Source: Biomaibacter acetigenes (GTDB taxonomy: Bacteria; Bacillota; Thermosediminibacteria; Thermosediminibacterales; Tepidanaerobacteraceae). From it: a stretch of 64,000 nucleotides of DNA. Both the position numbers and the translations under genes were made by a program. This document shows, piece by piece, positions 1 to 64,000 of this stretch (within the stretch, counting starts at the first letter, position 1; the number at the start of each line of letters is the position of its first letter). The stretch is taken from the NCBI RefSeq assembly GCF_003691585.1, contig NZ_CP033169.1, positions 2,976,001 to 3,040,000 on the forward strand. The letters run 5' to 3'. The notes below the pieces were generated by a model. That model did not search any database. It was not told where the DNA came from and was given only the letters and a program-made list of their open reading frames with translations.

Positions 1-31
1 CATAAGCCTCTTTTACAGTTATGCCTTCCAT
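1..31 (-). CDS. 5' end of a probable PucR-family regulator (partial)
   Basis: An ATG at 31-29 on the minus strand is preceded by a good GGAGG ribosome binding site at about 39-43. The ten readable residues are MEGITVKEAY, after which the gene leaves the window. They resemble the start of PucR-type regulators, such as the MGISVREAI start of the full-length PucR protein at 39001-40659. The gene is divergent from a nucleobase permease, a usual setting for PucR regulators. Identity rests on very few residues, so this is an inference. Confidence 0.45.
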   Translation of the reverse strand, partial: MEGITVKEAY

Positions 32-118
32 CAAAATTCCTCCATTATGGCTTTGTCTTTCAAAAATAAATAATATGCTTAATTTTGTTTTTAACTGCCA
101 ACGTTATTTTTATTTTAC

Positions 119-233
119 GAGCAGGAAAAAAGCTAGTTTTATTTAATATATTATACCAACTTTTTTATATTTTCATCAAAATGTCAAAAATTATCGTAAA
201 AATGCGGAGGTGATATCGAAAAAGTTCCTGCTC
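119..233. promoter_or_regulatory. Inverted repeat in the divergent pucR-like/permease promoter region
   Basis: GAGCAGGAA at 119-127 is repeated in inverted orientation as TTCCTGCTC at 225-233, inside the AT-rich 260-base gap between the partial regulator gene and the permease. Two distant half-sites of this kind could bind the neighbouring regulator and control both promoters. No function is proven. The rest of the gap is AT-rich with no further gene. Confidence 0.3.
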
Positions 234-291
234 CAAAAATTTATATATTAAACTACACAAATTTTTTATTTTCTGAAAGGAGTACAGTAGT

Positions 292-1590
292 ATGGAAAAA
301 AGTAAAAATCAAGTAAATTTTGAAGAAGAGTATTCTCAAAAGCCGATACCACAGTCGATGCGGAAACATTGGTTTTATGCGGCCAGCGTATACATTGGAA
401 TGTGCGCTGTTCTTGCATGTAGCATGGCAGGCGGAGGCTTGATTTACGGCCTTACATTGTCGCAGGCCATTCTAGCCATGTTTTTAGGTCTCGTAACTCT
501 ACTTGTATTTTTTTATATTCCGCTTGGCAAAATTGGAGCGGAACAGGGATTAAACACTTACATGATCGGCGAATGCGCTTTTGGAAAAAGAGGAAGCGAT
601 ATAGCAACATCCTTTATTGTCACTGTCATACCGTGTATTGCCTGGTACGGCATTGAGGTTTCAATAGCGACCCAGGCGATGGCAGCTGTAATTCCCATGA
701 GCAAAATAGTTTTTAATATTGTAACATTAATATTTGGTATCGTATTTGCGTTTCCTGCCATGTATGGTATTATATCCATGGCATGGTTAAACTGGATAAG
801 TCTTCCTATAATGATTTATATCATTATATTTGGTGTCGGCAAAGCTATAATGGGAACAGGAATAAGCGGCCTCTGGGCTTATAACCCGCAGCAAAATATG
901 GGACTGATGTGGGGCATAAACATGCAGATCGGTATGATTGCCGTAGGATGTTCTTTCGTTGCCGATTATACAAGATGGATAAAAAATAAGTGGAGCGATA
1001 TGACGTATTCGGGCATTGTAGGTCTTTTCCCGGCTACTTCAGTTCTTACAATCGCCGGTATGATTATGGCCCTTTCGGCAACGAAACTCGGTGTAAAGGA
1101 ACCATGGAATATAGTAGAAGTTATGATGAAATTGGGTATGCCGGCTATGGCCCTGGTGTTTGTGTTTTTGCTCCAGTGGACCACATGCATCACATCTGCA
1201 TACAGCTCGGGTCTTGCATTAAATAAAGTGTTTGGTGGCAGCAGATTCTATCTTACGCTTTTTTCCGCTCTAGTCGGCACCGCATTTGCCATATCGGGTA
1301 TTGTAAGCCATTTCCTTGGCTTTGTATCGATACTCGCTTCCTGGGTAACGCCTGTTGCCGGTGTAATAATTACCGAATACTTCTTCGTTTCCAGAAAAAG
1401 TTTTATTCAAAAGGAAGGCATATACTGGCCGGGTTTAATTTCCGTATTAATCGGTGGTTTTGTATCGTGGAAAGTTAAATTCTTCATACCGGCCATAAAT
1501 GGACTTGTCATAGGCGGATTATTATACTATATCTATCATAGAGCTTTGGGTCTGTGTGTTTCGACTGAAAACATGGTTAAAGCGGAATAA
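292..1590 (+). CDS. NCS1-family cytosine/purine permease (CodB-like)
   Basis: This 432-residue polytopic membrane protein has about twelve hydrophobic segments. Its N-terminal region, from roughly residue 20 to 60, carries the PQSMRKHW and SMAGGGLIYGL signatures of nucleobase:cation symporter-1 (CodB-like) transporters, so it probably imports cytosine, a purine or a related ring compound. An AAAGGAG site sits about 8 bases before the ATG. It is the only full gene on the plus strand and diverges from a probable PucR regulator, suggesting nucleobase-responsive control. The substrate cannot be read from sequence. The length is normal for the family. Confidence 0.8.
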   Translation: MEKSKNQVNFEEEYSQKPIPQSMRKHWFYAASVYIGMCAVLACSMAGGGLIYGLTLSQAILAMFLGLVTLLVFFYIPLGKIGAEQGLNTYMIGECAFGKRGSDIATSFIVTVIPCIAWYGIEVSIATQAMAAVIPMSKIVFNIVTLIFGIVFAFPAMYGIISMAWLNWISLPIMIYIIIFGVGKAIMGTGISGLWAYNPQQNMGLMWGINMQIGMIAVGCSFVADYTRWIKNKWSDMTYSGIVGLFPATSVLTIAGMIMALSATKLGVKEPWNIVEVMMKLGMPAMALVFVFLLQWTTCITSAYSSGLALNKVFGGSRFYLTLFSALVGTAFAISGIVSHFLGFVSILASWVTPVAGVIITEYFFVSRKSFIQKEGIYWPGLISVLIGGFVSWKVKFFIPAINGLVIGGLLYYIYHRALGLCVSTENMVKAE

Positions 1591-1647
1591 TAAAAAGCTT
1601 AAGGTTCCCTTCGAGGAGCCTAAAGAAGACCGGTAAAAGTCCGGCGA

Positions 1648-1677
1648 TAAAAAAATCCGCAGGTCCCAGTACCTGCG
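1648..1677 (-). terminator. Rho-independent terminator of the lipoprotein gene
   Basis: CGCAGGT (1658-1664) and ACCTGCG (1671-1677) form a perfect 7-bp stem with a 6-base loop. On the minus strand it is followed by seven T residues (A7 at 1649-1655). It lies just downstream of the lipoprotein gene. Confidence 0.85.
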
Positions 1678-1744
1678 TAATAGTTACATGCCCGGATAAA
1701 CTAATTCTAAACTGCCGCCAGACTATATTACTGCTGGGATATTT

Positions 1745-2644
1745 TTATTGAGACTTCTCCATGGATTTTACAGCATCCTGCATATTCTTTTCCGCAATCT
1801 GGGCCTTGATCTTTATGAGATTGGGGTCCTTTTCCTTTATGGCCTGACCCAGTTCTTTCAATGAATATTCCACCTTACTGGTGGTCCCCATATCCTTAAT
1901 CTGGGGTTTTACGGTTTCCCACACCCTCAGGCCGCTGTTTATGGCTTTTTCAGCCTCAGCATCCTCTCCGGCAAGAGCCCTGTATGTGGCGTTTCTTAAA
2001 TTATACAGCACTTTTTTGGCATCCGGAGGGGATTTAGTCTTGAACAATTTTTCAAAGGATACCGTTTTTTCATAGAGGTCATTGGCCGCCAGCAGTCCTT
2101 TATAGAGTTCCTGCCGGGTAAGGGTCATGGTGAGTTCATTGAGCTTCTGGCTGAAGCCGTCCACCAGGTCCAGTGTGGCCCCGCTCTTTATGGCTTCGGG
2201 CTGGAAACTGTTCCATTGAGAATGAATTTTTGTTATATCCTTTTCGAATTTAGCCCAATCAGGCTTTGGAACCTGACCGGTCTGACCCTGGCCTCCCTGT
2301 TGCCCCTGACTCCCCTGCTGACCTCCCTGTTGGCCTCCCTGCTGCTTCCCCTTAGACTGGCCTTGCTCCTGTTTTTTCTCCTGCCCGGCAGGTTTTGCCT
2401 GGGTTGGAGGTTTTGGAGGTGGAGCCTGCTGTTTTAAAAACTCCTTTTCAAAATCCTTTATAAGGCTTTCTATACTCGTCTGAAGTTTTTTCAGGTTCTG
2501 GGATTCCTGTTTTTCATCGCCTGTCGGCTTTCCAGGGGATTTTGCCGGCTTTCTCGAACAGCCTTCCATCAATCCCATAGCAGCAATGGAAATAACAAGC
2601 AAAATGGCAAATAAAAATACTCCCGGTTTTTTATAGGTATTCAT
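1745..2644 (-). CDS. Putative lipoprotein with Gly/Gln-rich linker, function unknown
   Basis: The 299-residue protein has an N-terminal hydrophobic segment (about 9-27) ending in MEGCS, a plausible but atypical lipobox with Cys29. A Lys/Pro/Gln-rich stretch follows, then a striking low-complexity Gly-Gln run around residues 99-122, and then a mostly helical C-terminal half (about 130-299) rich in Lys/Glu/Leu that may pack as a helical bundle. A GAGGTGATG site sits just before the ATG. I do not recognise the family. It is probably anchored outside the membrane, with the Gln/Gly run acting as a flexible spacer. It lies downstream of fabZ and has its own terminator. Confidence 0.7.
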   Translation of the reverse strand: MNTYKKPGVFLFAILLVISIAAMGLMEGCSRKPAKSPGKPTGDEKQESQNLKKLQTSIESLIKDFEKEFLKQQAPPPKPPTQAKPAGQEKKQEQGQSKGKQQGGQQGGQQGSQGQQGGQGQTGQVPKPDWAKFEKDITKIHSQWNSFQPEAIKSGATLDLVDGFSQKLNELTMTLTRQELYKGLLAANDLYEKTVSFEKLFKTKSPPDAKKVLYNLRNATYRALAGEDAEAEKAINSGLRVWETVKPQIKDMGTTSKVEYSLKELGQAIKEKDPNLIKIKAQIAEKNMQDAVKSMEKSQ

Positions 2645-2718
2645 AACATCACCTCAAAAAAATCCCCTAGGAGTATTTTTCCCAGGCATATTATCTTTAT
2701 CCATATTTATTAAATTTG

Positions 2719-3147
2719 TCAGGATTCAACAAGGGCAAACATGAGCTCTCCTTCTGCAGCCACCTCGCCTCCGATACTGGCCCTGGCTCTGCCCTTTCCC
2801 ACAGGGCCTTTAACCCTGGTGAGTTCCACTTCCAGTGTAAGGCAATCTCCCGGAACTACCTGCCTTTTGAATCTCATACCATCTATACCCGCAAAAAGGG
2901 CCAGTTTTCCCCTGTTTGCCTCAGCGCTCAAAATGGCACAGGCTCCTACCTGGGCCAGTGCTTCCACTATGAGCACTCCCGGCATGACGGGCCTTCCGGG
3001 AAAATGACCCTGGAAAAATGGCTCGTTTACCGAAACATTTTTAATGCCAACGGCTCTTTTGCCCTCTTCCAGTTCCAGTATCCTGTCCACCAACAAAAAA
3101 GGGTGCCGGTGGGGTATGATCCTTTGAATATCCTCAACGGTTAACAT
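2719..3147 (-). CDS. fabZ: 3-hydroxyacyl-[acyl-carrier-protein] dehydratase FabZ
   Basis: FabZ dehydrates 3-hydroxyacyl-ACP in fatty acid elongation in the cytosol. The protein carries the hot-dog fold motifs [11 protein letters not shown] near the N-terminus and [11 protein letters not shown] followed by VEALAQ, which hold the catalytic His and Glu. A GTG at 3156 would give 145 residues, but AGGAG at 3156-3160 lies 8 bases before the ATG at 3147, so the 142-residue form (MLTVEDIQ) is preferred. In Bacillus, fabZ (ywpB) also follows flhP, so the context is conserved. Confidence 0.93.
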
Positions 3148-3201
3148 TTTATCCACTCCTTCTAAATTTATTGTGATTGAAATTAATCAACGAAATTAAT
3201 C

Positions 3202-4308
3202 TTAAGGAAATGAGGCGGGCGCAGCGTTGCTCCCACCACTTAATCTGCCGGTAATTATTATCCCCCCTCCCAGAGGCCTCAACTTGCCTCCCGGAGGCTT
3301 ATTTACAATCCTGCCGTCATAATACATGGTAGCGGAAGCACCGCCGTCCAGAGCCGCCGCCTGTTTTACTCCCATTTGCAGCAAAAATGCGGATAGCTTT
3401 TTTAAGCTTATTCCCCTGCCGGGTCCGCTGCCCTCCACCGTCACCAGCACCACCCTGTCATCCCCGGTGATGCCGATGGCGCTTCTAGCCACAGGGATGG
3501 TGGTAAGGCCGATTCTGGGCTCCCATCGCTTTACCACTGCTTTTCCATCCCTTATAAGGAAAGGACCGGCCTCCATGGCATTTTTTATTTCATTCGGCTC
3601 AATCTGTGGGAAGTCCACATCAAATCCTGTTTCGACTTCCATACCCTCTTTTATTTTTTCCAGAATGAGTTTTTTTATGGAAGAATCCTTGCCTATGTAA
3701 AGGACATTGGCTTCAGGCGGGATCTCCACATAAGATCCCAGGACAATATCCAGGACCTTTCCCCGGCTTATCACCAGATTGGTTCCCTGGGGCTTTTGCC
3801 GGGTTGAAGTACCGTATCTGGGGGTGTAAAGTATGGCTTCTTTTGATGAACCAAAGCGGTTGAAACCGTCGAGGTAAAATCTTTTTCCTCCTGCTTCTAC
3901 ATAAGCCCTGGCTTTAATCGGCTCAAGATGGGGTTTGCCAGAGTTATCAATAAAGAAAACGGGAGTTTCGCCTGTGGGCATGGTAATCCATTCCCCATCA
4001 ATTACCACATGCCCGATAGGCTGGCCGTAAGACTGGAAAAAACCACCGTTTATGGCTGCCAGGGCGAGATTTTTTTTTGCCATGTCTTCCAGGGTTTCAA
4101 AGCCGAAGACCTGGTCAAAGGATAAGACGGGTTTTATTGAAAACTCCGGATTTTTCGGGTCAATAATCAGAACATACGCCTTTTCGCTGCCGGATTCGAT
4201 AGGAATCACTTTCTCCTCAAAGAAAAGGGCATCATTGAAAATATATCCCCTGGCAAAAATATTAATAAGCAGTGTGGATATTAAAAATATACTCTTTAAC
4301 GCAATCAC
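3202..4308 (-). CDS. Exported phosphodiester glycosidase (NAGPA) domain protein
   Basis: This 368-residue protein has an N-terminal hydrophobic signal segment (about 4-20) and the NAGPA/DUF2233 fold. AINGGFF near residue 85 and ALDGGASATMYYDG near residue 320 are its conserved core motifs. The mammalian relative uncovers mannose-6-phosphate by removing GlcNAc from a phosphodiester; bacterial members are thought to act on cell-wall or exopolysaccharide glycosyl phosphodiesters, but the substrate here is unknown. The GTG start directly abuts an AAGGGG stretch, so the exact start is less certain. It is probably secreted or membrane-tethered. Confidence 0.8.
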   Translation of the reverse strand: MIALKSIFLISTLLINIFARGYIFNDALFFEEKVIPIESGSEKAYVLIIDPKNPEFSIKPVLSFDQVFGFETLEDMAKKNLALAAINGGFFQSYGQPIGHVVIDGEWITMPTGETPVFFIDNSGKPHLEPIKARAYVEAGGKRFYLDGFNRFGSSKEAILYTPRYGTSTRQKPQGTNLVISRGKVLDIVLGSYVEIPPEANVLYIGKDSSIKKLILEKIKEGMEVETGFDVDFPQIEPNEIKNAMEAGPFLIRDGKAVVKRWEPRIGLTTIPVARSAIGITGDDRVVLVTVEGSGPGRGISLKKLSAFLLQMGVKQAAALDGGASATMYYDGRIVNKPPGGKLRPLGGGIIITGRLSGGSNAAPASFP

Positions 4309-4322
4309 CCCTTGAAAATTTT

Positions 4323-4349
4323 CAGGGACGAACCAAAAGCCCGTCCCTG
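4323..4349 (-). terminator. Hairpin terminator after the flagellar rod genes
   Basis: CAGGGACG (4323-4330) pairs perfectly with CGTCCCTG (4342-4349) around an 11-base loop. On the minus strand the stem is followed by AAAATTTTC, a weak U-tract. It lies between the flgJ-like gene and the glycosidase gene, so it probably ends or attenuates the flagellar transcript. Confidence 0.55.
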
Positions 4350-4368
4350 ACAGAAGTTATATCCTTTT

Positions 4369-4659
4369 TTATACATATTTTGACATCTGAGAGTAAATCT
4401 GCTCCGCCAGGCCAAGGTTTCCGCTTTTGGAAAGTTCCTCTGCCAGAGCCTGGTCATGCATTGATTGAACGATGTCAAAAGAAAGGCCCTGTTCAAAAAA
4501 ACCGTTTTTGGGAACCGTCTCTCGCATTTTTTGCAGAAGATAATTTATAAAAATGGATTCGAACTGCTGGCATGCCTTTTTCAGTTCCTTAGATGCGGCG
4601 CTCTTTTTTACCGCATCGTTTTGCAGTAAAAACTGGGTTTTGTCCGTTATTATATCCAT
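4369..4659 (-). CDS. FlgJ-type rod-binding protein (N-terminal domain only)
   Basis: The 96-residue protein matches the rod-binding domain of FlgJ: ACQQFESIFINYLLQKM around residue 30, then PKNGFFEQGLSF and a helical C-terminus. Proteobacterial FlgJ adds a C-terminal muramidase domain, which is absent here, as in many Firmicutes. It probably helps cap or assemble the flagellar rod through the wall. It starts 12 bases after the flhP stop, in the same operon. Confidence in the family is good; the exact role is inferred. Confidence 0.85.
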   Translation of the reverse strand: MDIITDKTQFLLQNDAVKKSAASKELKKACQQFESIFINYLLQKMRETVPKNGFFEQGLSFDIVQSMHDQALAEELSKSGNLGLAEQIYSQMSKYV

Positions 4660-4671
4660 TGTCTATCATCC

Positions 4672-5478
4672 CTATCGTCTGAGATTATTTGCCTCTCCCA
4701 GCATCTCATCGGAAGTCTGAATGGCCTTGGTATTTATCTCATAAGCTCTCTGGGCGGTGATAAGATTTACCATCTCTTCCACCACCTGCACATTGGACAT
4801 CTCCAGAAAACCCTGGAGGATAGAACCATATCCCGGGTCAGAAACATCCTGCTTTAACTGGTATTCCCCCGATGCGGCGGTCTGTTCAAATAAATTATTG
4901 CCGGAAGCAAGTAACCCTTCGGGGTTCATAAATTTCACCAGCCCGATCTGGCCCAGTTCCTCGATATTGCCGGTTTCATCCTTTCCCGTTATGAGGCCGT
5001 CGGAGGAAATGCTAATATCCTGATATCCCTCAGGAATTGTTATGTAATCCTCATCGGAACTCAACACATAATAGCCCTCTGATGTGACCAGATTTCTGTC
5101 GGTGCCGTCCAGCGTAACCTTAAATGACCCGTCCCGGGTGAAGGCCCGGGTACCGTCGGGCTTTTCCACCATAAAAAACCCGTCTCCCTCAATGGCCAGG
5201 TCGAAGGTGTTTCCTGTCTGCTGCAAATTTCCTTCGGTAAATGTCCTGGTAGTAACCGATGGCCTAACACCGTGTCCCACCTGCAGACCTAAGGGGTTTC
5301 CCAACCCCTGCCGGTAAACATCGGGCCTTTTTAAGGTTTCATACAATAAATCCTTGAATTCAGCCCGGCTCTTTTTAAAACCGGTGGTATTCACGTTGGC
5401 CAGATTATTGGAAATAACATCCACATTGAGCTGCTGTGCCAGCATTCCCGAACTGGCACTCCAAAGTGCCCGCATCAT
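4672..5478 (-). CDS. flhP: Flagellar basal-body rod protein FlgG/FlhP
   Basis: This 268-residue distal rod protein begins with the conserved rod/hook segment (SASSGMLAQQLNVDVISNN, then NLANVNTTGFKK) and ends with the typical EMVNLITAQRAYEINTKAIQ helix. Both termini form the coiled coils that stack axial flagellar proteins. AAAGGAGG lies 9 bases before the ATG. It follows flhO in the spoIIID-mbl-flhO-flhP order known from Bacillus. It is exported by the flagellar type III apparatus and needs no signal peptide. Confidence 0.92.
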   Translation of the reverse strand: MMRALWSASSGMLAQQLNVDVISNNLANVNTTGFKKSRAEFKDLLYETLKRPDVYRQGLGNPLGLQVGHGVRPSVTTRTFTEGNLQQTGNTFDLAIEGDGFFMVEKPDGTRAFTRDGSFKVTLDGTDRNLVTSEGYYVLSSDEDYITIPEGYQDISISSDGLITGKDETGNIEELGQIGLVKFMNPEGLLASGNNLFEQTAASGEYQLKQDVSDPGYGSILQGFLEMSNVQVVEEMVNLITAQRAYEINTKAIQTSDEMLGEANNLRR

Positions 5479-5569
5479 GTCGAAAACCCTCCTTTAATTT
5501 TTTGTTCACTGCTTCGGTCATTCCGCAGTGGAGGGCCCCTGCAATGCAGTCCGGCCCTTAATAACTATA

Positions 5570-6337
5570 TTATAGCCTGGCTATATCGTTCACAGCTTTG
5601 CCCAGGGTGTCGTCGTTAGCTTTGACAACCCTCTGACTGGCCTCATAGGCTCTAAAGGCAGTAATTAAATCCACCATTTCACTGATGGGGTTGACATTGG
5701 ACCCTTCCAGAGCCCCCTGGATTACCTCGCTGTTGGAAGGAAGGGGCTGCTGGTTTGAAACATAAAGATTATCTCCCTCTTTCAATAACTGCCTCTGGTC
5801 GGCAAAAGCCGCCACCAAAAGCCTGTCCACAAAACTGCCGTCGGAAAACACCTCGCCGCGCCGGTTTATGGAAATATCTTTACCATCAGGCAGTTGGATA
5901 GGACCGTTTAGTCCCAGCACATAATGCCCATCCCCGGTAACAAGATATCCCTGTTGATTTCTTGTAAAGCTTCCATCCCTGGTATAACGGACTCCGCCCG
6001 GAGTTTGCACTTCGAAAAATCCTTCTCCGGTCAGCGCAAGGTCCAGCGGGTTGGATGTATTTTTGATAGAGCCCTGGGAAAAATTCGTATTTATTTCATC
6101 CAGCATCGACCCGGTTCCGAGCACTCCGATAAAAGGTTTTGGATCAATTTTATCCTTTGGGCTTAAAACGGCAGGATCGCCGATACGATGAATATTCATT
6201 TCCGGAAAAGCCCGAAATATTGCTCTGTCCTTTTTAAATCCGCTGGTGTTTACATTGGCCAGATTGTTGGATATCACATCGGTCCTGGCCATCTCCGCAA
6301 CTAAACCCGAGGCCGCCGTATACAGACCTCTTATCAT
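5570..6337 (-). CDS. flhO: Flagellar basal-body rod protein FlgF-like (FlhO)
   Basis: This 255-residue rod protein is a paralogue of the next gene. It has YTAASGLVAEMARTDVISNN and NLANVNTSGFKKDRAIF at the N-terminus and EMVDLITAFRAYEASQRVV at the C-terminus. A perfect AAGGAGGTGATG lies before the ATG. Position after mbl identifies it as the FlhO (FlgF-like) proximal rod protein. The 91-base spacer to flhP contains two short inverted repeats. Confidence 0.9.
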   Translation of the reverse strand: MIRGLYTAASGLVAEMARTDVISNNLANVNTSGFKKDRAIFRAFPEMNIHRIGDPAVLSPKDKIDPKPFIGVLGTGSMLDEINTNFSQGSIKNTSNPLDLALTGEGFFEVQTPGGVRYTRDGSFTRNQQGYLVTGDGHYVLGLNGPIQLPDGKDISINRRGEVFSDGSFVDRLLVAAFADQRQLLKEGDNLYVSNQQPLPSNSEVIQGALEGSNVNPISEMVDLITAFRAYEASQRVVKANDDTLGKAVNDIARL

Positions 6338-6367
6338 TCCATCACCTCCTTGGAAAAATTCCCGTGG

Positions 6368-7366
6368 CTATTTGGTATAAATTGCGTTGGGGCCCAGCAT
6401 GTCCAGATTTTCGAGAGCCCTGCCCGCCCCAAGGGCGACACAGGAAACCGCATCTTCGGCCACAGTGACCGGTATGCCGGTTTTATGAGAAATTAATCTA
6501 TCAAGGCCTCTAAGCAGAGAGCCACCGCCGGTCATGACTATACCCCGTTCGCTGATATCTGAGGAAAGCTCCGGCGGGGTCTTTTCAAGCACTCCAAAAA
6601 TGGCATTGACTATCTGTTCAACGGGTTCCTGCAAAGCCTCGCGGGTCTGCTCGGCTGTAATGGTTATATTCTGAGGAAGACCGGTTATGAGACTCCTTCC
6701 CCTCACATCCATGGCTGCAGAATCGTCACCTTCGGGAAAAACATTGGCAACGCCTATTTTCACTTCTTCGGCGGTCCTTTCTCCTATCATCAAATTGAAT
6801 TCTTTTTTTACGTATCTCACAATGGCTTCATCGAATTTGTCACCAGCTACCCGGATGGACTCACCGCATACAATGCCTCCAAGAGAAAGCACGGCAATAT
6901 CGGTGGTGCCCCCGCCTATGTCCACCACCATACTTCCAAAGGGTTTTGATATATCTATGCCGGCGCCGATAGCAGCCGCTATGGGTTCTTCAATTAGAAA
7001 AGTCTGCCGGGCTCCCGCAGCAGTAGAGGCTTCAATGACGGCCCTCTTCTCTACCGTGGTTATGACCGCCGGTACGCAGATCATAATTCTCGGACGGAAA
7101 ATTCGGCGTGGAACCACCTTATTTAAAAAATACTTGAGCATGAGTTCGGTAGTGGTGTAATCGGCAATGACCCCCTCCCGAAGAGGCCTTATGGCTACTA
7201 TGTTACCCGGAGTCCTGCCTATCATTTTCCGGGCTTCTTCCCCCACAGCCAGCATCTTGCCGCTGTCTTTGTCTAGAGCCACCACGGAAGGCTCTTTAAG
7301 CGCTATCCCTTTTCCCCGAACATATACCAGAACTGATGCCGTCCCCAGATCAATGCCTATATCCAT
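6368..7366 (-). CDS. mbl: Rod-shape actin homologue Mbl (MreB family)
   Basis: This MreB-family ATPase forms membrane-bound filaments that guide lateral cell-wall synthesis. It has the actin-fold signatures IGIDLGTASVLVY (phosphate 1), MVVDIGGGTTDIAVL (phosphate 2), PIAAAIGAG (connect) and GIVMTGGGSLLRGLD (adenosine). A longer reading from 7402 has no ribosome site. The ATG at 7366, giving MDIGIDLGTA, aligns with family starts and follows an AGGAGG, although the spacing is long. At 332 residues it is the usual length. It sits between spoIIID and flhO as in Bacillus, where it is Mbl rather than MreB. Confidence 0.9.
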   Translation of the reverse strand: MDIGIDLGTASVLVYVRGKGIALKEPSVVALDKDSGKMLAVGEEARKMIGRTPGNIVAIRPLREGVIADYTTTELMLKYFLNKVVPRRIFRPRIMICVPAVITTVEKRAVIEASTAAGARQTFLIEEPIAAAIGAGIDISKPFGSMVVDIGGGTTDIAVLSLGGIVCGESIRVAGDKFDEAIVRYVKKEFNLMIGERTAEEVKIGVANVFPEGDDSAAMDVRGRSLITGLPQNITITAEQTREALQEPVEQIVNAIFGVLEKTPPELSSDISERGIVMTGGGSLLRGLDRLISHKTGIPVTVAEDAVSCVALGAGRALENLDMLGPNAIYTK

Positions 7367-7460
7367 GAAAAATATGTAACCTCCTGTCAAATTAAACAAC
7401 ATTTAGTGTTTTAATTCTACATTTTTATAAAAAATCCTTCCTATATTTTGTTTAAAGTTG

Positions 7461-7709
7461 TTAAAGATTTAAATACTTTTTTTTGGTGGCCTTTCCTCCC
7501 CGGATATGCCGCTCGGCCTTGTTGTATTCCAGGACATCCTTTACCAATTTCGCTTTTTCGGGATTTATCTCCGGCAGCCTCTCGGTCATGTCCTTGTGCA
7601 CCGTGCTCTTCGAAACTCCGAAAATTTTTGCCGCCTGCCTTACGGTGGCTTTTGTATCGATAATATATGCGGCAACCTCAAGGATCCGTTCTCTCATATA
7701 GTCCTTCAC
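7461..7709 (-). CDS. spoIIID: Sporulation transcriptional regulator SpoIIID
   Basis: SpoIIID is a small DNA-binding regulator of the mother-cell programme (sigma-E stage). The 82-residue protein carries the helix-turn-helix ATVRQAAKIFGVSKSTVHKD and a basic tail ending KATKKKYLNL. A GTG at 7709 follows GGAGGGGG by 7 bases and gives VKDYMRERI, the conserved family start, so I prefer it to a longer upstream reading. The neighbours are spoIIQ upstream and mbl downstream, as in other spore formers. Confidence 0.93.
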   Translation of the reverse strand: MKDYMRERILEVAAYIIDTKATVRQAAKIFGVSKSTVHKDMTERLPEINPEKAKLVKDVLEYNKAERHIRGGKATKKKYLNL

Positions 7710-7770
7710 GGCAATTCCCCCTCCAAGCAATTTTAGTAAATATATATGATGTTTAATCTCTTTCTAGAAG

Positions 7771-7808
7771 ATAAAAAATTAAAAGTGCGGCATTTTTTCC
7801 GCACTTTT
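7771..7808 (-). terminator. Terminator after spoIIQ
   Basis: AAAAGTGCGG (7781-7790) and CCGCACTTTT (7799-7808) form a perfect 10-bp stem around an 8-base loop. On the minus strand it is followed by AATTTTTTAT. It stands 5 bases after the spoIIQ stop. Confidence 0.88.
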
Positions 7809-7813
7809 TAAAC

Positions 7814-8734
7814 CTAATTCAGCTTCGGGAGGTATTGCTGAGGGTCTATATTTTCTTTACCTTTAAATACTTCAAAATGAAGATGTGGCGGGTCTTCTAT
7901 CTCATAAGGAGCCGTCTTCCCAACCGCACCTATAATCTGGCCTTTTTTAACATATTTGCCTTTTTGTACCAGTTTATCTGATGAAAGATTTCCGTATAGT
8001 GTCCTGACATCTCCTCCATGGTCGATGACCACCACCACTCCCAGCCTGGGATCATTGCTTCTTACCTCCACCACCGTTCCGTCCATGGCCGCCTTGACCG
8101 GTGTACCCTCTTCTGCCGCAATATCAATGCCATGATGGGAATTCCATTGTTCCAGTGTTTTTGAATATATGAGTTTGTCCACGGCATAATCTGCTATAAC
8201 CTTGCCTACCGCCGGCATGGCCATGGTGGTCAGGGAGGGCTGGGTTATAGCAACTGCGGTCTTAATTTCTAATGTATCATCCACCGTCTTTGACGGCTTC
8301 TGCGAAAAGTCTTCATCTTTTACGGCTGTATTGGCCTGGCTTTTGACGGTATTGTTTTGAGACTGCCCGTCACTTATCTCTCCGTTTTGCCCCAGGTTTT
8401 TTTTAGCACTTTCAGGTTTTTTCTGGGGGACGGGAATGCTGTACTCTTTTTTCAGTTGCTCTTCGTCCAGCCGGTTTTCGTTGAGGTTTACCTGCCATTC
8501 TCCCAGCTTCGGAGTTTGCTCCTGACCCGGGTTAATGTCCTGATGCATTGCCCTGAAAAGCCAGAATGCGCTGTTTACACCAAGAAGCATTATCAGCACC
8601 GCTGCAAAGACCAGAGTCCTTTTAGACATTTTGCCAATCATTCTTATCAGTTTGATATTTCCTACGGTTTTTAGCAGTTTACCAAATTTACCTATGGACA
8701 AGGGAAATTTCATCGGCCACTTGAATCGGTACAT
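7814..8734 (-). CDS. spoIIQ: M23 peptidase-domain protein, SpoIIQ-like
   Basis: The 306-residue protein has a basic N-terminus, one transmembrane segment (about 40-60), a Gln/Lys-rich linker and a C-terminal LytM/M23 domain. The zinc-site motifs HHGIDIA (HxxxD) and PHLHFEVF (HxH) are both present, so the metalloprotease site is intact, unlike the degenerate site of Bacillus SpoIIQ; clostridial SpoIIQ proteins commonly keep it. Placement between spoIID and spoIIID supports the role of forespore partner of SpoIIIAH in the engulfment channel. GAGGTGATTTT precedes the ATG. Confidence 0.85.
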   Translation of the reverse strand: MYRFKWPMKFPLSIGKFGKLLKTVGNIKLIRMIGKMSKRTLVFAAVLIMLLGVNSAFWLFRAMHQDINPGQEQTPKLGEWQVNLNENRLDEEQLKKEYSIPVPQKKPESAKKNLGQNGEISDGQSQNNTVKSQANTAVKDEDFSQKPSKTVDDTLEIKTAVAITQPSLTTMAMPAVGKVIADYAVDKLIYSKTLEQWNSHHGIDIAAEEGTPVKAAMDGTVVEVRSNDPRLGVVVVIDHGGDVRTLYGNLSSDKLVQKGKYVKKGQIIGAVGKTAPYEIEDPPHLHFEVFKGKENIDPQQYLPKLN

Positions 8735-8842
8735 AAAATCACCTCATCATTATTATGACCAGAAATTTCCTCAATTATACATTCATTCCAGGGTCCTGGC
8801 TAATTGGGCGTTCCTACAATTGGAAGGCGCCTTGGATTACTT

Positions 8843-9847
8843 TTATAAAACCTTTTTGATTTCTACCCCCGTATAGTAATGTTTCAATATATCTACAAAA
8901 GTGGAGCCGTTCTTTGCCATGGCATTGGCTCCGTACTGGCTCATGCCCACGCCGTGGCCGAAACCCACGCAGGTGAATTTGATGCTCCTGCCGGTCCTTT
9001 CCCACTTGAAGTCGGTGGAATTGAGATCAAATAATTGCCTTATTTCTGTACCCTTCACCACTATGTTGCCCAGCTGCATTATTTTGACCCTTCCTCCGGC
9101 ACTCCTTTCCAGAACCTTCCATTGCCGCTCGGGGTTTTTAGGGTCAATGGCCAGGTCTGGCCATTTCTGCCGGAGCTTATTTACTATTTCCTCAACAGGA
9201 ATTTGCTTTACTTCAAGAAATCTCGGAGATATTTCTTCTCCTGGGCTGGTGACGCTGCGAAGGTATGGCTCATATTTTCCCCAGACATCTTCGGAGTTTT
9301 CGGTCTTGCCGTTGCTGGTGGAAAAAAACAGGGGATCGATGGGCTCTCCACTGTACAGCATGACCATGCCTGCGGTGGAGTTTACCGCCTGATTTATCTT
9401 GCTGTAATAATGATAATAAGAAAAAATGCCCCATTTTTTCAACATTTCACCTTTTGTGATCCATGCCTGGCAATGGGTGGGGTCATCACACACATCCGCC
9501 CCGGGATGAAGGCTGCAGCCGCTGCCTCCCGCCTGCACCCATCTTTTATACACATAAGTCCTGGCAGCCACGGCCTGAGCCTTTATTGCCTCCATATTGA
9601 AACTGGCGGGCATCTCCGCCGCCACTACACCTTTTACATATTCCTCAAGGGGTATGTTTTCAATTCTTTTTGCAGAATTTATGAAAAGGGCAACGGTACC
9701 TTTCTGCTGGCTTACTTTCGTTTTGGGCCTCACCTGCCCGCCGGGTCCTTCCGGCGGTACGGGCCTGCAGCTCTTTACTACCAGACCCGGAACGACTATG
9801 ACAATGAGAAATATAAAAAAAATGAGAATGTATCCCGCCCTTTTCAT
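8843..9847 (-). CDS. spoIID: Stage II sporulation protein D (lytic transglycosylase)
   Basis: SpoIID cuts peptidoglycan glycan strands during engulfment. An N-terminal membrane anchor (about 5-27) is followed by the SpoIID/LytB domain with IPLEEYVKGVVAAEMP, AQAVAARTYVYKR and near the C-terminus GFGHGVGMSQYGANAMA. Two adjacent ATGs exist; GGAGGG lies 5 bases before the second (9847), which I use. It lies between murA and spoIIQ, as in Bacillus. Length, about 335 residues, is normal. Confidence 0.93.
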   Translation of the reverse strand: MKRAGYILIFFIFLIVIVVPGLVVKSCRPVPPEGPGGQVRPKTKVSQQKGTVALFINSAKRIENIPLEEYVKGVVAAEMPASFNMEAIKAQAVAARTYVYKRWVQAGGSGCSLHPGADVCDDPTHCQAWITKGEMLKKWGIFSYYHYYSKINQAVNSTAGMVMLYSGEPIDPLFFSTSNGKTENSEDVWGKYEPYLRSVTSPGEEISPRFLEVKQIPVEEIVNKLRQKWPDLAIDPKNPERQWKVLERSAGGRVKIMQLGNIVVKGTEIRQLFDLNSTDFKWERTGRSIKFTCVGFGHGVGMSQYGANAMAKNGSTFVDILKHYYTGVEIKKVL

Positions 9848-9930
9848 CATATCCCTCCGGCTTCACATGAAATATTCTTTAATATTCTATTAGACAAATT
9901 AAAGGTATATGATTCTAATATAAGAAATTA

Positions 9931-9953
9931 GAAGCCAGAGATAAAAAGTCTGA
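9931..9953. repeat. Degenerate intergenic repeat, copy 1
   Basis: A 23-base stretch beginning GAAGCCAGAG matches 14818-14840 at 19 of 23 positions by eye, and both are preceded by ATATAAG at a similar distance. The rest of the 180-base gap between spoIID and murA holds the murA terminator and no gene. Confidence 0.35.
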
Positions 9954-9974
9954 ATAAGGGTATCTTGACCCGGG

Positions 9975-10009
9975 AAAAAATAAAGGATTTTGCCTTTTGG
10001 GCAAAATCC
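9975..10009 (-). terminator. Terminator after murA
   Basis: GGATTTTGCC (9985-9994) and GGCAAAATCC (10000-10009) form a perfect 10-bp stem with a 5-base loop. On the minus strand TTTATTTTTT follows. It ends the atp-ywmB-murA transcript. Confidence 0.9.
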
Positions 10010-10030
10010 CACTTAATGGAACTTCCAAAC

Positions 10031-11284
10031 TTACACCTCACACTTTTTTATATTTGCTCCCAGCAATGACAGCTTCCCTACTATATCCTCATAACCTCTT
10101 TCCACGTGGTGAGCATTCATGACGGTGGTGGTGCCTTCCGCTGCAAGGCCCGCCAGGATAAGAGCTGCTCCGGCTCTGAGGTCCGTGGCCTTTACCGGGG
10201 CTCCCGATAGCTTTTCCACACCTTCTATAACGGCGCTGCGGCCTTCTATCTTGATTCGGGCACCCATGCGCTTGAGCTCTTCCACATGCATGAAGCGGTT
10301 TTCAAAAACCGTCTCAATGACCATGCTGGTACCCCTGGCCAGACTTAAAAAAGCCATGATCTGGGCCTGCATGTCCGTCGGAAAGCCGGGGTACGGCAGA
10401 GTCTTCACATCCGAGGGCAGCGGCCTGCCATCCCCTATCACCCTCAATCCTTCCGGTTCCTCGATAATCTGGGCTCCGCATTCAATCAATTTTGCTATGA
10501 CCGGCTTGAGGTGTTCCGATACCACGTTTTCGAGTAGGATATTTCCCCCTGTTATTGCTCCGGCTACCAGAAAGGTTCCAGTTTCAATGCGGTCGGGAAT
10601 GACAGTATAGGATATGCCCTTGAGCTGTTTTACTCCTTCAATTTTAATCAAATCCGTGCCCGCACCGCGAATATGGGCCCCCATGGAATTTAAAAAGTTG
10701 GCTAAATCAATGATCTCGGGCTCTTTCGCGGCGTTTTCCACCACGGTTTGGCCTTCTGCCAGTGTGGCAGCCATCATTATGTTTTCCGTAGCACCAACAC
10801 TGGGAAAGTCCAGGTATATGGTAGTACCCTTTAGTTTTTCACACCGCGCCTCCACAAAACCGTGCCCCAATTCAATCTCTGCCCCCAGAGACGCAAAACC
10901 CTTAAGGTGCAGATCGATGGGTCTCGAACCAATGGCGCATCCACCGGGCATTGATATGCGGGCCTTTCCTTTCCTTGCCAGCAGGGGCCCCATTACCAAA
11001 AAAGAAGCCCGCATTTTCCTGACAAGGTCATAAGGGGCCTCAAAGGAATTTATGGGTGCCGCGTCTATTTTGATGGAATTTGCTTCGCATGATACCTTTG
11101 CTCCTAGAGACAGGAGCACTTCTTTCATAACCCTGACATCTTCAAGTTCAGGTGCATCTTCTATAATGCATTCTGCTTCGGTTAAAAGAGAAGCAGCTAT
11201 TACAGGCAGCACCGCATTTTTTGCGCTGCTTATTTTGACGGTGCCTGAAAGTTTACTACCACCCTCTATAATAAAACACGACAA
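10031..11284 (-). CDS. murA: UDP-N-acetylglucosamine 1-carboxyvinyltransferase MurA
   Basis: MurA transfers enolpyruvate from PEP to UDP-GlcNAc, the first committed step of peptidoglycan synthesis. The 417-residue protein has the paired EPSP-synthase fold. Its motif [17 protein letters not shown] contains the catalytic Cys at about residue 116, the fosfomycin target; [11 protein letters not shown] near the N-terminus binds substrate. The start is TTG, 8 bases after GGAGG. It lies between ywmB and spoIID, as in Bacillus (murAA). Confidence 0.96.
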
Positions 11285-11306
11285 CGCCTTTCCCTCCGCA
11301 AGCTTA

Positions 11307-12053
11307 TTAGTACTCCACTGAAATAACCGGCGTTCCTATCCATATATAAGTCCTGTCATCTTCCAAATTATACCTCATGGCTATATTTACGTTATAGCTT
11401 TTTTCCAGGATGGTTATACTGTCGGACAGTTTTGGGGAATATCCTACCACACTGGTAGTATAATCATCCTTCATCCGTTCAAGATTTTCAATTTTCAGGT
11501 CCTTAGCAAATTGCTCCAGGATTTTATCCTGCTCAATCTCATTAAGTTTACCATCAAAAGTCCCGGTTATACAAGTGGTAATTCTTGACTGGCCTCCACT
11601 GGAAATAATAGCATCCCGGACTTTTGCCTGGAGTTCTTTTAATTTCTCAATATCCCTTGATGTCGCTGTCACCACCAGATATGTCTGCGGGTCTTTTTCA
11701 TATTCCTCCGGCAACACCACTGATTGCAATATGACCTGGAGAAATGTGCCTGAATCAATCCATCCTTCTGTATTTATTATTCGGTACATTTCGTCAGATT
11801 CCTTCGTGATTTTAAAATCTTGCGCTTTCCCGCCAAAAAGTTTTATTATGCCGTCCTTATTTTTTTCCATCTCTGAAAAGCTCATAAACTCCCGATTTAT
11901 GACAGACCAGTCTACCACATCAAATACTTCAAGCATGGCTCCGCACGATAGAAAGGTTGTTTTAAGCGGGTCTTTCTCTTCGGAACTCCAGGTGACACCC
12001 GGCAATAGCATTACAAGAATAATTCCCATAACCAGTATCTTGAAAAATTTCAC
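11307..12053 (-). CDS. ywmB: YwmB-family secreted TATA-box-binding-like protein
   Basis: This 248-residue protein has a signal peptide (about 1-23, ending near TWSSEE) and a body that matches the YwmB family, whose fold resembles a TATA-binding protein but whose function is not known. The GTG start is 7 bases after GGGGGG. Synteny between atpC and murA is the same as in Bacillus and supports the name. It is probably extracellular or wall-associated. Confidence 0.8.
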
Positions 12054-12106
12054 ATTTCATCCCCCCATAATTTTTTTCTTTATGATTATTGCCAAAAAAA
12101 GCATGT

Positions 12107-13901
<1,795 letters not shown>

Positions 13902-13976
13902 TTAACGTATATGACATCATCTTCAGCGGTTGATACACGATTTTCTACTTGCTCTAAAGTTTTCACTGATAGCATA

Positions 13977-14807
13977 TTAGTGCAAATAGTTTTCTGCACC
14001 GCTGACTATCTCGGTTATCTCTCTGGTGATGATGGCCTTCCTCTCCTGATGGAACTTAAGGCTCAAGTCTTCCAGCAGGTTATCGGCATTTTCGGTGGCA
14101 CTTTCCATGGCCCTCATGCGAAAAGCCTGCTCACTAGCGTAAGAATGAAGATAAAACCCATAAAGGCTCATTTTCACATAAAATTTTACCAGCAGATTTA
14201 TCAGTTCCTCTGGTGAAGGTTCAAATATATACAGGCGTTTTTTTTCGTTTCCTTTCTCTTTTTTCTCTGTTTTTTCGGGCGGAAGTATTTTTACCACCTT
14301 CACTTCCTGTACACCAGGACTTTTAAAATGAGTGTAGACGGCAAATATACTGCGGTTACTTTCATATTCCTTTATTGCTCTTTCAGAGATTTCCTCCAGG
14401 GCTTCGGGACTTATTTCTTTTTCCATGTCGGTATACTCCAGCAGCGGTTTAATCCCATGGCTTGAGAAAAACTTTTTGGCTTTGGCTCCTATTGTTATCA
14501 CATCAAATTTATTTAAAGGTTTTATTTTATTTAAGACAACTTTGAGTATATCCGCATTGTATCCCCCAGCCAGGCCCCTGTCGCTGGCCATCACTATAAA
14601 AACCGGTGAATATTCATCTACGTTTTTTAACGTTGCAGGGATTTTTGCCATGATTTCTTGCATCCTGTCAAATACATCGCCAAAATCTAAAGCTTTCTTT
14701 TGAGCTACCTTTAATCTGGCCGAAGAAACCATATACATTGCGCCCGTGATCTTGCGCATATTTTTGATACTTGAAAGTCGCCTTTTTATGTCACGAATAC
14801 CTGACAT
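13977..14807 (-). CDS. atpG: F-type ATP synthase subunit gamma
   Basis: The rotating stalk subunit of F1. The 276-residue protein has the N-terminal IKRRLSSIKNMRKITGAMYMVS helix and the C-terminal MRAMESATENADNLLEDL helix that form the coiled-coil shaft, with a Rossmann-like middle (VFIVMASDRGLAGGYN). No strong ribosome site precedes the ATG; a spacer of about 90 bases with a hairpin separates it from atpA, possibly tuning subunit ratio. Confidence 0.95.
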   Translation of the reverse strand: MSGIRDIKRRLSSIKNMRKITGAMYMVSSARLKVAQKKALDFGDVFDRMQEIMAKIPATLKNVDEYSPVFIVMASDRGLAGGYNADILKVVLNKIKPLNKFDVITIGAKAKKFFSSHGIKPLLEYTDMEKEISPEALEEISERAIKEYESNRSIFAVYTHFKSPGVQEVKVVKILPPEKTEKKEKGNEKKRLYIFEPSPEELINLLVKFYVKMSLYGFYLHSYASEQAFRMRAMESATENADNLLEDLSLKFHQERKAIITREITEIVSGAENYLH

Positions 14808-14817
14808 ATGATATAAG

Positions 14818-14875
14818 AGGCCAGAGGTAAGAAGTCGGATGTCAGAATATGATTTCCGACTACCATAGTTCCTCT
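14818..14875. repeat. Degenerate intergenic repeat copy 2 and hairpin in the atpA-atpG spacer
   Basis: AGTCGGA (14833-14839) pairs with TCCGACT (14855-14861), with an outer AGAGG/CCTCT pair at 14823-14827 and 14871-14875. The left part (14818-14840) is a 19/23 match to 9931-9953. It may be a decayed short interspersed repeat or an RNA processing hairpin. Confidence 0.4.
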
Positions 14876-14899
14876 CGCCGTAACCTCCTTACTCGTAAC

Positions 14900-16501
14900 T
14901 TACGCTTGATTTATTCTATCCCCTGTCTTGTCTTTTATGAACTCGGCGTTTTCGTCATCAGTCTGGTGAAGTTCTTCAGGGGATTCCTTTTCGCTGGGTT
15001 TAAATCTTTCCTTAAATTCCGTTATAGTTTTTCTAATTTTATCTTCCAGTTCATCATCCAATGCTTTTTTTTGTTCTATTTCCTCCAGCAGATCTTTGTG
15101 AATGGACCTTACATAGTCCAGCATTTCTTTCTCAAATCTTTTTATGTCGACGATGGCTACATCATCCAGGAATCCATGGGTCACCGCATAAAGGGCCAGT
15201 ATCTCTGCGGTAAGGTCCAGGGGCTGAAGCTGATTTTGCTTTAAAATCTCTACTATGCGCTCACCCCGGGCGAGTCTTGATTTGGTTTCACTATCAAGCT
15301 CTGTTCCAAACTGAGCAAAGGCCGAAAGCTCTCGGTACTGGGCAAGTTCCAGCCTTATCCTGCCGGCTACCTGTTTCATTATCTTATACTGGGCGGCACC
15401 TCCTACCCTGGATACCGAAAGGCCTGCATTTATGGCAGGACGCACTCCGGAATAGAAGAGCTCCGATTCCAGATAAATCTGCCCGTCGGTAATGGAAATG
15501 ACATTGGTGGGAATATATGCCGAGACATCCCCAGCCAATGTCTCCACTATGGGTAGAGCAGTCATGGAGCCTCCTCCGAACTTCCTGGAAAGGCGAGCCG
15601 CCCTTTCTAAAAGCCTTGAATGCAGGTAAAATATGTCTCCCGGAAATGCCTCCCGGCCGGGCGGCCTGCGCAAAAGCAACGACATGGCTCTGTAAGCTAT
15701 GGCATGTTTGGAAAGGTCATCATATACTATCAAAACATCCTTTCCGCCGTACATAAATTCTTCAGCCATAGCACACCCTGCATATGGTGCTATATATTGC
15801 AGTGGGGCAAGTTCGCTGGCATTGGCGGCTACTACTATAGTATAATCCATGGCGCCGTTTTCTCGGAGTATCTCCACCAGCCGTGCCACACTGGAACTTT
15901 TTTGGCCTATGGCTACATATATACAGTAAACTCCCTTGCCCTTTTGATTTATGATGGCATCCACAGCTATAGCGGTCTTCCCTGTCTGTCTATCACCTAT
16001 GATGAGTTCCCTCTGCCCCCGGCCTATGGGTATCATAGCATCAATGGCCTTAATACCCGTTTCTAAAGGTGTATTTACCGGCCGCCGTTCTATTATCCCA
16101 GGAGCCGGGTACTCAATGGGACGGGTTACCTGGGTCTTTATAGGGCCCCTTCCGTCTATGGGTTTGCCCAGGGCATCCACAACCCTGCCCAGCAGCTCTT
16201 CTCCCACGGGCACTTCCACGACCCTACCGGTAAGGTTTACCTCATCTCCTTCTTTAATCTCGGTATCCGGGCCTAGAAGAACACACCCAATGGAATCCTC
16301 TTCCAGGTTTAAAGCCATACCGTGAATGCCGTTTTTAAAGACCAAAAGCTCTCCTGCCATAGCCTTTCTGGCACCGTAGATTCTGGCTATACCATCACCC
16401 AAGCTCATCACATATCCTATTTCATCTACTTCAAGATGTTTTTCGTAACCCCGTATTTTATCTTCTATAACCGAAATTATCTCATCAGGCGCCAGGTTCA
16501 T
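14900..16501 (-). CDS. atpA: F-type ATP synthase subunit alpha
   Basis: This non-catalytic nucleotide-binding F1 subunit has P-loop [13 protein letters not shown] and the signature [14 protein letters not shown] with the Arg-finger region. A second ATG (16501) lies 8 bases after GAGGAG and is preferred to the first at 16507. The C-terminus carries an extra charged tail after the usual end (from about [10 protein letters not shown] onward), making it about 25-30 residues longer than common homologues. Confidence 0.95.
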
Positions 16502-16513
16502 TTTCATTGCTCC

Positions 16514-17041
16514 TCACGTTATAGTAGCTTTGATGCGGTCGAGTTCGGACTTTATGGTGCCGTCTATCACCTGAAAGCCCATTCTTATCATCATCCCGCC
16601 GATGATGTCCGGCTCCAGGATATTTTCTATGATGACATGTGTATTATACAGCTTATCCAATTTTTTCTTGATATCCCACTTTTCTTCCTCAGTCAAGGGC
16701 ACAACCGTATAAACCTTTGCGAACCTTTGCTCTTTATATTTACGGTAAAGATTCGAGTATTCCCTAAAAATTTCCTTCAGAGAATCCTGCCTGTTTTTGT
16801 CAATTACAAAAAAAATAAAATTTAACATTTCCTGACTTGTTTTTTGTGAAAAACTCTGCATTATTACATTTTTTTTGGTTTCCCTCGAAATTTCAGGATG
16901 GTCTAAAAAATGCCGGAACTTATTGTCAATTTTTATAATGTGACATATCATCCACAGTTCATTTTTAAATTCTTCTATTTTATCGGCTTTTCGGGCTACG
17001 GAAAAAAGGGCTTCCGCATAAGGACTGCTCACTGCAGCCAT
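16514..17041 (-). CDS. atpH: F-type ATP synthase subunit delta
   Basis: This peripheral-stalk (OSCP-like) subunit links F1 alpha to the b dimer. It is 175 residues long, with an N-terminal helical bundle starting SSPYAEALFSVA and the C-terminal signature IIGGMMIRMGFQVIDGTIKS. It overlaps the end of atpF by 13 bases, showing translational coupling. Confidence 0.92.
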   Translation of the reverse strand: MAAVSSPYAEALFSVARKADKIEEFKNELWMICHIIKIDNKFRHFLDHPEISRETKKNVIMQSFSQKTSQEMLNFIFFVIDKNRQDSLKEIFREYSNLYRKYKEQRFAKVYTVVPLTEEEKWDIKKKLDKLYNTHVIIENILEPDIIGGMMIRMGFQVIDGTIKSELDRIKATIT

Positions 17042-17523
17042 TGTCTTTCATCCATCCTTTCGATGACCCGGTGTATGAGCTTCCGGTGGTCTTCAGGCGA
17101 AAGTTTCTCCTCCAAAATTTTTGACGCTATCATTACGGATAATTCAGCCGCTTTTTCCATGACCTCAGAAACGGCCTTGCTCTTTTGCCTTTCAATCTCG
17201 CCGCGGGCCTGGGCCGTCATGCTTTCAGCTTCTTGTTTTGCCTTTTGTATAAGTTCCTGCCTGAGGGCAGCAGCTTCTTGTTTTGCCTGTTCTATTATGG
17301 AACGCACTTCGGCATGGGCATTTTTAATTTTTGCCTGATATTCTTTGTAAAGTCCTTCTGCTTCAATTTTCCGTCTTTCGGCTTCATCAAAAAGGGATTT
17401 CAAATCTTCCCGGCGTTTCTTTAAAAAATCCCCCAGGGGTTTATACAAAAACCTTTTCAAAAAATAAAAGAGTATAAACACATTGATGAGTTGAAATATC
17501 ATGGTATAAACATTTACCAGCAT
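17029..17523 (-). CDS. atpF: F-type ATP synthase subunit b
   Basis: This peripheral-stalk subunit has one N-terminal membrane helix (about 8-24, QLINVFILFYFLKRFLYKPL) and a long charged coiled coil to residue 164. AAGG lies 9 bases before the ATG. Na+-type enzymes sometimes carry a standard single b; there is no duplicated b gene here. Confidence 0.92.
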   Translation of the reverse strand: MLVNVYTMIFQLINVFILFYFLKRFLYKPLGDFLKKRREDLKSLFDEAERRKIEAEGLYKEYQAKIKNAHAEVRSIIEQAKQEAAALRQELIQKAKQEAESMTAQARGEIERQKSKAVSEVMEKAAELSVMIASKILEEKLSPEDHRKLIHRVIERMDERQWLQ

Positions 17524-17538
17524 ACGATCGAGCCTTCT

Positions 17539-18474
<936 letters not shown>

Positions 18475-18496
<22 letters not shown>

Positions 18497-18864
18497 CTTT
18501 TCCACCTCCCAAGAATAGTATTTGAATAAATCACCAGTTTTATTACCATTAGGCCGGCTATTGCAGCTGTAAAAACATCAAAGCCCAGTTTAAGGCAGAT
18601 TAATAAAGCATTCATGATAATCGTTAGCCGGATGAGATAAATGCCGTACATAACGATGAAAGCCTGGCGATAACCGGATTTTATAGATCTTATAATGCTT
18701 ATGTAGAGCAAAATATAATTTATGTTTGATACAAAAGATCCCGCCGCAAGTCCCATTACCCACCGACCGCTTTTATCCAGCAACAAGGATGTAAGTACTG
18801 CCCCCAGGGATATGAAGCTGTTCATCCGGAGTATTTTTCCAAAATCCCGGCTCAATCTTACCAT
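18475..18864 (-). CDS. atpI: ATP synthase protein I
   Basis: The 129-residue protein has four predicted membrane helices and stands first in the F-ATPase operon. AtpI-family proteins assist c-ring assembly and may handle Mg2+ or Na+. It overlaps atpB by about 22 bases. AGGTGAT lies just before the ATG. Sequence conservation in this family is weak, so the call rests mainly on position and topology. Confidence 0.85.
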
Positions 18865-18936
18865 TTTATCACCTGCATCTTTGAAACTTACTAAAACAAT
18901 TCTTGAGCTTTAATTATTATGTCCTGAATCAACATT

Positions 18937-18973
18937 AAAAAGCCTGCTTCCACTTGACATGGAAACAGGCTTT
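18937..18973 (-). terminator. Terminator hairpin upstream of the F-ATPase operon (copy in repeat A)
   Basis: The 13-base arms at 18939-18951 and 18961-18973 pair with one mismatch around a 9-base loop. On the minus strand T5 follows. It would stop transcripts coming from the PTS island before they enter atpI. It is a copy of the V-ATPase terminator at 28111-28146. Confidence 0.8.
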
Positions 18974-18992
18974 GTTTATCAGCCGTTCATCA
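18938..18992. repeat. 55-bp direct repeat, copy A (island boundary)
   Basis: All 55 bases are identical to 28111-28165, in the same orientation. The copy includes the terminator hairpin and, on the minus strand, the last codons (Met-Asn-Gly-stop) of the V-ATPase D gene, although no D gene precedes it here. The two copies bracket the AT-rich PTS island. Confidence 0.93.
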
Positions 18993-19197
18993 ACCCGATC
19001 TTCTCTTATAGTCCTAGTTCCCTTTTACTTCTTCAAGAGTCTTCACCCTACCGGCTTGACGTCTTCTTTCGCTTCTTTTAATGCATGCAAAGTTTGAATG
19101 TAACCGCAAAGAGAACACCATCGTTGGGGCAGCTACCATATTTTTCTTTAGGAAATTTTCAAAGGTACTCAGTCAATCTAACGCTGTTCACGGTTTT
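18993..19197. other. Junction DNA with possible decayed coding fragments
   Basis: The segment between repeat A and the YeiH-type gene has no intact gene. On the minus strand it holds short open stretches in different frames, such as ALKEAKEDVKPVG and then VKTLEEVKGN followed by a stop. They read like one coding sequence interrupted by a single-base shift. I could not recognise the parent gene. Confidence 0.35.
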
Positions 19198-20193
19198 TTA
19201 TGCGATTACAATTAATTTTACAATGACTGCACTCAGTAGAGATATAAAAATAGAAGACATTAGGCCTAGATACAAAGGCTTAACTCCAACTCTTTTTAAG
19301 TTTGAGAAACTTAAATCTAAACCCAATGCTGCCATGGCGGATGTCATAAGATATCCATCTATAGTGATTAAACTTTGGGATATCTCTTTAGGAATAATAA
19401 ATATGGAATTAATTATAACTACAGCTAGAAACATTATGACAAACCAGGGAATGGATATTTTCTTCAAATCAAAACTTTTTCCTTTGCTGTTTCCTATTTC
19501 ACTAAAGCTTAAGTAAATGGTCACCGGAATTATAAACAATACTCTGGTTAACTTTACAAGAGTAGCTGTAGTCCCCGAGTCAGGTGATATAGCAAATCCT
19601 GCCGCTACCACCTGTGCCACTTCATGTATCGAGCTGCCTGCCCACATCGAATAAAATGATACATCCATATTTAAAATTCTGTAAAGAACTGGGTAAAAAA
19701 ACATAAATATGGTCCCAAAAAGAGTGATGCTACCTATTGCAAACGCTACATCTTCTTCTTCTGATTTAATAATAGAATTAGCCGCAGCCACCGCAGATGC
19801 CCCGCATATGGATGTTCCGGTGCCTATAAGTGTGGAAAGTTTATATGGGATTTTCATCTTTTTACCCATGTATTGGGTAAATAATAGAGTCAGTGTAGAA
19901 ACAACAATTATAAGTATCACAGCCTTTAATCCTATTTTGCTTACTTCAGTAAGGCTTAATTTAAATCCTAACATAATTACCGCAAGCCTTAATATCTTTT
20001 TTGAGCAAAATTTTATCCCATCTATCATATTTTCTTTTAACCCTATTGTATTTTTTATTAATGCACCTATTAAAATGGCTATTATTAGAGAGCTAAAATT
20101 CATTTTTTTAACAATATCAATACCTTGAATAAGGTATGAAGCAATTGTAGCTAAAGTTACTATAAATATCCCATTTGCATATTTTAAAACCAA
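19198..20193 (-). CDS. YeiH-family putative membrane exporter
   Basis: The protein has about 331 residues and roughly ten membrane helices, with family motifs GTGTSICGASAVAAA and MWAGSSIHEVAQVVAAG, typical of the UPF0324/YeiH group often labelled putative sulfate exporters without firm proof. A TTG at 20193 lies just after GGAGGAGG and is preferred to the TTG at 20214, which precedes that site. It is the last gene of the PTS island, 205 bases after the SIS gene. The substrate is unknown; it may export an organic or inorganic anion produced by the pathway. Confidence 0.75.
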   Translation of the reverse strand: MVLKYANGIFIVTLATIASYLIQGIDIVKKMNFSSLIIAILIGALIKNTIGLKENMIDGIKFCSKKILRLAVIMLGFKLSLTEVSKIGLKAVILIIVVSTLTLLFTQYMGKKMKIPYKLSTLIGTGTSICGASAVAAANSIIKSEEEDVAFAIGSITLFGTIFMFFYPVLYRILNMDVSFYSMWAGSSIHEVAQVVAAGFAISPDSGTTATLVKLTRVLFIIPVTIYLSFSEIGNSKGKSFDLKKISIPWFVIMFLAVVIINSIFIIPKEISQSLITIDGYLMTSAMAALGLDLSFSNLKRVGVKPLYLGLMSSIFISLLSAVIVKLIVIA

Positions 20194-20398
20194 TCGTCCT
20201 CCTCCTTTGCCCAATTATTATCAAGCTATGACAGTAACAAAGAAAGCTTGCGGTATTTAAGCAAAATAATGAAGCGAGCAGAAGCTATGCAAATGAAGTG
20301 TCTTCTGAACCCGCTCCAATGCATTAAATCTGATGTTTGTATATTCTTATATTTTGAATGCATACATGATTTTTTAGGTTTTTTGTATATTGTATAAA

Positions 20399-21115
20399 TT
20401 ATGGTTTTATATGTGGTTTCCTAAATAATCTGTCTGCATACTGAGCAACCAGTTTCTTATTGTACTCAAGCCCTCCATCTACATTTTTACTCATATATAC
20501 CGGAGGAGTATATCCCTTTGACAGCATTATTTTTGTAGCTTCGATCACTGTCCAGTTCAAAAGTACAGCCGAAGTAACTGTAGAAGTGGGCCCCATCTTA
20601 ACCGGCATTCCTTCTATTTCTATTGCGGCATCTCCCGATAAACCTTTATTATCTAATATTACATCAGCAAATTCATATAGTTTTTTCCCTGAAGAATGTC
20701 TAGAAGTCTGGCTTTTTGAAAATTCAAGGGCTGTTACTACAATAACCTTATTGCCTTTTGATTTAACATATTGAGCTACTTCGATACCCAATGGATTTCT
20801 TCCAGAGTTAGATATTATTATGAAACAATCATTGGGTCTTAAATCATAATCTTCCATTAATTTTGTCCCAACACCCTCTACTGTTTCATAATAACCTCTG
20901 GCCGGTTCATCCAGTGCTTTGACGGGAATTAAGCCTCCGGCCCGGCCTGCTACTTCAAGGCTTGCTGCATGGGAATGGCCGCTTCCAAAGGAATGTACAA
21001 TTCCACCATTCATTATAGATTCTGCTATAATTTCTGCAGCCTTTTTCACGTTTTCTGATTGGGTTTCTTTTATTTCTTTAATAAAGCCTTCAATCGCTTG
21101 AATATAGTCCTGCAT
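20399..21115 (-). CDS. SIS-domain sugar-phosphate binding protein (UPF0309-like)
   Basis: The 238-residue cytosolic protein has a SIS (sugar isomerase) fold: HSFGSGHSHAASLEVAGRAGG near residue 41, FIIISNSGRNPLGIEVA near 98 and GPTSTVTSAVLLNW near 175. SIS proteins isomerise, deaminate or sense phosphosugars. With nanE next to it and a mannose-family PTS upstream, it probably acts on an amino-sugar phosphate. No closer assignment is possible from sequence alone. Confidence 0.75.
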   Translation of the reverse strand: MQDYIQAIEGFIKEIKETQSENVKKAAEIIAESIMNGGIVHSFGSGHSHAASLEVAGRAGGLIPVKALDEPARGYYETVEGVGTKLMEDYDLRPNDCFIIISNSGRNPLGIEVAQYVKSKGNKVIVVTALEFSKSQTSRHSSGKKLYEFADVILDNKGLSGDAAIEIEGMPVKMGPTSTVTSAVLLNWTVIEATKIMLSKGYTPPVYMSKNVDGGLEYNKKLVAQYADRLFRKPHIKP

Positions 21116-21146
21116 TTATGTATATCCCCTTTCAATTTTATTTTTG

Positions 21147-21860
21147 TTAATCAAACCTTTTCTTCCATTTTTCCAGTTCAGATGTAAATCTTTTGGTAAT
21201 TAATTGTGGTCTAGTTATGGCCGAGCCTATGGTTACTACCCATGCTCCTTTTTCAAAAGCTTGTATCATCTGCTCCGGAGTCCAGAAGCGGCCTTCTGCA
21301 TTTATTGGTATATCTACTGCTGCTGCAAGTTTTTCTACTAATTCTAAATCCGGCCCTTCTGTTTTCACACTATAGTTTGTATACCCGGCTAAAGTTGTTG
21401 AAATTATGTCAGGACCGTATTGAGCCACTTTAATACCTTCTTCCAGGGTACTGACCTCTGCCATTACCGGAACACCTAATTCTTGTTTTATTCTTTTTAT
21501 TAATTCTTCCGACGTAACACCATTCGGCCTTTTTCTATCTGTGCAGTCAACCGCTATTATATCTGCCCCTGCTTCATATATTTCTTTTGCAGCCTCAAAA
21601 GTAGGTGTTATGATTACATCTTCATATTTGTTTGTGTCTTTGGTTATAATTTTGTTTATGCCAAAAATCGGTAGGTTTGTAACTTTCTTTATTTCTCTAA
21701 TATTCTCGGGCCAACTTGCCCTGACTGCAACGGCCCCACCTATTTCTGCACATATGGCCATCTTGGCCATAATATCAGCACCATATAAGGGTTCATGCTC
21801 AAAAGCCTGGCATGAAACTATCAAACCGTTCTTTAACTTTGATAGCAATTCGAGCATCAT
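21147..21860 (-). CDS. nanE: Putative N-acetylmannosamine-6-phosphate 2-epimerase NanE
   Basis: This TIM-barrel enzyme converts ManNAc-6-P to GlcNAc-6-P. Signatures include LIVSCQAFEHEPLYG, IIAVDCTDRKRPNG and INAEGRFWTPEQ. GAGGTGA lies 4-7 bases before two adjacent ATGs (21860, 21857). It follows the IID gene of the PTS, which suggests the PTS brings in ManNAc or a related amino sugar. It is about 238 residues, normal for the family. Confidence 0.85.
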   Translation of the reverse strand: MMLELLSKLKNGLIVSCQAFEHEPLYGADIMAKMAICAEIGGAVAVRASWPENIREIKKVTNLPIFGINKIITKDTNKYEDVIITPTFEAAKEIYEAGADIIAVDCTDRKRPNGVTSEELIKRIKQELGVPVMAEVSTLEEGIKVAQYGPDIISTTLAGYTNYSVKTEGPDLELVEKLAAAVDIPINAEGRFWTPEQMIQAFEKGAWVVTIGSAITRPQLITKRFTSELEKWKKRFD

Positions 21861-21862
21861 AC

Positions 21863-22696
21863 TCACCTCATTGTTAAGGTACCAGTATTTTCGTGAATGT
21901 TGCTACCGCAGCCATAATTGCAAATATGAGAAAAAACCGTACCTATCTTCATGTTTTTCTTATCCATGAGATACCAGCTTAACAAGGTCAATAACATTGG
22001 TATAAGTGAAGGAAAGATTCCTTCTAATGATTTGAGTAAGTCAACTTGCATTTGCCCTGAACTATAAATCAAACCTATCTTAGCCTTTACATACTGAGCT
22101 GATATTGCACCTACTACGGTTAAACCAACGATATTTATTGCTTTATTTATTTTATCTTTTACACCTCCGCTAAGAATAGACTGGGCGGCAGTCAAACCGG
22201 TTTTATAACCCGTATTAAACAAGAACCATGTTAATGGGAACATAACACCCAAATAAGCTACCGCATAAAAAATGGGGCCTAAAAGGCTTCCTGACTCTCC
22301 AGAAAGTCCTAGAGCAATGCTTAGTAATATCGGTATATAGGTTCCAACCATTAATGAATCTCCGATACCTGCGAAAGGACCCATTAATGCAGCTTTTACG
22401 CCGATAATCATTTCTTCAGAAATGTTACTATCATTTGCTTTTTGTTCTTCCATACCCAGCACTATACCGGGGATCATAGAACCGATCAATGGCTGCGTAT
22501 TGAAAAAGTGAGTATGTCTTAACAATACTTTCTTTTTCTCTTCTACATCATCATACAATTTATGGATTACTCTTGCCATCATTCGGACCAAAGCCGGAGC
22601 TTCCATACGCTCCATGTTTTGGCATGATAGAGCGAACATGATCCAGTCAAAATAAGCCCTTATAACATCTTTTTTTGTTAATTTTTTTTCAGCCAT
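21863..22696 (-). CDS. PTS mannose-family IID component, frameshifted 3' end
   Basis: This membrane IID subunit of a mannose-family PTS has 277 residues as read, with typical GPFAGIGDSLMVGT and FFNTQPLIGSMIPG. The last residues are abnormal. After KIGTVF the frame continues into SHICNYGCGS and ends at 21863, overlapping nanE. Removing one T from the T6 run (A6 at 21931-21936) gives the normal hydrophobic end LIFAIMAAVATFTKILVP with a stop at 21874, spaced properly from nanE. So this is a one-base frameshift, a sequencing error, or a slippage site. Confidence 0.85.
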   Translation of the reverse strand: MAEKKLTKKDVIRAYFDWIMFALSCQNMERMEAPALVRMMARVIHKLYDDVEEKKKVLLRHTHFFNTQPLIGSMIPGIVLGMEEQKANDSNISEEMIIGVKAALMGPFAGIGDSLMVGTYIPILLSIALGLSGESGSLLGPIFYAVAYLGVMFPLTWFLFNTGYKTGLTAAQSILSGGVKDKINKAINIVGLTVVGAISAQYVKAKIGLIYSSGQMQVDLLKSLEGIFPSLIPMLLTLLSWYLMDKKNMKIGTVFSHICNYGCGSNIHENTGTLTMR

Positions 22697-23452
22697 TTAA
22701 GCAACCTCCTCCTTGCTGTACTTGAAGTCTATATATGCTAAAAACATTGCTATGATTGTGGCTGGAACAATTGGTAAATGAAATACGGATATGAGTATAA
22801 ATCCAAACAGAAAATATAATAGCTCTATATTCTCTTTTAAAACATACTTAAGCAGCAAACCAAACCCGACAGCCGGTAACATGCCGCCTAAAACGATGAA
22901 GAAGTTGCCTAAAGAAGTCGGTATTAATTCTATTAACTGTTTTACATAATTCGCACCGTAGTAATTTGCAAGGAAGATGATAAAGAATCTAAAAACAAAA
23001 TTAGTTACACTGCCGATTATCGGAATATTACCGGCCAAACCAAATTTGCCTTCTTTTATCCATCTTTCCTGCAAATGTACAAAAAATACATTTACTGTAA
23101 TTACCAAATAAACCATTGATACACCTAAAAAACTCAACGGAACAGAAAGACTTACCGCATATTCAGCCGGGCTACCGCTAACCATAGCCAGAGGAATCCC
23201 TATATATGCCGCAAAGTTAACATCTGCCGGCATGGTACCACCCGGGGTTACTAGACCAATATAAAGGGCTTGTATAGCAGCTCCTATAATAATTCCTTGT
23301 TGTATGTCACCAAGAATTGCTCCTATAATTGCACCAGCGACTAGAGGCCTACCTATGGTATACCAACCACCCATTTGACCAATTAACCATGGAGAATAAT
23401 TTGACGCAAAATACCCAAACAAAGCAATTAAAAAGGCTTGCGTAAAACTCAT
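22697..23452 (-). CDS. PTS mannose-family IIC component
   Basis: This membrane channel subunit forms the sugar path with IID. The 251-residue protein has multiple hydrophobic helices and the IIC-Man signatures GDIQQGIIIGAAIQALYIG and TPGGTMPADVNFAAYIGIP. AAGGAGGGG precedes the ATG. It lies directly upstream of IID with adjoining ends, in one operon with IIA and IIB. Confidence 0.9.
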   Translation of the reverse strand: MSFTQAFLIALFGYFASNYSPWLIGQMGGWYTIGRPLVAGAIIGAILGDIQQGIIIGAAIQALYIGLVTPGGTMPADVNFAAYIGIPLAMVSGSPAEYAVSLSVPLSFLGVSMVYLVITVNVFFVHLQERWIKEGKFGLAGNIPIIGSVTNFVFRFFIIFLANYYGANYVKQLIELIPTSLGNFFIVLGGMLPAVGFGLLLKYVLKENIELLYFLFGFILISVFHLPIVPATIIAMFLAYIDFKYSKEEVA

Positions 23453-23479
23453 TAAAATACCCCTCCTTAATCTCTTTTT

Positions 23480-23977
23480 TTATATATTACTTAATACTTT
23501 ATCTCTTACATTTGACCAGTCCACCGAGCTTTGATCATTAGTTTGTTGTAAATACACTCTTACTCCCATTTGATGTAATTTTTCAGTAGCCATTACCTCT
23601 TCTTTTAGCATGTAGGCAAAATTAGTAACCTTAATTGTACCATTTCGGTTACTCATGGGACCAATATTGAACTCTTTTTTAAGTTCTAAACCCATTTCGA
23701 ATATTTTGACTGCAATTTGAGGGTCTTTTATTAATATGAGGGTATTTGTATTGTTTTTAATAGCTTCTTGTAACAATGACAACGAATCCTCAAGTTTCAC
23801 TACTTCGACACTGACATTTTGTGGAACAGCCATTTGATAAACGCTTTTTATTATAGGATTGTTGGCAGTAAAATCATCAATTAATAAAATTTTCTTTACA
23901 TGAAAATCCTTTAGAACTTTAACAATACACTGACCATGAATTAATCTGTCATCACATCTGAATAGACTAATGCTCAT
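23480..23977 (-). CDS. PTS mannose-family IIB component
   Basis: This cytosolic phosphotransfer subunit takes phosphate from IIA and gives it to the sugar. RCDDRLIHGQ places the phosphorylated His at residue 14. It is 165 residues, a normal single-domain IIB. AAGGAGGTGAG is close to the ATG. A 203-base gap with a stable hairpin separates it from IIA. Confidence 0.9.
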   Translation of the reverse strand: MSISLFRCDDRLIHGQCIVKVLKDFHVKKILLIDDFTANNPIIKSVYQMAVPQNVSVEVVKLEDSLSLLQEAIKNNTNTLILIKDPQIAVKIFEMGLELKKEFNIGPMSNRNGTIKVTNFAYMLKEEVMATEKLHQMGVRVYLQQTNDQSSVDWSNVRDKVLSNI

Positions 23978-24022
23978 ACTCTCACCTCCTTCCCTCTATA
24001 ATCTTTTATTTCCATGATATTT

Positions 24023-24059
24023 CTCACTTTTTCTTAGAATTTTGCCTAATAAAAGTGAG
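24023..24059 (-). other. Long hairpin in the IIA-IIB intercistronic gap
   Basis: CTCACTTTT (24023-24031) pairs with AAAAGTGAG (24051-24059), and an inner TTAG/CTAA pair extends the stem. It lacks a clear U-tract, so it more likely marks RNA processing or stabilises the downstream IIB-IIC-IID message than terminates. No gene is seen in the rest of the gap. Confidence 0.45.
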
Positions 24060-24180
24060 CACTCATGGGATGTAAAATGCCTTAATATTACATTTTTTGT
24101 TTATTGGAATATTATTGTTGCATTAATAAGTCATTATTTTCCGTATATGGAAGTTATGAAATCTATCCTTTAATGGTATT

Positions 24181-24597
24181 TTAATTCGTTACTGCCTTGC
24201 TTTGAATAGTTGTTTTGTCAATATACTTTATCGCGTCTCGTCCATTTGCTATTATATTTTTTATTAAGTCCTCTATACCTATCTGACTTCTATTTATTAG
24301 GCACTCAAGGACCATTGGAAAATTAACCCCAGTAATCACAAAAAAATCTTTATTGACAGCTAATATGGCTGAAGCATTGGTAGGAGTATCTCCATACATA
24401 TCAGTAAAAATTATTACATTTTCGTATGACTCAAATTTCTGTACCTCATCTTCTATCTTTTTATAAAGTGATTCTAAAGAATCACCTTCAAAAAGGCCTA
24501 CAGCAGCAAAGTTTTTTTGTTCCCCAACTATCATTTCAGCTGCGTTTTTGACTTCTTCGGCCATTTTTCCATGTGTTACAATAATTACCCCTAACAA
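24181..24597 (-). CDS. PTS mannose-family IIA component
   Basis: This cytosolic subunit is phosphorylated by HPr. GVIIVTHGKMAEE places the active His at residue 9, and FTDMYGDTPTNAS is the second family motif. It is 138 residues. The start is TTG, 8 bases after GGAGG. It is the first gene after the sigma-54 promoter and so heads the PTS operon. Confidence 0.9.
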   Translation of the reverse strand: MLGVIIVTHGKMAEEVKNAAEMIVGEQKNFAAVGLFEGDSLESLYKKIEDEVQKFESYENVIIFTDMYGDTPTNASAILAVNKDFFVITGVNFPMVLECLINRSQIGIEDLIKNIIANGRDAIKYIDKTTIQSKAVTN

Positions 24598-24669
24598 ATA
24601 AATTTCCTCCTTTATTTAAAAGCAAAATATTTACAATTTAATTTAATTGTCTTTTGTATTAATATAATA

Positions 24670-24687
24670 AGCAAAAAACATGCCAAG
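24670..24687 (-). promoter_or_regulatory. Sigma-54 (-24/-12) promoter of the PTS operon
   Basis: On the minus strand TTGGCATGTTTTTTGCT matches the sigma-54 consensus: TGGCAYG, four bases, then TTGC, with exactly 10 bases between GG and GC. It lies upstream of IIA and just downstream of a LevR-type sigma-54 activator gene. Its -24 half is also the 3' arm of the terminator hairpin of that activator gene. Confidence 0.85.
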
Positions 24688-24708
24688 CAGTGTAATACTA
24701 CTTGGCAT
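24673..24708 (-). terminator. Terminator of the LevR-type gene, overlapping its stop codon
   Basis: ATGCCAAG (24680-24687) and CTTGGCAT (24701-24708) form an 8-bp stem with a 13-base loop. On the minus strand six T residues follow (24678-24673). The TAG stop of the regulator (24700-24698) lies at the start of the loop. Confidence 0.85.
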
Positions 24709-25612
24709 TCCCAGTCATATTGGGTATTTTGGCGCTAAAAATCTCATATATAAAGTATATTTCTGTCAGAGGAACACTTACACTATAGAGTTTTTCTATG
24801 ACACTAAAACTCTTTTTTACAATGTCGACAAAATCTTTATGGAGCTTGGCAAAAGATGACATAATTTCATCATTATATTCATTTATTTGTGTTTTTGTAA
24901 CCAGCCGCTCGATAAGGCAGCTTAAATGGATATACAGACATATTTTAACATCGTTGGTAAATTTAACTTTCATTTCATATTGTAAAGCTTCGATGGCCAT
25001 CTCTATTTGGTCTATGATCTTATCAGGATTCAATATCGTAATGTAGTTCAATACACTTTCCAATGAAAAGAATTTTACTAACGATTGATTTATCTGTTTA
25101 ATACCTTGTTCCGGTATAAATCCCCGCAATAAATTTCTGAATTGAGCTTCCTTTTGACCTGATATAATATCTTCCAGAGAGAAAAAGGGGATTTCTTCTA
25201 TCTTTGGATCCTTAGTTCCTATAATTGTCACCACATCGAAATCCTTAAATATATTGTCTCTATAACCGTTATTCTTTAACTTAAAATAATCATAGGCTAT
25301 AACTTCTATTTTACTGGAATATTCGTTAAAACTTTTAAGTATAAGGTCTTTTATTCTTATGGCTGTACCAATTCCTGTAATACAAGTGGTAATTAAAGCT
25401 TTTTTCTTTATTCCGGCAGGTTTTATTAATTTGTATCTGGATCGATTATTAGCCGTAACTTTTTCCACTATTTCCTCTACAGTCAAACCTTGAATAATAT
25501 TACTGCCGGTATCTAATGCCAGTTGAGTGGTTATGTTGTTTACGATCCCGATTACGCCATTTGTTATTTTTTTCAAGGCCATCGTATATTTCTTCGAGAG
25601 ATCCCATATCAA
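24698..25612 (-). CDS. LevR-type regulator, C-terminal fragment (IIA end, IIB-like, PRD2)
   Basis: This is the second piece of a broken LevR-type activator gene. It reads the tail of the mannose-type IIA domain (ITNGVIGIVNNITTQLALDTG), a Gat-type IIB-like domain with the Cys motif ALITTCITGIGTAIR, and a C-terminal PRD with YIHLSCLIERLV. A homopolymer shift at T7 25567-25573 separates it from codons that encode the missing VDMGSLEEIYDGLEKI. The TTG start at 25612 is unlikely to be a real initiation site. Confidence 0.7.
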   Translation of the reverse strand: MIWDLSKKYTMALKKITNGVIGIVNNITTQLALDTGSNIIQGLTVEEIVEKVTANNRSRYKLIKPAGIKKKALITTCITGIGTAIRIKDLILKSFNEYSSKIEVIAYDYFKLKNNGYRDNIFKDFDVVTIIGTKDPKIEEIPFFSLEDIISGQKEAQFRNLLRGFIPEQGIKQINQSLVKFFSLESVLNYITILNPDKIIDQIEMAIEALQYEMKVKFTNDVKICLYIHLSCLIERLVTKTQINEYNDEIMSSFAKLHKDFVDIVKKSFSVIEKLYSVSVPLTEIYFIYEIFSAKIPNMTGNAK

Positions 25613-25660
25613 CTAAAATAATTATACCTTTTGATGTATCGATTTCCTCTAGATACTGTT

Positions 25661-27586
25661 TTAATTTTTTATTATATCCTCGGTCTTGACCTCGATGGCC
25701 ATATCGAAAGATTCGAATATATTCTCACCCAGCAGGTGATTAGCCACATTGGCTATGCTGCTGGCAGTAGATAAGCCATGCGCCATTATAACCGCTTTAA
25801 TTCGATTAGATTCTCTGCCCTTATTTATGCCCATGAGATACAACATCAGGACCAATTTTTCCGCAGGCCCTAAAAATATATCAAGATTAGATTTTATAAA
25901 ATCGGCAATTTTGACGGTTACATTAAGTTCTCTCGGGTATATATTTTTTAAGATATCCAAGTAATATTTAGCCTTTTTTTCATATCCGTTTAAATCGATA
26001 AAATATCGGTGTTCCAACGACTGATTAATAAAACATGCTATCTTATATCCTATAGTATTATAATATTTGAGATCAAATTTATTTTTAACAAGTTCAAAGA
26101 CATCATGAACACAATTATGGATAGTATCAAACCGAATTGACGCATAATTTTCTTTTGTAGAAGACTGTAAATTAAACATCAATTTGTCAAAATAATCATC
26201 TATTAAAACTGTAGCCTTATCTATTGTCACACCTGAGGTTGTATCCCCTTTTATATCTTTTAAAAGTTCAAGCAACTCATCATAAAAAGACTTATATATA
26301 TCAATTTCCTTTTTATTAATTAATGATAAAACATCAATTGTACCACTATCAGCTCCAATTTTGATATCATTCAATTCATCTTTAATAACATTATTGTTAA
26401 GATTTAACTTTCCATCTTTTATGATTTGGATGAGATGGTTCGGAATAGTCATCAGATTTATTTCTATATAATTAGTTTCACCTTTAGAATTTAGAAAATT
26501 ATTATAGGCGCGCGCACAGGTAAATTTTATATCATTCTTAAGCTGTCCTACATTACCTTTAAAATCGGTACTTATGAAAGCTTTTAGGACCTGTTTTGTT
26601 ATTAATAAATCCTTCTGTAAAGAAAGGGCTTCTTCTTTAAAAAAATGATGAATTAGGTGCAATTTCTCGCTTAAAGGTCTTTCATTCAGCGAGGGAATTC
26701 TGATGGCAATAGGTATTCGTCTCAAAAATGTACTTATCAAAAAAGTCTCGGTTTTTTCAGTAGTGGCAAATATAAATCTAACCCTGGCTTTTCTCCATCC
26801 CCTAGTCTCCCCTACTCTTCTGAATATACACTTGTCCATAAATAGGAAAAGTTTTTCTTGGCCTTCCGGTGGTAGGCGATGTATTTCATCGAGAAACAAA
26901 TATCCACCGTCCGCTTCTTCTAGAACCCCTTTAAAATCTTGATCTGCTCCGGTAAAAGCTCCTTTTACATAGCCAAAGAGATTCGCTGAAAGAAGCTCCT
27001 GGTTATTGGCGTATTCAGCACAGTTAAAAATTAAAAACGGTGCATCGGGTTTTATAATTTTTTGTTGGATGGCATATTCAAACATGATTTGCGCTAAAAA
27101 ACTTTTTCCGGAACCGGTAGGGCCTGTTATTAGTATTGGAATACCATTCGGAGGATACCTGATTGCAGCTTTACACTGTTCTACCTGGTATTTTAAACTG
27201 CCGTCAAATCCTATCAAACTGGAAAATGGATCTTTAGCCGTTTTTAGAAGGCCGTTATTCAAATTCATATTTTTACTTTTATCTTCCTTATAAATTACCT
27301 GTTTAAGAGCCTGGAAACCTTCAAAAATTAAATTCCCTGAAAGTGTAACTTTAGTTTTTTCTTGAAAAATGTCTCTGTCAATAAAATAAACCGGTCTTGT
27401 GTTAATTTTAATTACTTTTAATTCTTTGTTTAATTCATTCAACAAATGACTGACCAGGTTTCTTTTTAATCCAGTAATCCGTGAAATTTCTTCGGCGGTG
27501 GTACCGATAACTTCATCATCAATAACATCTTTACATTTACCGGTAAATTCTTTTACTATAAGAAAAACCTTTTCTTTATTAGTTAT
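25661..27586 (-). CDS. LevR-type sigma-54 activator, N-terminal fragment (HTH, AAA+, PRD1, IIA)
   Basis: The piece holds a winged-helix domain (TAEEISRITGLKRNLVSHLL), an AAA+ module with Walker A GPTGSGKSF, the sigma-54 contact GAFTGA and Walker B GYLFLDEIHR, then PRD1 (around HNCVHDVFEL) and the start of a mannose-type IIA domain (IMAHGLSTASSIAN). It ends early at a TAA (25663-25661), because the A6 run at 25665-25670 is one base short. No ATG, GTG or TTG lies in frame before the wing domain; an ATA at 27586 is 8 bases after GGGGG, whereas an ATG at 27593 is out of frame. PTS phosphorylation of the PRD and IIA histidines normally controls such regulators. Confidence 0.75.
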   Translation of the reverse strand: MTNKEKVFLIVKEFTGKCKDVIDDEVIGTTAEEISRITGLKRNLVSHLLNELNKELKVIKINTRPVYFIDRDIFQEKTKVTLSGNLIFEGFQALKQVIYKEDKSKNMNLNNGLLKTAKDPFSSLIGFDGSLKYQVEQCKAAIRYPPNGIPILITGPTGSGKSFLAQIMFEYAIQQKIIKPDAPFLIFNCAEYANNQELLSANLFGYVKGAFTGADQDFKGVLEEADGGYLFLDEIHRLPPEGQEKLFLFMDKCIFRRVGETRGWRKARVRFIFATTEKTETFLISTFLRRIPIAIRIPSLNERPLSEKLHLIHHFFKEEALSLQKDLLITKQVLKAFISTDFKGNVGQLKNDIKFTCARAYNNFLNSKGETNYIEINLMTIPNHLIQIIKDGKLNLNNNVIKDELNDIKIGADSGTIDVLSLINKKEIDIYKSFYDELLELLKDIKGDTTSGVTIDKATVLIDDYFDKLMFNLQSSTKENYASIRFDTIHNCVHDVFELVKNKFDLKYYNTIGYKIACFINQSLEHRYFIDLNGYEKKAKYYLDILKNIYPRELNVTVKIADFIKSNLDIFLGPAEKLVLMLYLMGINKGRESNRIKAVIMAHGLSTASSIANVANHLLGENIFESFDMAIEVKTEDIIKN

Positions 27587-27622
27587 ACGGCATACCCCCT
27601 TATTTGGAAATAGCTAGTATCG

Positions 27623-27654
27623 ATATATCCAAATTTAGATATATCCAAATTTAG
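27623..27654. repeat. Tandem 16-bp repeat upstream of the LevR-type gene
   Basis: ATATATCCAAATTTAG occurs twice, perfectly and head to tail, at 27623-27638 and 27639-27654, about 40-70 bases upstream of the regulator. It could be an operator or promoter duplication. Tandem 16-base phasing places both on nearly the same DNA face only partly (about 1.5 turns). Confidence 0.6.
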
Positions 27655-27982
27655 ACATACAAATGGATTTTTATCATTGAACCACCAATTTTTTTTGTTC
27701 ATCTTTTGTTTGCTATATTTGCGTTTTTTATTAAGGTTTCTATAAAATAATAACAAATAAATTGAATATTTTCCAGTATTTACAGATGTTAATTCCTAAA
27801 AAGATTTATTTTCTGTCTATTGTTTAAACTTCAGCCACATAAAATTTACTTACTCCTAAATTCATATCTTTATAGGTATTTATCTTCTAAATACTATAAT
27901 AAATTCTTTGCGAGCATTTAGAGTTGGGCTTTTAAAAGGAATCTTCTCATGCTCATAGTAATTATTTGAGATCGAGAATTGA
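27655..27982. other. AT-rich intergenic region without a recognisable gene
   Basis: About 330 bases of AT-rich DNA between the tandem repeat and a toxin gene remnant. I see no intact reading frame, RNA gene or clear promoter. It probably contains the promoter of the LevR-type gene and decayed sequence. Confidence 0.5.
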
Positions 27983-28090
27983 GGCGCTTTCGCCGCCAAT
28001 GCACTTTCTGAAAACCTTACTCTGGTAACTAACAACATAGGCGAATTTAAAAGAATCCCCGACCTTACCCTGGAAAGCTGGTTAGCTTAA
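27983..28090 (+). pseudogene. VapC-like PIN-domain toxin, C-terminal remnant
   Basis: On the plus strand the last 35 codons before a TAA read AANALSENLTLVTNN, then IGEFKRIPDLTLESWLA. This is the typical C-terminus of VapC toxins (a TLVTNN motif followed by F.R.P.L...W). An in-frame TGA directly upstream (27980-27982) and the lack of the rest of the domain show it is broken. It ends 20 bases before repeat B, facing the V-ATPase operon. Confidence 0.7.
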
Positions 28091-28110
28091 GGTATATTTA
28101 ACGCTAATAG

Positions 28111-28146
28111 AAAAGCCTGCTTCCACTTGACATGGAAACAGGCTTT
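28111..28146 (-). terminator. Terminator of the V-type ATPase operon
   Basis: Arms at 28112-28124 and 28134-28146 pair over 13 positions with one mismatch around a 9-base loop; TTTT follows on the minus strand. It begins 5 bases after the stop of the D subunit gene. Confidence 0.85.
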
Positions 28147-28165
28147 GTTTATCAGCCGTTCATCA
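28111..28165. repeat. 55-bp direct repeat, copy B (original site at the V-ATPase D gene end)
   Basis: It is identical to 18938-18992. Here it is in its natural context, comprising the last codons, stop and terminator of the V-ATPase D gene. This makes copy B the likely source and copy A the duplicate. Confidence 0.93.
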
Positions 28166-28778
28166 CCATTTCCTTTATCTTCATAAGGCGCGTGATATTG
28201 CCGCGCTCGTTTTCGTCCAGCTTCATGGTGATGTATTTTATGGTCTCTTCCAGGGAAGGTATCATGACGTACTCAAGGGCATTGACCCGGCGGCGGGTCT
28301 TTTCTATCTCATCGGCCATGAGCTGGCAGGCTTTCTCTATTTCCGAGAGTTTGAGCATTTTGGGCAGCATGCCGGATAGTATTCCTATGGCGTTATCCAG
28401 CTCACCGGAAGTCTGGGCAAAACCGTAAGAGTAAATGTTGCCCCCCTCCTCGCTGGATATCTCCACTTTTGGTACGTTAACACTCATAATATTGGCCTTT
28501 GAGACATTCATGCTAACGCGGGCTGTGGGAATCATGAGGCTTTCCTCCAGCACTTCCTGGGGCATCTGGCTGCGGGCCATGGTAAAGCTCTTGAATGCGC
28601 TTTCCAGTTCCCGTTCCACTTCTTCCCTGAGCTCTTTGTTCTTTTTCACCATGTCGATGAACTTTTTGATTAGTTCATCCTGCTTGTCTTTTAACAGCTT
28701 ATGGCCTCTTTTTGCGGTCACCAGCTGCTTTTTCAATCTGGTCAGCTCCATCCGGGTGGGGTTTACCCGCATCAACAT
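28152..28778 (-). CDS. V/A-type ATPase subunit D
   Basis: This central-shaft subunit is a 208-residue protein with long N- and C-terminal coiled-coil helices: PTRMELTRLKKQLVTAKRG at the start and EKTRRRVNALEYVMIP near residue 165. It corresponds to gamma in F1. It is the last gene of the operon and follows subunit B by one base. AAGGAG is 9 bases before the ATG. Its last codons are duplicated at 18.9 kb. Confidence 0.92.
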   Translation of the reverse strand: MLMRVNPTRMELTRLKKQLVTAKRGHKLLKDKQDELIKKFIDMVKKNKELREEVERELESAFKSFTMARSQMPQEVLEESLMIPTARVSMNVSKANIMSVNVPKVEISSEEGGNIYSYGFAQTSGELDNAIGILSGMLPKMLKLSEIEKACQLMADEIEKTRRRVNALEYVMIPSLEETIKYITMKLDENERGNITRLMKIKEMVMNG

Positions 28779-28779
28779 G

Positions 28780-30162
28780 TTATTCTTCTCCTTTTTCCGG
28801 TAGATATTTTTCGATATATTCGTCCCTGATTCTCTTGAGTTCCGGCTTAGGCAGTATTGTCAGAAGCTCCCACCCCAGATTGAGCGTTTCTTCTATGGGT
28901 CTGTCTTCATTTTCACCCTGAGAAACATATCTCTTCTCGAATTCATCGGCGAATTTTGCATAGAGTTTATCTACGTCGGAAAGGGCCGCCTCACCAAGGA
29001 TTACCGCCAGTTCCTTGGCCTGTTTGCCCCTGGCGTAAGAGGCAAAGAGCTGGTTCATGGTGTCGGCGTGGTCTTCCCGGGTCTTGCCTCTGCCGATGCC
29101 CTTATCCTTCAGACGGGAAAGAGATGGCAGTACATCGATGGGAGGCAAAATCCCCTTTCTGTAAAGCTCACGGCTCAGTATTATCTGACCCTCCGTGATG
29201 TAACCGGTAAGGTCAGGTATCGGGTGAGTCTTGTCATCCTCGGGCATGGTGAGGATCGGGATCTGGGTGATGGAACCCGCCTTTCCACGGATGCGGCCCG
29301 CCCGCTCATATATGGTGGAAAGGTCTGTATAGAGGTATCCGGGATAACCGCGGCGGCCCGGAACCTCTTTACGGGCGGCGGATACCTCCCGGAGAGCTTC
29401 ACAATAGTTGGTCAGGTCTGTCAGGATAACCAGAACATGCATATCCTTTTCATAGGCCAGAAACTCGGCACAGGTCAAAGCCATACGCGGTGTGGCTATA
29501 CGCTCTATGGCCGGGTCGTTGGCCAGGTTTATGAAAAGCACCGACCTATCGATGGCTCCGGTCCTTCTGAAATCCGATATAAAGTAATCGGCCTCCTCAA
29601 AGGTTATGCCCATGGCCGCAAATACCACGGCGAATTTGCTCCCCGTTCCAAGAACCCTGGCCTGCCTGGCTATTTGGGCTGCCAGCTGGGCATGGGGAAG
29701 GCCGGACCCCGAGAATATGGGCAGCTTCTGCCCCCTGACCAGGGTGTTTAAGCCATCGATGGCGGAAATCCCTGTCTGGATGAACTCCGAAGGATAGTCA
29801 CGGGCTGTGGGGTTTATGGGGCTGCCGTTGATATCCAGTTTCTTTTCCGGGATTATTCTGGGGCCATTATCCTTTGGCCTGCCGAAACCGTCGAATACAC
29901 GGCCCAGCATGTCGATGGATACCCCAAGCTCTATGCTTTTCCCAAGAAATCTTACCTTGCAGTCGTTAATGTTGAGGCCTGTGGAGCCTTCAAAGAGCTG
30001 TACCAGAGCCTTGTCACCGTCTATTTCCAGCACCTGTCCCCGGCGGATTTCTCCCTCGGAAGTCTCTATTTCCACCAGTTCATTGTATTTGACTCCCTCC
30101 ACATTTTCCACCAGCATCAGAGGGCCGGCAATTTCCCGGGCTGTCCTGTATTCCTTAAGCAT
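28780..30162 (-). CDS. V/A-type ATPase subunit B
   Basis: This non-catalytic nucleotide-binding head subunit is 460 residues long. The P-loop is degenerate ([18 protein letters not shown]), as is normal for B subunits, and the conserved [19 protein letters not shown] and [12 protein letters not shown] are present. It overlaps the A-subunit gene by 8 bases, indicating coupled translation. Confidence 0.94.
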
Positions 30163-31930
30163 TCACTCTCCCTCCTTCCGAAAGAAGCTCCGCTATCTGG
30201 TCTTTCAATTCTTTTTCTATCTCGTCGAACTTATCCATTTCTTTTTCATCAATGAATTTGGCTCTTGCAATTTTTTCCCTGACCGGCAGCTTTTCTATTT
30301 CAGAAAAGACAGCATCCTGGTCTATGGCCCTTTGAGATTCGTGATAGAACAGCAGTATCAATTTCAGCATGCGGTACTGCTTGTTTAGAGACGTGTAGGT
30401 GTCTACCTCGTGGAAAGCGTTCTGATGCAGGAAATCTTCCCTGATGGATTTTGCCGCCTCCAGCACCAGTCTGTCTTTCACGGAAAGGGCGTCTATACCT
30501 ACCAGTCTCACGATTTCCTGAAGGCTTGCCTCTTCCTGCAAGAGCTTCATGGCCTCGGTTCTTAAATCCCGCCACTCGGGGCTGATATTTTTGTTCATGA
30601 AATCTTCCACCGTATCAGAGTACAGCGAATAGCTGGTAAGCCAGTTGATGGCCGGGAAGTGTCTTGCATAGGCAAGCTGCGCATCCAGAGCCCAGAATAC
30701 CTTCACCACCCGGAGGGTAGCCTGGGTTACCGGCTCCGAAAGGTCTCCGCCCGGAGGCGACACAGCGCCGACTGCAGTAAGGGCTCCCTGCCGCTCCTGG
30801 CTGCCGAGGCATATAACTTTTCCTGCCCTCTCATAGAACTCCGCCAGCCTCCTGGAAAGATATGCCGGGTATCCCTCTTCACCGGGCATTTCCTCAAGCC
30901 TTCCCGACATCTCGCGAAGGGCTTCGGCCCAACGGGATGTGGAATCGGCCATGAGTGCCACACTGTATCCCATGTCCCTGAAATACTCCGCTATGGTGAT
31001 GCCGGTATATATCGATGCTTCCCGGGCCGCCACCGGCATGTTGGAGGTGTTGGCTATGAGCACCGTCCTCTTCATGAGGGGTTCCCCGGTCTTGGGGTCC
31101 TTGAGCTCAGGGAACTCCAGAAGCACGTCGGTCATCTCATTGCCCCGCTCACCACAGCCAATATATACCACTATTTCGGCATCGGCCCACTTGGCCAGCT
31201 GGTGCTGCACCACCGTCTTGCCGCTGCCGAAGGGCCCAGGAATACATGCGGTTCCTCCCTTGGTGACGGGGAAGAAGGTGTCTATTACCCTCTGACCCGT
31301 GGCCATGGGTTCTTCCGGAGGAAGTTTTTCCCTGTACGGTCTTATCTTCCTCACAGGCCATTTTTGCATCATGGTTATATCGATGATATCACCCTTGTCG
31401 GTCTTGAGTTTTGCCACGGGCTCCGTCACCGTAAACTCGCCTTCCCTGATATCCACCAGGGTTCCGGATATTCCCGGGGGTATCATGATGCGGTGCTCCA
31501 CTATGACGGTTTCCTGCACAGTGCCTATGATATCTCCGCCCGTGAGCCTATCGCCTTTTTGGGCGGTGGGCTTGAAGGCCCATTTTTTATCGCGGTTTAA
31601 TGCGGGAACATCTATTCCCCTTGTTATAAAACTGCCGGCTTTGGATTCTATGACATCCAGCGGCCTTTGAATTCCGTCAAAAATTCCTTCCAGCATTCCC
31701 GGTCCCAGTTCAACGCTGAGGGGGACTCCGGTGGATATGACCGGGTCCCCGGGGCCAAGGCCCGAAGTCTCTTCGTAAACCTGAATGGAGAGCTTTTCTC
31801 CATGCACCTCTATGACTTCACCAATCAAGCCCTGCTTTCCCACTTTCACCACGTCGAACATTTTGGCCTCGGGCAATCCCGTGGCCACCACGAGAGGACC
31901 GGAAACCTTAACTACAACTCCATGGCTCAT
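30155..31930 (-). CDS. V/A-type ATPase catalytic subunit A
   Basis: The ATP-hydrolysing or ATP-synthesising head subunit has 591 residues. Walker A is [17 protein letters not shown], with [13 protein letters not shown] and the non-homologous insert (about residues 115-185) that separates A from F1-beta. [20 protein letters not shown] is the family signature. No intein is present. It overlaps subunit F by 4 bases. Confidence 0.95.
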
Positions 31931-32262
31931 TCCTCTCCCTCTCTTTCAAATAAGATATCCACTCCTATGGCTTTTTCCACGGATTTTTTCACTTCCTGTA
32001 TACCAATTCCCAGCGAACCTCTGTTGCTGGGGATAAGCGTTATGGCCGGCAGCATTTTGTTCCTGTACATATCGATTCTTTCCTTCATGTCCTTTGCCAG
32101 CTGCTCCGTAATAAATATCACGGCATAGTTTTGCTTTGCAAGCTGGGTGAGTATATGGCCGGCCTCCTTTTCATCCATGGCAGGAAAGATATCCACTCCC
32201 AGAGACTTGAAGGCCAGAACCGTGTCTTTGTCGCCGATTACGCCTATTTTATACGTAGACAT
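31927..32262 (-). CDS. V/A-type ATPase subunit F
   Basis: This small central-stalk subunit is 111 residues long, with a Rossmann-like fold ([46 protein letters not shown]). It binds the D shaft and regulates ATP hydrolysis. It overlaps the C-subunit gene by 14 bases and the A gene by 4. Confidence 0.92.
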
Positions 32263-33253
32263 CTCTCAACCTCTCCTTTATCATCTCCGAAGAAATGCCA
32301 TTTATCTTTCCCACCAGTATTATTCTAAGAAGCTTTGCCTCATTTTCCCTGGCGGCAAGATAACCCACCACAGTCTCGGGACCGTAGGGTTTATAAAGCC
32401 CACGTCTTGCCAGTTTGAGCAGGTAGTCATCCGACAATTTCTCAAAGATAGCCGGGCTGCCGCTATTGGCCCATGCGGAAACTCCTTCCTCCACCACTCC
32501 ATGGTATGGTGATGAGGCAAAGGCATCTATCACACCCTGTATGGGTTCGGTAAAGAGCTTCATGAATACATCCTTTTTAAGGCTGCCTCCCGGAAGAAGG
32601 GACTTTTCCAGGAGTCTTGTCTCCGCTTTCATATGCATCAATCTTACCATGGTCCTGATGTTGGTAAGGTCCACCATAGACATAAAATATTCTTTTAAAA
32701 ACTCCTCCCCGGTGTCATTCACCAGCCCGGCCAGTTCCTCAAACAGCATGCGGTCCAGCAGCAAATCAATCTGCTGGGGGTCCTGGGTATCCTCATATAT
32801 TTCAATAGCCCTTTTATAGGCCTCTTTCATGCTCTCAGGAACCGCGGCCGTAACATCTTCTGTAACAAGCTTTTGAAGTTCCTCGGTTTGAACCTCCCCC
32901 AGGGATGAAAAATAATCCTTACCCTCAAGCCCAAGAATTTTATTCTTGATAATTATCTTCAGATTATGGTAATCGTTCTTCAGTGTGAAAAACCTTATGA
33001 AACGATAATCTTTTATGGAATCAGCTATGGTTTTAAAGGTCCTTTTAAGGCTTTTTTCCAGGACCTTTTCAAAATCATAGATATTTTCCATTTCGGCGAT
33101 ATCGGCGCCATAATCGGTATCGCTCAGCACCTTCAGGGCTTCTTCCGGCCCGTCAGCCTCCAGTATCCTGTCTATAGCGCTTTTACCGAGGAGTCTGGTC
33201 TCCAGGGCCTTGATCCGGGATGACACATATAGAAATTCCATTTCCCTGCCCAT
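32249..33253 (-). CDS. V/A-type ATPase subunit C (d-type)
   Basis: This socket protein couples the shaft to the membrane rotor. The ATG at 33253 (MGREMEF) is 7 bases after GAGGAG and gives 334 residues; an upstream reading from 33283 lacks a site. The all-helical sequence has SRIKALETRLL and three repeated LLRIILVGKIN-type segments expected for the funnel-shaped C subunit. Confidence 0.9.
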   Translation of the reverse strand: MGREMEFLYVSSRIKALETRLLGKSAIDRILEADGPEEALKVLSDTDYGADIAEMENIYDFEKVLEKSLKRTFKTIADSIKDYRFIRFFTLKNDYHNLKIIIKNKILGLEGKDYFSSLGEVQTEELQKLVTEDVTAAVPESMKEAYKRAIEIYEDTQDPQQIDLLLDRMLFEELAGLVNDTGEEFLKEYFMSMVDLTNIRTMVRLMHMKAETRLLEKSLLPGGSLKKDVFMKLFTEPIQGVIDAFASSPYHGVVEEGVSAWANSGSPAIFEKLSDDYLLKLARRGLYKPYGPETVVGYLAARENEAKLLRIILVGKINGISSEMIKERLRDVYV

Positions 33254-33257
33254 AGTA

Positions 33258-33860
33258 TCACTCCTCGAAAAGTATTTTCGCAATTCCGGTCTCCAATTCT
33301 TCTCTCTGCAATTTGATCAGTGAATCAAATGTGCTATTAATCTCCATATCCCGGGCTTTCAGAATAAAACCGCCTATCATGGGACGGGTTTTTGCAGAAA
33401 TTTTTAGGTTGCCGGATTTACCCTTTGTTTTAAGCTCTTTATTGACTTTTTCCACCAGGTCCGGAGTTATCCTGGATTTATCCTTTTCATCGATGATTAT
33501 TTCTTCATCGCCGGTGATGGAGCTTTCCAGCAGCATTTTGTAAATCAACTGTCGGTAATCTTCCACCGGTAAATTCGCCAGTTCCTGACGGGCTTTATCA
33601 AATACCTCGTCTATAATCTGCTGTTTTGCCTGAAGCAACCCCTTTCTCTCTTCAAGTTCGGCCATGGAAAGAATCTTCCTCTTTTCCTCTTCAGCCTGCC
33701 TTTTTGCTTTTTGAAGGGATTGCTGCTTTATTTCCTCCGCTGTTTGCTCGGAGTTTTTCAGGATCTGATCGGCTTCGGCTCTAGCTTCATTCAAAATTTG
33801 CTGCTCTTTTTCCCGGGCCTCCTGCATGATCTTTTCTTTAATCCTCTCGATACCCTCCAT
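33258..33860 (-). CDS. V/A-type ATPase subunit E
   Basis: This peripheral-stalk subunit has 200 residues from the ATG at 33860, 8 bases after AAGGGAG; a longer reading into the K gene is not credible. A long N-terminal coiled coil (IKEKIMQEAREKEQQILNEA onward) is followed by a globular C-terminal domain (RPMIGGFILKARDMEINSTF). It pairs with the G-like subunit at 36302-36628. Confidence 0.9.
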   Translation of the reverse strand: MEGIERIKEKIMQEAREKEQQILNEARAEADQILKNSEQTAEEIKQQSLQKAKRQAEEEKRKILSMAELEERKGLLQAKQQIIDEVFDKARQELANLPVEDYRQLIYKMLLESSITGDEEIIIDEKDKSRITPDLVEKVNKELKTKGKSGNLKISAKTRPMIGGFILKARDMEINSTFDSLIKLQREELETGIAKILFEE

Positions 33861-33873
33861 GCCGGCCACTCCC

Positions 33874-34377
<504 letters not shown>

Positions 34378-34383
34378 TTAAAT

Positions 34384-36315
34384 TTATAAATTTTCAAAGT
34401 CCACATAGGTGGTTTTTACCTTCATGGGGTCGAAGGCTCTTCCACCGCTGTCGTAAAACTTGCTGAAGAACTCTATATACTGCAGACGGCTGCTGTGCAC
34501 ATAGGCACCCAGGGTATTTATGGCGATATTGAAGATGTGTCCACCTATCATGATTATAATCATGATAATCACTCCGATGGCATTGACCCCTACGAGTCTT
34601 GCCATGGTGTTTATCACCACCGCAATAACTCCGGTGGCAAGGCCCAGGGCCAGCAGCCTGGAGTATGACAGCACATCGCTCAAATACCCCGTGACACCGT
34701 AAAGGCTTAAGAGACCGGATAAAAACTTCATCAGAATGCTTTTTTGGGCCCTTCCCTGAGTTAAAAGCAAGCCCAGGGCACCGGCGAAGGCTACGTATTT
34801 AGCTATAAAGCCAAGCTGCGGGAAGGCCAGCATTATAAGGCCCGACAGGAATACTATCCAGAGCCCCTGATCCATAAAGGCATCGGCTGTACGTCCTGCC
34901 CTGATATTCTTATAGGCAGAGAGCAACAAGCCCGTATATATCTGTATGACACCAAAGGCAAAGCTCAATACCAGTATGGCCATGGGATTGTCCAGCGGGT
35001 TTATCCAGAGGGGTTTTAGTTTTATGAGGTCTCCAAACCAGCCTCCAAAAATGGCCCCCCAGATAAAGGTGGATATGCCTCCAAGAAACAGAAGCTCTAC
35101 CAGTTTCTTGCCCTGGCCTGCCAGCTTCAATTTCCAGAGGGCAAGTCCCGTCAGCAGCGACAGCACCAGACCGTATCCGGCATCACTGACCATCATGCCA
35201 AAAAATACGAAGTAGAAAGGTGCCATATAAAGGTTTGGATCCAGGCCTTTGGGATCAGGCAAACTGTAGAGTTCGGTAATGAGTTCGAAAGGTTGGACAA
35301 GCCTGGGATTTTCGAGCATCACCGGTATTTCTTCATCCTCTTCTGGCGGTGAAAACTCGATATATACGGCATCAGTGGTATCGAGAATCCTCCGTTTGAG
35401 TTTATCTTCCAGGGGCTCCGGCACCCATGCGGTCAGTAAAAAGGTCTTCCCGGTTTCTGCCGTCTTGAGCATGTTTTGTTTCTTGTCCCTGACAACGCTC
35501 CAGTAATCGTACAATACCTCGAAGGAAAACCGCTGGTCAGCAAGAGCCTGGGCTTCCCGCCTTATGCCCTGCCTTTCGGCTTCTATGCCGGAGAGCCTCT
35601 CCTTATCCCGGGCTATTATCTCCCGGGGGGTGCCCTTTAGACCCGAAAACTCCTGGACACTCACAGAAAATTCCTTCATAATATCCTGCAGTTCGCCCTT
35701 TTGAGCCCTGTAGTAAACAAGCAGGCCAAATGTTTCATCCCGGTTTCCCCCGATAGTCATAACTTCGGCAGGAAGCTGCCTTTCTTTCAACCTGTTCCTG
35801 AAATCCTCATAAGTCTTTATCGGAACAACAATGGGCAAAAACTCGGTTTTTTCGGTGTGACCCAGTTGCTCCAGGGGAATATCCAGCTGCTCCCAGGAAG
35901 ACAATAATTCTATGCGGTTGTTGATCTTGGACTCCTCTCCTTTTAGGTAGGAAAGCCGCTGGTCCAGCCCGGAAACAGCCTGGAGAACCGTAAAATACTG
36001 GTCTTCCCGGGAGAGCATTTCATCGAGCTGCTCTTTTTGAACCGCCGGTCTTCCATATAAAAGAGGGTTGTTTTCCCTGACATAGGGCTTTAAAAAGTCA
36101 ATTCCAAATTTGAGTTTGCTTAATCTGGAGTCCAGTTCAGACAGTTCCTTTTCCAAACCCTGGTGAACCTGATTTTGCTGCACCTCATGTTCCGGCGCCT
36201 GCTGTGTTATGTCTATAACCTCTACAGCACCGGTTTTCTGTATGGTGCTCAAGATTTTGTCCTGCTCATTTTTAAGGCCCAGAAGGTGCATTTTTTTCAT
36301 ATTAACTATCGCCAT
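34384..36315 (-). CDS. V/A-type ATPase subunit I (a-type stator)
   Basis: This 643-residue membrane stator has an N-terminal soluble coiled-coil arm to about residue 330, then about eight membrane helices. The last third holds the conserved DVLSYSRLLALGLATGVIA with the essential Arg facing the K ring and LGAYVHSSRLQYIEFFSKFY. It supplies the ion half-channels. It overlaps the upstream coiled-coil gene by 14 bases. Confidence 0.92.
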   Translation of the reverse strand: MAIVNMKKMHLLGLKNEQDKILSTIQKTGAVEVIDITQQAPEHEVQQNQVHQGLEKELSELDSRLSKLKFGIDFLKPYVRENNPLLYGRPAVQKEQLDEMLSREDQYFTVLQAVSGLDQRLSYLKGEESKINNRIELLSSWEQLDIPLEQLGHTEKTEFLPIVVPIKTYEDFRNRLKERQLPAEVMTIGGNRDETFGLLVYYRAQKGELQDIMKEFSVSVQEFSGLKGTPREIIARDKERLSGIEAERQGIRREAQALADQRFSFEVLYDYWSVVRDKKQNMLKTAETGKTFLLTAWVPEPLEDKLKRRILDTTDAVYIEFSPPEEDEEIPVMLENPRLVQPFELITELYSLPDPKGLDPNLYMAPFYFVFFGMMVSDAGYGLVLSLLTGLALWKLKLAGQGKKLVELLFLGGISTFIWGAIFGGWFGDLIKLKPLWINPLDNPMAILVLSFAFGVIQIYTGLLLSAYKNIRAGRTADAFMDQGLWIVFLSGLIMLAFPQLGFIAKYVAFAGALGLLLTQGRAQKSILMKFLSGLLSLYGVTGYLSDVLSYSRLLALGLATGVIAVVINTMARLVGVNAIGVIIMIIIMIGGHIFNIAINTLGAYVHSSRLQYIEFFSKFYDSGGRAFDPMKVKTTYVDFENL

Positions 36316-36628
36316 GGGCCTTCACTATCCTCTCTTTAATCAATTGGACCGCCTGGGGTATTTTATTGGCGGCCTTAAGTTTCAATTCCTTTATCTCCTG
36401 CTCATATTTCTTTGAAAGATTTCTCGCCTGTTCCTCTGCCTCCGCCCTGGCTTTTTGTATTATCCTGGCGCCTTCCTCATCACTTCTCCTTTTTTGTTCT
36501 AGAATTAATTTTTCGACTTCTTTTTTTGCATTCAAAATAATTGTTTTTGACTGCTGTTCGGCTTCTTCTACCAGTTGTCTGGCCCTCTGTTCCGTGGCTT
36601 TGACATCCTCCAGAATATCCCTCAACAT
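36302..36628 (-). CDS. V/A-type ATPase peripheral-stalk subunit G/H
   Basis: This 108-residue, almost entirely helical protein is rich in Glu, Lys, Ala and Gln, with heptad-like spacing from EDVKATEQRARQLVEEAEQQ onward. By position and composition it is the G-type (NtpF or AhaH) partner of subunit E. It is the second gene of the operon. Coiled-coil composition alone would not prove the call; context makes it strong. Confidence 0.88.
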   Translation of the reverse strand: MLRDILEDVKATEQRARQLVEEAEQQSKTIILNAKKEVEKLILEQKRRSDEEGARIIQKARAEAEEQARNLSKKYEQEIKELKLKAANKIPQAVQLIKERIVKAHGDS

Positions 36629-36646
36629 ACCACCTCCTCAAGGTTT

Positions 36647-36868
36647 TTATTTGTTTTTTTTCCTAAATTCCAGCGATATGAGCCGGTATACTCCGGCTAT
36701 TCCTGAGAAGACTCCCAAAAAGGTTCCAAAAATTAAAAAAGCACTACCCGTGGAAAACCTCTGGTCCAGATAGGCTCCAGCGTATACACCACCTACTATA
36801 GGTAGTGCCATATTAAGACCTATTTGGGTTAGCAACACTAGATATTGAATTCCCTTTAAATTCTTCAT
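36647..36868 (-). CDS. AtpZ/AtpI-like small membrane protein heading the V-ATPase operon
   Basis: The 73-residue protein has two membrane helices (about 9-31 and 42-63) and the AtpZ-like pattern GGVYAGAYLDQRF and FGTFLGVFSGIAGVYRL. AtpZ proteins normally stand beside F-type ATPase genes, where they support assembly or Mg2+/Ca2+ handling. Here the gene opens the V-type operon, 18 bases before the G gene, while the F operon has only atpI. No good ribosome site is visible before its ATG. Confidence 0.75.
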   Translation of the reverse strand: MKNLKGIQYLVLLTQIGLNMALPIVGGVYAGAYLDQRFSTGSAFLIFGTFLGVFSGIAGVYRLISLEFRKKNK

Positions 36869-36945
36869 ACTGTTTTATATTATATAACATTGATAAAAAA
36901 AATTCAAATTAAAAATTTCCCCTGTCTATAAATTATTTCGATTAT

Positions 36946-36963
36946 ATGTGAAAAAAGTCACAT
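36946..36963. promoter_or_regulatory. Palindromic operator (CRP/FNR- or Rex-like) upstream of the V-ATPase operon
   Basis: TGTGA (36947-36951), six bases, then TCACA (36958-36962) form a perfect palindrome extended by A/T at both ends. This is the classic TGTGA-N6-TCACA pattern of CRP/FNR-family sites and is close to Rex sites. It lies about 80 bases before the AtpZ-like start. A TATAAT directly follows it on the minus strand, so it may overlap the promoter. Confidence 0.6.
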
Positions 36964-37025
36964 TATATCTTAATAATGAAGATTTACAGCCTTTATCAAA
37001 GTAAAACAAATTTTGGTGTAAAAAA

Positions 37026-37055
37026 TCCCTCTCCTGCCGGAGATGGCCCGGCACT
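37026..37055 (-). terminator. Probable terminator after rsgI
   Basis: On the minus strand TGCCGG and CCGGCA form a 6-bp stem just after rsgI, and an overlapping TCTCC/GGAGA stem comes next, followed by GGGATTTTTT. Either form could end the sigI-rsgI transcript. The stems are short, so the call is moderate. Confidence 0.5.
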
Positions 37056-37057
37056 TA

Positions 37058-38242
37058 TTACCGCTCTTTTTTTCCGGGGCTTTTTTTCGTATTGTTTATT
37101 TCCCGGTTTATTTCTTCCGGCTTGTTAAAAAATCCCTGATCTTCTCCTTTCTCCGTATTTTCACCTTCTTGCTCTTTCAATGCCTCTTTCTTCTCGTTTT
37201 TCATTGTTCCGGCGGTATCGTCCTTGAGTTTTCCGGTTGTATCCGACATATCTTTGTTCATTTTTTCCTGAAATTTTATTATCTCAACAGAAGGTTTGTT
37301 CCCATTACTTTTTGCTTTCTCCGGTGCTTTTTGCATATCATCATTTTTATTCAAATTTCCTGGAACTCCGGCTTTTTCGGGCTTTTTTTCCATTTTTTCG
37401 GCGGGGCTTCCTTTGTCGTAGGCAGGTTTTTCTTTATTGATATCAGGTGTTTTTAAGTCTGTCTTTTTATCTTCTTTCTTCTCTGTAGAGGGTTTTCCCT
37501 TGTCTGACAGTGATTTATTTAATTGTTCCATAATCCGGGATACCGGCGATTTTTTAACTTCTTCCAGAGTAATTTCCGGATTTATCTTCTTCAGCTTTTC
37601 ATATATCAAGAGTTTGCCCTGGGAAATGTTCATTCTCCTGGCTTCCTCATGTTTTTCAATGGTAGTATTCTCCACAATAACTTGAATGCCCGGTCGGGCT
37701 TCGACGGTTTTTTTCAGCTTCCTGTCAAGTTCTTCAGACACATGGTTTTTCATGCTGGAAACCGTGAATATGAGGGTACTGGAGGCTTTCAGGTAGTTTT
37801 GAGCTTCCGCCCGTTTCAAAAGCTCTTTAATAGCATTTTCCAGCTTCATGTTCCTGAATGAACTGCCATCTTCCGCCAGAAGATTTCCTTCATCATTGAA
37901 AGCATTCACGCTCAATACCCTTTCATATCTGTTGAGGGCCAGCTCCACGCTGGGATTGATGTCCATGGTGACAAAAGTCACCGGAGTAAGATAATCAGCT
38001 ATACCGTAACCGCCCATCCCCAGCAAAAGCAGGAAAACCACCAGAGCCACAGCAATTTTCCTTGCTGGAGCAAGAGAAAGCGGCCACCCCGGGGAAAGTC
38101 CGAATAACGGCATACCGTCTGGAATTTCAATTTCATCCCCAATCTGACAGCCGGGCATGTTGTTATATATTTTTTTAAAGTCACCTCTTTTGTTGAGGAC
38201 AATGAGATATCCGTCATCCATGTCAACGATAATGGCTTTCAA
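37058..38242 (-). CDS. rsgI: Anti-sigma-I factor RsgI-like protein
   Basis: This membrane anti-sigma factor has an N-terminal RsgI domain (about 1-55) that binds SigI, one membrane helix (about 62-85) and the conserved extracellular segment MDINPSVELALNRYERVLSV. The remaining roughly 150 residues are low-complexity, rich in Lys, Glu, Pro and Asn, with no recognisable carbohydrate-binding module, unlike many clostridial RsgI proteins. A TTG at 38242, 7 bases after GGAGGT, is the best start. The site overlaps the 3' end of sigI. Confidence 0.87.
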   Translation of the reverse strand: MKAIIVDMDDGYLIVLNKRGDFKKIYNNMPGCQIGDEIEIPDGMPLFGLSPGWPLSLAPARKIAVALVVFLLLLGMGGYGIADYLTPVTFVTMDINPSVELALNRYERVLSVNAFNDEGNLLAEDGSSFRNMKLENAIKELLKRAEAQNYLKASSTLIFTVSSMKNHVSEELDRKLKKTVEARPGIQVIVENTTIEKHEEARRMNISQGKLLIYEKLKKINPEITLEEVKKSPVSRIMEQLNKSLSDKGKPSTEKKEDKKTDLKTPDINKEKPAYDKGSPAEKMEKKPEKAGVPGNLNKNDDMQKAPEKAKSNGNKPSVEIIKFQEKMNKDMSDTTGKLKDDTAGTMKNEKKEALKEQEGENTEKGEDQGFFNKPEEINREINNTKKSPGKKER

Positions 38243-38247
38243 GAAAC

Positions 38248-38952
38248 TTACCTCCACTGTATATATTCCCTTATGTACTGGTAGTCTCCGGATAATATCA
38301 GCACTGCTGCTATTATATAATTCCGGCCGCGTTCCACGGTTTTGCGGGGTATTTTTGTGGCGCTCACTATTTTGTCAACCGGCAAATATCTCTTTGTTTT
38401 CATTATATTGAGCACTTCCGGAGTATTTATCACAAAATTCGCCGCTTTCAGATAGGCCTTTCTGGTAGACTCCTGCTTTGGTGAACTTCTGGCCACATCG
38501 GCAAAGGTGATCCCCCATCTTGATAATTCTTTTTTCATTTCCATAAGCTCCCACCGCCGAAGTTCGCTTATCTGCCGTTCATCATACTCTTTTATGGATT
38601 TGTCGAAAGTTATGTCCCAATATTTCTCCTCTTCCTCGTCATCAGGACTTTCCAGGTAAACCACCGGCACGTTTTTTTGCTCCCGCCTGTAAAAATCCAC
38701 AAGGCGGTGCTTTATGGTTATCCTCGCAAAAGTTAAAAAATTCCCTCTAGAAATATCATACTTTTTTACGGCCTCATGGAAAGCCATCAATGCAATGCTC
38801 AGTTCATCATCCCTGCCGTATTCCACATAGCGGCCGATGTGTTTTTCCACGACAGATGCTATAAAGGGCTTGTATTCTTCTATTAACCTGTTGATTTCGT
38901 CGGCATTATCTTTTATGTTTATAATTCTTTGGTTTAAACTGAAATCTGTCAT
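38248..38952 (-). CDS. sigI: RNA polymerase sigma factor SigI
   Basis: This sigma-70-family factor of the SigI class has 234 residues. Region 2 includes ELSIALMAFHEAVKKYDISR and FLTFARITIKHRLVDFYRRE; the C-terminal domain (KIVSATKIPRKTVERGRNYI) recognises promoters. SigI responds to heat or polysaccharide in relatives, held by RsgI, whose gene follows with a 5-base gap. Autoregulation of the pair is typical. Confidence 0.9.
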   Translation of the reverse strand: MTDFSLNQRIINIKDNADEINRLIEEYKPFIASVVEKHIGRYVEYGRDDELSIALMAFHEAVKKYDISRGNFLTFARITIKHRLVDFYRREQKNVPVVYLESPDDEEEEKYWDITFDKSIKEYDERQISELRRWELMEMKKELSRWGITFADVARSSPKQESTRKAYLKAANFVINTPEVLNIMKTKRYLPVDKIVSATKIPRKTVERGRNYIIAAVLILSGDYQYIREYIQWR

Positions 38953-39000
38953 CTTGTCCTCCGAATAACATCTTTAAAGGCGGACGGGGGTTTTACCGGA

Positions 39001-40659
39001 CTATCTGCCGATTACCTTTTGAACTCTGAGGGCCATTTCCATATTGAGGCGGTCCCGGGGATCATCCAGATTTATTCCCACTATTTCCTGTATTCTCTGG
39101 ATGCGGTAAAGTACGGTGTTATAATGGGTGTAAAGCTCCTGGGAGATTTTTTTAAGATTGCCGTTACACTCAAAATATGCTTCCAGGGTTTTTATGAGTT
39201 CTGTACCGTGCTTTATGTCATATATTTCCAGGGGCTCGATAAATTCCCTGTAGAATTTCAGAAGCTCCTCCTGATCTGCCTGCTGGTAAAGCAGACGGTA
39301 AACTCCAAGATCGTCAAAATGGACCACGGACCTGTTGGTAATACCGGGCCCTATGGCAATGGCCCTTCTTGCATCCTGGTAGCTTTTATAAAGGTCAGCA
39401 GGATCCATGTAAAATCTGCCTATGCCCAGCATTACAGAAATACCTTTAATTTCCTGCGTTATTCTATTGACGATCTCCTGTCCCATCCGGCAAATATGCT
39501 GCTTTAAATTCGGTTCATCTTTCTCTACAGGTAATAATATTATCATATTTTCACTTTTAACGCCAACTATGGTCTTTTTACCGTTGGTGGCGGTTATCTC
39601 ATCGATTATCCTTATAATGCGGTTTTTGATACGGGTCTTATCAATTTCGTCCAGTTCTGCAAACAGGGTCTTCTCAAGACCTTTGATTTCCATGGCTATG
39701 ATAACATATCTTTTTTGCGGGTCATAACCGAAAAAAGCTCCGCGTTCAATGGCCGATTGTTTTTGGGCCGAATCCCTGGATAACAGGTCATCCACGAACT
39801 CATTCTTATGGCGGGTTTCAACTTCCAGGATAGATCTTTCCTTCAGCATATATAGTGCCGCGATGGTGGCTCCCCTTTCCAGGATGCTGAAGTCAAGCCC
39901 TCTGAGAGCAGAATTTTTTTCCCAGGCAAAAATCCTTCCATATGTTTTGCCATCGGCTATGACCGGTAGAATGATCCTGGATATCCTGTTACTTTTTAAT
40001 TCGCACCGGTAATATTCAAATCTATCCACTACCTTAATCGGATGCTCCCTTGCAGGATCAAAGGCTAAATAATCATCGAACAATTCATCATCAAACATGG
40101 TACTTTTTGCCATAGTGCCAAGTACATCGTCTTTAATGGCAACGGGGTTGTTTATAATCTCTGACAGAACCGTGGCTATGTCTTTTAAATCACCGCCTGT
40201 TAAAACAGCCTCCATGAGATGGCGATGAGCATCATCCATGCGCTGGAAAAAGGCTGACTGCCGGTTGAATATCTCATCCAGTACCGGCATCATTATGTCA
40301 GGAAAGGGCATCTCGTAAGGAAGCTTCAAAAGGGGAAAATCAAGTTTGTTGGCAGCTTCCAGCATCACAGGAGGAATATCCTGGATATATCGACCAGGTT
40401 TAATGCCTATGGCTGCAAGGTTTCTCCGGTTTAGCTCCGGAATAAGCCTTTCCTGAGCTTTAAGGTCATCTTTTATGGAATATACTGTGGTAAGCAGGAG
40501 TTCACCTTCCTTCACCCAGTTCAATATATCCGGAACTTCCATGATGTTAACCCTTGTTATGATCCGGTCGAGGCCTTTCTCCCCGGCTGCCACCGTTACA
40601 TTTCCAAGAAGATTGTTTTCGATGGCTTCTCTTACGGAAATACCCATTTCCCGCTTCAT
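39001..40659 (-). CDS. PucR-family transcriptional regulator
   Basis: This 552-residue regulator has an N-terminal PucR ligand-sensing domain (GISVREAIENNLLGNVTVAA, to about residue 125), a central GAF/GGDEF-like region and a C-terminal PucR helix-turn-helix (CNGNLKKISQELYTHYNTVL). Relatives control purine catabolism in Bacillus. The ATG at 40659 gives MKREMGIS, with GGGAGG 10 bases before it; an upstream reading is longer but unsupported. It follows the oxamate/carbamate operon and is the obvious candidate regulator for it. Confidence 0.87.
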   Translation of the reverse strand: MKREMGISVREAIENNLLGNVTVAAGEKGLDRIITRVNIMEVPDILNWVKEGELLLTTVYSIKDDLKAQERLIPELNRRNLAAIGIKPGRYIQDIPPVMLEAANKLDFPLLKLPYEMPFPDIMMPVLDEIFNRQSAFFQRMDDAHRHLMEAVLTGGDLKDIATVLSEIINNPVAIKDDVLGTMAKSTMFDDELFDDYLAFDPAREHPIKVVDRFEYYRCELKSNRISRIILPVIADGKTYGRIFAWEKNSALRGLDFSILERGATIAALYMLKERSILEVETRHKNEFVDDLLSRDSAQKQSAIERGAFFGYDPQKRYVIIAMEIKGLEKTLFAELDEIDKTRIKNRIIRIIDEITATNGKKTIVGVKSENMIILLPVEKDEPNLKQHICRMGQEIVNRITQEIKGISVMLGIGRFYMDPADLYKSYQDARRAIAIGPGITNRSVVHFDDLGVYRLLYQQADQEELLKFYREFIEPLEIYDIKHGTELIKTLEAYFECNGNLKKISQELYTHYNTVLYRIQRIQEIVGINLDDPRDRLNMEMALRVQKVIGR

Positions 40660-40763
40660 ACCGCATAAACCTCCCTGAAATCGAAATAAGAAGTTCATTC
40701 TCCATAATAATTCTATCAATACTTTTAAAATTCCTTTTTATTTGTGAAAAATGTAAAATTTAA

Positions 40764-40782
40764 GACCCCGTTAATCGGGGCC
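40764..40782 (-). terminator. Hairpin after the nitrilase gene
   Basis: GACCCCG (40764-40770) and CGGGGCC (40776-40782) pair, with one G-T pair, around TTAAT. On the minus strand TTAAATTTT follows. It is probably the end of the oxamate/carbamate operon; the U-tract is interrupted. Confidence 0.6.
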
Positions 40783-40784
40783 TT

Positions 40785-41678
40785 TTAATTTCTTTGATAG
40801 GGAATCCTTCTGGCCGGTTCAAAGGGACATTTTCCTTCTTTGAGTATATTTTTATAGACTCCAATATTTCTATCTTCTATATGGTCAAATATCATGGGAG
40901 TATTTGTGCCAAAACTGACATATTTTATGGGGTCCGGTGAAAGGGTGCTCATCATTATTTCCTCGGTGCCGCGGGCCTGGGCAAGTTTCTGGGCGATGGG
41001 GCTCACCACCATGCTGTGACCGAAATAGTAGTTTCCCGCCGCATCAGGCCCCACTGCATTTACCCCCACCACATATACATGGTTGTCATAGGCTCTGGCG
41101 CTGTTGGTAAGAGCCCAGATATCAAAGCTTCTGAGAAGGGCTGATGGCCTCACCATTACCTCGGCTCCCAGGAGGGCCATTTCCCGGGAAAGTTCCGGAA
41201 AATCTCCATCATAGCATATCATAATGCCGATTCTGGCAAATCCAAGGTCAAAAACAGGAGCTTCGCTGCCGGCCGTCGACCATCCTCCGCCTTCCAGCCG
41301 CTCTGTTGGAAAAAGATGGGTTTTGCGGTATTTTCCTATAATCCCCTCCCTGGGGCCTATCAGGACCGCGCTGTTGTAAATCACCTTCTCCCGGGAGCCC
41401 TTCTCATATGTGGGGAAAACTATGTATGCTCCGAGTTCTTTTGATAGCTTTCCCACAACTTCCGTGGAGGGGCCGGGCACCGGTTCCACCAGGTTGTAAA
41501 AATCCTCCAGGGGCATATTGGGGGAAAATCCGGTGGTTACGGTTTCCGGAAAAACCATGAGCTCCGGATGAAATTCCTCATGAGCTTTTTTTGCCCAGTA
41601 CCGTATTTTTTCAAGATTATATTTTATGTCGTTGGGTTTTGAGGCTATCTGTATTCCGCATACCTTAAATTCCTGCAA
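40785..41678 (-). CDS. Nitrilase-superfamily amidase or carbamoylase
   Basis: This 297-residue cytosolic hydrolase has the nitrilase catalytic triad Glu45 (VFPETVTTG), Lys119 (KYRKTHLFP) and Cys155 (IMICYDGDFPE). Members hydrolyse amides or N-carbamoyl groups. Being last in an operon with oxamate carbamoyltransferase-type proteins, carbamate kinase and a cyclase, it may cleave a ureido or amide intermediate such as a purine ring product or oxamate. This is an inference. The start is TTG, overlapping the end of the carbamate kinase gene by 14 bases. Confidence 0.8.
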   Translation of the reverse strand: MQEFKVCGIQIASKPNDIKYNLEKIRYWAKKAHEEFHPELMVFPETVTTGFSPNMPLEDFYNLVEPVPGPSTEVVGKLSKELGAYIVFPTYEKGSREKVIYNSAVLIGPREGIIGKYRKTHLFPTERLEGGGWSTAGSEAPVFDLGFARIGIMICYDGDFPELSREMALLGAEVMVRPSALLRSFDIWALTNSARAYDNHVYVVGVNAVGPDAAGNYYFGHSMVVSPIAQKLAQARGTEEIMMSTLSPDPIKYVSFGTNTPMIFDHIEDRNIGVYKNILKEGKCPFEPARRIPYQRN

Positions 41679-42639
41679 TGTTTTCCACCACCGCCTTTCT
41701 GGTAACTACAGTTCCCGCCCTGCCTTCGGCTCCGAGCAGGGCATTGCCCAGGGAAGTGATGACAGCCATTCTCCCGCCATTTTCCACAAACTTTAGAGCG
41801 GCCTTTACTTTAGGACCCATGCTGCCTGCCTTGAAATGACCCTGTTCATAATAGTCTGAAAGCTCCTCAGCGGTAACCGCGGTCAGATTTTGCTGTAGAT
41901 GTGTCTTATAATTTATCGCCACATGGGACACATCGGTTAGGATGAGCAGCACATCCGCGTCTACTTCCTCCGCCAGTTTTTCCGCGGCCAGGTCCTTGTC
42001 TATAACCGCGTCTATACCGGTAACTTCCCCCGTATCTCTTACCGCCACCGGAATGCCACCACCCCCGGATGCGATGACAACAGCCCCGTGATTTATCAGG
42101 GCTTTTACCGCCGAAATTTCAAGAAGGCCCCCGGGCGGGGGAGACGGCACCACGCGCCGCCATCCGCGACCGCTGTCTTCCTTCCAGACTTCGCCTCTGT
42201 CTTTTTGAGCTTTCATGGCCTCCTGTTGCGAATAAAAAGCTCCTATGGGCTTCGTGGGATTTGAAAAGGCGGGGTCCTTTGTATCCACTATGACTTGAGA
42301 TACCAGGGTAACAACGGTCCTGTCGATACCCAGCTTCCTGAATTCATTGTAAAGTGCCTGCTGCACCATGTATCCTATCATACCCTGGGACATGGCACCG
42401 CATACAAAGAGCGGCATAGGGGGAATCCCGCCGTATTCCCCCATGCTCTGCTGCTGGAGTATTCTCCCAACCTGGGGACCGTTGCCGTGGGTTATGACAA
42501 GCCTGTTTCCCTTCAGTATAAGCCGCGCCAGTTGGGATGCCGTGATTTTCACATTTTCCATCTGCTCTTCAAAGGTGCCCTTCTGGCCAGGCTGCAGTAT
42601 GGCATTTCCACCCAAGGCTACCACAATAGTCCCGGGCAT
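41665..42639 (-). CDS. arcC: Carbamate kinase
   Basis: This enzyme makes ATP from carbamoyl phosphate and ADP. The 324-residue protein belongs to the amino acid kinase fold: VVALGGNAILQPGQKGTFEEQ, VITHGNGPQVG, ASGGGGIPV and KAGSMGPKVKAALKFVENGG. The ATG at 42639 follows GGGG by 7 bases. Next to FdrA/DUF1116/DUF2877 genes it is the catabolic type, as with E. coli ybcF, harvesting ATP from oxamate-derived carbamoyl phosphate rather than from arginine. Confidence 0.93.
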   Translation of the reverse strand: MPGTIVVALGGNAILQPGQKGTFEEQMENVKITASQLARLILKGNRLVITHGNGPQVGRILQQQSMGEYGGIPPMPLFVCGAMSQGMIGYMVQQALYNEFRKLGIDRTVVTLVSQVIVDTKDPAFSNPTKPIGAFYSQQEAMKAQKDRGEVWKEDSGRGWRRVVPSPPPGGLLEISAVKALINHGAVVIASGGGGIPVAVRDTGEVTGIDAVIDKDLAAEKLAEEVDADVLLILTDVSHVAINYKTHLQQNLTAVTAEELSDYYEQGHFKAGSMGPKVKAALKFVENGGRMAVITSLGNALLGAEGRAGTVVTRKAVVENIAGI

Positions 42640-42649
42640 CACATCACCC

Positions 42650-43432
42650 CTATTCCTCGTGGAAGGCCACTATGCGGCAGATACAGGATTCGCCGCCTAC
42701 AAACCTCCAGGGGAAACATCCGATTACGGTCCTCTTGTTCAGAAGTTTGTCTATGTCTCCGCCCAGATTTTCGGCATGGATTATATCATGTGGGAACAGC
42801 TGCACATGCATTAGCTGGTAATGGCTCGGGGGAAATATATCATCGAGGCCCTTACCGTATTTGTTCTTCAGGTACTCGTCGGCTTCTTTCGCCTGGGCCG
42901 GCATCCAGTCCCTTATCTTGGTGTTCATGGGATGGTCGGCGGAACCGCAATCCACGCCGAGCCATTTGAATTTCATCTTCCTGCACCAGTCCGCAAATTC
43001 CATGGTGGGGCCGGGATGTTTTATCATGTAGCGGACTTCATCGGCTTCGGGCTGGTCGAAAGAATAATGGTGATACCCTGTATGTATTATCAGGATATCC
43101 CCTTCCCGCACATCGGCCCGTTCCATGATGTCTTTGGATGTGTAAATACCGTAATCTTCCGCTATGTCACTCACATCCACCACAACCCCCGGAGCTACCA
43201 GTTCTTCCAGGGGAATGCTGGCGATATCCCTGCCGTGAGTGCAGAAATGCAGGGAACCGTCGAGGTGAGTACCTACATGGTTACTGTGGGTCAAAAGCTG
43301 GCCGTTGGCACCGTTAGGCGCCAGTCTCTTGAAAAATTTTATCTGCAGCGGTTCGTAGGTTGGCCACGGTGGAGAAAGATGGCTCAAAGGCTGAGTTAAA
43401 TCATACATTTTAACATGATCCAGGAAACTCAT
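42650..43432 (-). CDS. Cyclase-family metal-dependent hydrolase (PF04199)
   Basis: The 260-residue protein has the metal motif HVGTHLDGSLHF (HxGTHxDxxxH) around residue 53, plus LIIHTGYHHY and GVDCGSADHPMN. The family includes kynurenine formamidase and isatin hydrolase, which open or trim amide and lactam bonds. In this operon it could open a cyclic ureide from purine breakdown, but the substrate is unknown. The ATG at 43432 is 8 bases after GAGGAGG. Confidence 0.82.
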   Translation of the reverse strand: MSFLDHVKMYDLTQPLSHLSPPWPTYEPLQIKFFKRLAPNGANGQLLTHSNHVGTHLDGSLHFCTHGRDIASIPLEELVAPGVVVDVSDIAEDYGIYTSKDIMERADVREGDILIIHTGYHHYSFDQPEADEVRYMIKHPGPTMEFADWCRKMKFKWLGVDCGSADHPMNTKIRDWMPAQAKEADEYLKNKYGKGLDDIFPPSHYQLMHVQLFPHDIIHAENLGGDIDKLLNKRTVIGCFPWRFVGGESCICRIVAFHEE

Positions 43433-43480
43433 CAAGAAGACCTCCTCTTTTATTTAAATGTAGCTATTGAATATTAGCTA

Positions 43481-44722
43481 CTAAAGGCCATATTCCTCGG
43501 CGAAGGCCACCAGAGCATCTTCGAAGCATTTGGCCGGCGGATGCACCAGACCCGCACCCACCTGACCCACGCCGGGGTCTTTGTGGGCAATACCGGTGTT
43601 GATTATGGGTAGTATGCCGGTTTCTATCACTTTTTGGATATCGATTCCAGTGGGAGTGCCCCTGAAATCCAGATATGGAATGGAATAGGCCCTGTTTTCG
43701 GCTGTGGTTATTTCATACATGCTCAGGGTATAGTTCAGTGCATCTTTAACATTGCCTCCTACGAACTGCACGATGGCCGGGGCCGCTGCCATGGCAAATC
43801 CTCCGATGCCCACGGTTTCGGATATAACGCTGTCCCCGATATCAGGATTGGCATCTTCGGGGCCGTAGCCCGGAAAATAGAGGCCTTCCACCTTCTCGGC
43901 AGGGGCGGTAAACCACCGGTCTCCAAGACCTGCCACTCTAATACCGAAATCGGTGCCGTTTCTTGCCATGGTGGTAACTATGGTGCTCTCCCTTATATTT
44001 TTACCTGCGTCAGCGGTGGCCTTACATGCCGCCATGGAAAGATTTAAAAAGAAATGGTCATTGCCGTTAATGAACTCAAAAACTTTTGCCACATCTTCTT
44101 TAGTCAGGCTGCTTTTGACCAGGCCCGGTGCTATCTGCCTCATAAACAGCGAGGTGCCGGCCCTGTTCCTATTGTGGCATTCATCCCCCATCATCATAGC
44201 CTGAGTCTGCAGGTTTTTCACATCGATTTCTCCAACTATGTCCAGGGCCTCTTTTAAAGCGGGCCCCAGCACTTTTTCCATCCACCGCAGCCTTTCGATA
44301 ACCTCGGGACCGTAAGCCCCGAAGCGCAGGGCTTTCCCCAGACCCTCGTTGAGGTTGCAAAAAGCTTTATTCCCGTAGGTCTTGTTCTCCACTATGAACA
44401 CCGGCATGGATGCCGATGTAACTCCAGCCATGGGGCCTACCGCATCGTGATGATGGCATGAATCAAAGCTTATTTCCCCCGACGAGGCCAGTTCTTCCGC
44501 TTCCTTGATATCTTTCGCCAGGCCTTCATAAATGAGAGCCCCCATCACCGCACCTCTCATGGGGCCGGACATTCTTTCCCATGTGACGGGCGGGCCCGAG
44601 TGAAGTATGGTCTTTTTGGTCATCCCCGGCACTGTATCCAGGGCTTTGCCGATGCCCACCAGCACCGGTCTGCTGTTTAAAAATCTTTCCACCACCTGAT
44701 TATTGGCTTTTTGTATATCCAA
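43481..44722 (-). CDS. allG: DUF1116 protein, YlbE/AllG-like oxamate carbamoyltransferase subunit
   Basis: The 413-residue protein matches DUF1116 proteins: GAVMGALIYEGLAKDIKEAE, SCHHHDAVGPMAGVTSASMP and NGNDHFFLNLSMAACKATAD are typical. In E. coli the homologue ylbE (allG) works with fdrA (allF) and ylbF (allH) as an oxamate carbamoyltransferase, which splits oxalurate with phosphate to oxamate and carbamoyl phosphate. The start is TTG, 7 bases after GGGGG. It directly follows the small FdrA-like gene. Confidence 0.85.
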   Translation of the reverse strand: MDIQKANNQVVERFLNSRPVLVGIGKALDTVPGMTKKTILHSGPPVTWERMSGPMRGAVMGALIYEGLAKDIKEAEELASSGEISFDSCHHHDAVGPMAGVTSASMPVFIVENKTYGNKAFCNLNEGLGKALRFGAYGPEVIERLRWMEKVLGPALKEALDIVGEIDVKNLQTQAMMMGDECHNRNRAGTSLFMRQIAPGLVKSSLTKEDVAKVFEFINGNDHFFLNLSMAACKATADAGKNIRESTIVTTMARNGTDFGIRVAGLGDRWFTAPAEKVEGLYFPGYGPEDANPDIGDSVISETVGIGGFAMAAAPAIVQFVGGNVKDALNYTLSMYEITTAENRAYSIPYLDFRGTPTGIDIQKVIETGILPIINTGIAHKDPGVGQVGAGLVHPPAKCFEDALVAFAEEYGL

Positions 44723-44733
44723 TTGCTTACCCC

Positions 44734-44907
44734 CTACTTCTTAAGTTTATTTAAAATGCTCAAAAGTCTTTGATTCCCCCCTGCAGGAGGCCTGAACTTC
44801 ACGTGAATAACCGGTACATTCAGTGATTTAAGGTCATCCCGGAAAACCGCAAGACCGATATTTACCACTTTCAAATCTTGTTTAAACAGGTCATTTATCT
44901 TTGACAT
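44734..44907 (-). CDS. Small FdrA-like protein (57 residues)
   Basis: A short gene lies between fdrA and the DUF1116 gene. It encodes 57 residues, beginning MSKINDLFKQ and containing VNIGLAVFRDDL, VPVIHVKFRPPAGGN and LLSILNKLKK. The VNIGL...F...L......V.HV..RPPAGG pattern is what I recall from the C-terminus of larger FdrA proteins, so it may be a separated FdrA module. A GGTGAAG lies rather far before the ATG. The stop (44736-44734) is 11 bases before the next start. Confidence 0.75.
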   Translation of the reverse strand: MSKINDLFKQDLKVVNIGLAVFRDDLKSLNVPVIHVKFRPPAGGNQRLLSILNKLKK

Positions 44908-44922
44908 AATATGGCTTTTTCT

Positions 44923-46464
44923 TCACCTGCCTTTACTTATGATTTCCAGGCAAGTTTTCACTGCTCTGGCATTGGTAGATGCCACGATGGCGCCGGAATT
45001 TTCCAATTTTTCCTTCTGCGCATCATAATCCTGGGGGTCATCAAAAGTGCCGCACAGGGATATGACCACCGGCAGGTAGTCCCCTCTTTTTGCAGCGATT
45101 TCCTTAGCCTTTACTATATACGGCGCCAGCTCTCCGGCAGGGTCTATATTGGCTCCGTATCCCAATACCACATCCATCAGCACAACAGCCGTTTCAGGGT
45201 CCCGGGCCTCTTTTAAGAGCCTTTCCTGGCGGGCGGTGAAGTCTATCATGGGATGGGGCCTACCCCTGGTGAACTCGTCATCTCCCATGTCGATGATGGT
45301 ATGCTCTTTGCTGATATCCTTTGAAGGCAATTTTTCTTCCGGTAGAATCGGTGTGGCGGAATACACCTTCCCAAGCACCCTTTTCATCAAGACCATGGCC
45401 TCATCGCACAGGCTCCCGCCGGAATAAAGACCTCTTATATATTTCTGGCGAGGCATTAATTTTGCGGCTTCCTCCCGGGCCTTTAGACTCAATTCCTTTT
45501 CTTCGGTATCCTGCGGTGCAGGACCATAGGCTATCTCGTAAGCCTTATATGCTGTTTCTTCCAGGGTGCTGGCGGTTTCAAACCCCTTGCCCCGCGCAAG
45601 TTCTAAATCCGCTCCTATAAAATGCACCAGTACTTTCTTCCGGCTGTCCTGCGCCAGTTTTAAAATTTTATCCATGACTTCCCCCGCAGGGGGTTTTGAT
45701 ACGAGCACCACAACATCGGTAGCCTCATCGGCTAAAAGGGCTTCCAGTCCCATAGCCATCATGATGCCCCCCACCTCAGCCTTCAAATCCCGGCCTCCGG
45801 TACCGATAAGCTGGGAAACGCCTCCTCCCAGGCGACCTATTATGGAGGATATTTCCTGGCTGCCGGTGCCCGATGCGCCTACAATTCCTATTTTGCCCCG
45901 GGGCACCTTATTGGCAAAGGCCAGGGGAACACCGTTGATAATGGCGGTGCCGCAGTCGGGGCCCATCATAAGAAGACCCTTTTCCTGCGCTATTTTCTTT
46001 AACCGTATCTCATCCTCCAGTGAAACATTGTCACTGAAAACCATCACATGCCGCCCGGCGTTGAGGGCCTTTTCCGCCTCTGCCGCCGCGTACATACCGG
46101 GCACCGATATCAACACCATGTTGGCATCAGGCATATAGGACAGGGCCGAATCCAGAGTGGGCGGATCATAATCCTGGCCGCCGGTGTTCCTGCGGTTGAG
46201 AAGTTCATCCACTTTTGTCCGGGCCGCCTCCAATTGGACGGCAGTCTCAGCCCGGAGGGCAATAACGAGATCACTGGGAGTGCAGCTTTCCACCTCTTCA
46301 TTGGATAAATCCACATTTTTTAAAAGTTCCTTGTTGTAGTCAGTGGCCATGACCACCACCGCTTCATTAACGCCTTCCATGGATTTTACGGCTTTTGACA
46401 CTGTCATAAGGACCACTGAATCATAAAAAGAGTTCTTTTTAACAATAATAATATTACTTTTCAT
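44923..46464 (-). CDS. fdrA: FdrA/AllF-like acyl-CoA synthetase-fold protein
   Basis: About 513 residues. The CoA-ligase-type domain has IGIVGASGTGSQEISSIIG and LLMMGPDCGTAIINGVPLAF; a second domain near residue 370 has the succinyl-CoA-synthetase-like VVLMDVVLGYGANIDPAGE. E. coli FdrA (AllF) is part of oxamate carbamoyltransferase. I chose the ATG at 46464 (MKSNIIIVKKN) because it aligns with FdrA starts; a GGAGG sits upstream at an unusually long distance. It overlaps the DUF2877 gene. E. coli FdrA is about 555 residues; this one plus the 57-residue neighbour gives a similar total. Confidence 0.88.
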   Translation of the reverse strand: MKSNIIIVKKNSFYDSVVLMTVSKAVKSMEGVNEAVVVMATDYNKELLKNVDLSNEEVESCTPSDLVIALRAETAVQLEAARTKVDELLNRRNTGGQDYDPPTLDSALSYMPDANMVLISVPGMYAAAEAEKALNAGRHVMVFSDNVSLEDEIRLKKIAQEKGLLMMGPDCGTAIINGVPLAFANKVPRGKIGIVGASGTGSQEISSIIGRLGGGVSQLIGTGGRDLKAEVGGIMMAMGLEALLADEATDVVVLVSKPPAGEVMDKILKLAQDSRKKVLVHFIGADLELARGKGFETASTLEETAYKAYEIAYGPAPQDTEEKELSLKAREEAAKLMPRQKYIRGLYSGGSLCDEAMVLMKRVLGKVYSATPILPEEKLPSKDISKEHTIIDMGDDEFTRGRPHPMIDFTARQERLLKEARDPETAVVLMDVVLGYGANIDPAGELAPYIVKAKEIAAKRGDYLPVVISLCGTFDDPQDYDAQKEKLENSGAIVASTNARAVKTCLEIISKGR

Positions 46465-47416
46465 GATATTTCCATGGCTCACCTCCACAATTATTTTCAA
46501 ATATTGAGGATAGAGCTGTGTAAATCCCCCATACCATATATGTTCCTGAAGTGCTGCCTATGGAAAATACCCTCAGGGCAGCATCCGCTAATCTCTTTTT
46601 TTCAATACCGCAAGAAAAAATGCATTCCAGCAGGTCCGTCAAAGCTTTGGGCCCTTCTCCCAGGGCAGCGGCCTTTAGCATCTGCCGGCTTATGATATGG
46701 GTTTTCGAGGCGTTGCTGCGGATAAAATAAAGAAAACCATCAACCAGGGCAGAAATATCCACCACAGGATATACGGCCTTGTCGGCGGGGTCCGGTGCAT
46801 CTTTTTCTCCCGTCGAATCCGCCCGGGATCTGGACTCTAAATATATATATGAATAGATTACAGCCAGCATAAAACCCGATAAAAAATCATCTCCGGAAGG
46901 GGTCAGCCCCTGCCCTAGGCCTATCAAACTTCGGGCCGAGGGGGGAAACTGTGTTGGAACCGGCTTATCCCTGCAAAATTCACCCCAGTCCCGTACAAAA
47001 CAAGACAATCTGCTATATATGCCCAAATTATCATATGCTATACGGCCATTAGCCTCTTTTAAAAATCCGCCCAACAGAAAAATGTTTTGTTTTACGTTTT
47101 TTATATTTTCCGGCACCGGAATATGGGGTTTGAAATTATAAATATCTATGTGCTCAAAATCCATGATTTCCAGGCCATTTACCCGGAAACCACCGCCATC
47201 CCAGCATATAGCACGGGTTGCCTCCAGTTCCCTCCATACCGGTTTACCATCCCAAATACATATGGTATAGGGCCCCAGATATTCCCGTGTGTTTACAAAT
47301 CCGAGAAGTTCCCCATGAAATTCAGCATTAAAGGCTTTGCTGAAGACCGAGTGGATTTTTCCTTTTGGAAAATTTTGCAATATATCAAGGGCTCTACTAC
47401 CGATGATGGCCTTCAT
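46454..47416 (-). CDS. allH: DUF2877 protein, YlbF/AllH-like oxamate carbamoyltransferase subunit
   Basis: The 320-residue protein has the DUF2877 hallmark SLIGLGQGLTPSGDDFLSG near residue 165 and a C-terminal SIGSTSGTYMVWGIYTAL. In E. coli the homologue ylbF (allH) belongs to the AllFGH complex. It is the first of the three transferase genes in this operon and its end overlaps fdrA by 11 bases. An internal acidic insertion around residues 195-220 is not part of the core motif. Confidence 0.83.
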   Translation of the reverse strand: MKAIIGSRALDILQNFPKGKIHSVFSKAFNAEFHGELLGFVNTREYLGPYTICIWDGKPVWRELEATRAICWDGGGFRVNGLEIMDFEHIDIYNFKPHIPVPENIKNVKQNIFLLGGFLKEANGRIAYDNLGIYSRLSCFVRDWGEFCRDKPVPTQFPPSARSLIGLGQGLTPSGDDFLSGFMLAVIYSYIYLESRSRADSTGEKDAPDPADKAVYPVVDISALVDGFLYFIRSNASKTHIISRQMLKAAALGEGPKALTDLLECIFSCGIEKKRLADAALRVFSIGSTSGTYMVWGIYTALSSIFENNCGGEPWKYHEK

Positions 47417-47491
47417 ATACGGTCCCTGCCATTAAATACAATCTTGATATATATAATTTCGGTTTTTTACCCGCCAATCCTTTGTGATTTA

Positions 47492-48322
47492 TTAACAATA
47501 TTCATCTGAGCGTTTTGGTGCAATATTCATAAAATAAAGTATGGCTTCAAGCACCCCGCCACCTATAGCCCGGGCCTTATCGGATATGGTATAGCAATAG
47601 TCCACAATCTGTCTCGGGTCTACATCGCCTATTTTCATACCCTTGAAAACCTCAGTCCCGTCTCTTATCATGCCCCTTACCACACCATCAATAGAGGCTT
47701 CTACAGGAGTTCCCGATACCTCAGCCACCACGCAGTCTGCCTTTACAGTGCTTCCGATATCATGGAAAACCTTAATTTTACCATCTGCAGGGGCATAAAT
47801 AACTCTTTCTTTAGAAAATCCAAGAATCTCTCCCGGTATGCCGGTATTTTCCCGAGCTCTGCCGGAAAATATGACCTTACCCAGATTATGCCCTCTTTGA
47901 GTTTCCACCACGGCGTGGCAGTCCAGCCCTGCGCAGAATCCCGGGCCTACCCCTATCACTATTGGCGCCATGTCCATACTCGTGCCGAGGTTCTTTTTTG
48001 CCATTATGGCATCCACCAGCGCCAAAGGTTTTAGCTCATCGAGTAGCCTGGCTTCAGGATCTATCAATACGGCAATGGAATTTTCACTGATGATTTTCAA
48101 GGCCTGAGCCACATCCTGGGCAAATCTTGCAGTGACGCCTTCCACGGTGATGGTCCCGTCATAAACGGCCTCGGATAAGGCCACCCTGCGCCTTATGGCC
48201 ATGGGTTGCCGAACTTCGAGCATAATAATTTTAAAGCCACAGCGATAAAGCCTGTGGGCTATCCCTGTGGCCAGGTCTCCCGCTCCCCGGATCACAACGG
48301 TGGTGTTTTCATTTATTTTCAT
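47492..48322 (-). CDS. yqeB: YqeB: selenium-dependent Mo hydroxylase maturation protein
   Basis: The 276-residue protein starts with a Rossmann-like VVIRGAGDLATGIAHRLYRC and has VIGVGPGFCAGLDCHAVVETQ and PADGKIKVFHDIGS. It belongs to the EF2563/YqeB family, whose genes track with selenium-dependent molybdenum hydroxylases and SelD in comparative genomics. It probably helps install selenium or the sulfido/selenido ligand on the Mo cofactor. It overlaps xdhC by 4 bases. Confidence 0.85.
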   Translation of the reverse strand: MKINENTTVVIRGAGDLATGIAHRLYRCGFKIIMLEVRQPMAIRRRVALSEAVYDGTITVEGVTARFAQDVAQALKIISENSIAVLIDPEARLLDELKPLALVDAIMAKKNLGTSMDMAPIVIGVGPGFCAGLDCHAVVETQRGHNLGKVIFSGRARENTGIPGEILGFSKERVIYAPADGKIKVFHDIGSTVKADCVVAEVSGTPVEASIDGVVRGMIRDGTEVFKGMKIGDVDPRQIVDYCYTISDKARAIGGGVLEAILYFMNIAPKRSDEYC

Positions 48323-49155
48323 GAACCCGCACCTCCCTTTTTTGACAGAGATACTCCGGTAGTTCCATTTCTCACCATCATTATTTCCGCCAGTATGCTG
48401 AGGGCAATCTCTTCCGGAGTTTCAGCGCCCAGGTCCAGGCCTATAGGTGCGTAAACTTTCCTTAAAAGGGCCTCCTCCATACCTTCGCTCCTCAGCTGTG
48501 CAAATACATCGGCCACCTTTTTTCTGCTGCCTATCATTCCGATGTAACCGGCATCGGTTTTCAATGCTGCCTCCAGCATCATCTTATCCTGGCGGTGCCC
48601 CCGGGTCACGATGACTATGGAAGTCCCGCGGTCTATCTCGCAGCCTGACAGTGCCCTGGCCATGTCTTCCTCCACCAGGATATCGTCCACTTCCGGAAAC
48701 CTCTGACGGTTGGCCCATTCCGGCCTATCGTCGATTACCGTCACTTTGCAGCCCGTCATGACCGCCATATCCGCCAGGGCTTTTCCCACATGGCCACCTC
48801 CGGCTATGATGACATGGGGCCGGGACTTAAAAACCTCAATGAAGAGTTCCACATCACCTCCGCAGAGCATGGGAAGCCCGCCGGCCTTGCTCTGGTTTAA
48901 AGTGTATGCGGCAAGATGGGATCTGCCTTCTCTGATGGCTGATCTTGCTTCTTCGATGGCTCTGGCCTCCACCAGACCTCCGCCCACGGTGCCGATGGCG
49001 CTCCCATCGTCAAACACCAGCATTTTGGCCGCATCATGGCGAGGTACGGAACCCTCGGCCTTTATCACCGTAACCAGGGCAAAAGACTTGCCTTCCCGCT
49101 GGGCTTTTAAAACCTCCTCGAAAATATTTATGGGACCTTTTTTTACGTCTGCCAT
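48319..49155 (-). CDS. xdhC: XdhC/CoxI-family Mo cofactor insertion protein
   Basis: XdhC proteins bind molybdenum cofactor, promote its sulfuration and pass it to xanthine dehydrogenase-type enzymes. This 278-residue protein has an N-terminal CoxI domain (FALVTVIKAEGSVPRHDAAK) and a C-terminal Rossmann domain (PHVIIAGGGHVGKALADMA; GMIGSRKK). The ATG at 49155 lies 8-10 bases after AAAGGTGA; an upstream start at 49167 is less likely. It is flanked by yqeB and mocA. Confidence 0.9.
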   Translation of the reverse strand: MADVKKGPINIFEEVLKAQREGKSFALVTVIKAEGSVPRHDAAKMLVFDDGSAIGTVGGGLVEARAIEEARSAIREGRSHLAAYTLNQSKAGGLPMLCGGDVELFIEVFKSRPHVIIAGGGHVGKALADMAVMTGCKVTVIDDRPEWANRQRFPEVDDILVEEDMARALSGCEIDRGTSIVIVTRGHRQDKMMLEAALKTDAGYIGMIGSRKKVADVFAQLRSEGMEEALLRKVYAPIGLDLGAETPEEIALSILAEIMMVRNGTTGVSLSKKGGAGS

Positions 49156-49182
49156 GGAAAACATCACCTTTCGAATAATATT

Positions 49183-49767
49183 TCATTTATATTCATAAGG
49201 CTTGAACTGGCATAGATAATCCACATCCTCAATTATCCCTGAATCATCTATCTCAAGGTATGAAGTGTCCTCCGGATGGTTGTTTATCACCTGCCTGGCA
49301 CCCATATCTCCGGAGACCTCAAGAATCTCTCCTTTGTATTTAACAGAAATTATGGGCGGATGTCCCCTGCGGCCTTTATAGACAGGAACCACAATTCCAA
49401 AGCCGCATTTATGGTAAAAATCTATAAGGCTGTCGATGATGCCGCTTTTTATGTAAGGCATATCTCCAAGAAGTATGGCAAAAGCCTCTGCCTCCTCCGG
49501 GAGGCTTTTTATCCCCAGTTTGAGGGAGGAGCTCATCCCTTCGGAGTAACCGGAATTGAACACCGCCGGTATGCCGTATTTTGCCGCAGCCTGTTCTCCA
49601 AAAGCCCTCTCATGGCCTGTTACCATTATTACTCCGGCCAAAGTGGAGCAGCAGGTTGCATCAAGCACCCGGTACAGCATGGGTTTGCCATCTATCATCC
49701 TGGAAAGTTTGTTCCCTCCTGCCCTTCGGCCCTCCCCGGCAGCAAGTATTATGCCATATACCACCAT
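49183..49767 (-). CDS. mocA: MocA-like molybdenum cofactor nucleotidyltransferase
   Basis: The 194-residue protein has the nucleotidyltransferase start VYGIILAAGEGRRAGGNKLS and the metal-binding LLGDMPYIKS. MocA proteins make molybdopterin cytosine dinucleotide, used by xanthine dehydrogenase-family enzymes. The ATG at 49767 is 6 bases after AGGAGG; a much longer reading upstream into yqeC is not credible. It is the partner of xdhC and yqeC. Confidence 0.87.
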   Translation of the reverse strand: MVVYGIILAAGEGRRAGGNKLSRMIDGKPMLYRVLDATCCSTLAGVIMVTGHERAFGEQAAAKYGIPAVFNSGYSEGMSSSLKLGIKSLPEEAEAFAILLGDMPYIKSGIIDSLIDFYHKCGFGIVVPVYKGRRGHPPIISVKYKGEILEVSGDMGARQVINNHPEDTSYLEIDDSGIIEDVDYLCQFKPYEYK

Positions 49768-49777
49768 ATTGTTCCTC

Positions 49778-50608
49778 CTACCAGATTTCAATAATAGGAT
49801 CTTCCTCCAAAAGGGATGTGATGAGAATTTTACCGATAAATAATTTCGATTTCTGGCTTGAATCTCCTTCTTTTTCACAACATTTCCCGGCATCTCCCCG
49901 AAGGGCTTCAGCAAGCTTTGTCCGCACTTTTGATGCAATCTGTCTGGCTTTATCAAGCAATATAAAATCTTCGGCCTTGTTTAGCACCAGGATCTTTTTA
50001 GAGAATAGTCCGGCATTTTTAAAAAGTCCCCGGGGACTCAATATTAACCTTGCAATGATTTCACAATCTATCATGGAACCCATGGATGTGCCGGTGATCT
50101 CCGATAGCAGTTCTGGCCTGTGAACGGTTTTCTCATCCAGGGTTCTTCCTATCGCATCCATTCCGATAACCCCAAACACCTGCGTGGCTTTTTGCGGCAC
50201 CACTGGCTCGTGAGGTCCCGGAGCCTTAATGGGCTTTCTTCTGGAACCATCGGCTTCCACAAGGATGTAGCTGCAAGCCCCCTCTTCAAAAAGTTCATCC
50301 AGCACCTCCGACAAAACGCCCTTTATTTTGTCGCCTTCTATTAACTGCTCCGCCAGGGTGACCATATTTGTCTGTCCGAAAGCTTTACATATTTTTTCTT
50401 TCGCAGAAAACGGATTATTGTCGAGAATCAGGGGACCTCCCTGTTCCGACAGTGGTTTGAACATCCTGGTAGTGGTGGATATAAGAACTTTATTGCCGGC
50501 CCTGCTCAATTCTCTTGCCAGACGGAAAATCAGAGCTGTCTTTCCGCCCGCCCCTACCACTGCTATCATTTCCCTGTCCTTTAATTCACAGGCCTCTACA
50601 ATATCCAT
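49778..50608 (-). CDS. yqeC: YqeC-like selenium-dependent hydroxylase accessory protein
   Basis: The 276-residue protein has a P-loop-like MIAVVGAGGKTALIFRLARE near residue 14 and SYILVEADGSRRKPIKAPGP near 118. It belongs to the YqeC family (putative selenium-dependent hydroxylase accessory protein YqeC), found with YqeB and SelD. Its role in Se-Mo cofactor maturation is inferred from phylogenetic association. It heads the 11-gene operon down to the nitrilase gene. Confidence 0.83.
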   Translation of the reverse strand: MDIVEACELKDREMIAVVGAGGKTALIFRLARELSRAGNKVLISTTTRMFKPLSEQGGPLILDNNPFSAKEKICKAFGQTNMVTLAEQLIEGDKIKGVLSEVLDELFEEGACSYILVEADGSRRKPIKAPGPHEPVVPQKATQVFGVIGMDAIGRTLDEKTVHRPELLSEITGTSMGSMIDCEIIARLILSPRGLFKNAGLFSKKILVLNKAEDFILLDKARQIASKVRTKLAEALRGDAGKCCEKEGDSSQKSKLFIGKILITSLLEEDPIIEIW

Positions 50609-50634
50609 GGCTTACACTCTCCCTGGAATTCAAT

Positions 50635-50658
50635 AAAAAAGGGAACCACCCGGTTCCC
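50635..50658 (-). terminator. Terminator between the permease and yqeC
   Basis: GGGAACC (50641-50647) and GGTTCCC (50652-50658) form a perfect 7-bp stem with a 4-base loop, followed on the minus strand by six T residues. It separates the xdh-permease transcript from the yqeC operon, though partial read-through is possible. Confidence 0.88.
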
Positions 50659-50679
50659 GAAGTCTAACCCTGGATCATA

Positions 50680-51927
50680 CTATTTCGTCTCCGCCTCTTC
50701 TCTCGGCAGAATCTGGTTTAAAATTATGCCCAGAATGGCAGCAAGGCCCATACCTCCAAACTGAATACCACCCCAGATCTTAATGATGGCTCCACCTATG
50801 CCTATGACCAGAATGACACTGGAAATTAATAGATTTCTGGGCTGTTTGAAATCCACCTTGTTTTCCACCACGGTTCTGACACCGATGCTGGCAATCATAC
50901 CGAAGAGTACTATAGATATACCACCAATGACCGGTTCCGGAATGGTCCGGATTGCTGCCCCCAATTTTTGAATGAAGGAAAGGAATATGGCCATGCAGGC
51001 TGCTATTCGCATAACTTCAGGTTTCCACACCCGGGTCAGGGCAAGAACTCCGGTATTTTCGGAATAGGTAGTGTTAGCAGGACCGCCGAAAATACCGGCC
51101 AGTGAGGTGCCGATGCCATCACCTATCAATGTCCTGTGAAGGCCGGGGTCTTTTACGAAGTCCTGTTCCACCGTGGCACCTACCGCCAGCACATCACCTA
51201 CATGTTCCACCATGGTGGCAATGGCTACCGGTGCAATAAGTCCAATGGCAGCAGCATTGAATACCGGCCATGTAAAATCAGGCATGGCAAACCATTTGGC
51301 TTCCACGATGGGCTGGAAGTTTACTATACCTGCAATAAGAGATATGACATATCCTACTACAATACCGCTGATGACGGGAAGCAGCCGCAGGAATCCCTTT
51401 ATATAAAGATTTACATAAGCTACTACCGCCAGCACTATAAGGGCAATCAACCAGTTTTTGCTGGCGCTACCTATGGCTACAGGCGCCAGATTCAAACCTA
51501 TAACCATTATGATGGGACCGGTTATGACGGGCGGCAGCAGGGATTCCATGAATTTCGGCCCGAGAAAATAGACCAGCGCAGCCATTACACAGTAAAGCAA
51601 GCCCGCTACGATGATTCCTCCCTGGGCGGCTGGAATCCCCATCTCTTTTACCACCAGTGCCACAGGGGCTATAAAAGCAAAGGATGAACCCAGGAATATT
51701 GGAACTTTTCTTTTAGTAACCAGATGAAACCACCAGGTCCCTATGCCTGCAGTGAACAACGCCACACTAACACTAAGACCTGTCAACAAAGGAACAAGAA
51801 CCGTCGCACCAAACATGGTAAAGGTATGCTGGACTCCAAGAATGAAAAGCTGACCAAAGGGCAAATAATCCCCCGGCCTTATGGGACCACTTACCTGAGT
51901 TTTGACAGCCGGTTGGCTGCTTGCCAT
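50680..51927 (-). CDS. NCS2-family uracil/xanthine permease
   Basis: This nucleobase:cation symporter-2 transporter is about 415 residues, with twelve to fourteen membrane segments. [15 protein letters not shown] and [20 protein letters not shown] are the NCS2 substrate and ion-binding signatures. The ATG at 51927 is 7 bases after GGGGG. It lies directly after the xanthine dehydrogenase genes, so xanthine, uric acid or uracil is the probable substrate. Confidence 0.9.
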
Positions 51928-52025
51928 AGAATTTCCCCCTTTCATTTTTTTTGAAAAACTAATACTGATTACCCCCTTTGTCTAATTTTTGTCTCTAATT
52001 AGCTTAACCAAAAATCCCAGGAAAA

Positions 52026-54380
52026 TCAAGTTTTTGTAACCTTATTTTTTATTTTTTTCCATACCTGTTCGGAAGTGATGGGCAGTTCTTTAATGTCAAT
52101 GCCCAGAGCATCATACAGGGCATTACCTAATGCCGACGGCACTGATATCATGGGATGTTCGGCCACACCCCGGGCTCCGAAGGGTCCATCCAGCTGGGGG
52201 GTTTCTACGAAAAGAGGTATCAGTGTTTCCGGAATATCTTTGGCTGTGGGTATCTTGTAATCGGTAAAGGAATTGTTCAATAATTTTCCATCTTTATTGT
52301 AGACATAGCCTTCCAGCAGGGCGGTTCCGAGGCCCTGGACCACTCCACCGGTAATCTGGCCTTCGCACAAAATCCTGTTTATCACTCGGCCCACGTCAAA
52401 GGCGGAAACCACCTTTTTGACATGGATTTCACCGGTCCTGACATCCACTTCGATTTCTATTCCATGGGCACCATAGGTCCAGTCTATGGCAGGTAGCCCC
52501 TGGCCGGTTTCCGGGTCAAGATTGGTAAGACCCTGAGCAATATAGCTTCCCCTCCCTATGAGCGGTCCTCCTATGGCATTGCCGTTTGGATACACATAGC
52601 CCATGGCCAACTGCTGATAGGTCACGTACTCATCGGGATTATGCTTGATATACACCTTCTCATTGTCTATTTCCAGTTCATCTTCCGGGGCTCTGAGCAC
52701 CGCCGAGGCCACCTTTTTCATCTGTTCTATCAAATCCCTGGCGGCTTTTATGACAGCATTGCCCCCCATAAAAGTATATCTGCTGGCCACGGTCTGCCAG
52801 TCATAGGGCCCGGTGTCGGTGTCGTTTTCCCATACCACGTGGACTTTTTCCAGGGGCATTTTTAAGACTTCAGCCGCAATCTGGGCAAGGGCCGTGTATG
52901 TCCCCTGGCCGTAATCCGTCCCCGATGTAAGCACATCCACAGAACCATCTTCGTTGAATTTGATAATGGCCGATGATGATGTAAATGTAGGCATGGCCGG
53001 GGCCTTGTGAAGCACGGCTATCCCTTTGCCTTTCACTCTGCCGGTGACAAATTCCTTTTTACGCTCTTCTTCGGTTTTACTGCCTTTCCAACCAATCTCC
53101 TTTGCCACCATCTCCAGGCATTTGTCGACACGCCCGGTATTTTCTCTTATCTTTTCCCCGGTGATGGTGATGGAACCGGGCTTCAGCAGGTTTTTCATCC
53201 GCAGTTCATAGGGGTCAATGCCCATTTCATGGGCTATAATATCCATCTGCCTTTCTATAGCCCAGAAAAATTCTACATGGCCAAATCCCCGGTATGCCGT
53301 ACCATAAGGATGGTTCGTATATATGGTGTAGGAATCTATCCTGACATTGTCTATATCATAAGGGCCCGCGCCGGAATATCCCGAAGCCCTTCCGATGTTT
53401 ACACCGTAGTCAGCATAGGCTCCGGCATCCCAGTAATATGTTATGTCTTCTGCCAGAATTCTTCCTTCCGCTGACACCCCGGTTTTTATCCTGGCAATGA
53501 TTCCCTGGCGCACCGGTATGGTATTGAATTCTTCCTCCCTGGTGGCTACCAGTTTCACCGGCCTGCCGCCGGCTTTTCTGGAAAGAGTGGCAGCCAGAGG
53601 TTCCAGATGAATTCCCGCCTTGCCGCCAAATCCTCCACCTACATACGGAATCACTACATGAATTCTGGAATGGGGAATATTGAAAGCCACACTCATGAGG
53701 TTTCTGACGGTAAAAGGTGACTGAGCCGACGTATATATATTAATCCTGCCGCTGGGCAGCCATTCGGCGATTACTGCATGGGTTTCCATAGGCACGTGCT
53801 GCACCTGGGGCATACGGAATTCATTTTCAAAGATTCTGTAAGATTCTTGAAATCCTTTTTCTACATCACCCTTCCGGAGCTTAAAATGATTGGCTATGTT
53901 GGTATTGGGTCTGGGATTGAATACTCCTTTCATGAAACTGTAACTTCCCAGTTCTTCATGGACCAGAGGAGCATCCTCTTTTAACGCCTCCACAGGGTCA
54001 AACACCGCGGGCAGGGGTTCATATTCCACTTTAATGAGCCTCACGGCTTCTTCGGCGATTTCTTCGCTCACCGCCGCTACAGCCGCCACAGCTTCGCCCT
54101 GGTATCTTACCTTGTCCTTTGCAAGAATATCTTTATCCACCAGATAAAGCCCCAGTTTATATGGAAGTTCCGGGCCTGTAAGAACCGCCTTGACTCCCGG
54201 AAGTTTTTCAGCCCGGGAGGTATCTATGGAGCAAATCTTAGCGTGGGCGTGGGGACTTGTAAGAATCCTGGCATAGAGCATCCCCGGCAGTTTCATGTCA
54301 TGCACGTATCTGGCGCTGCCGGTTACTTTATCGACGCTCTCGATCCTGGGTATACTTTTACCGATATATGATTCATTCAT
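52026..54380 (-). CDS. Xanthine dehydrogenase-type molybdenum-binding subunit
   Basis: This 784-residue large subunit binds the Mo-pterin cofactor and hydroxylates a purine or other N-heterocycle. YVGGGFGGKAGIHLEP, GTAYRGFGHVEFFWAIERQM (the catalytic Arg region) and GPFGARGVAEHPMI (the conserved active-site Glu) are visible. Maturation genes next door suggest a labile selenium ligand on Mo rather than selenocysteine; I see no in-frame UGA. It overlaps the FeS subunit gene by 4 bases. Confidence 0.92.
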   Translation of the reverse strand: MNESYIGKSIPRIESVDKVTGSARYVHDMKLPGMLYARILTSPHAHAKICSIDTSRAEKLPGVKAVLTGPELPYKLGLYLVDKDILAKDKVRYQGEAVAAVAAVSEEIAEEAVRLIKVEYEPLPAVFDPVEALKEDAPLVHEELGSYSFMKGVFNPRPNTNIANHFKLRKGDVEKGFQESYRIFENEFRMPQVQHVPMETHAVIAEWLPSGRINIYTSAQSPFTVRNLMSVAFNIPHSRIHVVIPYVGGGFGGKAGIHLEPLAATLSRKAGGRPVKLVATREEEFNTIPVRQGIIARIKTGVSAEGRILAEDITYYWDAGAYADYGVNIGRASGYSGAGPYDIDNVRIDSYTIYTNHPYGTAYRGFGHVEFFWAIERQMDIIAHEMGIDPYELRMKNLLKPGSITITGEKIRENTGRVDKCLEMVAKEIGWKGSKTEEERKKEFVTGRVKGKGIAVLHKAPAMPTFTSSSAIIKFNEDGSVDVLTSGTDYGQGTYTALAQIAAEVLKMPLEKVHVVWENDTDTGPYDWQTVASRYTFMGGNAVIKAARDLIEQMKKVASAVLRAPEDELEIDNEKVYIKHNPDEYVTYQQLAMGYVYPNGNAIGGPLIGRGSYIAQGLTNLDPETGQGLPAIDWTYGAHGIEIEVDVRTGEIHVKKVVSAFDVGRVINRILCEGQITGGVVQGLGTALLEGYVYNKDGKLLNNSFTDYKIPTAKDIPETLIPLFVETPQLDGPFGARGVAEHPMISVPSALGNALYDALGIDIKELPITSEQVWKKIKNKVTKT

Positions 54381-54850
54381 CTATGCTCCCCCCTTTGGGC
54401 CACTTCTTTTATGGCCTCAATAATGGGATAATAGCCGGTGCACCGGCATAGATTGCCGGCTATGGCTTCCTTTATTTCTTCTTCTGTGGGGTTTGGATTT
54501 CTGTCAAGAAGGGCCTTGGCTGACATGATCATGCCCGGAGTGCAGAAGCCGCACTGCACTCCCTGATGCTTTATAAAAGCCTCCTGAACAGGGTGTAGTT
54601 TACCGTCTTTTGCAAGCCCTTCAATGGTGGTTATCTCGTGCCCATCAGCTTCCACAGCCAGCACCAGGCAGGAATTTACAGCCTTTCCATCAAATAAAAC
54701 GGTACAGGCGCCGCATTCTCCCGCTCCGCAGCCTTCCTTTGTCCCTGTCAGGGCCAGTTCTTCCCGCAGAACCGACAGAAGGGTCCTGTTTTCTTCAACG
54801 TTGACGCTGTAACTTTCTCCATTTACGGAAAGTGTTATATCCCTTTTCAT
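54377..54850 (-). CDS. Xanthine dehydrogenase-type [2Fe-2S] subunit
   Basis: This 157-residue electron-transfer subunit has two clusters: the plant-ferredoxin type [13 protein letters not shown] with a later Cys, and the helical type [14 protein letters not shown] plus [10 protein letters not shown]. It passes electrons from Mo to FAD. It overlaps both neighbours by 4 bases, so the three subunits are translationally coupled. Confidence 0.95.
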
Positions 54851-55680
54851 GTGATATCACCTTCCTGCTGTAAAATATCCCCGAGGATCCTTTCCAGGTA
54901 AATATCTACAATGGCAGCCCTGTATTCCTTTCCGGCCCGTATATCGTCTATTGGATTGATTATTGCTTTTACCTGCTCCCGTGCTGTTTCCAGTATTTCA
55001 TCATATTTCATCCCTGCCGCGTCAAATTCACAGCAAACAGGGGTGGGCGCACATGCGCCTACTGCCAGCCGGACCGTGGTACCATCATAAAATCCCGCAA
55101 CTCCCACGGCCGAAAGGTCATGTCCTCTTGAGCGGGACTTTTTCAAATACCTGCCCCTGCCTTTCGCCAGAGGCAATCTTATCCTCGTTACAATCTCATC
55201 GGGTAAAAGACAGTTCCTTTTCACACCGGTAAAAAAATCTTTCAGCGCAATCTCCCTGCTTCCATTTTTCCCACGCGCATCCACTGCGGCATTGAGCACC
55301 AACAGCGCCGGCGCCATGTCCGCCGCCGGTGATGCATTGCAGAGGTTTCCAACCACCGTAGCCCTGTTTCTTACCTGATGCGATGCCAGTGTGGCTCCGG
55401 CTTCTGCTAGAAGAGGCATCTTTTCCCTGACTTCCCTGGATTCTATAAGTTCGTTTATAGTAACGGCAGCCCCAATAAAAAGTTCTCTGTCGGATATTTG
55501 TAAATTTTTTAGCTCCTTTATGCCTTTTATGTCCACAAGGTGTGAAGGGGACATCGAGCCGTTTCTAATAGATACAATAATATCGGTACCGCCCGCCAAA
55601 ACCCTGGCATTCGGCTGCCCCAGCATCTTCACCGCTTCATCAATGCTTCCGGGCCTGTGATAAATAAACTTTCTTAACAT
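54847..55680 (-). CDS. Xanthine dehydrogenase-type FAD-binding subunit
   Basis: The 277-residue subunit has the VAO-type FAD motif ARVLAGGTDIIVSIRNG near residue 26 and the second FAD motif LCNASPAADMAPALL. It passes electrons to an acceptor, probably NAD(P). Two ATGs are adjacent; GGAGGTGAT precedes both, the second being better spaced. First gene of the xdh-permease transcript. Confidence 0.92.
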   Translation of the reverse strand: MLRKFIYHRPGSIDEAVKMLGQPNARVLAGGTDIIVSIRNGSMSPSHLVDIKGIKELKNLQISDRELFIGAAVTINELIESREVREKMPLLAEAGATLASHQVRNRATVVGNLCNASPAADMAPALLVLNAAVDARGKNGSREIALKDFFTGVKRNCLLPDEIVTRIRLPLAKGRGRYLKKSRSRGHDLSAVGVAGFYDGTTVRLAVGACAPTPVCCEFDAAGMKYDEILETAREQVKAIINPIDDIRAGKEYRAAIVDIYLERILGDILQQEGDIT

Positions 55681-55880
55681 CATATCACCTCCAATATTTC
55701 AATTTTTTTACTCCATCGAATATTAATCCTGACAATAACCTAAAATTGACTCCATTTAACCTTTTGACAATATATCAAACTTTCTCATATTAAAATTTAT
55801 TATGAATTTCGCCGTCAAAATTTACATTCCCTTTGTAATTATTTAACAAAAAGTAATGGTACACTTTTCTAAATATCAAT

Positions 55881-55909
55881 AAAAAAATATAGCAGATCTT
55901 CTGCTATAT
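55881..55909 (-). terminator. Terminator overlapping the wecB stop codon
   Basis: ATATAGCAGA (55887-55896) and TCTGCTATAT (55900-55909) form a 10-bp stem, followed on the minus strand by seven T residues. The wecB stop lies within the stem. It closes the backbone operon before the purine catabolism block. Confidence 0.85.
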
Positions 55910-57058
55910 TGAAACAAATTCCTCGGGTTTTTGCAGCGTCATACCAAAAAAATACATCAGGCTCTGGGCTATCCTCTTTGACGCAAAACCGTCACCGTAG
56001 GGATTTACCGCATTGGCCATTCTGTCATATTCATCTTTATTGGTTATCAGTTTTGTGGCTTCCTCGCAAATCCTGTGCCGGTCCGTGCCGACAACTTTCA
56101 CGGTGCCGGCCCTCACAGCCTCGGGCCTTTCGGTTTCATTTCTCAAAACCAGTACCGGCTTCCCCAGAGATGGCGCTTCTTCCTGGAGCCCCCCCGAATC
56201 GGTCATCACCATGTAGCATCTGGCCATAATATTGTGCATCTCATCCGTGTCCAGCGGGGGCAGCAGGATTATGCGGTCATGACCGCCCAGAATGCTGTAA
56301 GCCACATCCCTGACAGCGGGATTTAAATGTACGGGATAAACTATTACAACTTCAGGATTTTTTTCCACCATGTCCAGCAGGCCGCGGCATATGTCTTTCA
56401 GGGGTTCGCCAAGGTTTTCCCTTCTGTGGGCGGTTACCAGCACCACCTTTTTCTTTTTATAATCTATACGGTTGAGAATATCCGTTGAAAATATAAAGTC
56501 CTTTTTCACTGTGGTTTTCAGTGCATCGATGACGGTGTTGCCCGTTACAAAGATACTGTCAGGGTTTACTCCTTCCCTCAGCAGATTCTCCCTGGAAGTA
56601 TCGGTAGGCGAAAAATGCAGGTCCGCCAGGGAACCGGTCAATTTTCTATTCATCTCCTCGGGGAAGGGCAGCCATTTGTTAAAAGTCCTGAGACCCGCCT
56701 CTACATGGCCCACCTTTATGTGCATGTAAAATGCCGCCAGAGCTCCTATAAATGTGGTGGTGGTGTCGCCATGGACCAGCACCACATCAGGACGGGATTT
56801 TTCCAGGACATCTTTTAATCCGGTCAGTGCCCTTGCAGTGATGTCAAACAATGTCTGCCTGTCTGTCATGATGTCGAGGTCATAATCCGGCACCACATCA
56901 AAAAGGCTCAACACCTGGTCAAGCATCTGCCGGTGTTGAGCCGTGACTGCCACTTCACAATGGAAAAATTCATTCCTTTTTAATTCCTGTACCAGCGGTG
57001 CCATCTTTATAGCTTCCGGTCTTGTACCGAAAATGGTCAATACCTTTAACTTTCTCAA
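55904..57058 (-). CDS. wecB: UDP-N-acetylglucosamine 2-epimerase (non-hydrolysing)
   Basis: This enzyme makes UDP-ManNAc for wall teichoic acid linkage units or other surface glycans. The 384-residue GT-B-fold protein starts with VLTIFGTRPEAIKMAPLVQE and has VLVHGDTTTTFIGALAAF, VTAHRRENLGEPL and TDSGGLQEEAPSLGKPVLVL. The start is TTG, about 10 bases after GGGG. It pairs with the membrane transferase just upstream (B. subtilis mnaA-tagO type). Confidence 0.93.
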   Translation of the reverse strand: MRKLKVLTIFGTRPEAIKMAPLVQELKRNEFFHCEVAVTAQHRQMLDQVLSLFDVVPDYDLDIMTDRQTLFDITARALTGLKDVLEKSRPDVVLVHGDTTTTFIGALAAFYMHIKVGHVEAGLRTFNKWLPFPEEMNRKLTGSLADLHFSPTDTSRENLLREGVNPDSIFVTGNTVIDALKTTVKKDFIFSTDILNRIDYKKKKVVLVTAHRRENLGEPLKDICRGLLDMVEKNPEVVIVYPVHLNPAVRDVAYSILGGHDRIILLPPLDTDEMHNIMARCYMVMTDSGGLQEEAPSLGKPVLVLRNETERPEAVRAGTVKVVGTDRHRICEEATKLITNKDEYDRMANAVNPYGDGFASKRIAQSLMYFFGMTLQKPEEFVSI

Positions 57059-57073
57059 TTTCAGGATTCCCCT

Positions 57074-58111
57074 TTACATGCTGTGTGTGGATTTTTTGGC
57101 TTCATGGGAAATATTGAGCTGTCTTATGGAAAACATCAATGTAAAAAGCACTACACAGAGGGCTATCACAGCTTCCTTCATTCCTATCTTTGCCAGTATT
57201 ATGGAGCATATTCCCAGTGAAAGGCTGACAAAATACATGAATAAGACCGCCTGCTTCTGGGAAAGTCCAATAGCCATAAGCCTGTGGTGCAGGTGTCCCT
57301 TGTCGGCCTGCATGATGGGCTTTCCGTTCATAAAACGGCGCAGTATGGCAAAAGCGGTATCAAATATGGGCAGCCCCAGGGCCAGGATCGGAACTATCAG
57401 CGCTATGGCCGTTGCACTTTTCACAGCTCCGTCAATGGCTACCGCAGAAAGTATAAATCCCAGAAACATGGCTCCGGTATCTCCCATGAAAATCCTGGCA
57501 GGGTTGAAATTGTGCGGCAAAAATCCCACCGCAGCTCCTGCCAGCAGGGCTGTTACCAGCACCGCGTTAATCTGGTGGAGGCTGAGGTTGACCAGCATCA
57601 TAGTGATGGACGCTATGGCGGCTATTCCTGCCGCCAGGCCGTCCAGCCCGTCGATGAAGTTCAGGGTGTTGGTTATGCCCACCACCCAGAAAAGAGTTAT
57701 GGGTATACTCCATTTGCCGAGATAAAACATGCCCCCCAGGGGGTTTGTTACCCATTCCACCTTGAGACCAAAAAGCAAAAGAATACCCGCCGCAGCCACC
57801 TGCCCTAAGAGCTTTACTTTTGGAGGCAGGCTGTAAATGTCATCCAGGATTCCTATAATTACTATGAAAGCTCCGCCCAGAAGCATTCCCTTTATCGAAG
57901 AAAAGTTCAGGGGCAGAGTTACAAGACCGACTGCTGCAAAAGCGATAAATATGGCAAGGCCGCCCAGCCTCGGAATGGGCTTTTTGTGTACCCTCCTGCT
58001 ATCCCTGGGCACGTCAATGGCGCCTATTTTCCATGCCAGTTTGATAATTCCGGGTGTGGCCACATATGCTATGACCATAGCCGTCAAAAACGCATATATG
58101 TATAGAGGCAA
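57074..58111 (-). CDS. WecA/TagO-type undecaprenyl-phosphate GlcNAc-1-phosphate transferase
   Basis: This polytopic membrane enzyme starts synthesis of teichoic acid or other surface polymers on undecaprenyl phosphate. About 345 residues and ten or eleven helices. Catalytic motifs are IIGILDDIYSLPPKVKLLGQ, TNTLNFIDGLDGLAAG, FMGDTGAMFLG and ADKGHLHHRL. The first ATG (58159) has no ribosome site; a TTG at 58111 is 8 bases after GGAG and begins right at the first membrane helix, so I prefer it. Confidence 0.88.
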   Translation of the reverse strand: MPLYIYAFLTAMVIAYVATPGIIKLAWKIGAIDVPRDSRRVHKKPIPRLGGLAIFIAFAAVGLVTLPLNFSSIKGMLLGGAFIVIIGILDDIYSLPPKVKLLGQVAAAGILLLFGLKVEWVTNPLGGMFYLGKWSIPITLFWVVGITNTLNFIDGLDGLAAGIAAIASITMMLVNLSLHQINAVLVTALLAGAAVGFLPHNFNPARIFMGDTGAMFLGFILSAVAIDGAVKSATAIALIVPILALGLPIFDTAFAILRRFMNGKPIMQADKGHLHHRLMAIGLSQKQAVLFMYFVSLSLGICSIILAKIGMKEAVIALCVVLFTLMFSIRQLNISHEAKKSTHSM

Positions 58112-58187
58112 TGTAATCGCTCCTTTTTTCGGTATAAGCTCACCTTTTTTAACTTCCATATAATTTTATTTTATTTTTTTCCTGTTG

Positions 58188-58634
58188 TCAATCAACGGAA
58201 AATGGAATTACCTCAACTCCTGCCTCCTCCAGCAGCCTCATTGCGAGTGTATCGGGATAATTTCCCTCATACACTATTCTTGTTATTCCTGCGTTTATAA
58301 GCATTTTCGCACAGAGCGCACAGGGCTGTGTGGTACAGTAAAGGGTAGCCCCTTTGATGCCGACACCCCAGATGGCAGCCTGAATTATAGCGTTCTGCTC
58401 TGCATGGATGCCCCTGCAGAGTTCATGGCGCTGCCCCGAAGGTATATTCAATTCATCCCGAAGGCACCCCACTTCCTCACAGTGAGCGATACCGGTGGGA
58501 GCTCCGTTGTACCCGGTAGTCATTATTCTCTTATCCTTAACAATGACGGCCCCCACCTGCCTTCTAAGGCAGGTGGAACGTTTTGCCACCACATGGGCTA
58601 TTTCCATGAAATAACTGTCCCAGGAAGGTCTCAT
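58188..58634 (-). CDS. Deoxycytidylate deaminase (ComEB-like)
   Basis: This zinc enzyme deaminates dCMP to dUMP for thymidylate synthesis. The 148-residue protein has the zinc motifs [11 protein letters not shown] and [12 protein letters not shown], and the N-terminal [20 protein letters not shown]-like region of dCMP deaminases. It lies between upp and the wecA-type gene, as in related Clostridia. AGGGA lies before the ATG. Confidence 0.92.
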
Positions 58635-58645
58635 GATATATGTCC

Positions 58646-59284
58646 CTACTTGGTCCCGAAAAGCCTGTCGCCGGCATCTCCAAGGCCGGGGACTATGTAT
58701 CCGTGGGAGTTAAGTTTTTCATCCACGGCAGCGGTATATATCTCCACATCCGGATGTTTTTTATGCACCGCAGCAATTCCCTCGGGCGCCGCTATGAGGC
58801 ACATGAGCTTTATGCTGGTGACACCTTTTTCCTTCAGGAAGTCCACAGCCATAGTGGCTGAACCTCCGGTGGCCAGCATTGGGTCCAGTATAATGAGCTC
58901 GCGCTCGTTTACATCGGCAGGCAGCTTGCAGTAATATTCTACCGGGGTCAGGGTGTCCGGGTCCCTGTAAAGGCCTATGTGGCCGACTTTGGCGGCAGGG
59001 ATTAATTTCAACATGCCGTTCACCATACCCAGGCCCGCCCTGAGTATGGGTATAATTCCCAGCTTCTTGCCCGATATCATTCTGGCCTTGGCCGGCCCTA
59101 TGGGAGTTTTTATCTGCACTTCCTCCAGGGGGAGGTTCCGGGTAACTTCATAGGCCATGAGCATTGCCACTTCTTCCACCAGTTCCCTGAATTCTTTAGC
59201 TCCGGTGTTTTCATCCCGGATAAGGGCAAGCTTATGCTGAATCAGAGGATGGTCAAAAACAAAAACATTTTTCCCATAATCCAT
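58646..59284 (-). CDS. upp: Uracil phosphoribosyltransferase
   Basis: It converts uracil and PRPP to UMP in pyrimidine salvage. The 212-residue protein has [26 protein letters not shown] and the PRPP loop [20 protein letters not shown]. The ATG at 59284 is 8 bases after GGGAG; the upstream ATG at 59299 has no usable site. It follows glyA, as in Bacillus. Confidence 0.95.
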
Positions 59285-59302
59285 AATCAACGCTCCCATC
59301 CT

Positions 59303-60544
59303 TTATTTTGAATAAAGCGGAAAGGCATCGCACAGCGATTTCACGGCTTTTGACACCTTTGCCCTGTGGAGTTCGTCACCTCCGTGGCTGAGGGCTTCGT
59401 CTATGAGTTCAGCTATTTTTTCCATTTCCTGCTCTTTCATTCCTCTGGAAGTCAAGGCAGGTGTGCCTATGCGAATGCCGCTGGTAATATTTGGTTTTTC
59501 CGGATCAAAGGGAATGGCATTCTTGTTTACGGTAATTCCCACATCATCCAGCATCTTTTCCGCTACCTTGCCTGTGAGATTTTTGTTCCTCAAGTCTACC
59601 AGTATAAGATGGTTGTCGGTTCCTCCGGATACAAGGTTGTATCCTCTATCCAGTAGAGCTTTTGCCAGAGTTGCGGCGTTCTTGACCACCTGATTCTGAT
59701 ATTCTTTAAATTCCTGCGTTAGAGCTTCTTTCAAGCACACAGCCTTTGCCGCAATAACATGCATCAGCGGTCCACCCTGGGTTCCGGGGAAAATGGCCTT
59801 ATCGATGATTTTGGCATATTCCTCCTTGCATAATATCATACCTCCCCTGGGGCCTCTCAGGGTCTTGTGGGTGGTGGTGGTCACAAAGTCCGCCACCGGC
59901 ACCGGGCTGGGGTGAATGCCTGCCGCCACCAGACCGGCTATGTGGGCCATATCCACCATGAAATAAGCCCCAACCTTTTTAGCAATACCGGAAAGCCTTA
60001 CAAAATCGATTATCCTCGGGTACGCACTGGCTCCAGCAACAATCATCCTGGGCTTATGCTCTTCGGCAAGGGCCTCCACTTCATCATAATCTATGTATCC
60101 CGTTTCCCTGGATACTCCGTAGGGGATAAATTGAAAATATTTTCCCGAGATATTCACCGGGCTACCGTGGGTAAGATGGCCACCGTGGGCGAGATTCATG
60201 CCAAGAACCTTATCACCGGGATTAAGTGCAGCAAAATACACCCCCATGTTGGCCTGGGAACCGGAATGGGGCTGAACATTCACGTATTCCGCCGCAAACA
60301 GCTTCTTTGCCCGCCCAATGGCCAGGTTTTCAGCCATATCCACAAACTCGCAGCCGCCATAGTAACGCCTACCGGGATACCCCTCGGCATATTTGTTGGT
60401 GAGAACGGACCCCTGGGCTTCCATCACAGCCTTGCTGGTGAAATTTTCAGAGGCTATCATCTCCAGCTTGTTCTGCTGCCGCTGGGTCTCCTTCTCAATT
60501 ATATCGGCAATTTCGGGATCTACCAGTTTTAAAATTTCCATCAT
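59303..60544 (-). CDS. glyA: Serine hydroxymethyltransferase
   Basis: This PLP enzyme interconverts serine and glycine with tetrahydrofolate. The 413-residue protein has [37 protein letters not shown] and the lysine motif [24 protein letters not shown] is 5-8 bases before two adjacent ATGs (60544 used). It belongs to the rpiB-glyA-upp backbone. Confidence 0.95.
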
Positions 60545-60634
60545 AAACACACCTTTCATTAAAAATAATTATCACAACCATTAACAGATTTTGATCAGGT
60601 ACCTGCTTACTCATTCAACTGGCAATATAAATAA

Positions 60635-61081
60635 TTATTGCTCATTATTCTCATAATGGGATATCTTGTCGATTCTGCGTTTATGACGACCGCCTTCAAA
60701 ATCGCCTTTAAGCCATTCTTCAACGATGGCTGTGGCGAGGCCGGGGCCGATGACCCTTCCTCCCATTGTAAGTACATTGGCATCATTGTGCATGCGGGAC
60801 ATCCTGGCTGAAAAAGTATCATGGCATAGAGCCGCCCTTATACCCTTTACCTTATTGGCTGCGATACATACACCTATCCCCGTACCGCAGATAATTATGC
60901 CGCGGGTAAATTCCCCGCGGGCCACGGCTTCAGCACATGGAATAGCCACATCGGGATAATCCACCGAATCCGTGGAAAAAGTTCCAAAGTCCTTATACTG
61001 TATATCTTTCTGTTCCAGGAACCTTATTATCTCCTTTTTTAATTCAAAACCTCCGTGGTCGCTGGCAATGGCTATTTTCAA
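60635..61081 (-). CDS. rpiB: Ribose 5-phosphate isomerase B
   Basis: It interconverts ribose 5-phosphate and ribulose 5-phosphate. The 148-residue protein has KIAIASDHGGFELKKEI, the catalytic Cys motif GIIICGTGIGVCIAANKV and ALCHDTFSARMSRMHNDANV. The start is TTG, preceded by GGGGTGAG. It corresponds to ywlF of Bacillus in position. Confidence 0.93.
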   Translation of the reverse strand: MKIAIASDHGGFELKKEIIRFLEQKDIQYKDFGTFSTDSVDYPDVAIPCAEAVARGEFTRGIIICGTGIGVCIAANKVKGIRAALCHDTFSARMSRMHNDANVLTMGGRVIGPGLATAIVEEWLKGDFEGGRHKRRIDKISHYENNEQ

Positions 61082-61169
61082 GTTTGCTCACCCCGTAACC
61101 TTTTTTTACTCAACATAAAATATTTACTCGGTCTGTCAATTCATTATATAAAAAAATGACCGTACTTGT

Positions 61170-61637
61170 CTAGCTTTTTTCAAGTCTCGCCAAAACATTT
61201 TTCAATTTTTCTTTAATTTCATCAGCCACCCTGCGGTATGTCTGTTCGTCGCCGCCATAGGGGTCGGAGATGTCCACATTTTCATCTCCCCGCTGACCGG
61301 AAGCAAATTCCTCCAGCACAAATACCCTCCCTTTGGTCTCTGGGAATTTGTTCAAAATATAATCTTTGTGGTTTTTGGTCATGGTTAAAATCAGGTCCGC
61401 CTTTAAAATCTCTTCTGACAGAAGCCTTGCCCTATGGGATGAGATATCGATTCCTTCTTCCTTCATAACTTTCACGGCATTGGGTGATGCGGGCATCCCC
61501 TCTACCGCCGCTATACCGCAGGACTCCACCATTATATCCCTTTCCCTGCCCCGCTCCTTCAGTATTTTTTTAAACAGCGCTTCCGCCATGCTGCTCCTGC
61601 ACGTATTGCCGGTACACACGAAAACAACTCTTTTCAA
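61170..61637 (-). CDS. ywlE: Low-molecular-weight phosphatase, YwlE (protein-arginine) type
   Basis: The 155-residue protein has the active-site loop VFVCTGNTCRSSMAEALF and the catalytic Asp in ISDPYGGDEQTYRRV. Thr in the CTGNTCRS loop, where tyrosine phosphatases usually have Ile, is the feature linked to phospho-arginine specificity in YwlE. It probably opposes an McsB-type arginine kinase. The start is TTG, 9 bases after GGAGG. Position between ywlC and rpiB is as in Bacillus. Confidence 0.87.
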   Translation of the reverse strand: MKRVVFVCTGNTCRSSMAEALFKKILKERGRERDIMVESCGIAAVEGMPASPNAVKVMKEEGIDISSHRARLLSEEILKADLILTMTKNHKDYILNKFPETKGRVFVLEEFASGQRGDENVDISDPYGGDEQTYRRVADEIKEKLKNVLARLEKS

Positions 61638-61653
61638 CCCGGACCACCTCCAG

Positions 61654-62697
61654 TTATACTTTTATTATATTGTACCCCGCGGCTTTATAGAGCCTGTTCA
61701 TCACCGCAAGCCCGAGGCCTTCTCGGGATATACCCTCCGCCAGAATTTCATCCACTCCCAGACGGTCGAATTTCCTGAGGATGGAGAAGAGATTGGAAGA
61801 AATGGTAAGGGGCGCGTCCCTGTCACCCACCGAAAGGACAATTCCCAGCGGATATTCCTGCCGGGTCTGGGCAGTGGCCATTATGCCCACTCTTTTGCCC
61901 GATGATTCCAGACTCCCGGCAAGGTCTATAATTTTAGCAATCTGAAGCTTTACAGGTCCTTCTACCAGAGTCATATGGGCTTTCGGAGCGTAATGCCTGT
62001 ATTTCTGTCCCGGCGAGCGCGGCCTTTGCCCCGGCGAAAGCCCGGGGTCAATCTCTACATGCCCCAGGATTTTCTCCAGTTCTTCCTTCGGTAACCCTCC
62101 GGGCCTGAGTATCAAAGGCACCGGTCCGGATAGGTCCAGCACCGTGGATTCCACCCCTACCGGGCATGTCCCACCATCAAGGATCATGTCAATTTTACCA
62201 TTCAAATCCTCCAACACATCCTGGGCGCATGTGGGACTGGGCTTGCCGGAGATATTGGCGCTGGGGGCCGCTATGGGAACCCCGGCGGCTTTTATGAGCT
62301 CAAGAGCTATCCTGTGGTCCGGCATCCTTATGGCCACTGTGTCAAGGCCTGCTGTGGTGCCAGATGGAATTACGGGTTTTTTCCTGAACAAAATGGTTAG
62401 AGGTCCGGGCCAGAAGGTTTTCATCAATTCGTCTGCTCCGGGAGGCACATCCTCTACGATGCCTTCCAGTTCTTTGATGTGCTGTATGTGCACTATAAGC
62501 GGATTGTCCTGGGGCCTGCCTTTGGCGGCATAGATTTTAGCCGCCGCATCTTCATCCAGGGCATTGCCTCCAAGGCCGTATACCGTTTCCGTGGGGAAGG
62601 CCACCAGTCCCCCTGCTCTTATTATTTCCGCAGCGGCGTTTATCAATTGCTGCTGCGGATAATCTTTATCCACCGCTACCAGCCTGGTTTTCAGCAT
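61654..62697 (-). CDS. ywlC: L-threonylcarbamoyladenylate synthase (Sua5/YwlC)
   Basis: It makes threonylcarbamoyl-AMP for the t6A tRNA modification. The 347-residue protein has the YrdC domain (GLVAFPTETVYGLGGNALDE; AAPSANISGKPSPT) and, after about residue 215, the extra Sua5 C-terminal domain starting near SPGQKYRHYAPKAH. AAGG is 9 bases before the ATG. Confidence 0.93.
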   Translation of the reverse strand: MLKTRLVAVDKDYPQQQLINAAAEIIRAGGLVAFPTETVYGLGGNALDEDAAAKIYAAKGRPQDNPLIVHIQHIKELEGIVEDVPPGADELMKTFWPGPLTILFRKKPVIPSGTTAGLDTVAIRMPDHRIALELIKAAGVPIAAPSANISGKPSPTCAQDVLEDLNGKIDMILDGGTCPVGVESTVLDLSGPVPLILRPGGLPKEELEKILGHVEIDPGLSPGQRPRSPGQKYRHYAPKAHMTLVEGPVKLQIAKIIDLAGSLESSGKRVGIMATAQTRQEYPLGIVLSVGDRDAPLTISSNLFSILRKFDRLGVDEILAEGISREGLGLAVMNRLYKAAGYNIIKV

Positions 62698-62712
62698 ATT
62701 ATGTTACCTTCT

Positions 62713-63441
62713 TTAAATCAGATTAAAAAATACAGTTCCCACAATTAATCCAAGTATAAATCCCCGGGGAGATGCCTGTTCAACCAGAAAAACATCGGGC
62801 AGAATTTCCTCACATGTGGTGTATATCATGGCCCCTGCGGCAAACCCCAGGGATACAGTAATCAAAACCGGGGACACTTCTCCCAGAGCCTGCCCTGCCA
62901 GGGCTCCTAGCCCCATGGGTATCCCCGCCAGCGATGCATAAATAAATGCCCTCATGGATGTCTTCCCTGACAGCCTGAAAGCGGCAGCCACCGCCAGACC
63001 TTCCGGGATGTTGTGAATGGCCAGGGCTATAGCCAGAAAAATGCCCAGGCCGTTGGAGGCAGCATAACCGCTGCCTATGGCCAGGCCTTCAGGGAAGTTA
63101 TGGCAGGTTATGGCCAAAAACAGCACCAGGCCGGCTCTGGCAAAATATGTTTCTATACTGTCATGATGAGGCCTTATGGATTCTATTAACCATTCGGAAA
63201 CCATTAAAAATATTATCCCTATTATTATGCCTATCATAGTGTAAATCAAACCTGAAATCATGAGGGCTTCCGGCACCAGTTCAAGAAACACCGCCACCAG
63301 CATAATGCCCCCCGAAAAACCCAGGATGTCGCTCATCCTGCGCATCATGACATCCTTTATGAAAAACACATATAAACCTCCGGCGCCGGTACCCACCACG
63401 CCGGCTGCAAGGCCGATCAAAGTTGTGGTCAATATGGCCAT
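62713..63441 (-). CDS. ZIP-family divalent metal transporter
   Basis: The 242-residue membrane protein has eight predicted helices and the ZIP metal-site motifs HNFPEGLAIGSG and IHNIPEGLAVAAAFR. ZIP proteins bring Zn2+ or other divalent metals into the cytosol. The ATG at 63441 is 8 bases after GAGG. It stands between ywlC and a chromate-type transporter gene. Confidence 0.88.
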   Translation of the reverse strand: MAILTTTLIGLAAGVVGTGAGGLYVFFIKDVMMRRMSDILGFSGGIMLVAVFLELVPEALMISGLIYTMIGIIIGIIFLMVSEWLIESIRPHHDSIETYFARAGLVLFLAITCHNFPEGLAIGSGYAASNGLGIFLAIALAIHNIPEGLAVAAAFRLSGKTSMRAFIYASLAGIPMGLGALAGQALGEVSPVLITVSLGFAAGAMIYTTCEEILPDVFLVEQASPRGFILGLIVGTVFFNLI

Positions 63442-63499
63442 ACGATTCACCTCTACAGGTAAATCATATGCGCTGTCACAGCAATTATGATTACGGCGA

Positions 63500-64000
63500 T
63501 TAATATATCAATATGCCAATAACCGCTGAAAGGGCTATGATGATGAGCGGGTTTATTTTAAGTAAATATAGCCCCACGAACACTGCTGTAGCCACAATAA
63601 AATCCTTTACACCGGAAAAAGAATTTCTGCCTACTGAATAGGCCGCCTGGACAATGAGGGCTATGACTGCAGGCCTTACCCCTTTGAAAAAGGCGTCCAG
63701 CATGGGAAGGTGCCGATATCTTAAAATAAGAAGCGCCAGTATCAGGATAATCAAAAAAGATGGTGCGGTGACACCCAGGGTGGCCATTGCCGATCCCCAG
63801 AAGCCTGCCACCTTGTAGCCAACAAAGGTGGCTGAGTTTATGGCTATGGGGCCCGGCGTCATCTGGGAAATGGCAATGACATCCAGAAACTCCTGCATGG
63901 GGAGCCAGTGGTGTATATCTATGATTTCCTTTTCTATGAGGGGAATCATGGCATAGCCTCCGCCAAAACTGAAGGCTCCCACTTTAAAAAATGCCCAGAA
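63500..64000 (-). CDS. Chromate transporter family protein (5' end outside the window)
   Basis: The visible protein has 166 residues and four or five helices. FFKVGAFSFGGGYAMIPLIE and ISQMTPGPIAINSATFVGY are CHR-domain signatures. The frame is open to the right edge (reading FWAFFK before a GTG at 63982), so the gene starts outside the window. It is the short single-domain form, which usually occurs as an adjacent pair; the partner may be just beyond the edge. The true substrate need not be chromate. Confidence 0.85.
   Translation of the reverse strand, partial: FWAFFKVGAFSFGGGYAMIPLIEKEIIDIHHWLPMQEFLDVIAISQMTPGPIAINSATFVGYKVAGFWGSAMATLGVTAPSFLIILILALLILRYRHLPMLDAFFKGVRPAVIALIVQAAYSVGRNSFSGVKDFIVATAVFVGLYLLKINPLIIIALSAVIGILIY

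Follow-up and report, generated by a model that had tools for sequence, protein, structure and literature searches.

The 57-residue protein encoded between the allF/fdrA and allG/DUF1116 genes of Biomaibacter acetigenes is probably a small obligatory part of the AllF-AllG carbamoyltransferase core (oxamate carbamoyltransferase type). It was analyzed on a DNA stretch of 64,000 nucleotides (contig NZ_CP033169.1), called the window in the following, and represents a module of approximately 50 residues. Since this module was neither missing nor doubled in any of the sampled AllF-AllG pairs and can be located on each of the two partners or on its own, we regard it most simply as an obligatory part of a joint active unit. 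Genomes would vary solely in its address, i.e., the tail of AllF, the head of AllG, or a gene of its own between or beside them. The genes concerned are:

39001..40719, (-) strand, PucR-type purine catabolism regulator
40785..41678, (-) strand, carbon-nitrogen hydrolase (PF00795), same operon as M
41665..42642, (-) strand, carbamate kinase, allK-like (TIGR00746)
42650..43435, (-) strand, cyclase-family hydrolase (PF04199), same operon as M
43481..44722, (-) strand, allG/DUF1116 (PF06545) without the N-terminal module, 413 aa, TTG start
44734..44907, (-) strand, free-standing module gene, called M, 57 codons plus stop, ATG start
44923..46461, (-) strand, allF/fdrA without the C-terminal module, 512 aa from the ATG at 46461; the ORF is open to a TTG at 46500
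46454..47416, (-) strand, allH/DUF2877 (PF11392)

The operon order is AllH, AllF, module, AllG, cyclase-family hydrolase, carbamate kinase and carbon-nitrogen hydrolase, followed by the PucR regulator, while a xanthine/uracil permease, YqeC, a MobA-like transferase and XdhC are encoded upstream. AllF, AllG and AllH are thus encoded together with carbamate kinase, the gene set expected of AllFGH. The setting is one of purine breakdown and resembles the E. coli allantoin operon. Oxalurate is a possible substrate, as is a different carbamoyl compound, and paralogous operons may use substrates of other kinds. A second operon of the same genome (L107, G000:C1:1199212-1207856) contains AllF, module, AllG, carbamate kinase, cyclase and nitrilase genes, the module again being free-standing.

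The product of the M gene is MSKINDLFKQDLKVVNIGLAVFRDDLKSLNVPVIHVKFRPPAGGNQRLLSILNKLKK. The gene is separated from the allF/fdrA stop by 15 nt and from the allG/DUF1116 start by 11 nt. Read directly from the sequence, an AGGTGA overlaps the fdrA stop at a larger than usual spacing to the ATG of M, and a GGGGG stretch occurs shortly upstream of the allG TTG. Relatives of M were present in 12 of 61 genomes. As dS was saturated, codon positions were compared in its place, and M differed from its Thermosediminibacter relatives by 0.16-0.19 at first and second positions and by 0.58-0.60 at third positions. A chance ORF or a pseudogene remnant was rejected in view of the homology, the bias between codon positions and the presence of relatives in distant lineages; judged by these sequence comparisons, M is a real gene under purifying selection. 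A search of the 57 aa against Pfam yielded no entry for the module up to E 10. In genome annotation, short ORFs located between fdrA and allG ought to be called as subunits.

M matched positions 506-555 of the NCBIfam FdrA profile NF004760, which has 555 positions (E 2.2e-10), with a score below the whole-protein cut-off, as expected of a fragment. The FdrA of the window covered positions 5-494 of the same profile, and pairwise comparison gave no local alignment between M and this FdrA. In E. coli FdrA, residues 509-555 were identical to M at 19 of 47 positions (40%, E 4e-12). The similarity to the FdrA C-terminus claimed in the preliminary description is therefore borne out by both alignments, the sequence patterns quoted there are present in the 57-residue protein, and the FdrA of the window ends immediately ahead of this part and does not already contain its motif. 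An equally good match was obtained in E. coli YahG, an AllG/DUF1116 paralog, at residues 5-53 (41% over 49 aa, E 5e-13). E. coli K-12 consequently holds the module at two addresses, the FdrA tail of the fdrA-ylbE operon and the YahG head of the yahFG operon; it is absent from YlbE, which is the AllG encoded with FdrA, and from YahF, the partner of YahG.

The distribution of the module was determined in two ways. A scan of GTDB contigs starting from the module disclosed 80 loci, at which the module was free-standing, fused to AllF or fused to AllG and the genes stood in several orders (F-M-G, M-G-F, G-F-M). As such a scan selects on the module itself, the survey was repeated with selection on AllG (PF06545) alone. 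It comprised 299 genomes of the phylum of the window and, from the phyla to which a Mesorhizobium, a Caldilineaceae and a Lokiarchaeota locus belong, 398, 151 and 148 genomes, respectively; nearly all AllG loci in these draws from four phyla were retrieved for inspection. Exactly one module was present in 97 of 97 loci holding AllF and AllG, fused to AllG in 58, fused to AllF in 14 and free in 25. None of nine AllG loci lacking AllF had a module. Two further AllG loci exhibited a module and no visible AllF, both at the edge of the contig or of the retrieved region. Among the carriers of free-standing modules were Bacillota-side genomes, Asgard archaea and Pseudomonadota.

Separate profile scans of the 299 genomes identified 42 with AllF, and the same 42 possessed the module (Fisher p about 3e-52, kinship ignored). 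The cut-off of the FdrA scan (E 1e-30) was beyond the module's own match to this profile, so that the two scans do not count one signal twice. Copy numbers of AllF and the module also agreed in genomes with two operons, the exception being an extra partial AllF-like frame in one genome (G207:C3:557841-558560; 282 codons), a third frame of this kind for which no module or AllG match was listed nearby. Taken together, these sequence counts strongly support an obligate association of the module with AllF-AllG. The preliminary description had interpreted M as a split part of FdrA revealing a module boundary. The split and the boundary stand, while the assignment to FdrA in particular does not, as most sampled pairs carry the module on the AllG N-terminus; splitting off FdrA is one possible direction among several.

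Some loci showed additional features. Two tandem diverged AllG genes follow one AllF and one module in L131 and L135, and lone AllG-family genes, mostly diverged and possibly of different function, were found with no AllF or module nearby in L139, L144, L160-L163, L193, L200 and L201. An apparent second module copy in L158 was dismissed, as the match extended over 17 residues, scored 10.9 bits and lay in a different frame. Conjugative plasmids of E. coli and Klebsiella frequently carry yahG-like module-AllG fusions.

Domain fission and fusion are a known kind of event. On a FastTree phylogeny of 173 AllG cores, an unrooted tree with long branches, the address of the module changed at least about 20 times; when well-supported branches alone are counted, no fewer than 10 changes are required for the free, seven for the AllG-fused and five for the AllF-fused state. 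The closest relatives of the window locus were free-standing loci of Thermosediminibacter and its kin. Distances of AllF, module and AllG correlated moderately overall (0.34-0.55) and strongly in AllF-fused loci, no single partner being favoured. According to this tree, the module is an element that has been relocated repeatedly between its addresses.

An alignment of 180 modules revealed two conserved stretches, which in M are located as follows:

44854..44868, (-) strand, V-V-N-I-G stretch, residues 14-18 (N16 97%, G18 100% in 180 modules; a strand is predicted in the fused model)
44776..44796, (-) strand, F/W-R-P-P-A-G-G loop, residues 38-44 (conserved across 180 modules)

Within the loop, W38 (97%), P40 (100%), P41 (94%), A42 (90%) and G44 (93%) were conserved, as were F22 (98%) and L52 (97%) at all addresses. 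M of the window has F at residue 38, where W is found in 97%, and possesses the other residues of the N-x-G, F and W-x-P-P-A-x-G elements. In the same set, AllF and the module were joined by a long linker of variable length (median 23 aa, 9-60), and the module and AllG by a short one (median 6 aa, 2-20).

At one of the 80 loci of the module-based scan, AllF, module and AllG constitute one open frame of 1022 codons in an Anaerolinea metagenome-assembled genome (L077:4339-7404). This natural triple fusion was modelled with AlphaFold2 from a smaller alignment, as large mixed sets of AllF-only and AllG-only sequences misaligned AllF onto AllG, and gave a mean pLDDT of 86.6 and a pTM of 0.78. The module (residues 544-594) was predicted to fold as helix-strand-helix-strand-helix with a pLDDT of about 77-89; values for residues 520-536, the linker that follows AllF, remained below 50. 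Modelled alone, the module showed helices only and no strands (pTM 0.41), a model too uncertain for use, for which no PDB fold match above noise was obtained. The AllG part of the fusion model agreed well with 3CLQ (Z 61.9, rmsd 1.3 over 417). Its AllF part matched 3DMY as well, but with an rmsd of 20 angstrom (421 residues). The domain arrangement in the fusion model is therefore uncertain and either differs from that of the crystal or is wrong. Based on the linker lengths and the fused fold, we infer that the module packs where the AllF C-terminus meets the AllG N-terminus.

In the window, AllF, module and AllG would assemble non-covalently, together with AllH and carbamate kinase. The complex would turn a carbamoylated product of purine breakdown (oxalurate in E. 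coli) into carbamoyl phosphate, which would then yield ATP. Neither AllF, the module, AllG nor AllH matched a classical transcarbamylase family (ATCase/OTCase) in Pfam or NCBIfam. The N-x-G, F and W-(R)-P-P-A-x-G elements may complete the carbamoyl phosphate/substrate site or may lock the subunits together. With due reserve, we consider it possible that the module is an essential fourth element that gives active-site residues at the AllF-AllG interface, and that the three-gene description overlooks a separable component. Some Chloroflexota AllG-fused modules are strongly diverged (20-36 bits), which tempers a strict catalytic role.

It is a serious possibility as well, though short of probable, that the module is obligatory and non-catalytic, a clip for assembly or stability that tethers AllF to AllG or shields their interface and makes no contact with the substrate. 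The long low-confidence linker behind AllF and the short one in front of AllG suit a tether, and the small size of the module, its strands confined to the fused model and the diverged copies also fit this role. However, N16, G18, F22, W38, P40, P41 and G44 are near-invariant at every address, which is stricter than a tether needs, and a separately made module covalently tethers nothing. Within the obligate-module reading, the catalytic and the clip version are about even.

It is rather unlikely that the module is a regulatory or substrate-specificity subunit varying between operons. The AllF-AllG operons are paralogous and their neighbours differ, e.g., yahFG with yahI/yahJ versus fdrA-ylbE-ylbF-ybcF, but one module per pair and the same conserved residues in all operon types point to a common core role. 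That M is an FdrA tail broken off in one lineage by a nonsense or frameshift mutation and now drifting is very improbable: the FdrA of the window does end where the tail of the profile starts, but free modules also occur in the other groups named above, the codon-position bias is that of a conserved protein, and both AllF-AllG loci of this genome carry one free module.

The obligatory core module we favour is of wider interest than a single split gene, as it appears to be one element of AllF-AllG with three addresses. A module of about 50 residues that is always single, on either large subunit or alone, fixes the domain boundaries, its addresses show which chain ends must be close within the complex, and it offers a cleanly separable functional test of the enzyme. 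For structure work, the L077 fusion and the free-standing version are useful tools. The open-access full-text papers searched on FdrA, AllG/DUF1116, YahF/YahG and oxamate carbamoyltransferase do not describe the module. Neither the free-standing subunit nor the rule of one module per pair at three possible addresses was found in this literature, while the FdrA tail was already contained in an existing profile.

No genes were assigned to oxamic transcarbamylase between the 1960s and 2024, when it ceased to be an orphan enzyme; it consists of AllF, AllG and AllH in E. coli, which are active when purified together and display no sequence similarity to known transcarbamylases, and its mechanism, subunit arrangement and quaternary structure are still unresolved (PMC11326118). 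The AllF of this active preparation carries the module. Like E. coli AllFGH, the operon of the window has AllF, AllG, AllH and carbamate kinase near purine genes. E. coli AllFGH is however encoded by three genes, whereas the system of the window, known here from its sequence, has four counting the module. The C-terminus of E. coli FdrA/AllF likewise contains the same conserved motif and has the same operon partners as M, but there the module is joined to AllF by a linker, while it is a separate gene in the window. In E. coli YahG, the module likewise lies directly before AllG, but is fused to this AllG-type subunit, and the partner YahF is without it. Of the two crystal structures, 3DMY (E. 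coli FdrA) includes the module (chain 428-473 of 480). 3CLQ, an AllG-family protein of E. faecalis, covers the AllG core with its own residue numbering starting at about 56; this construct would thus begin directly after the module position and appears to be without the module. Neither structure holds AllF and AllG together.
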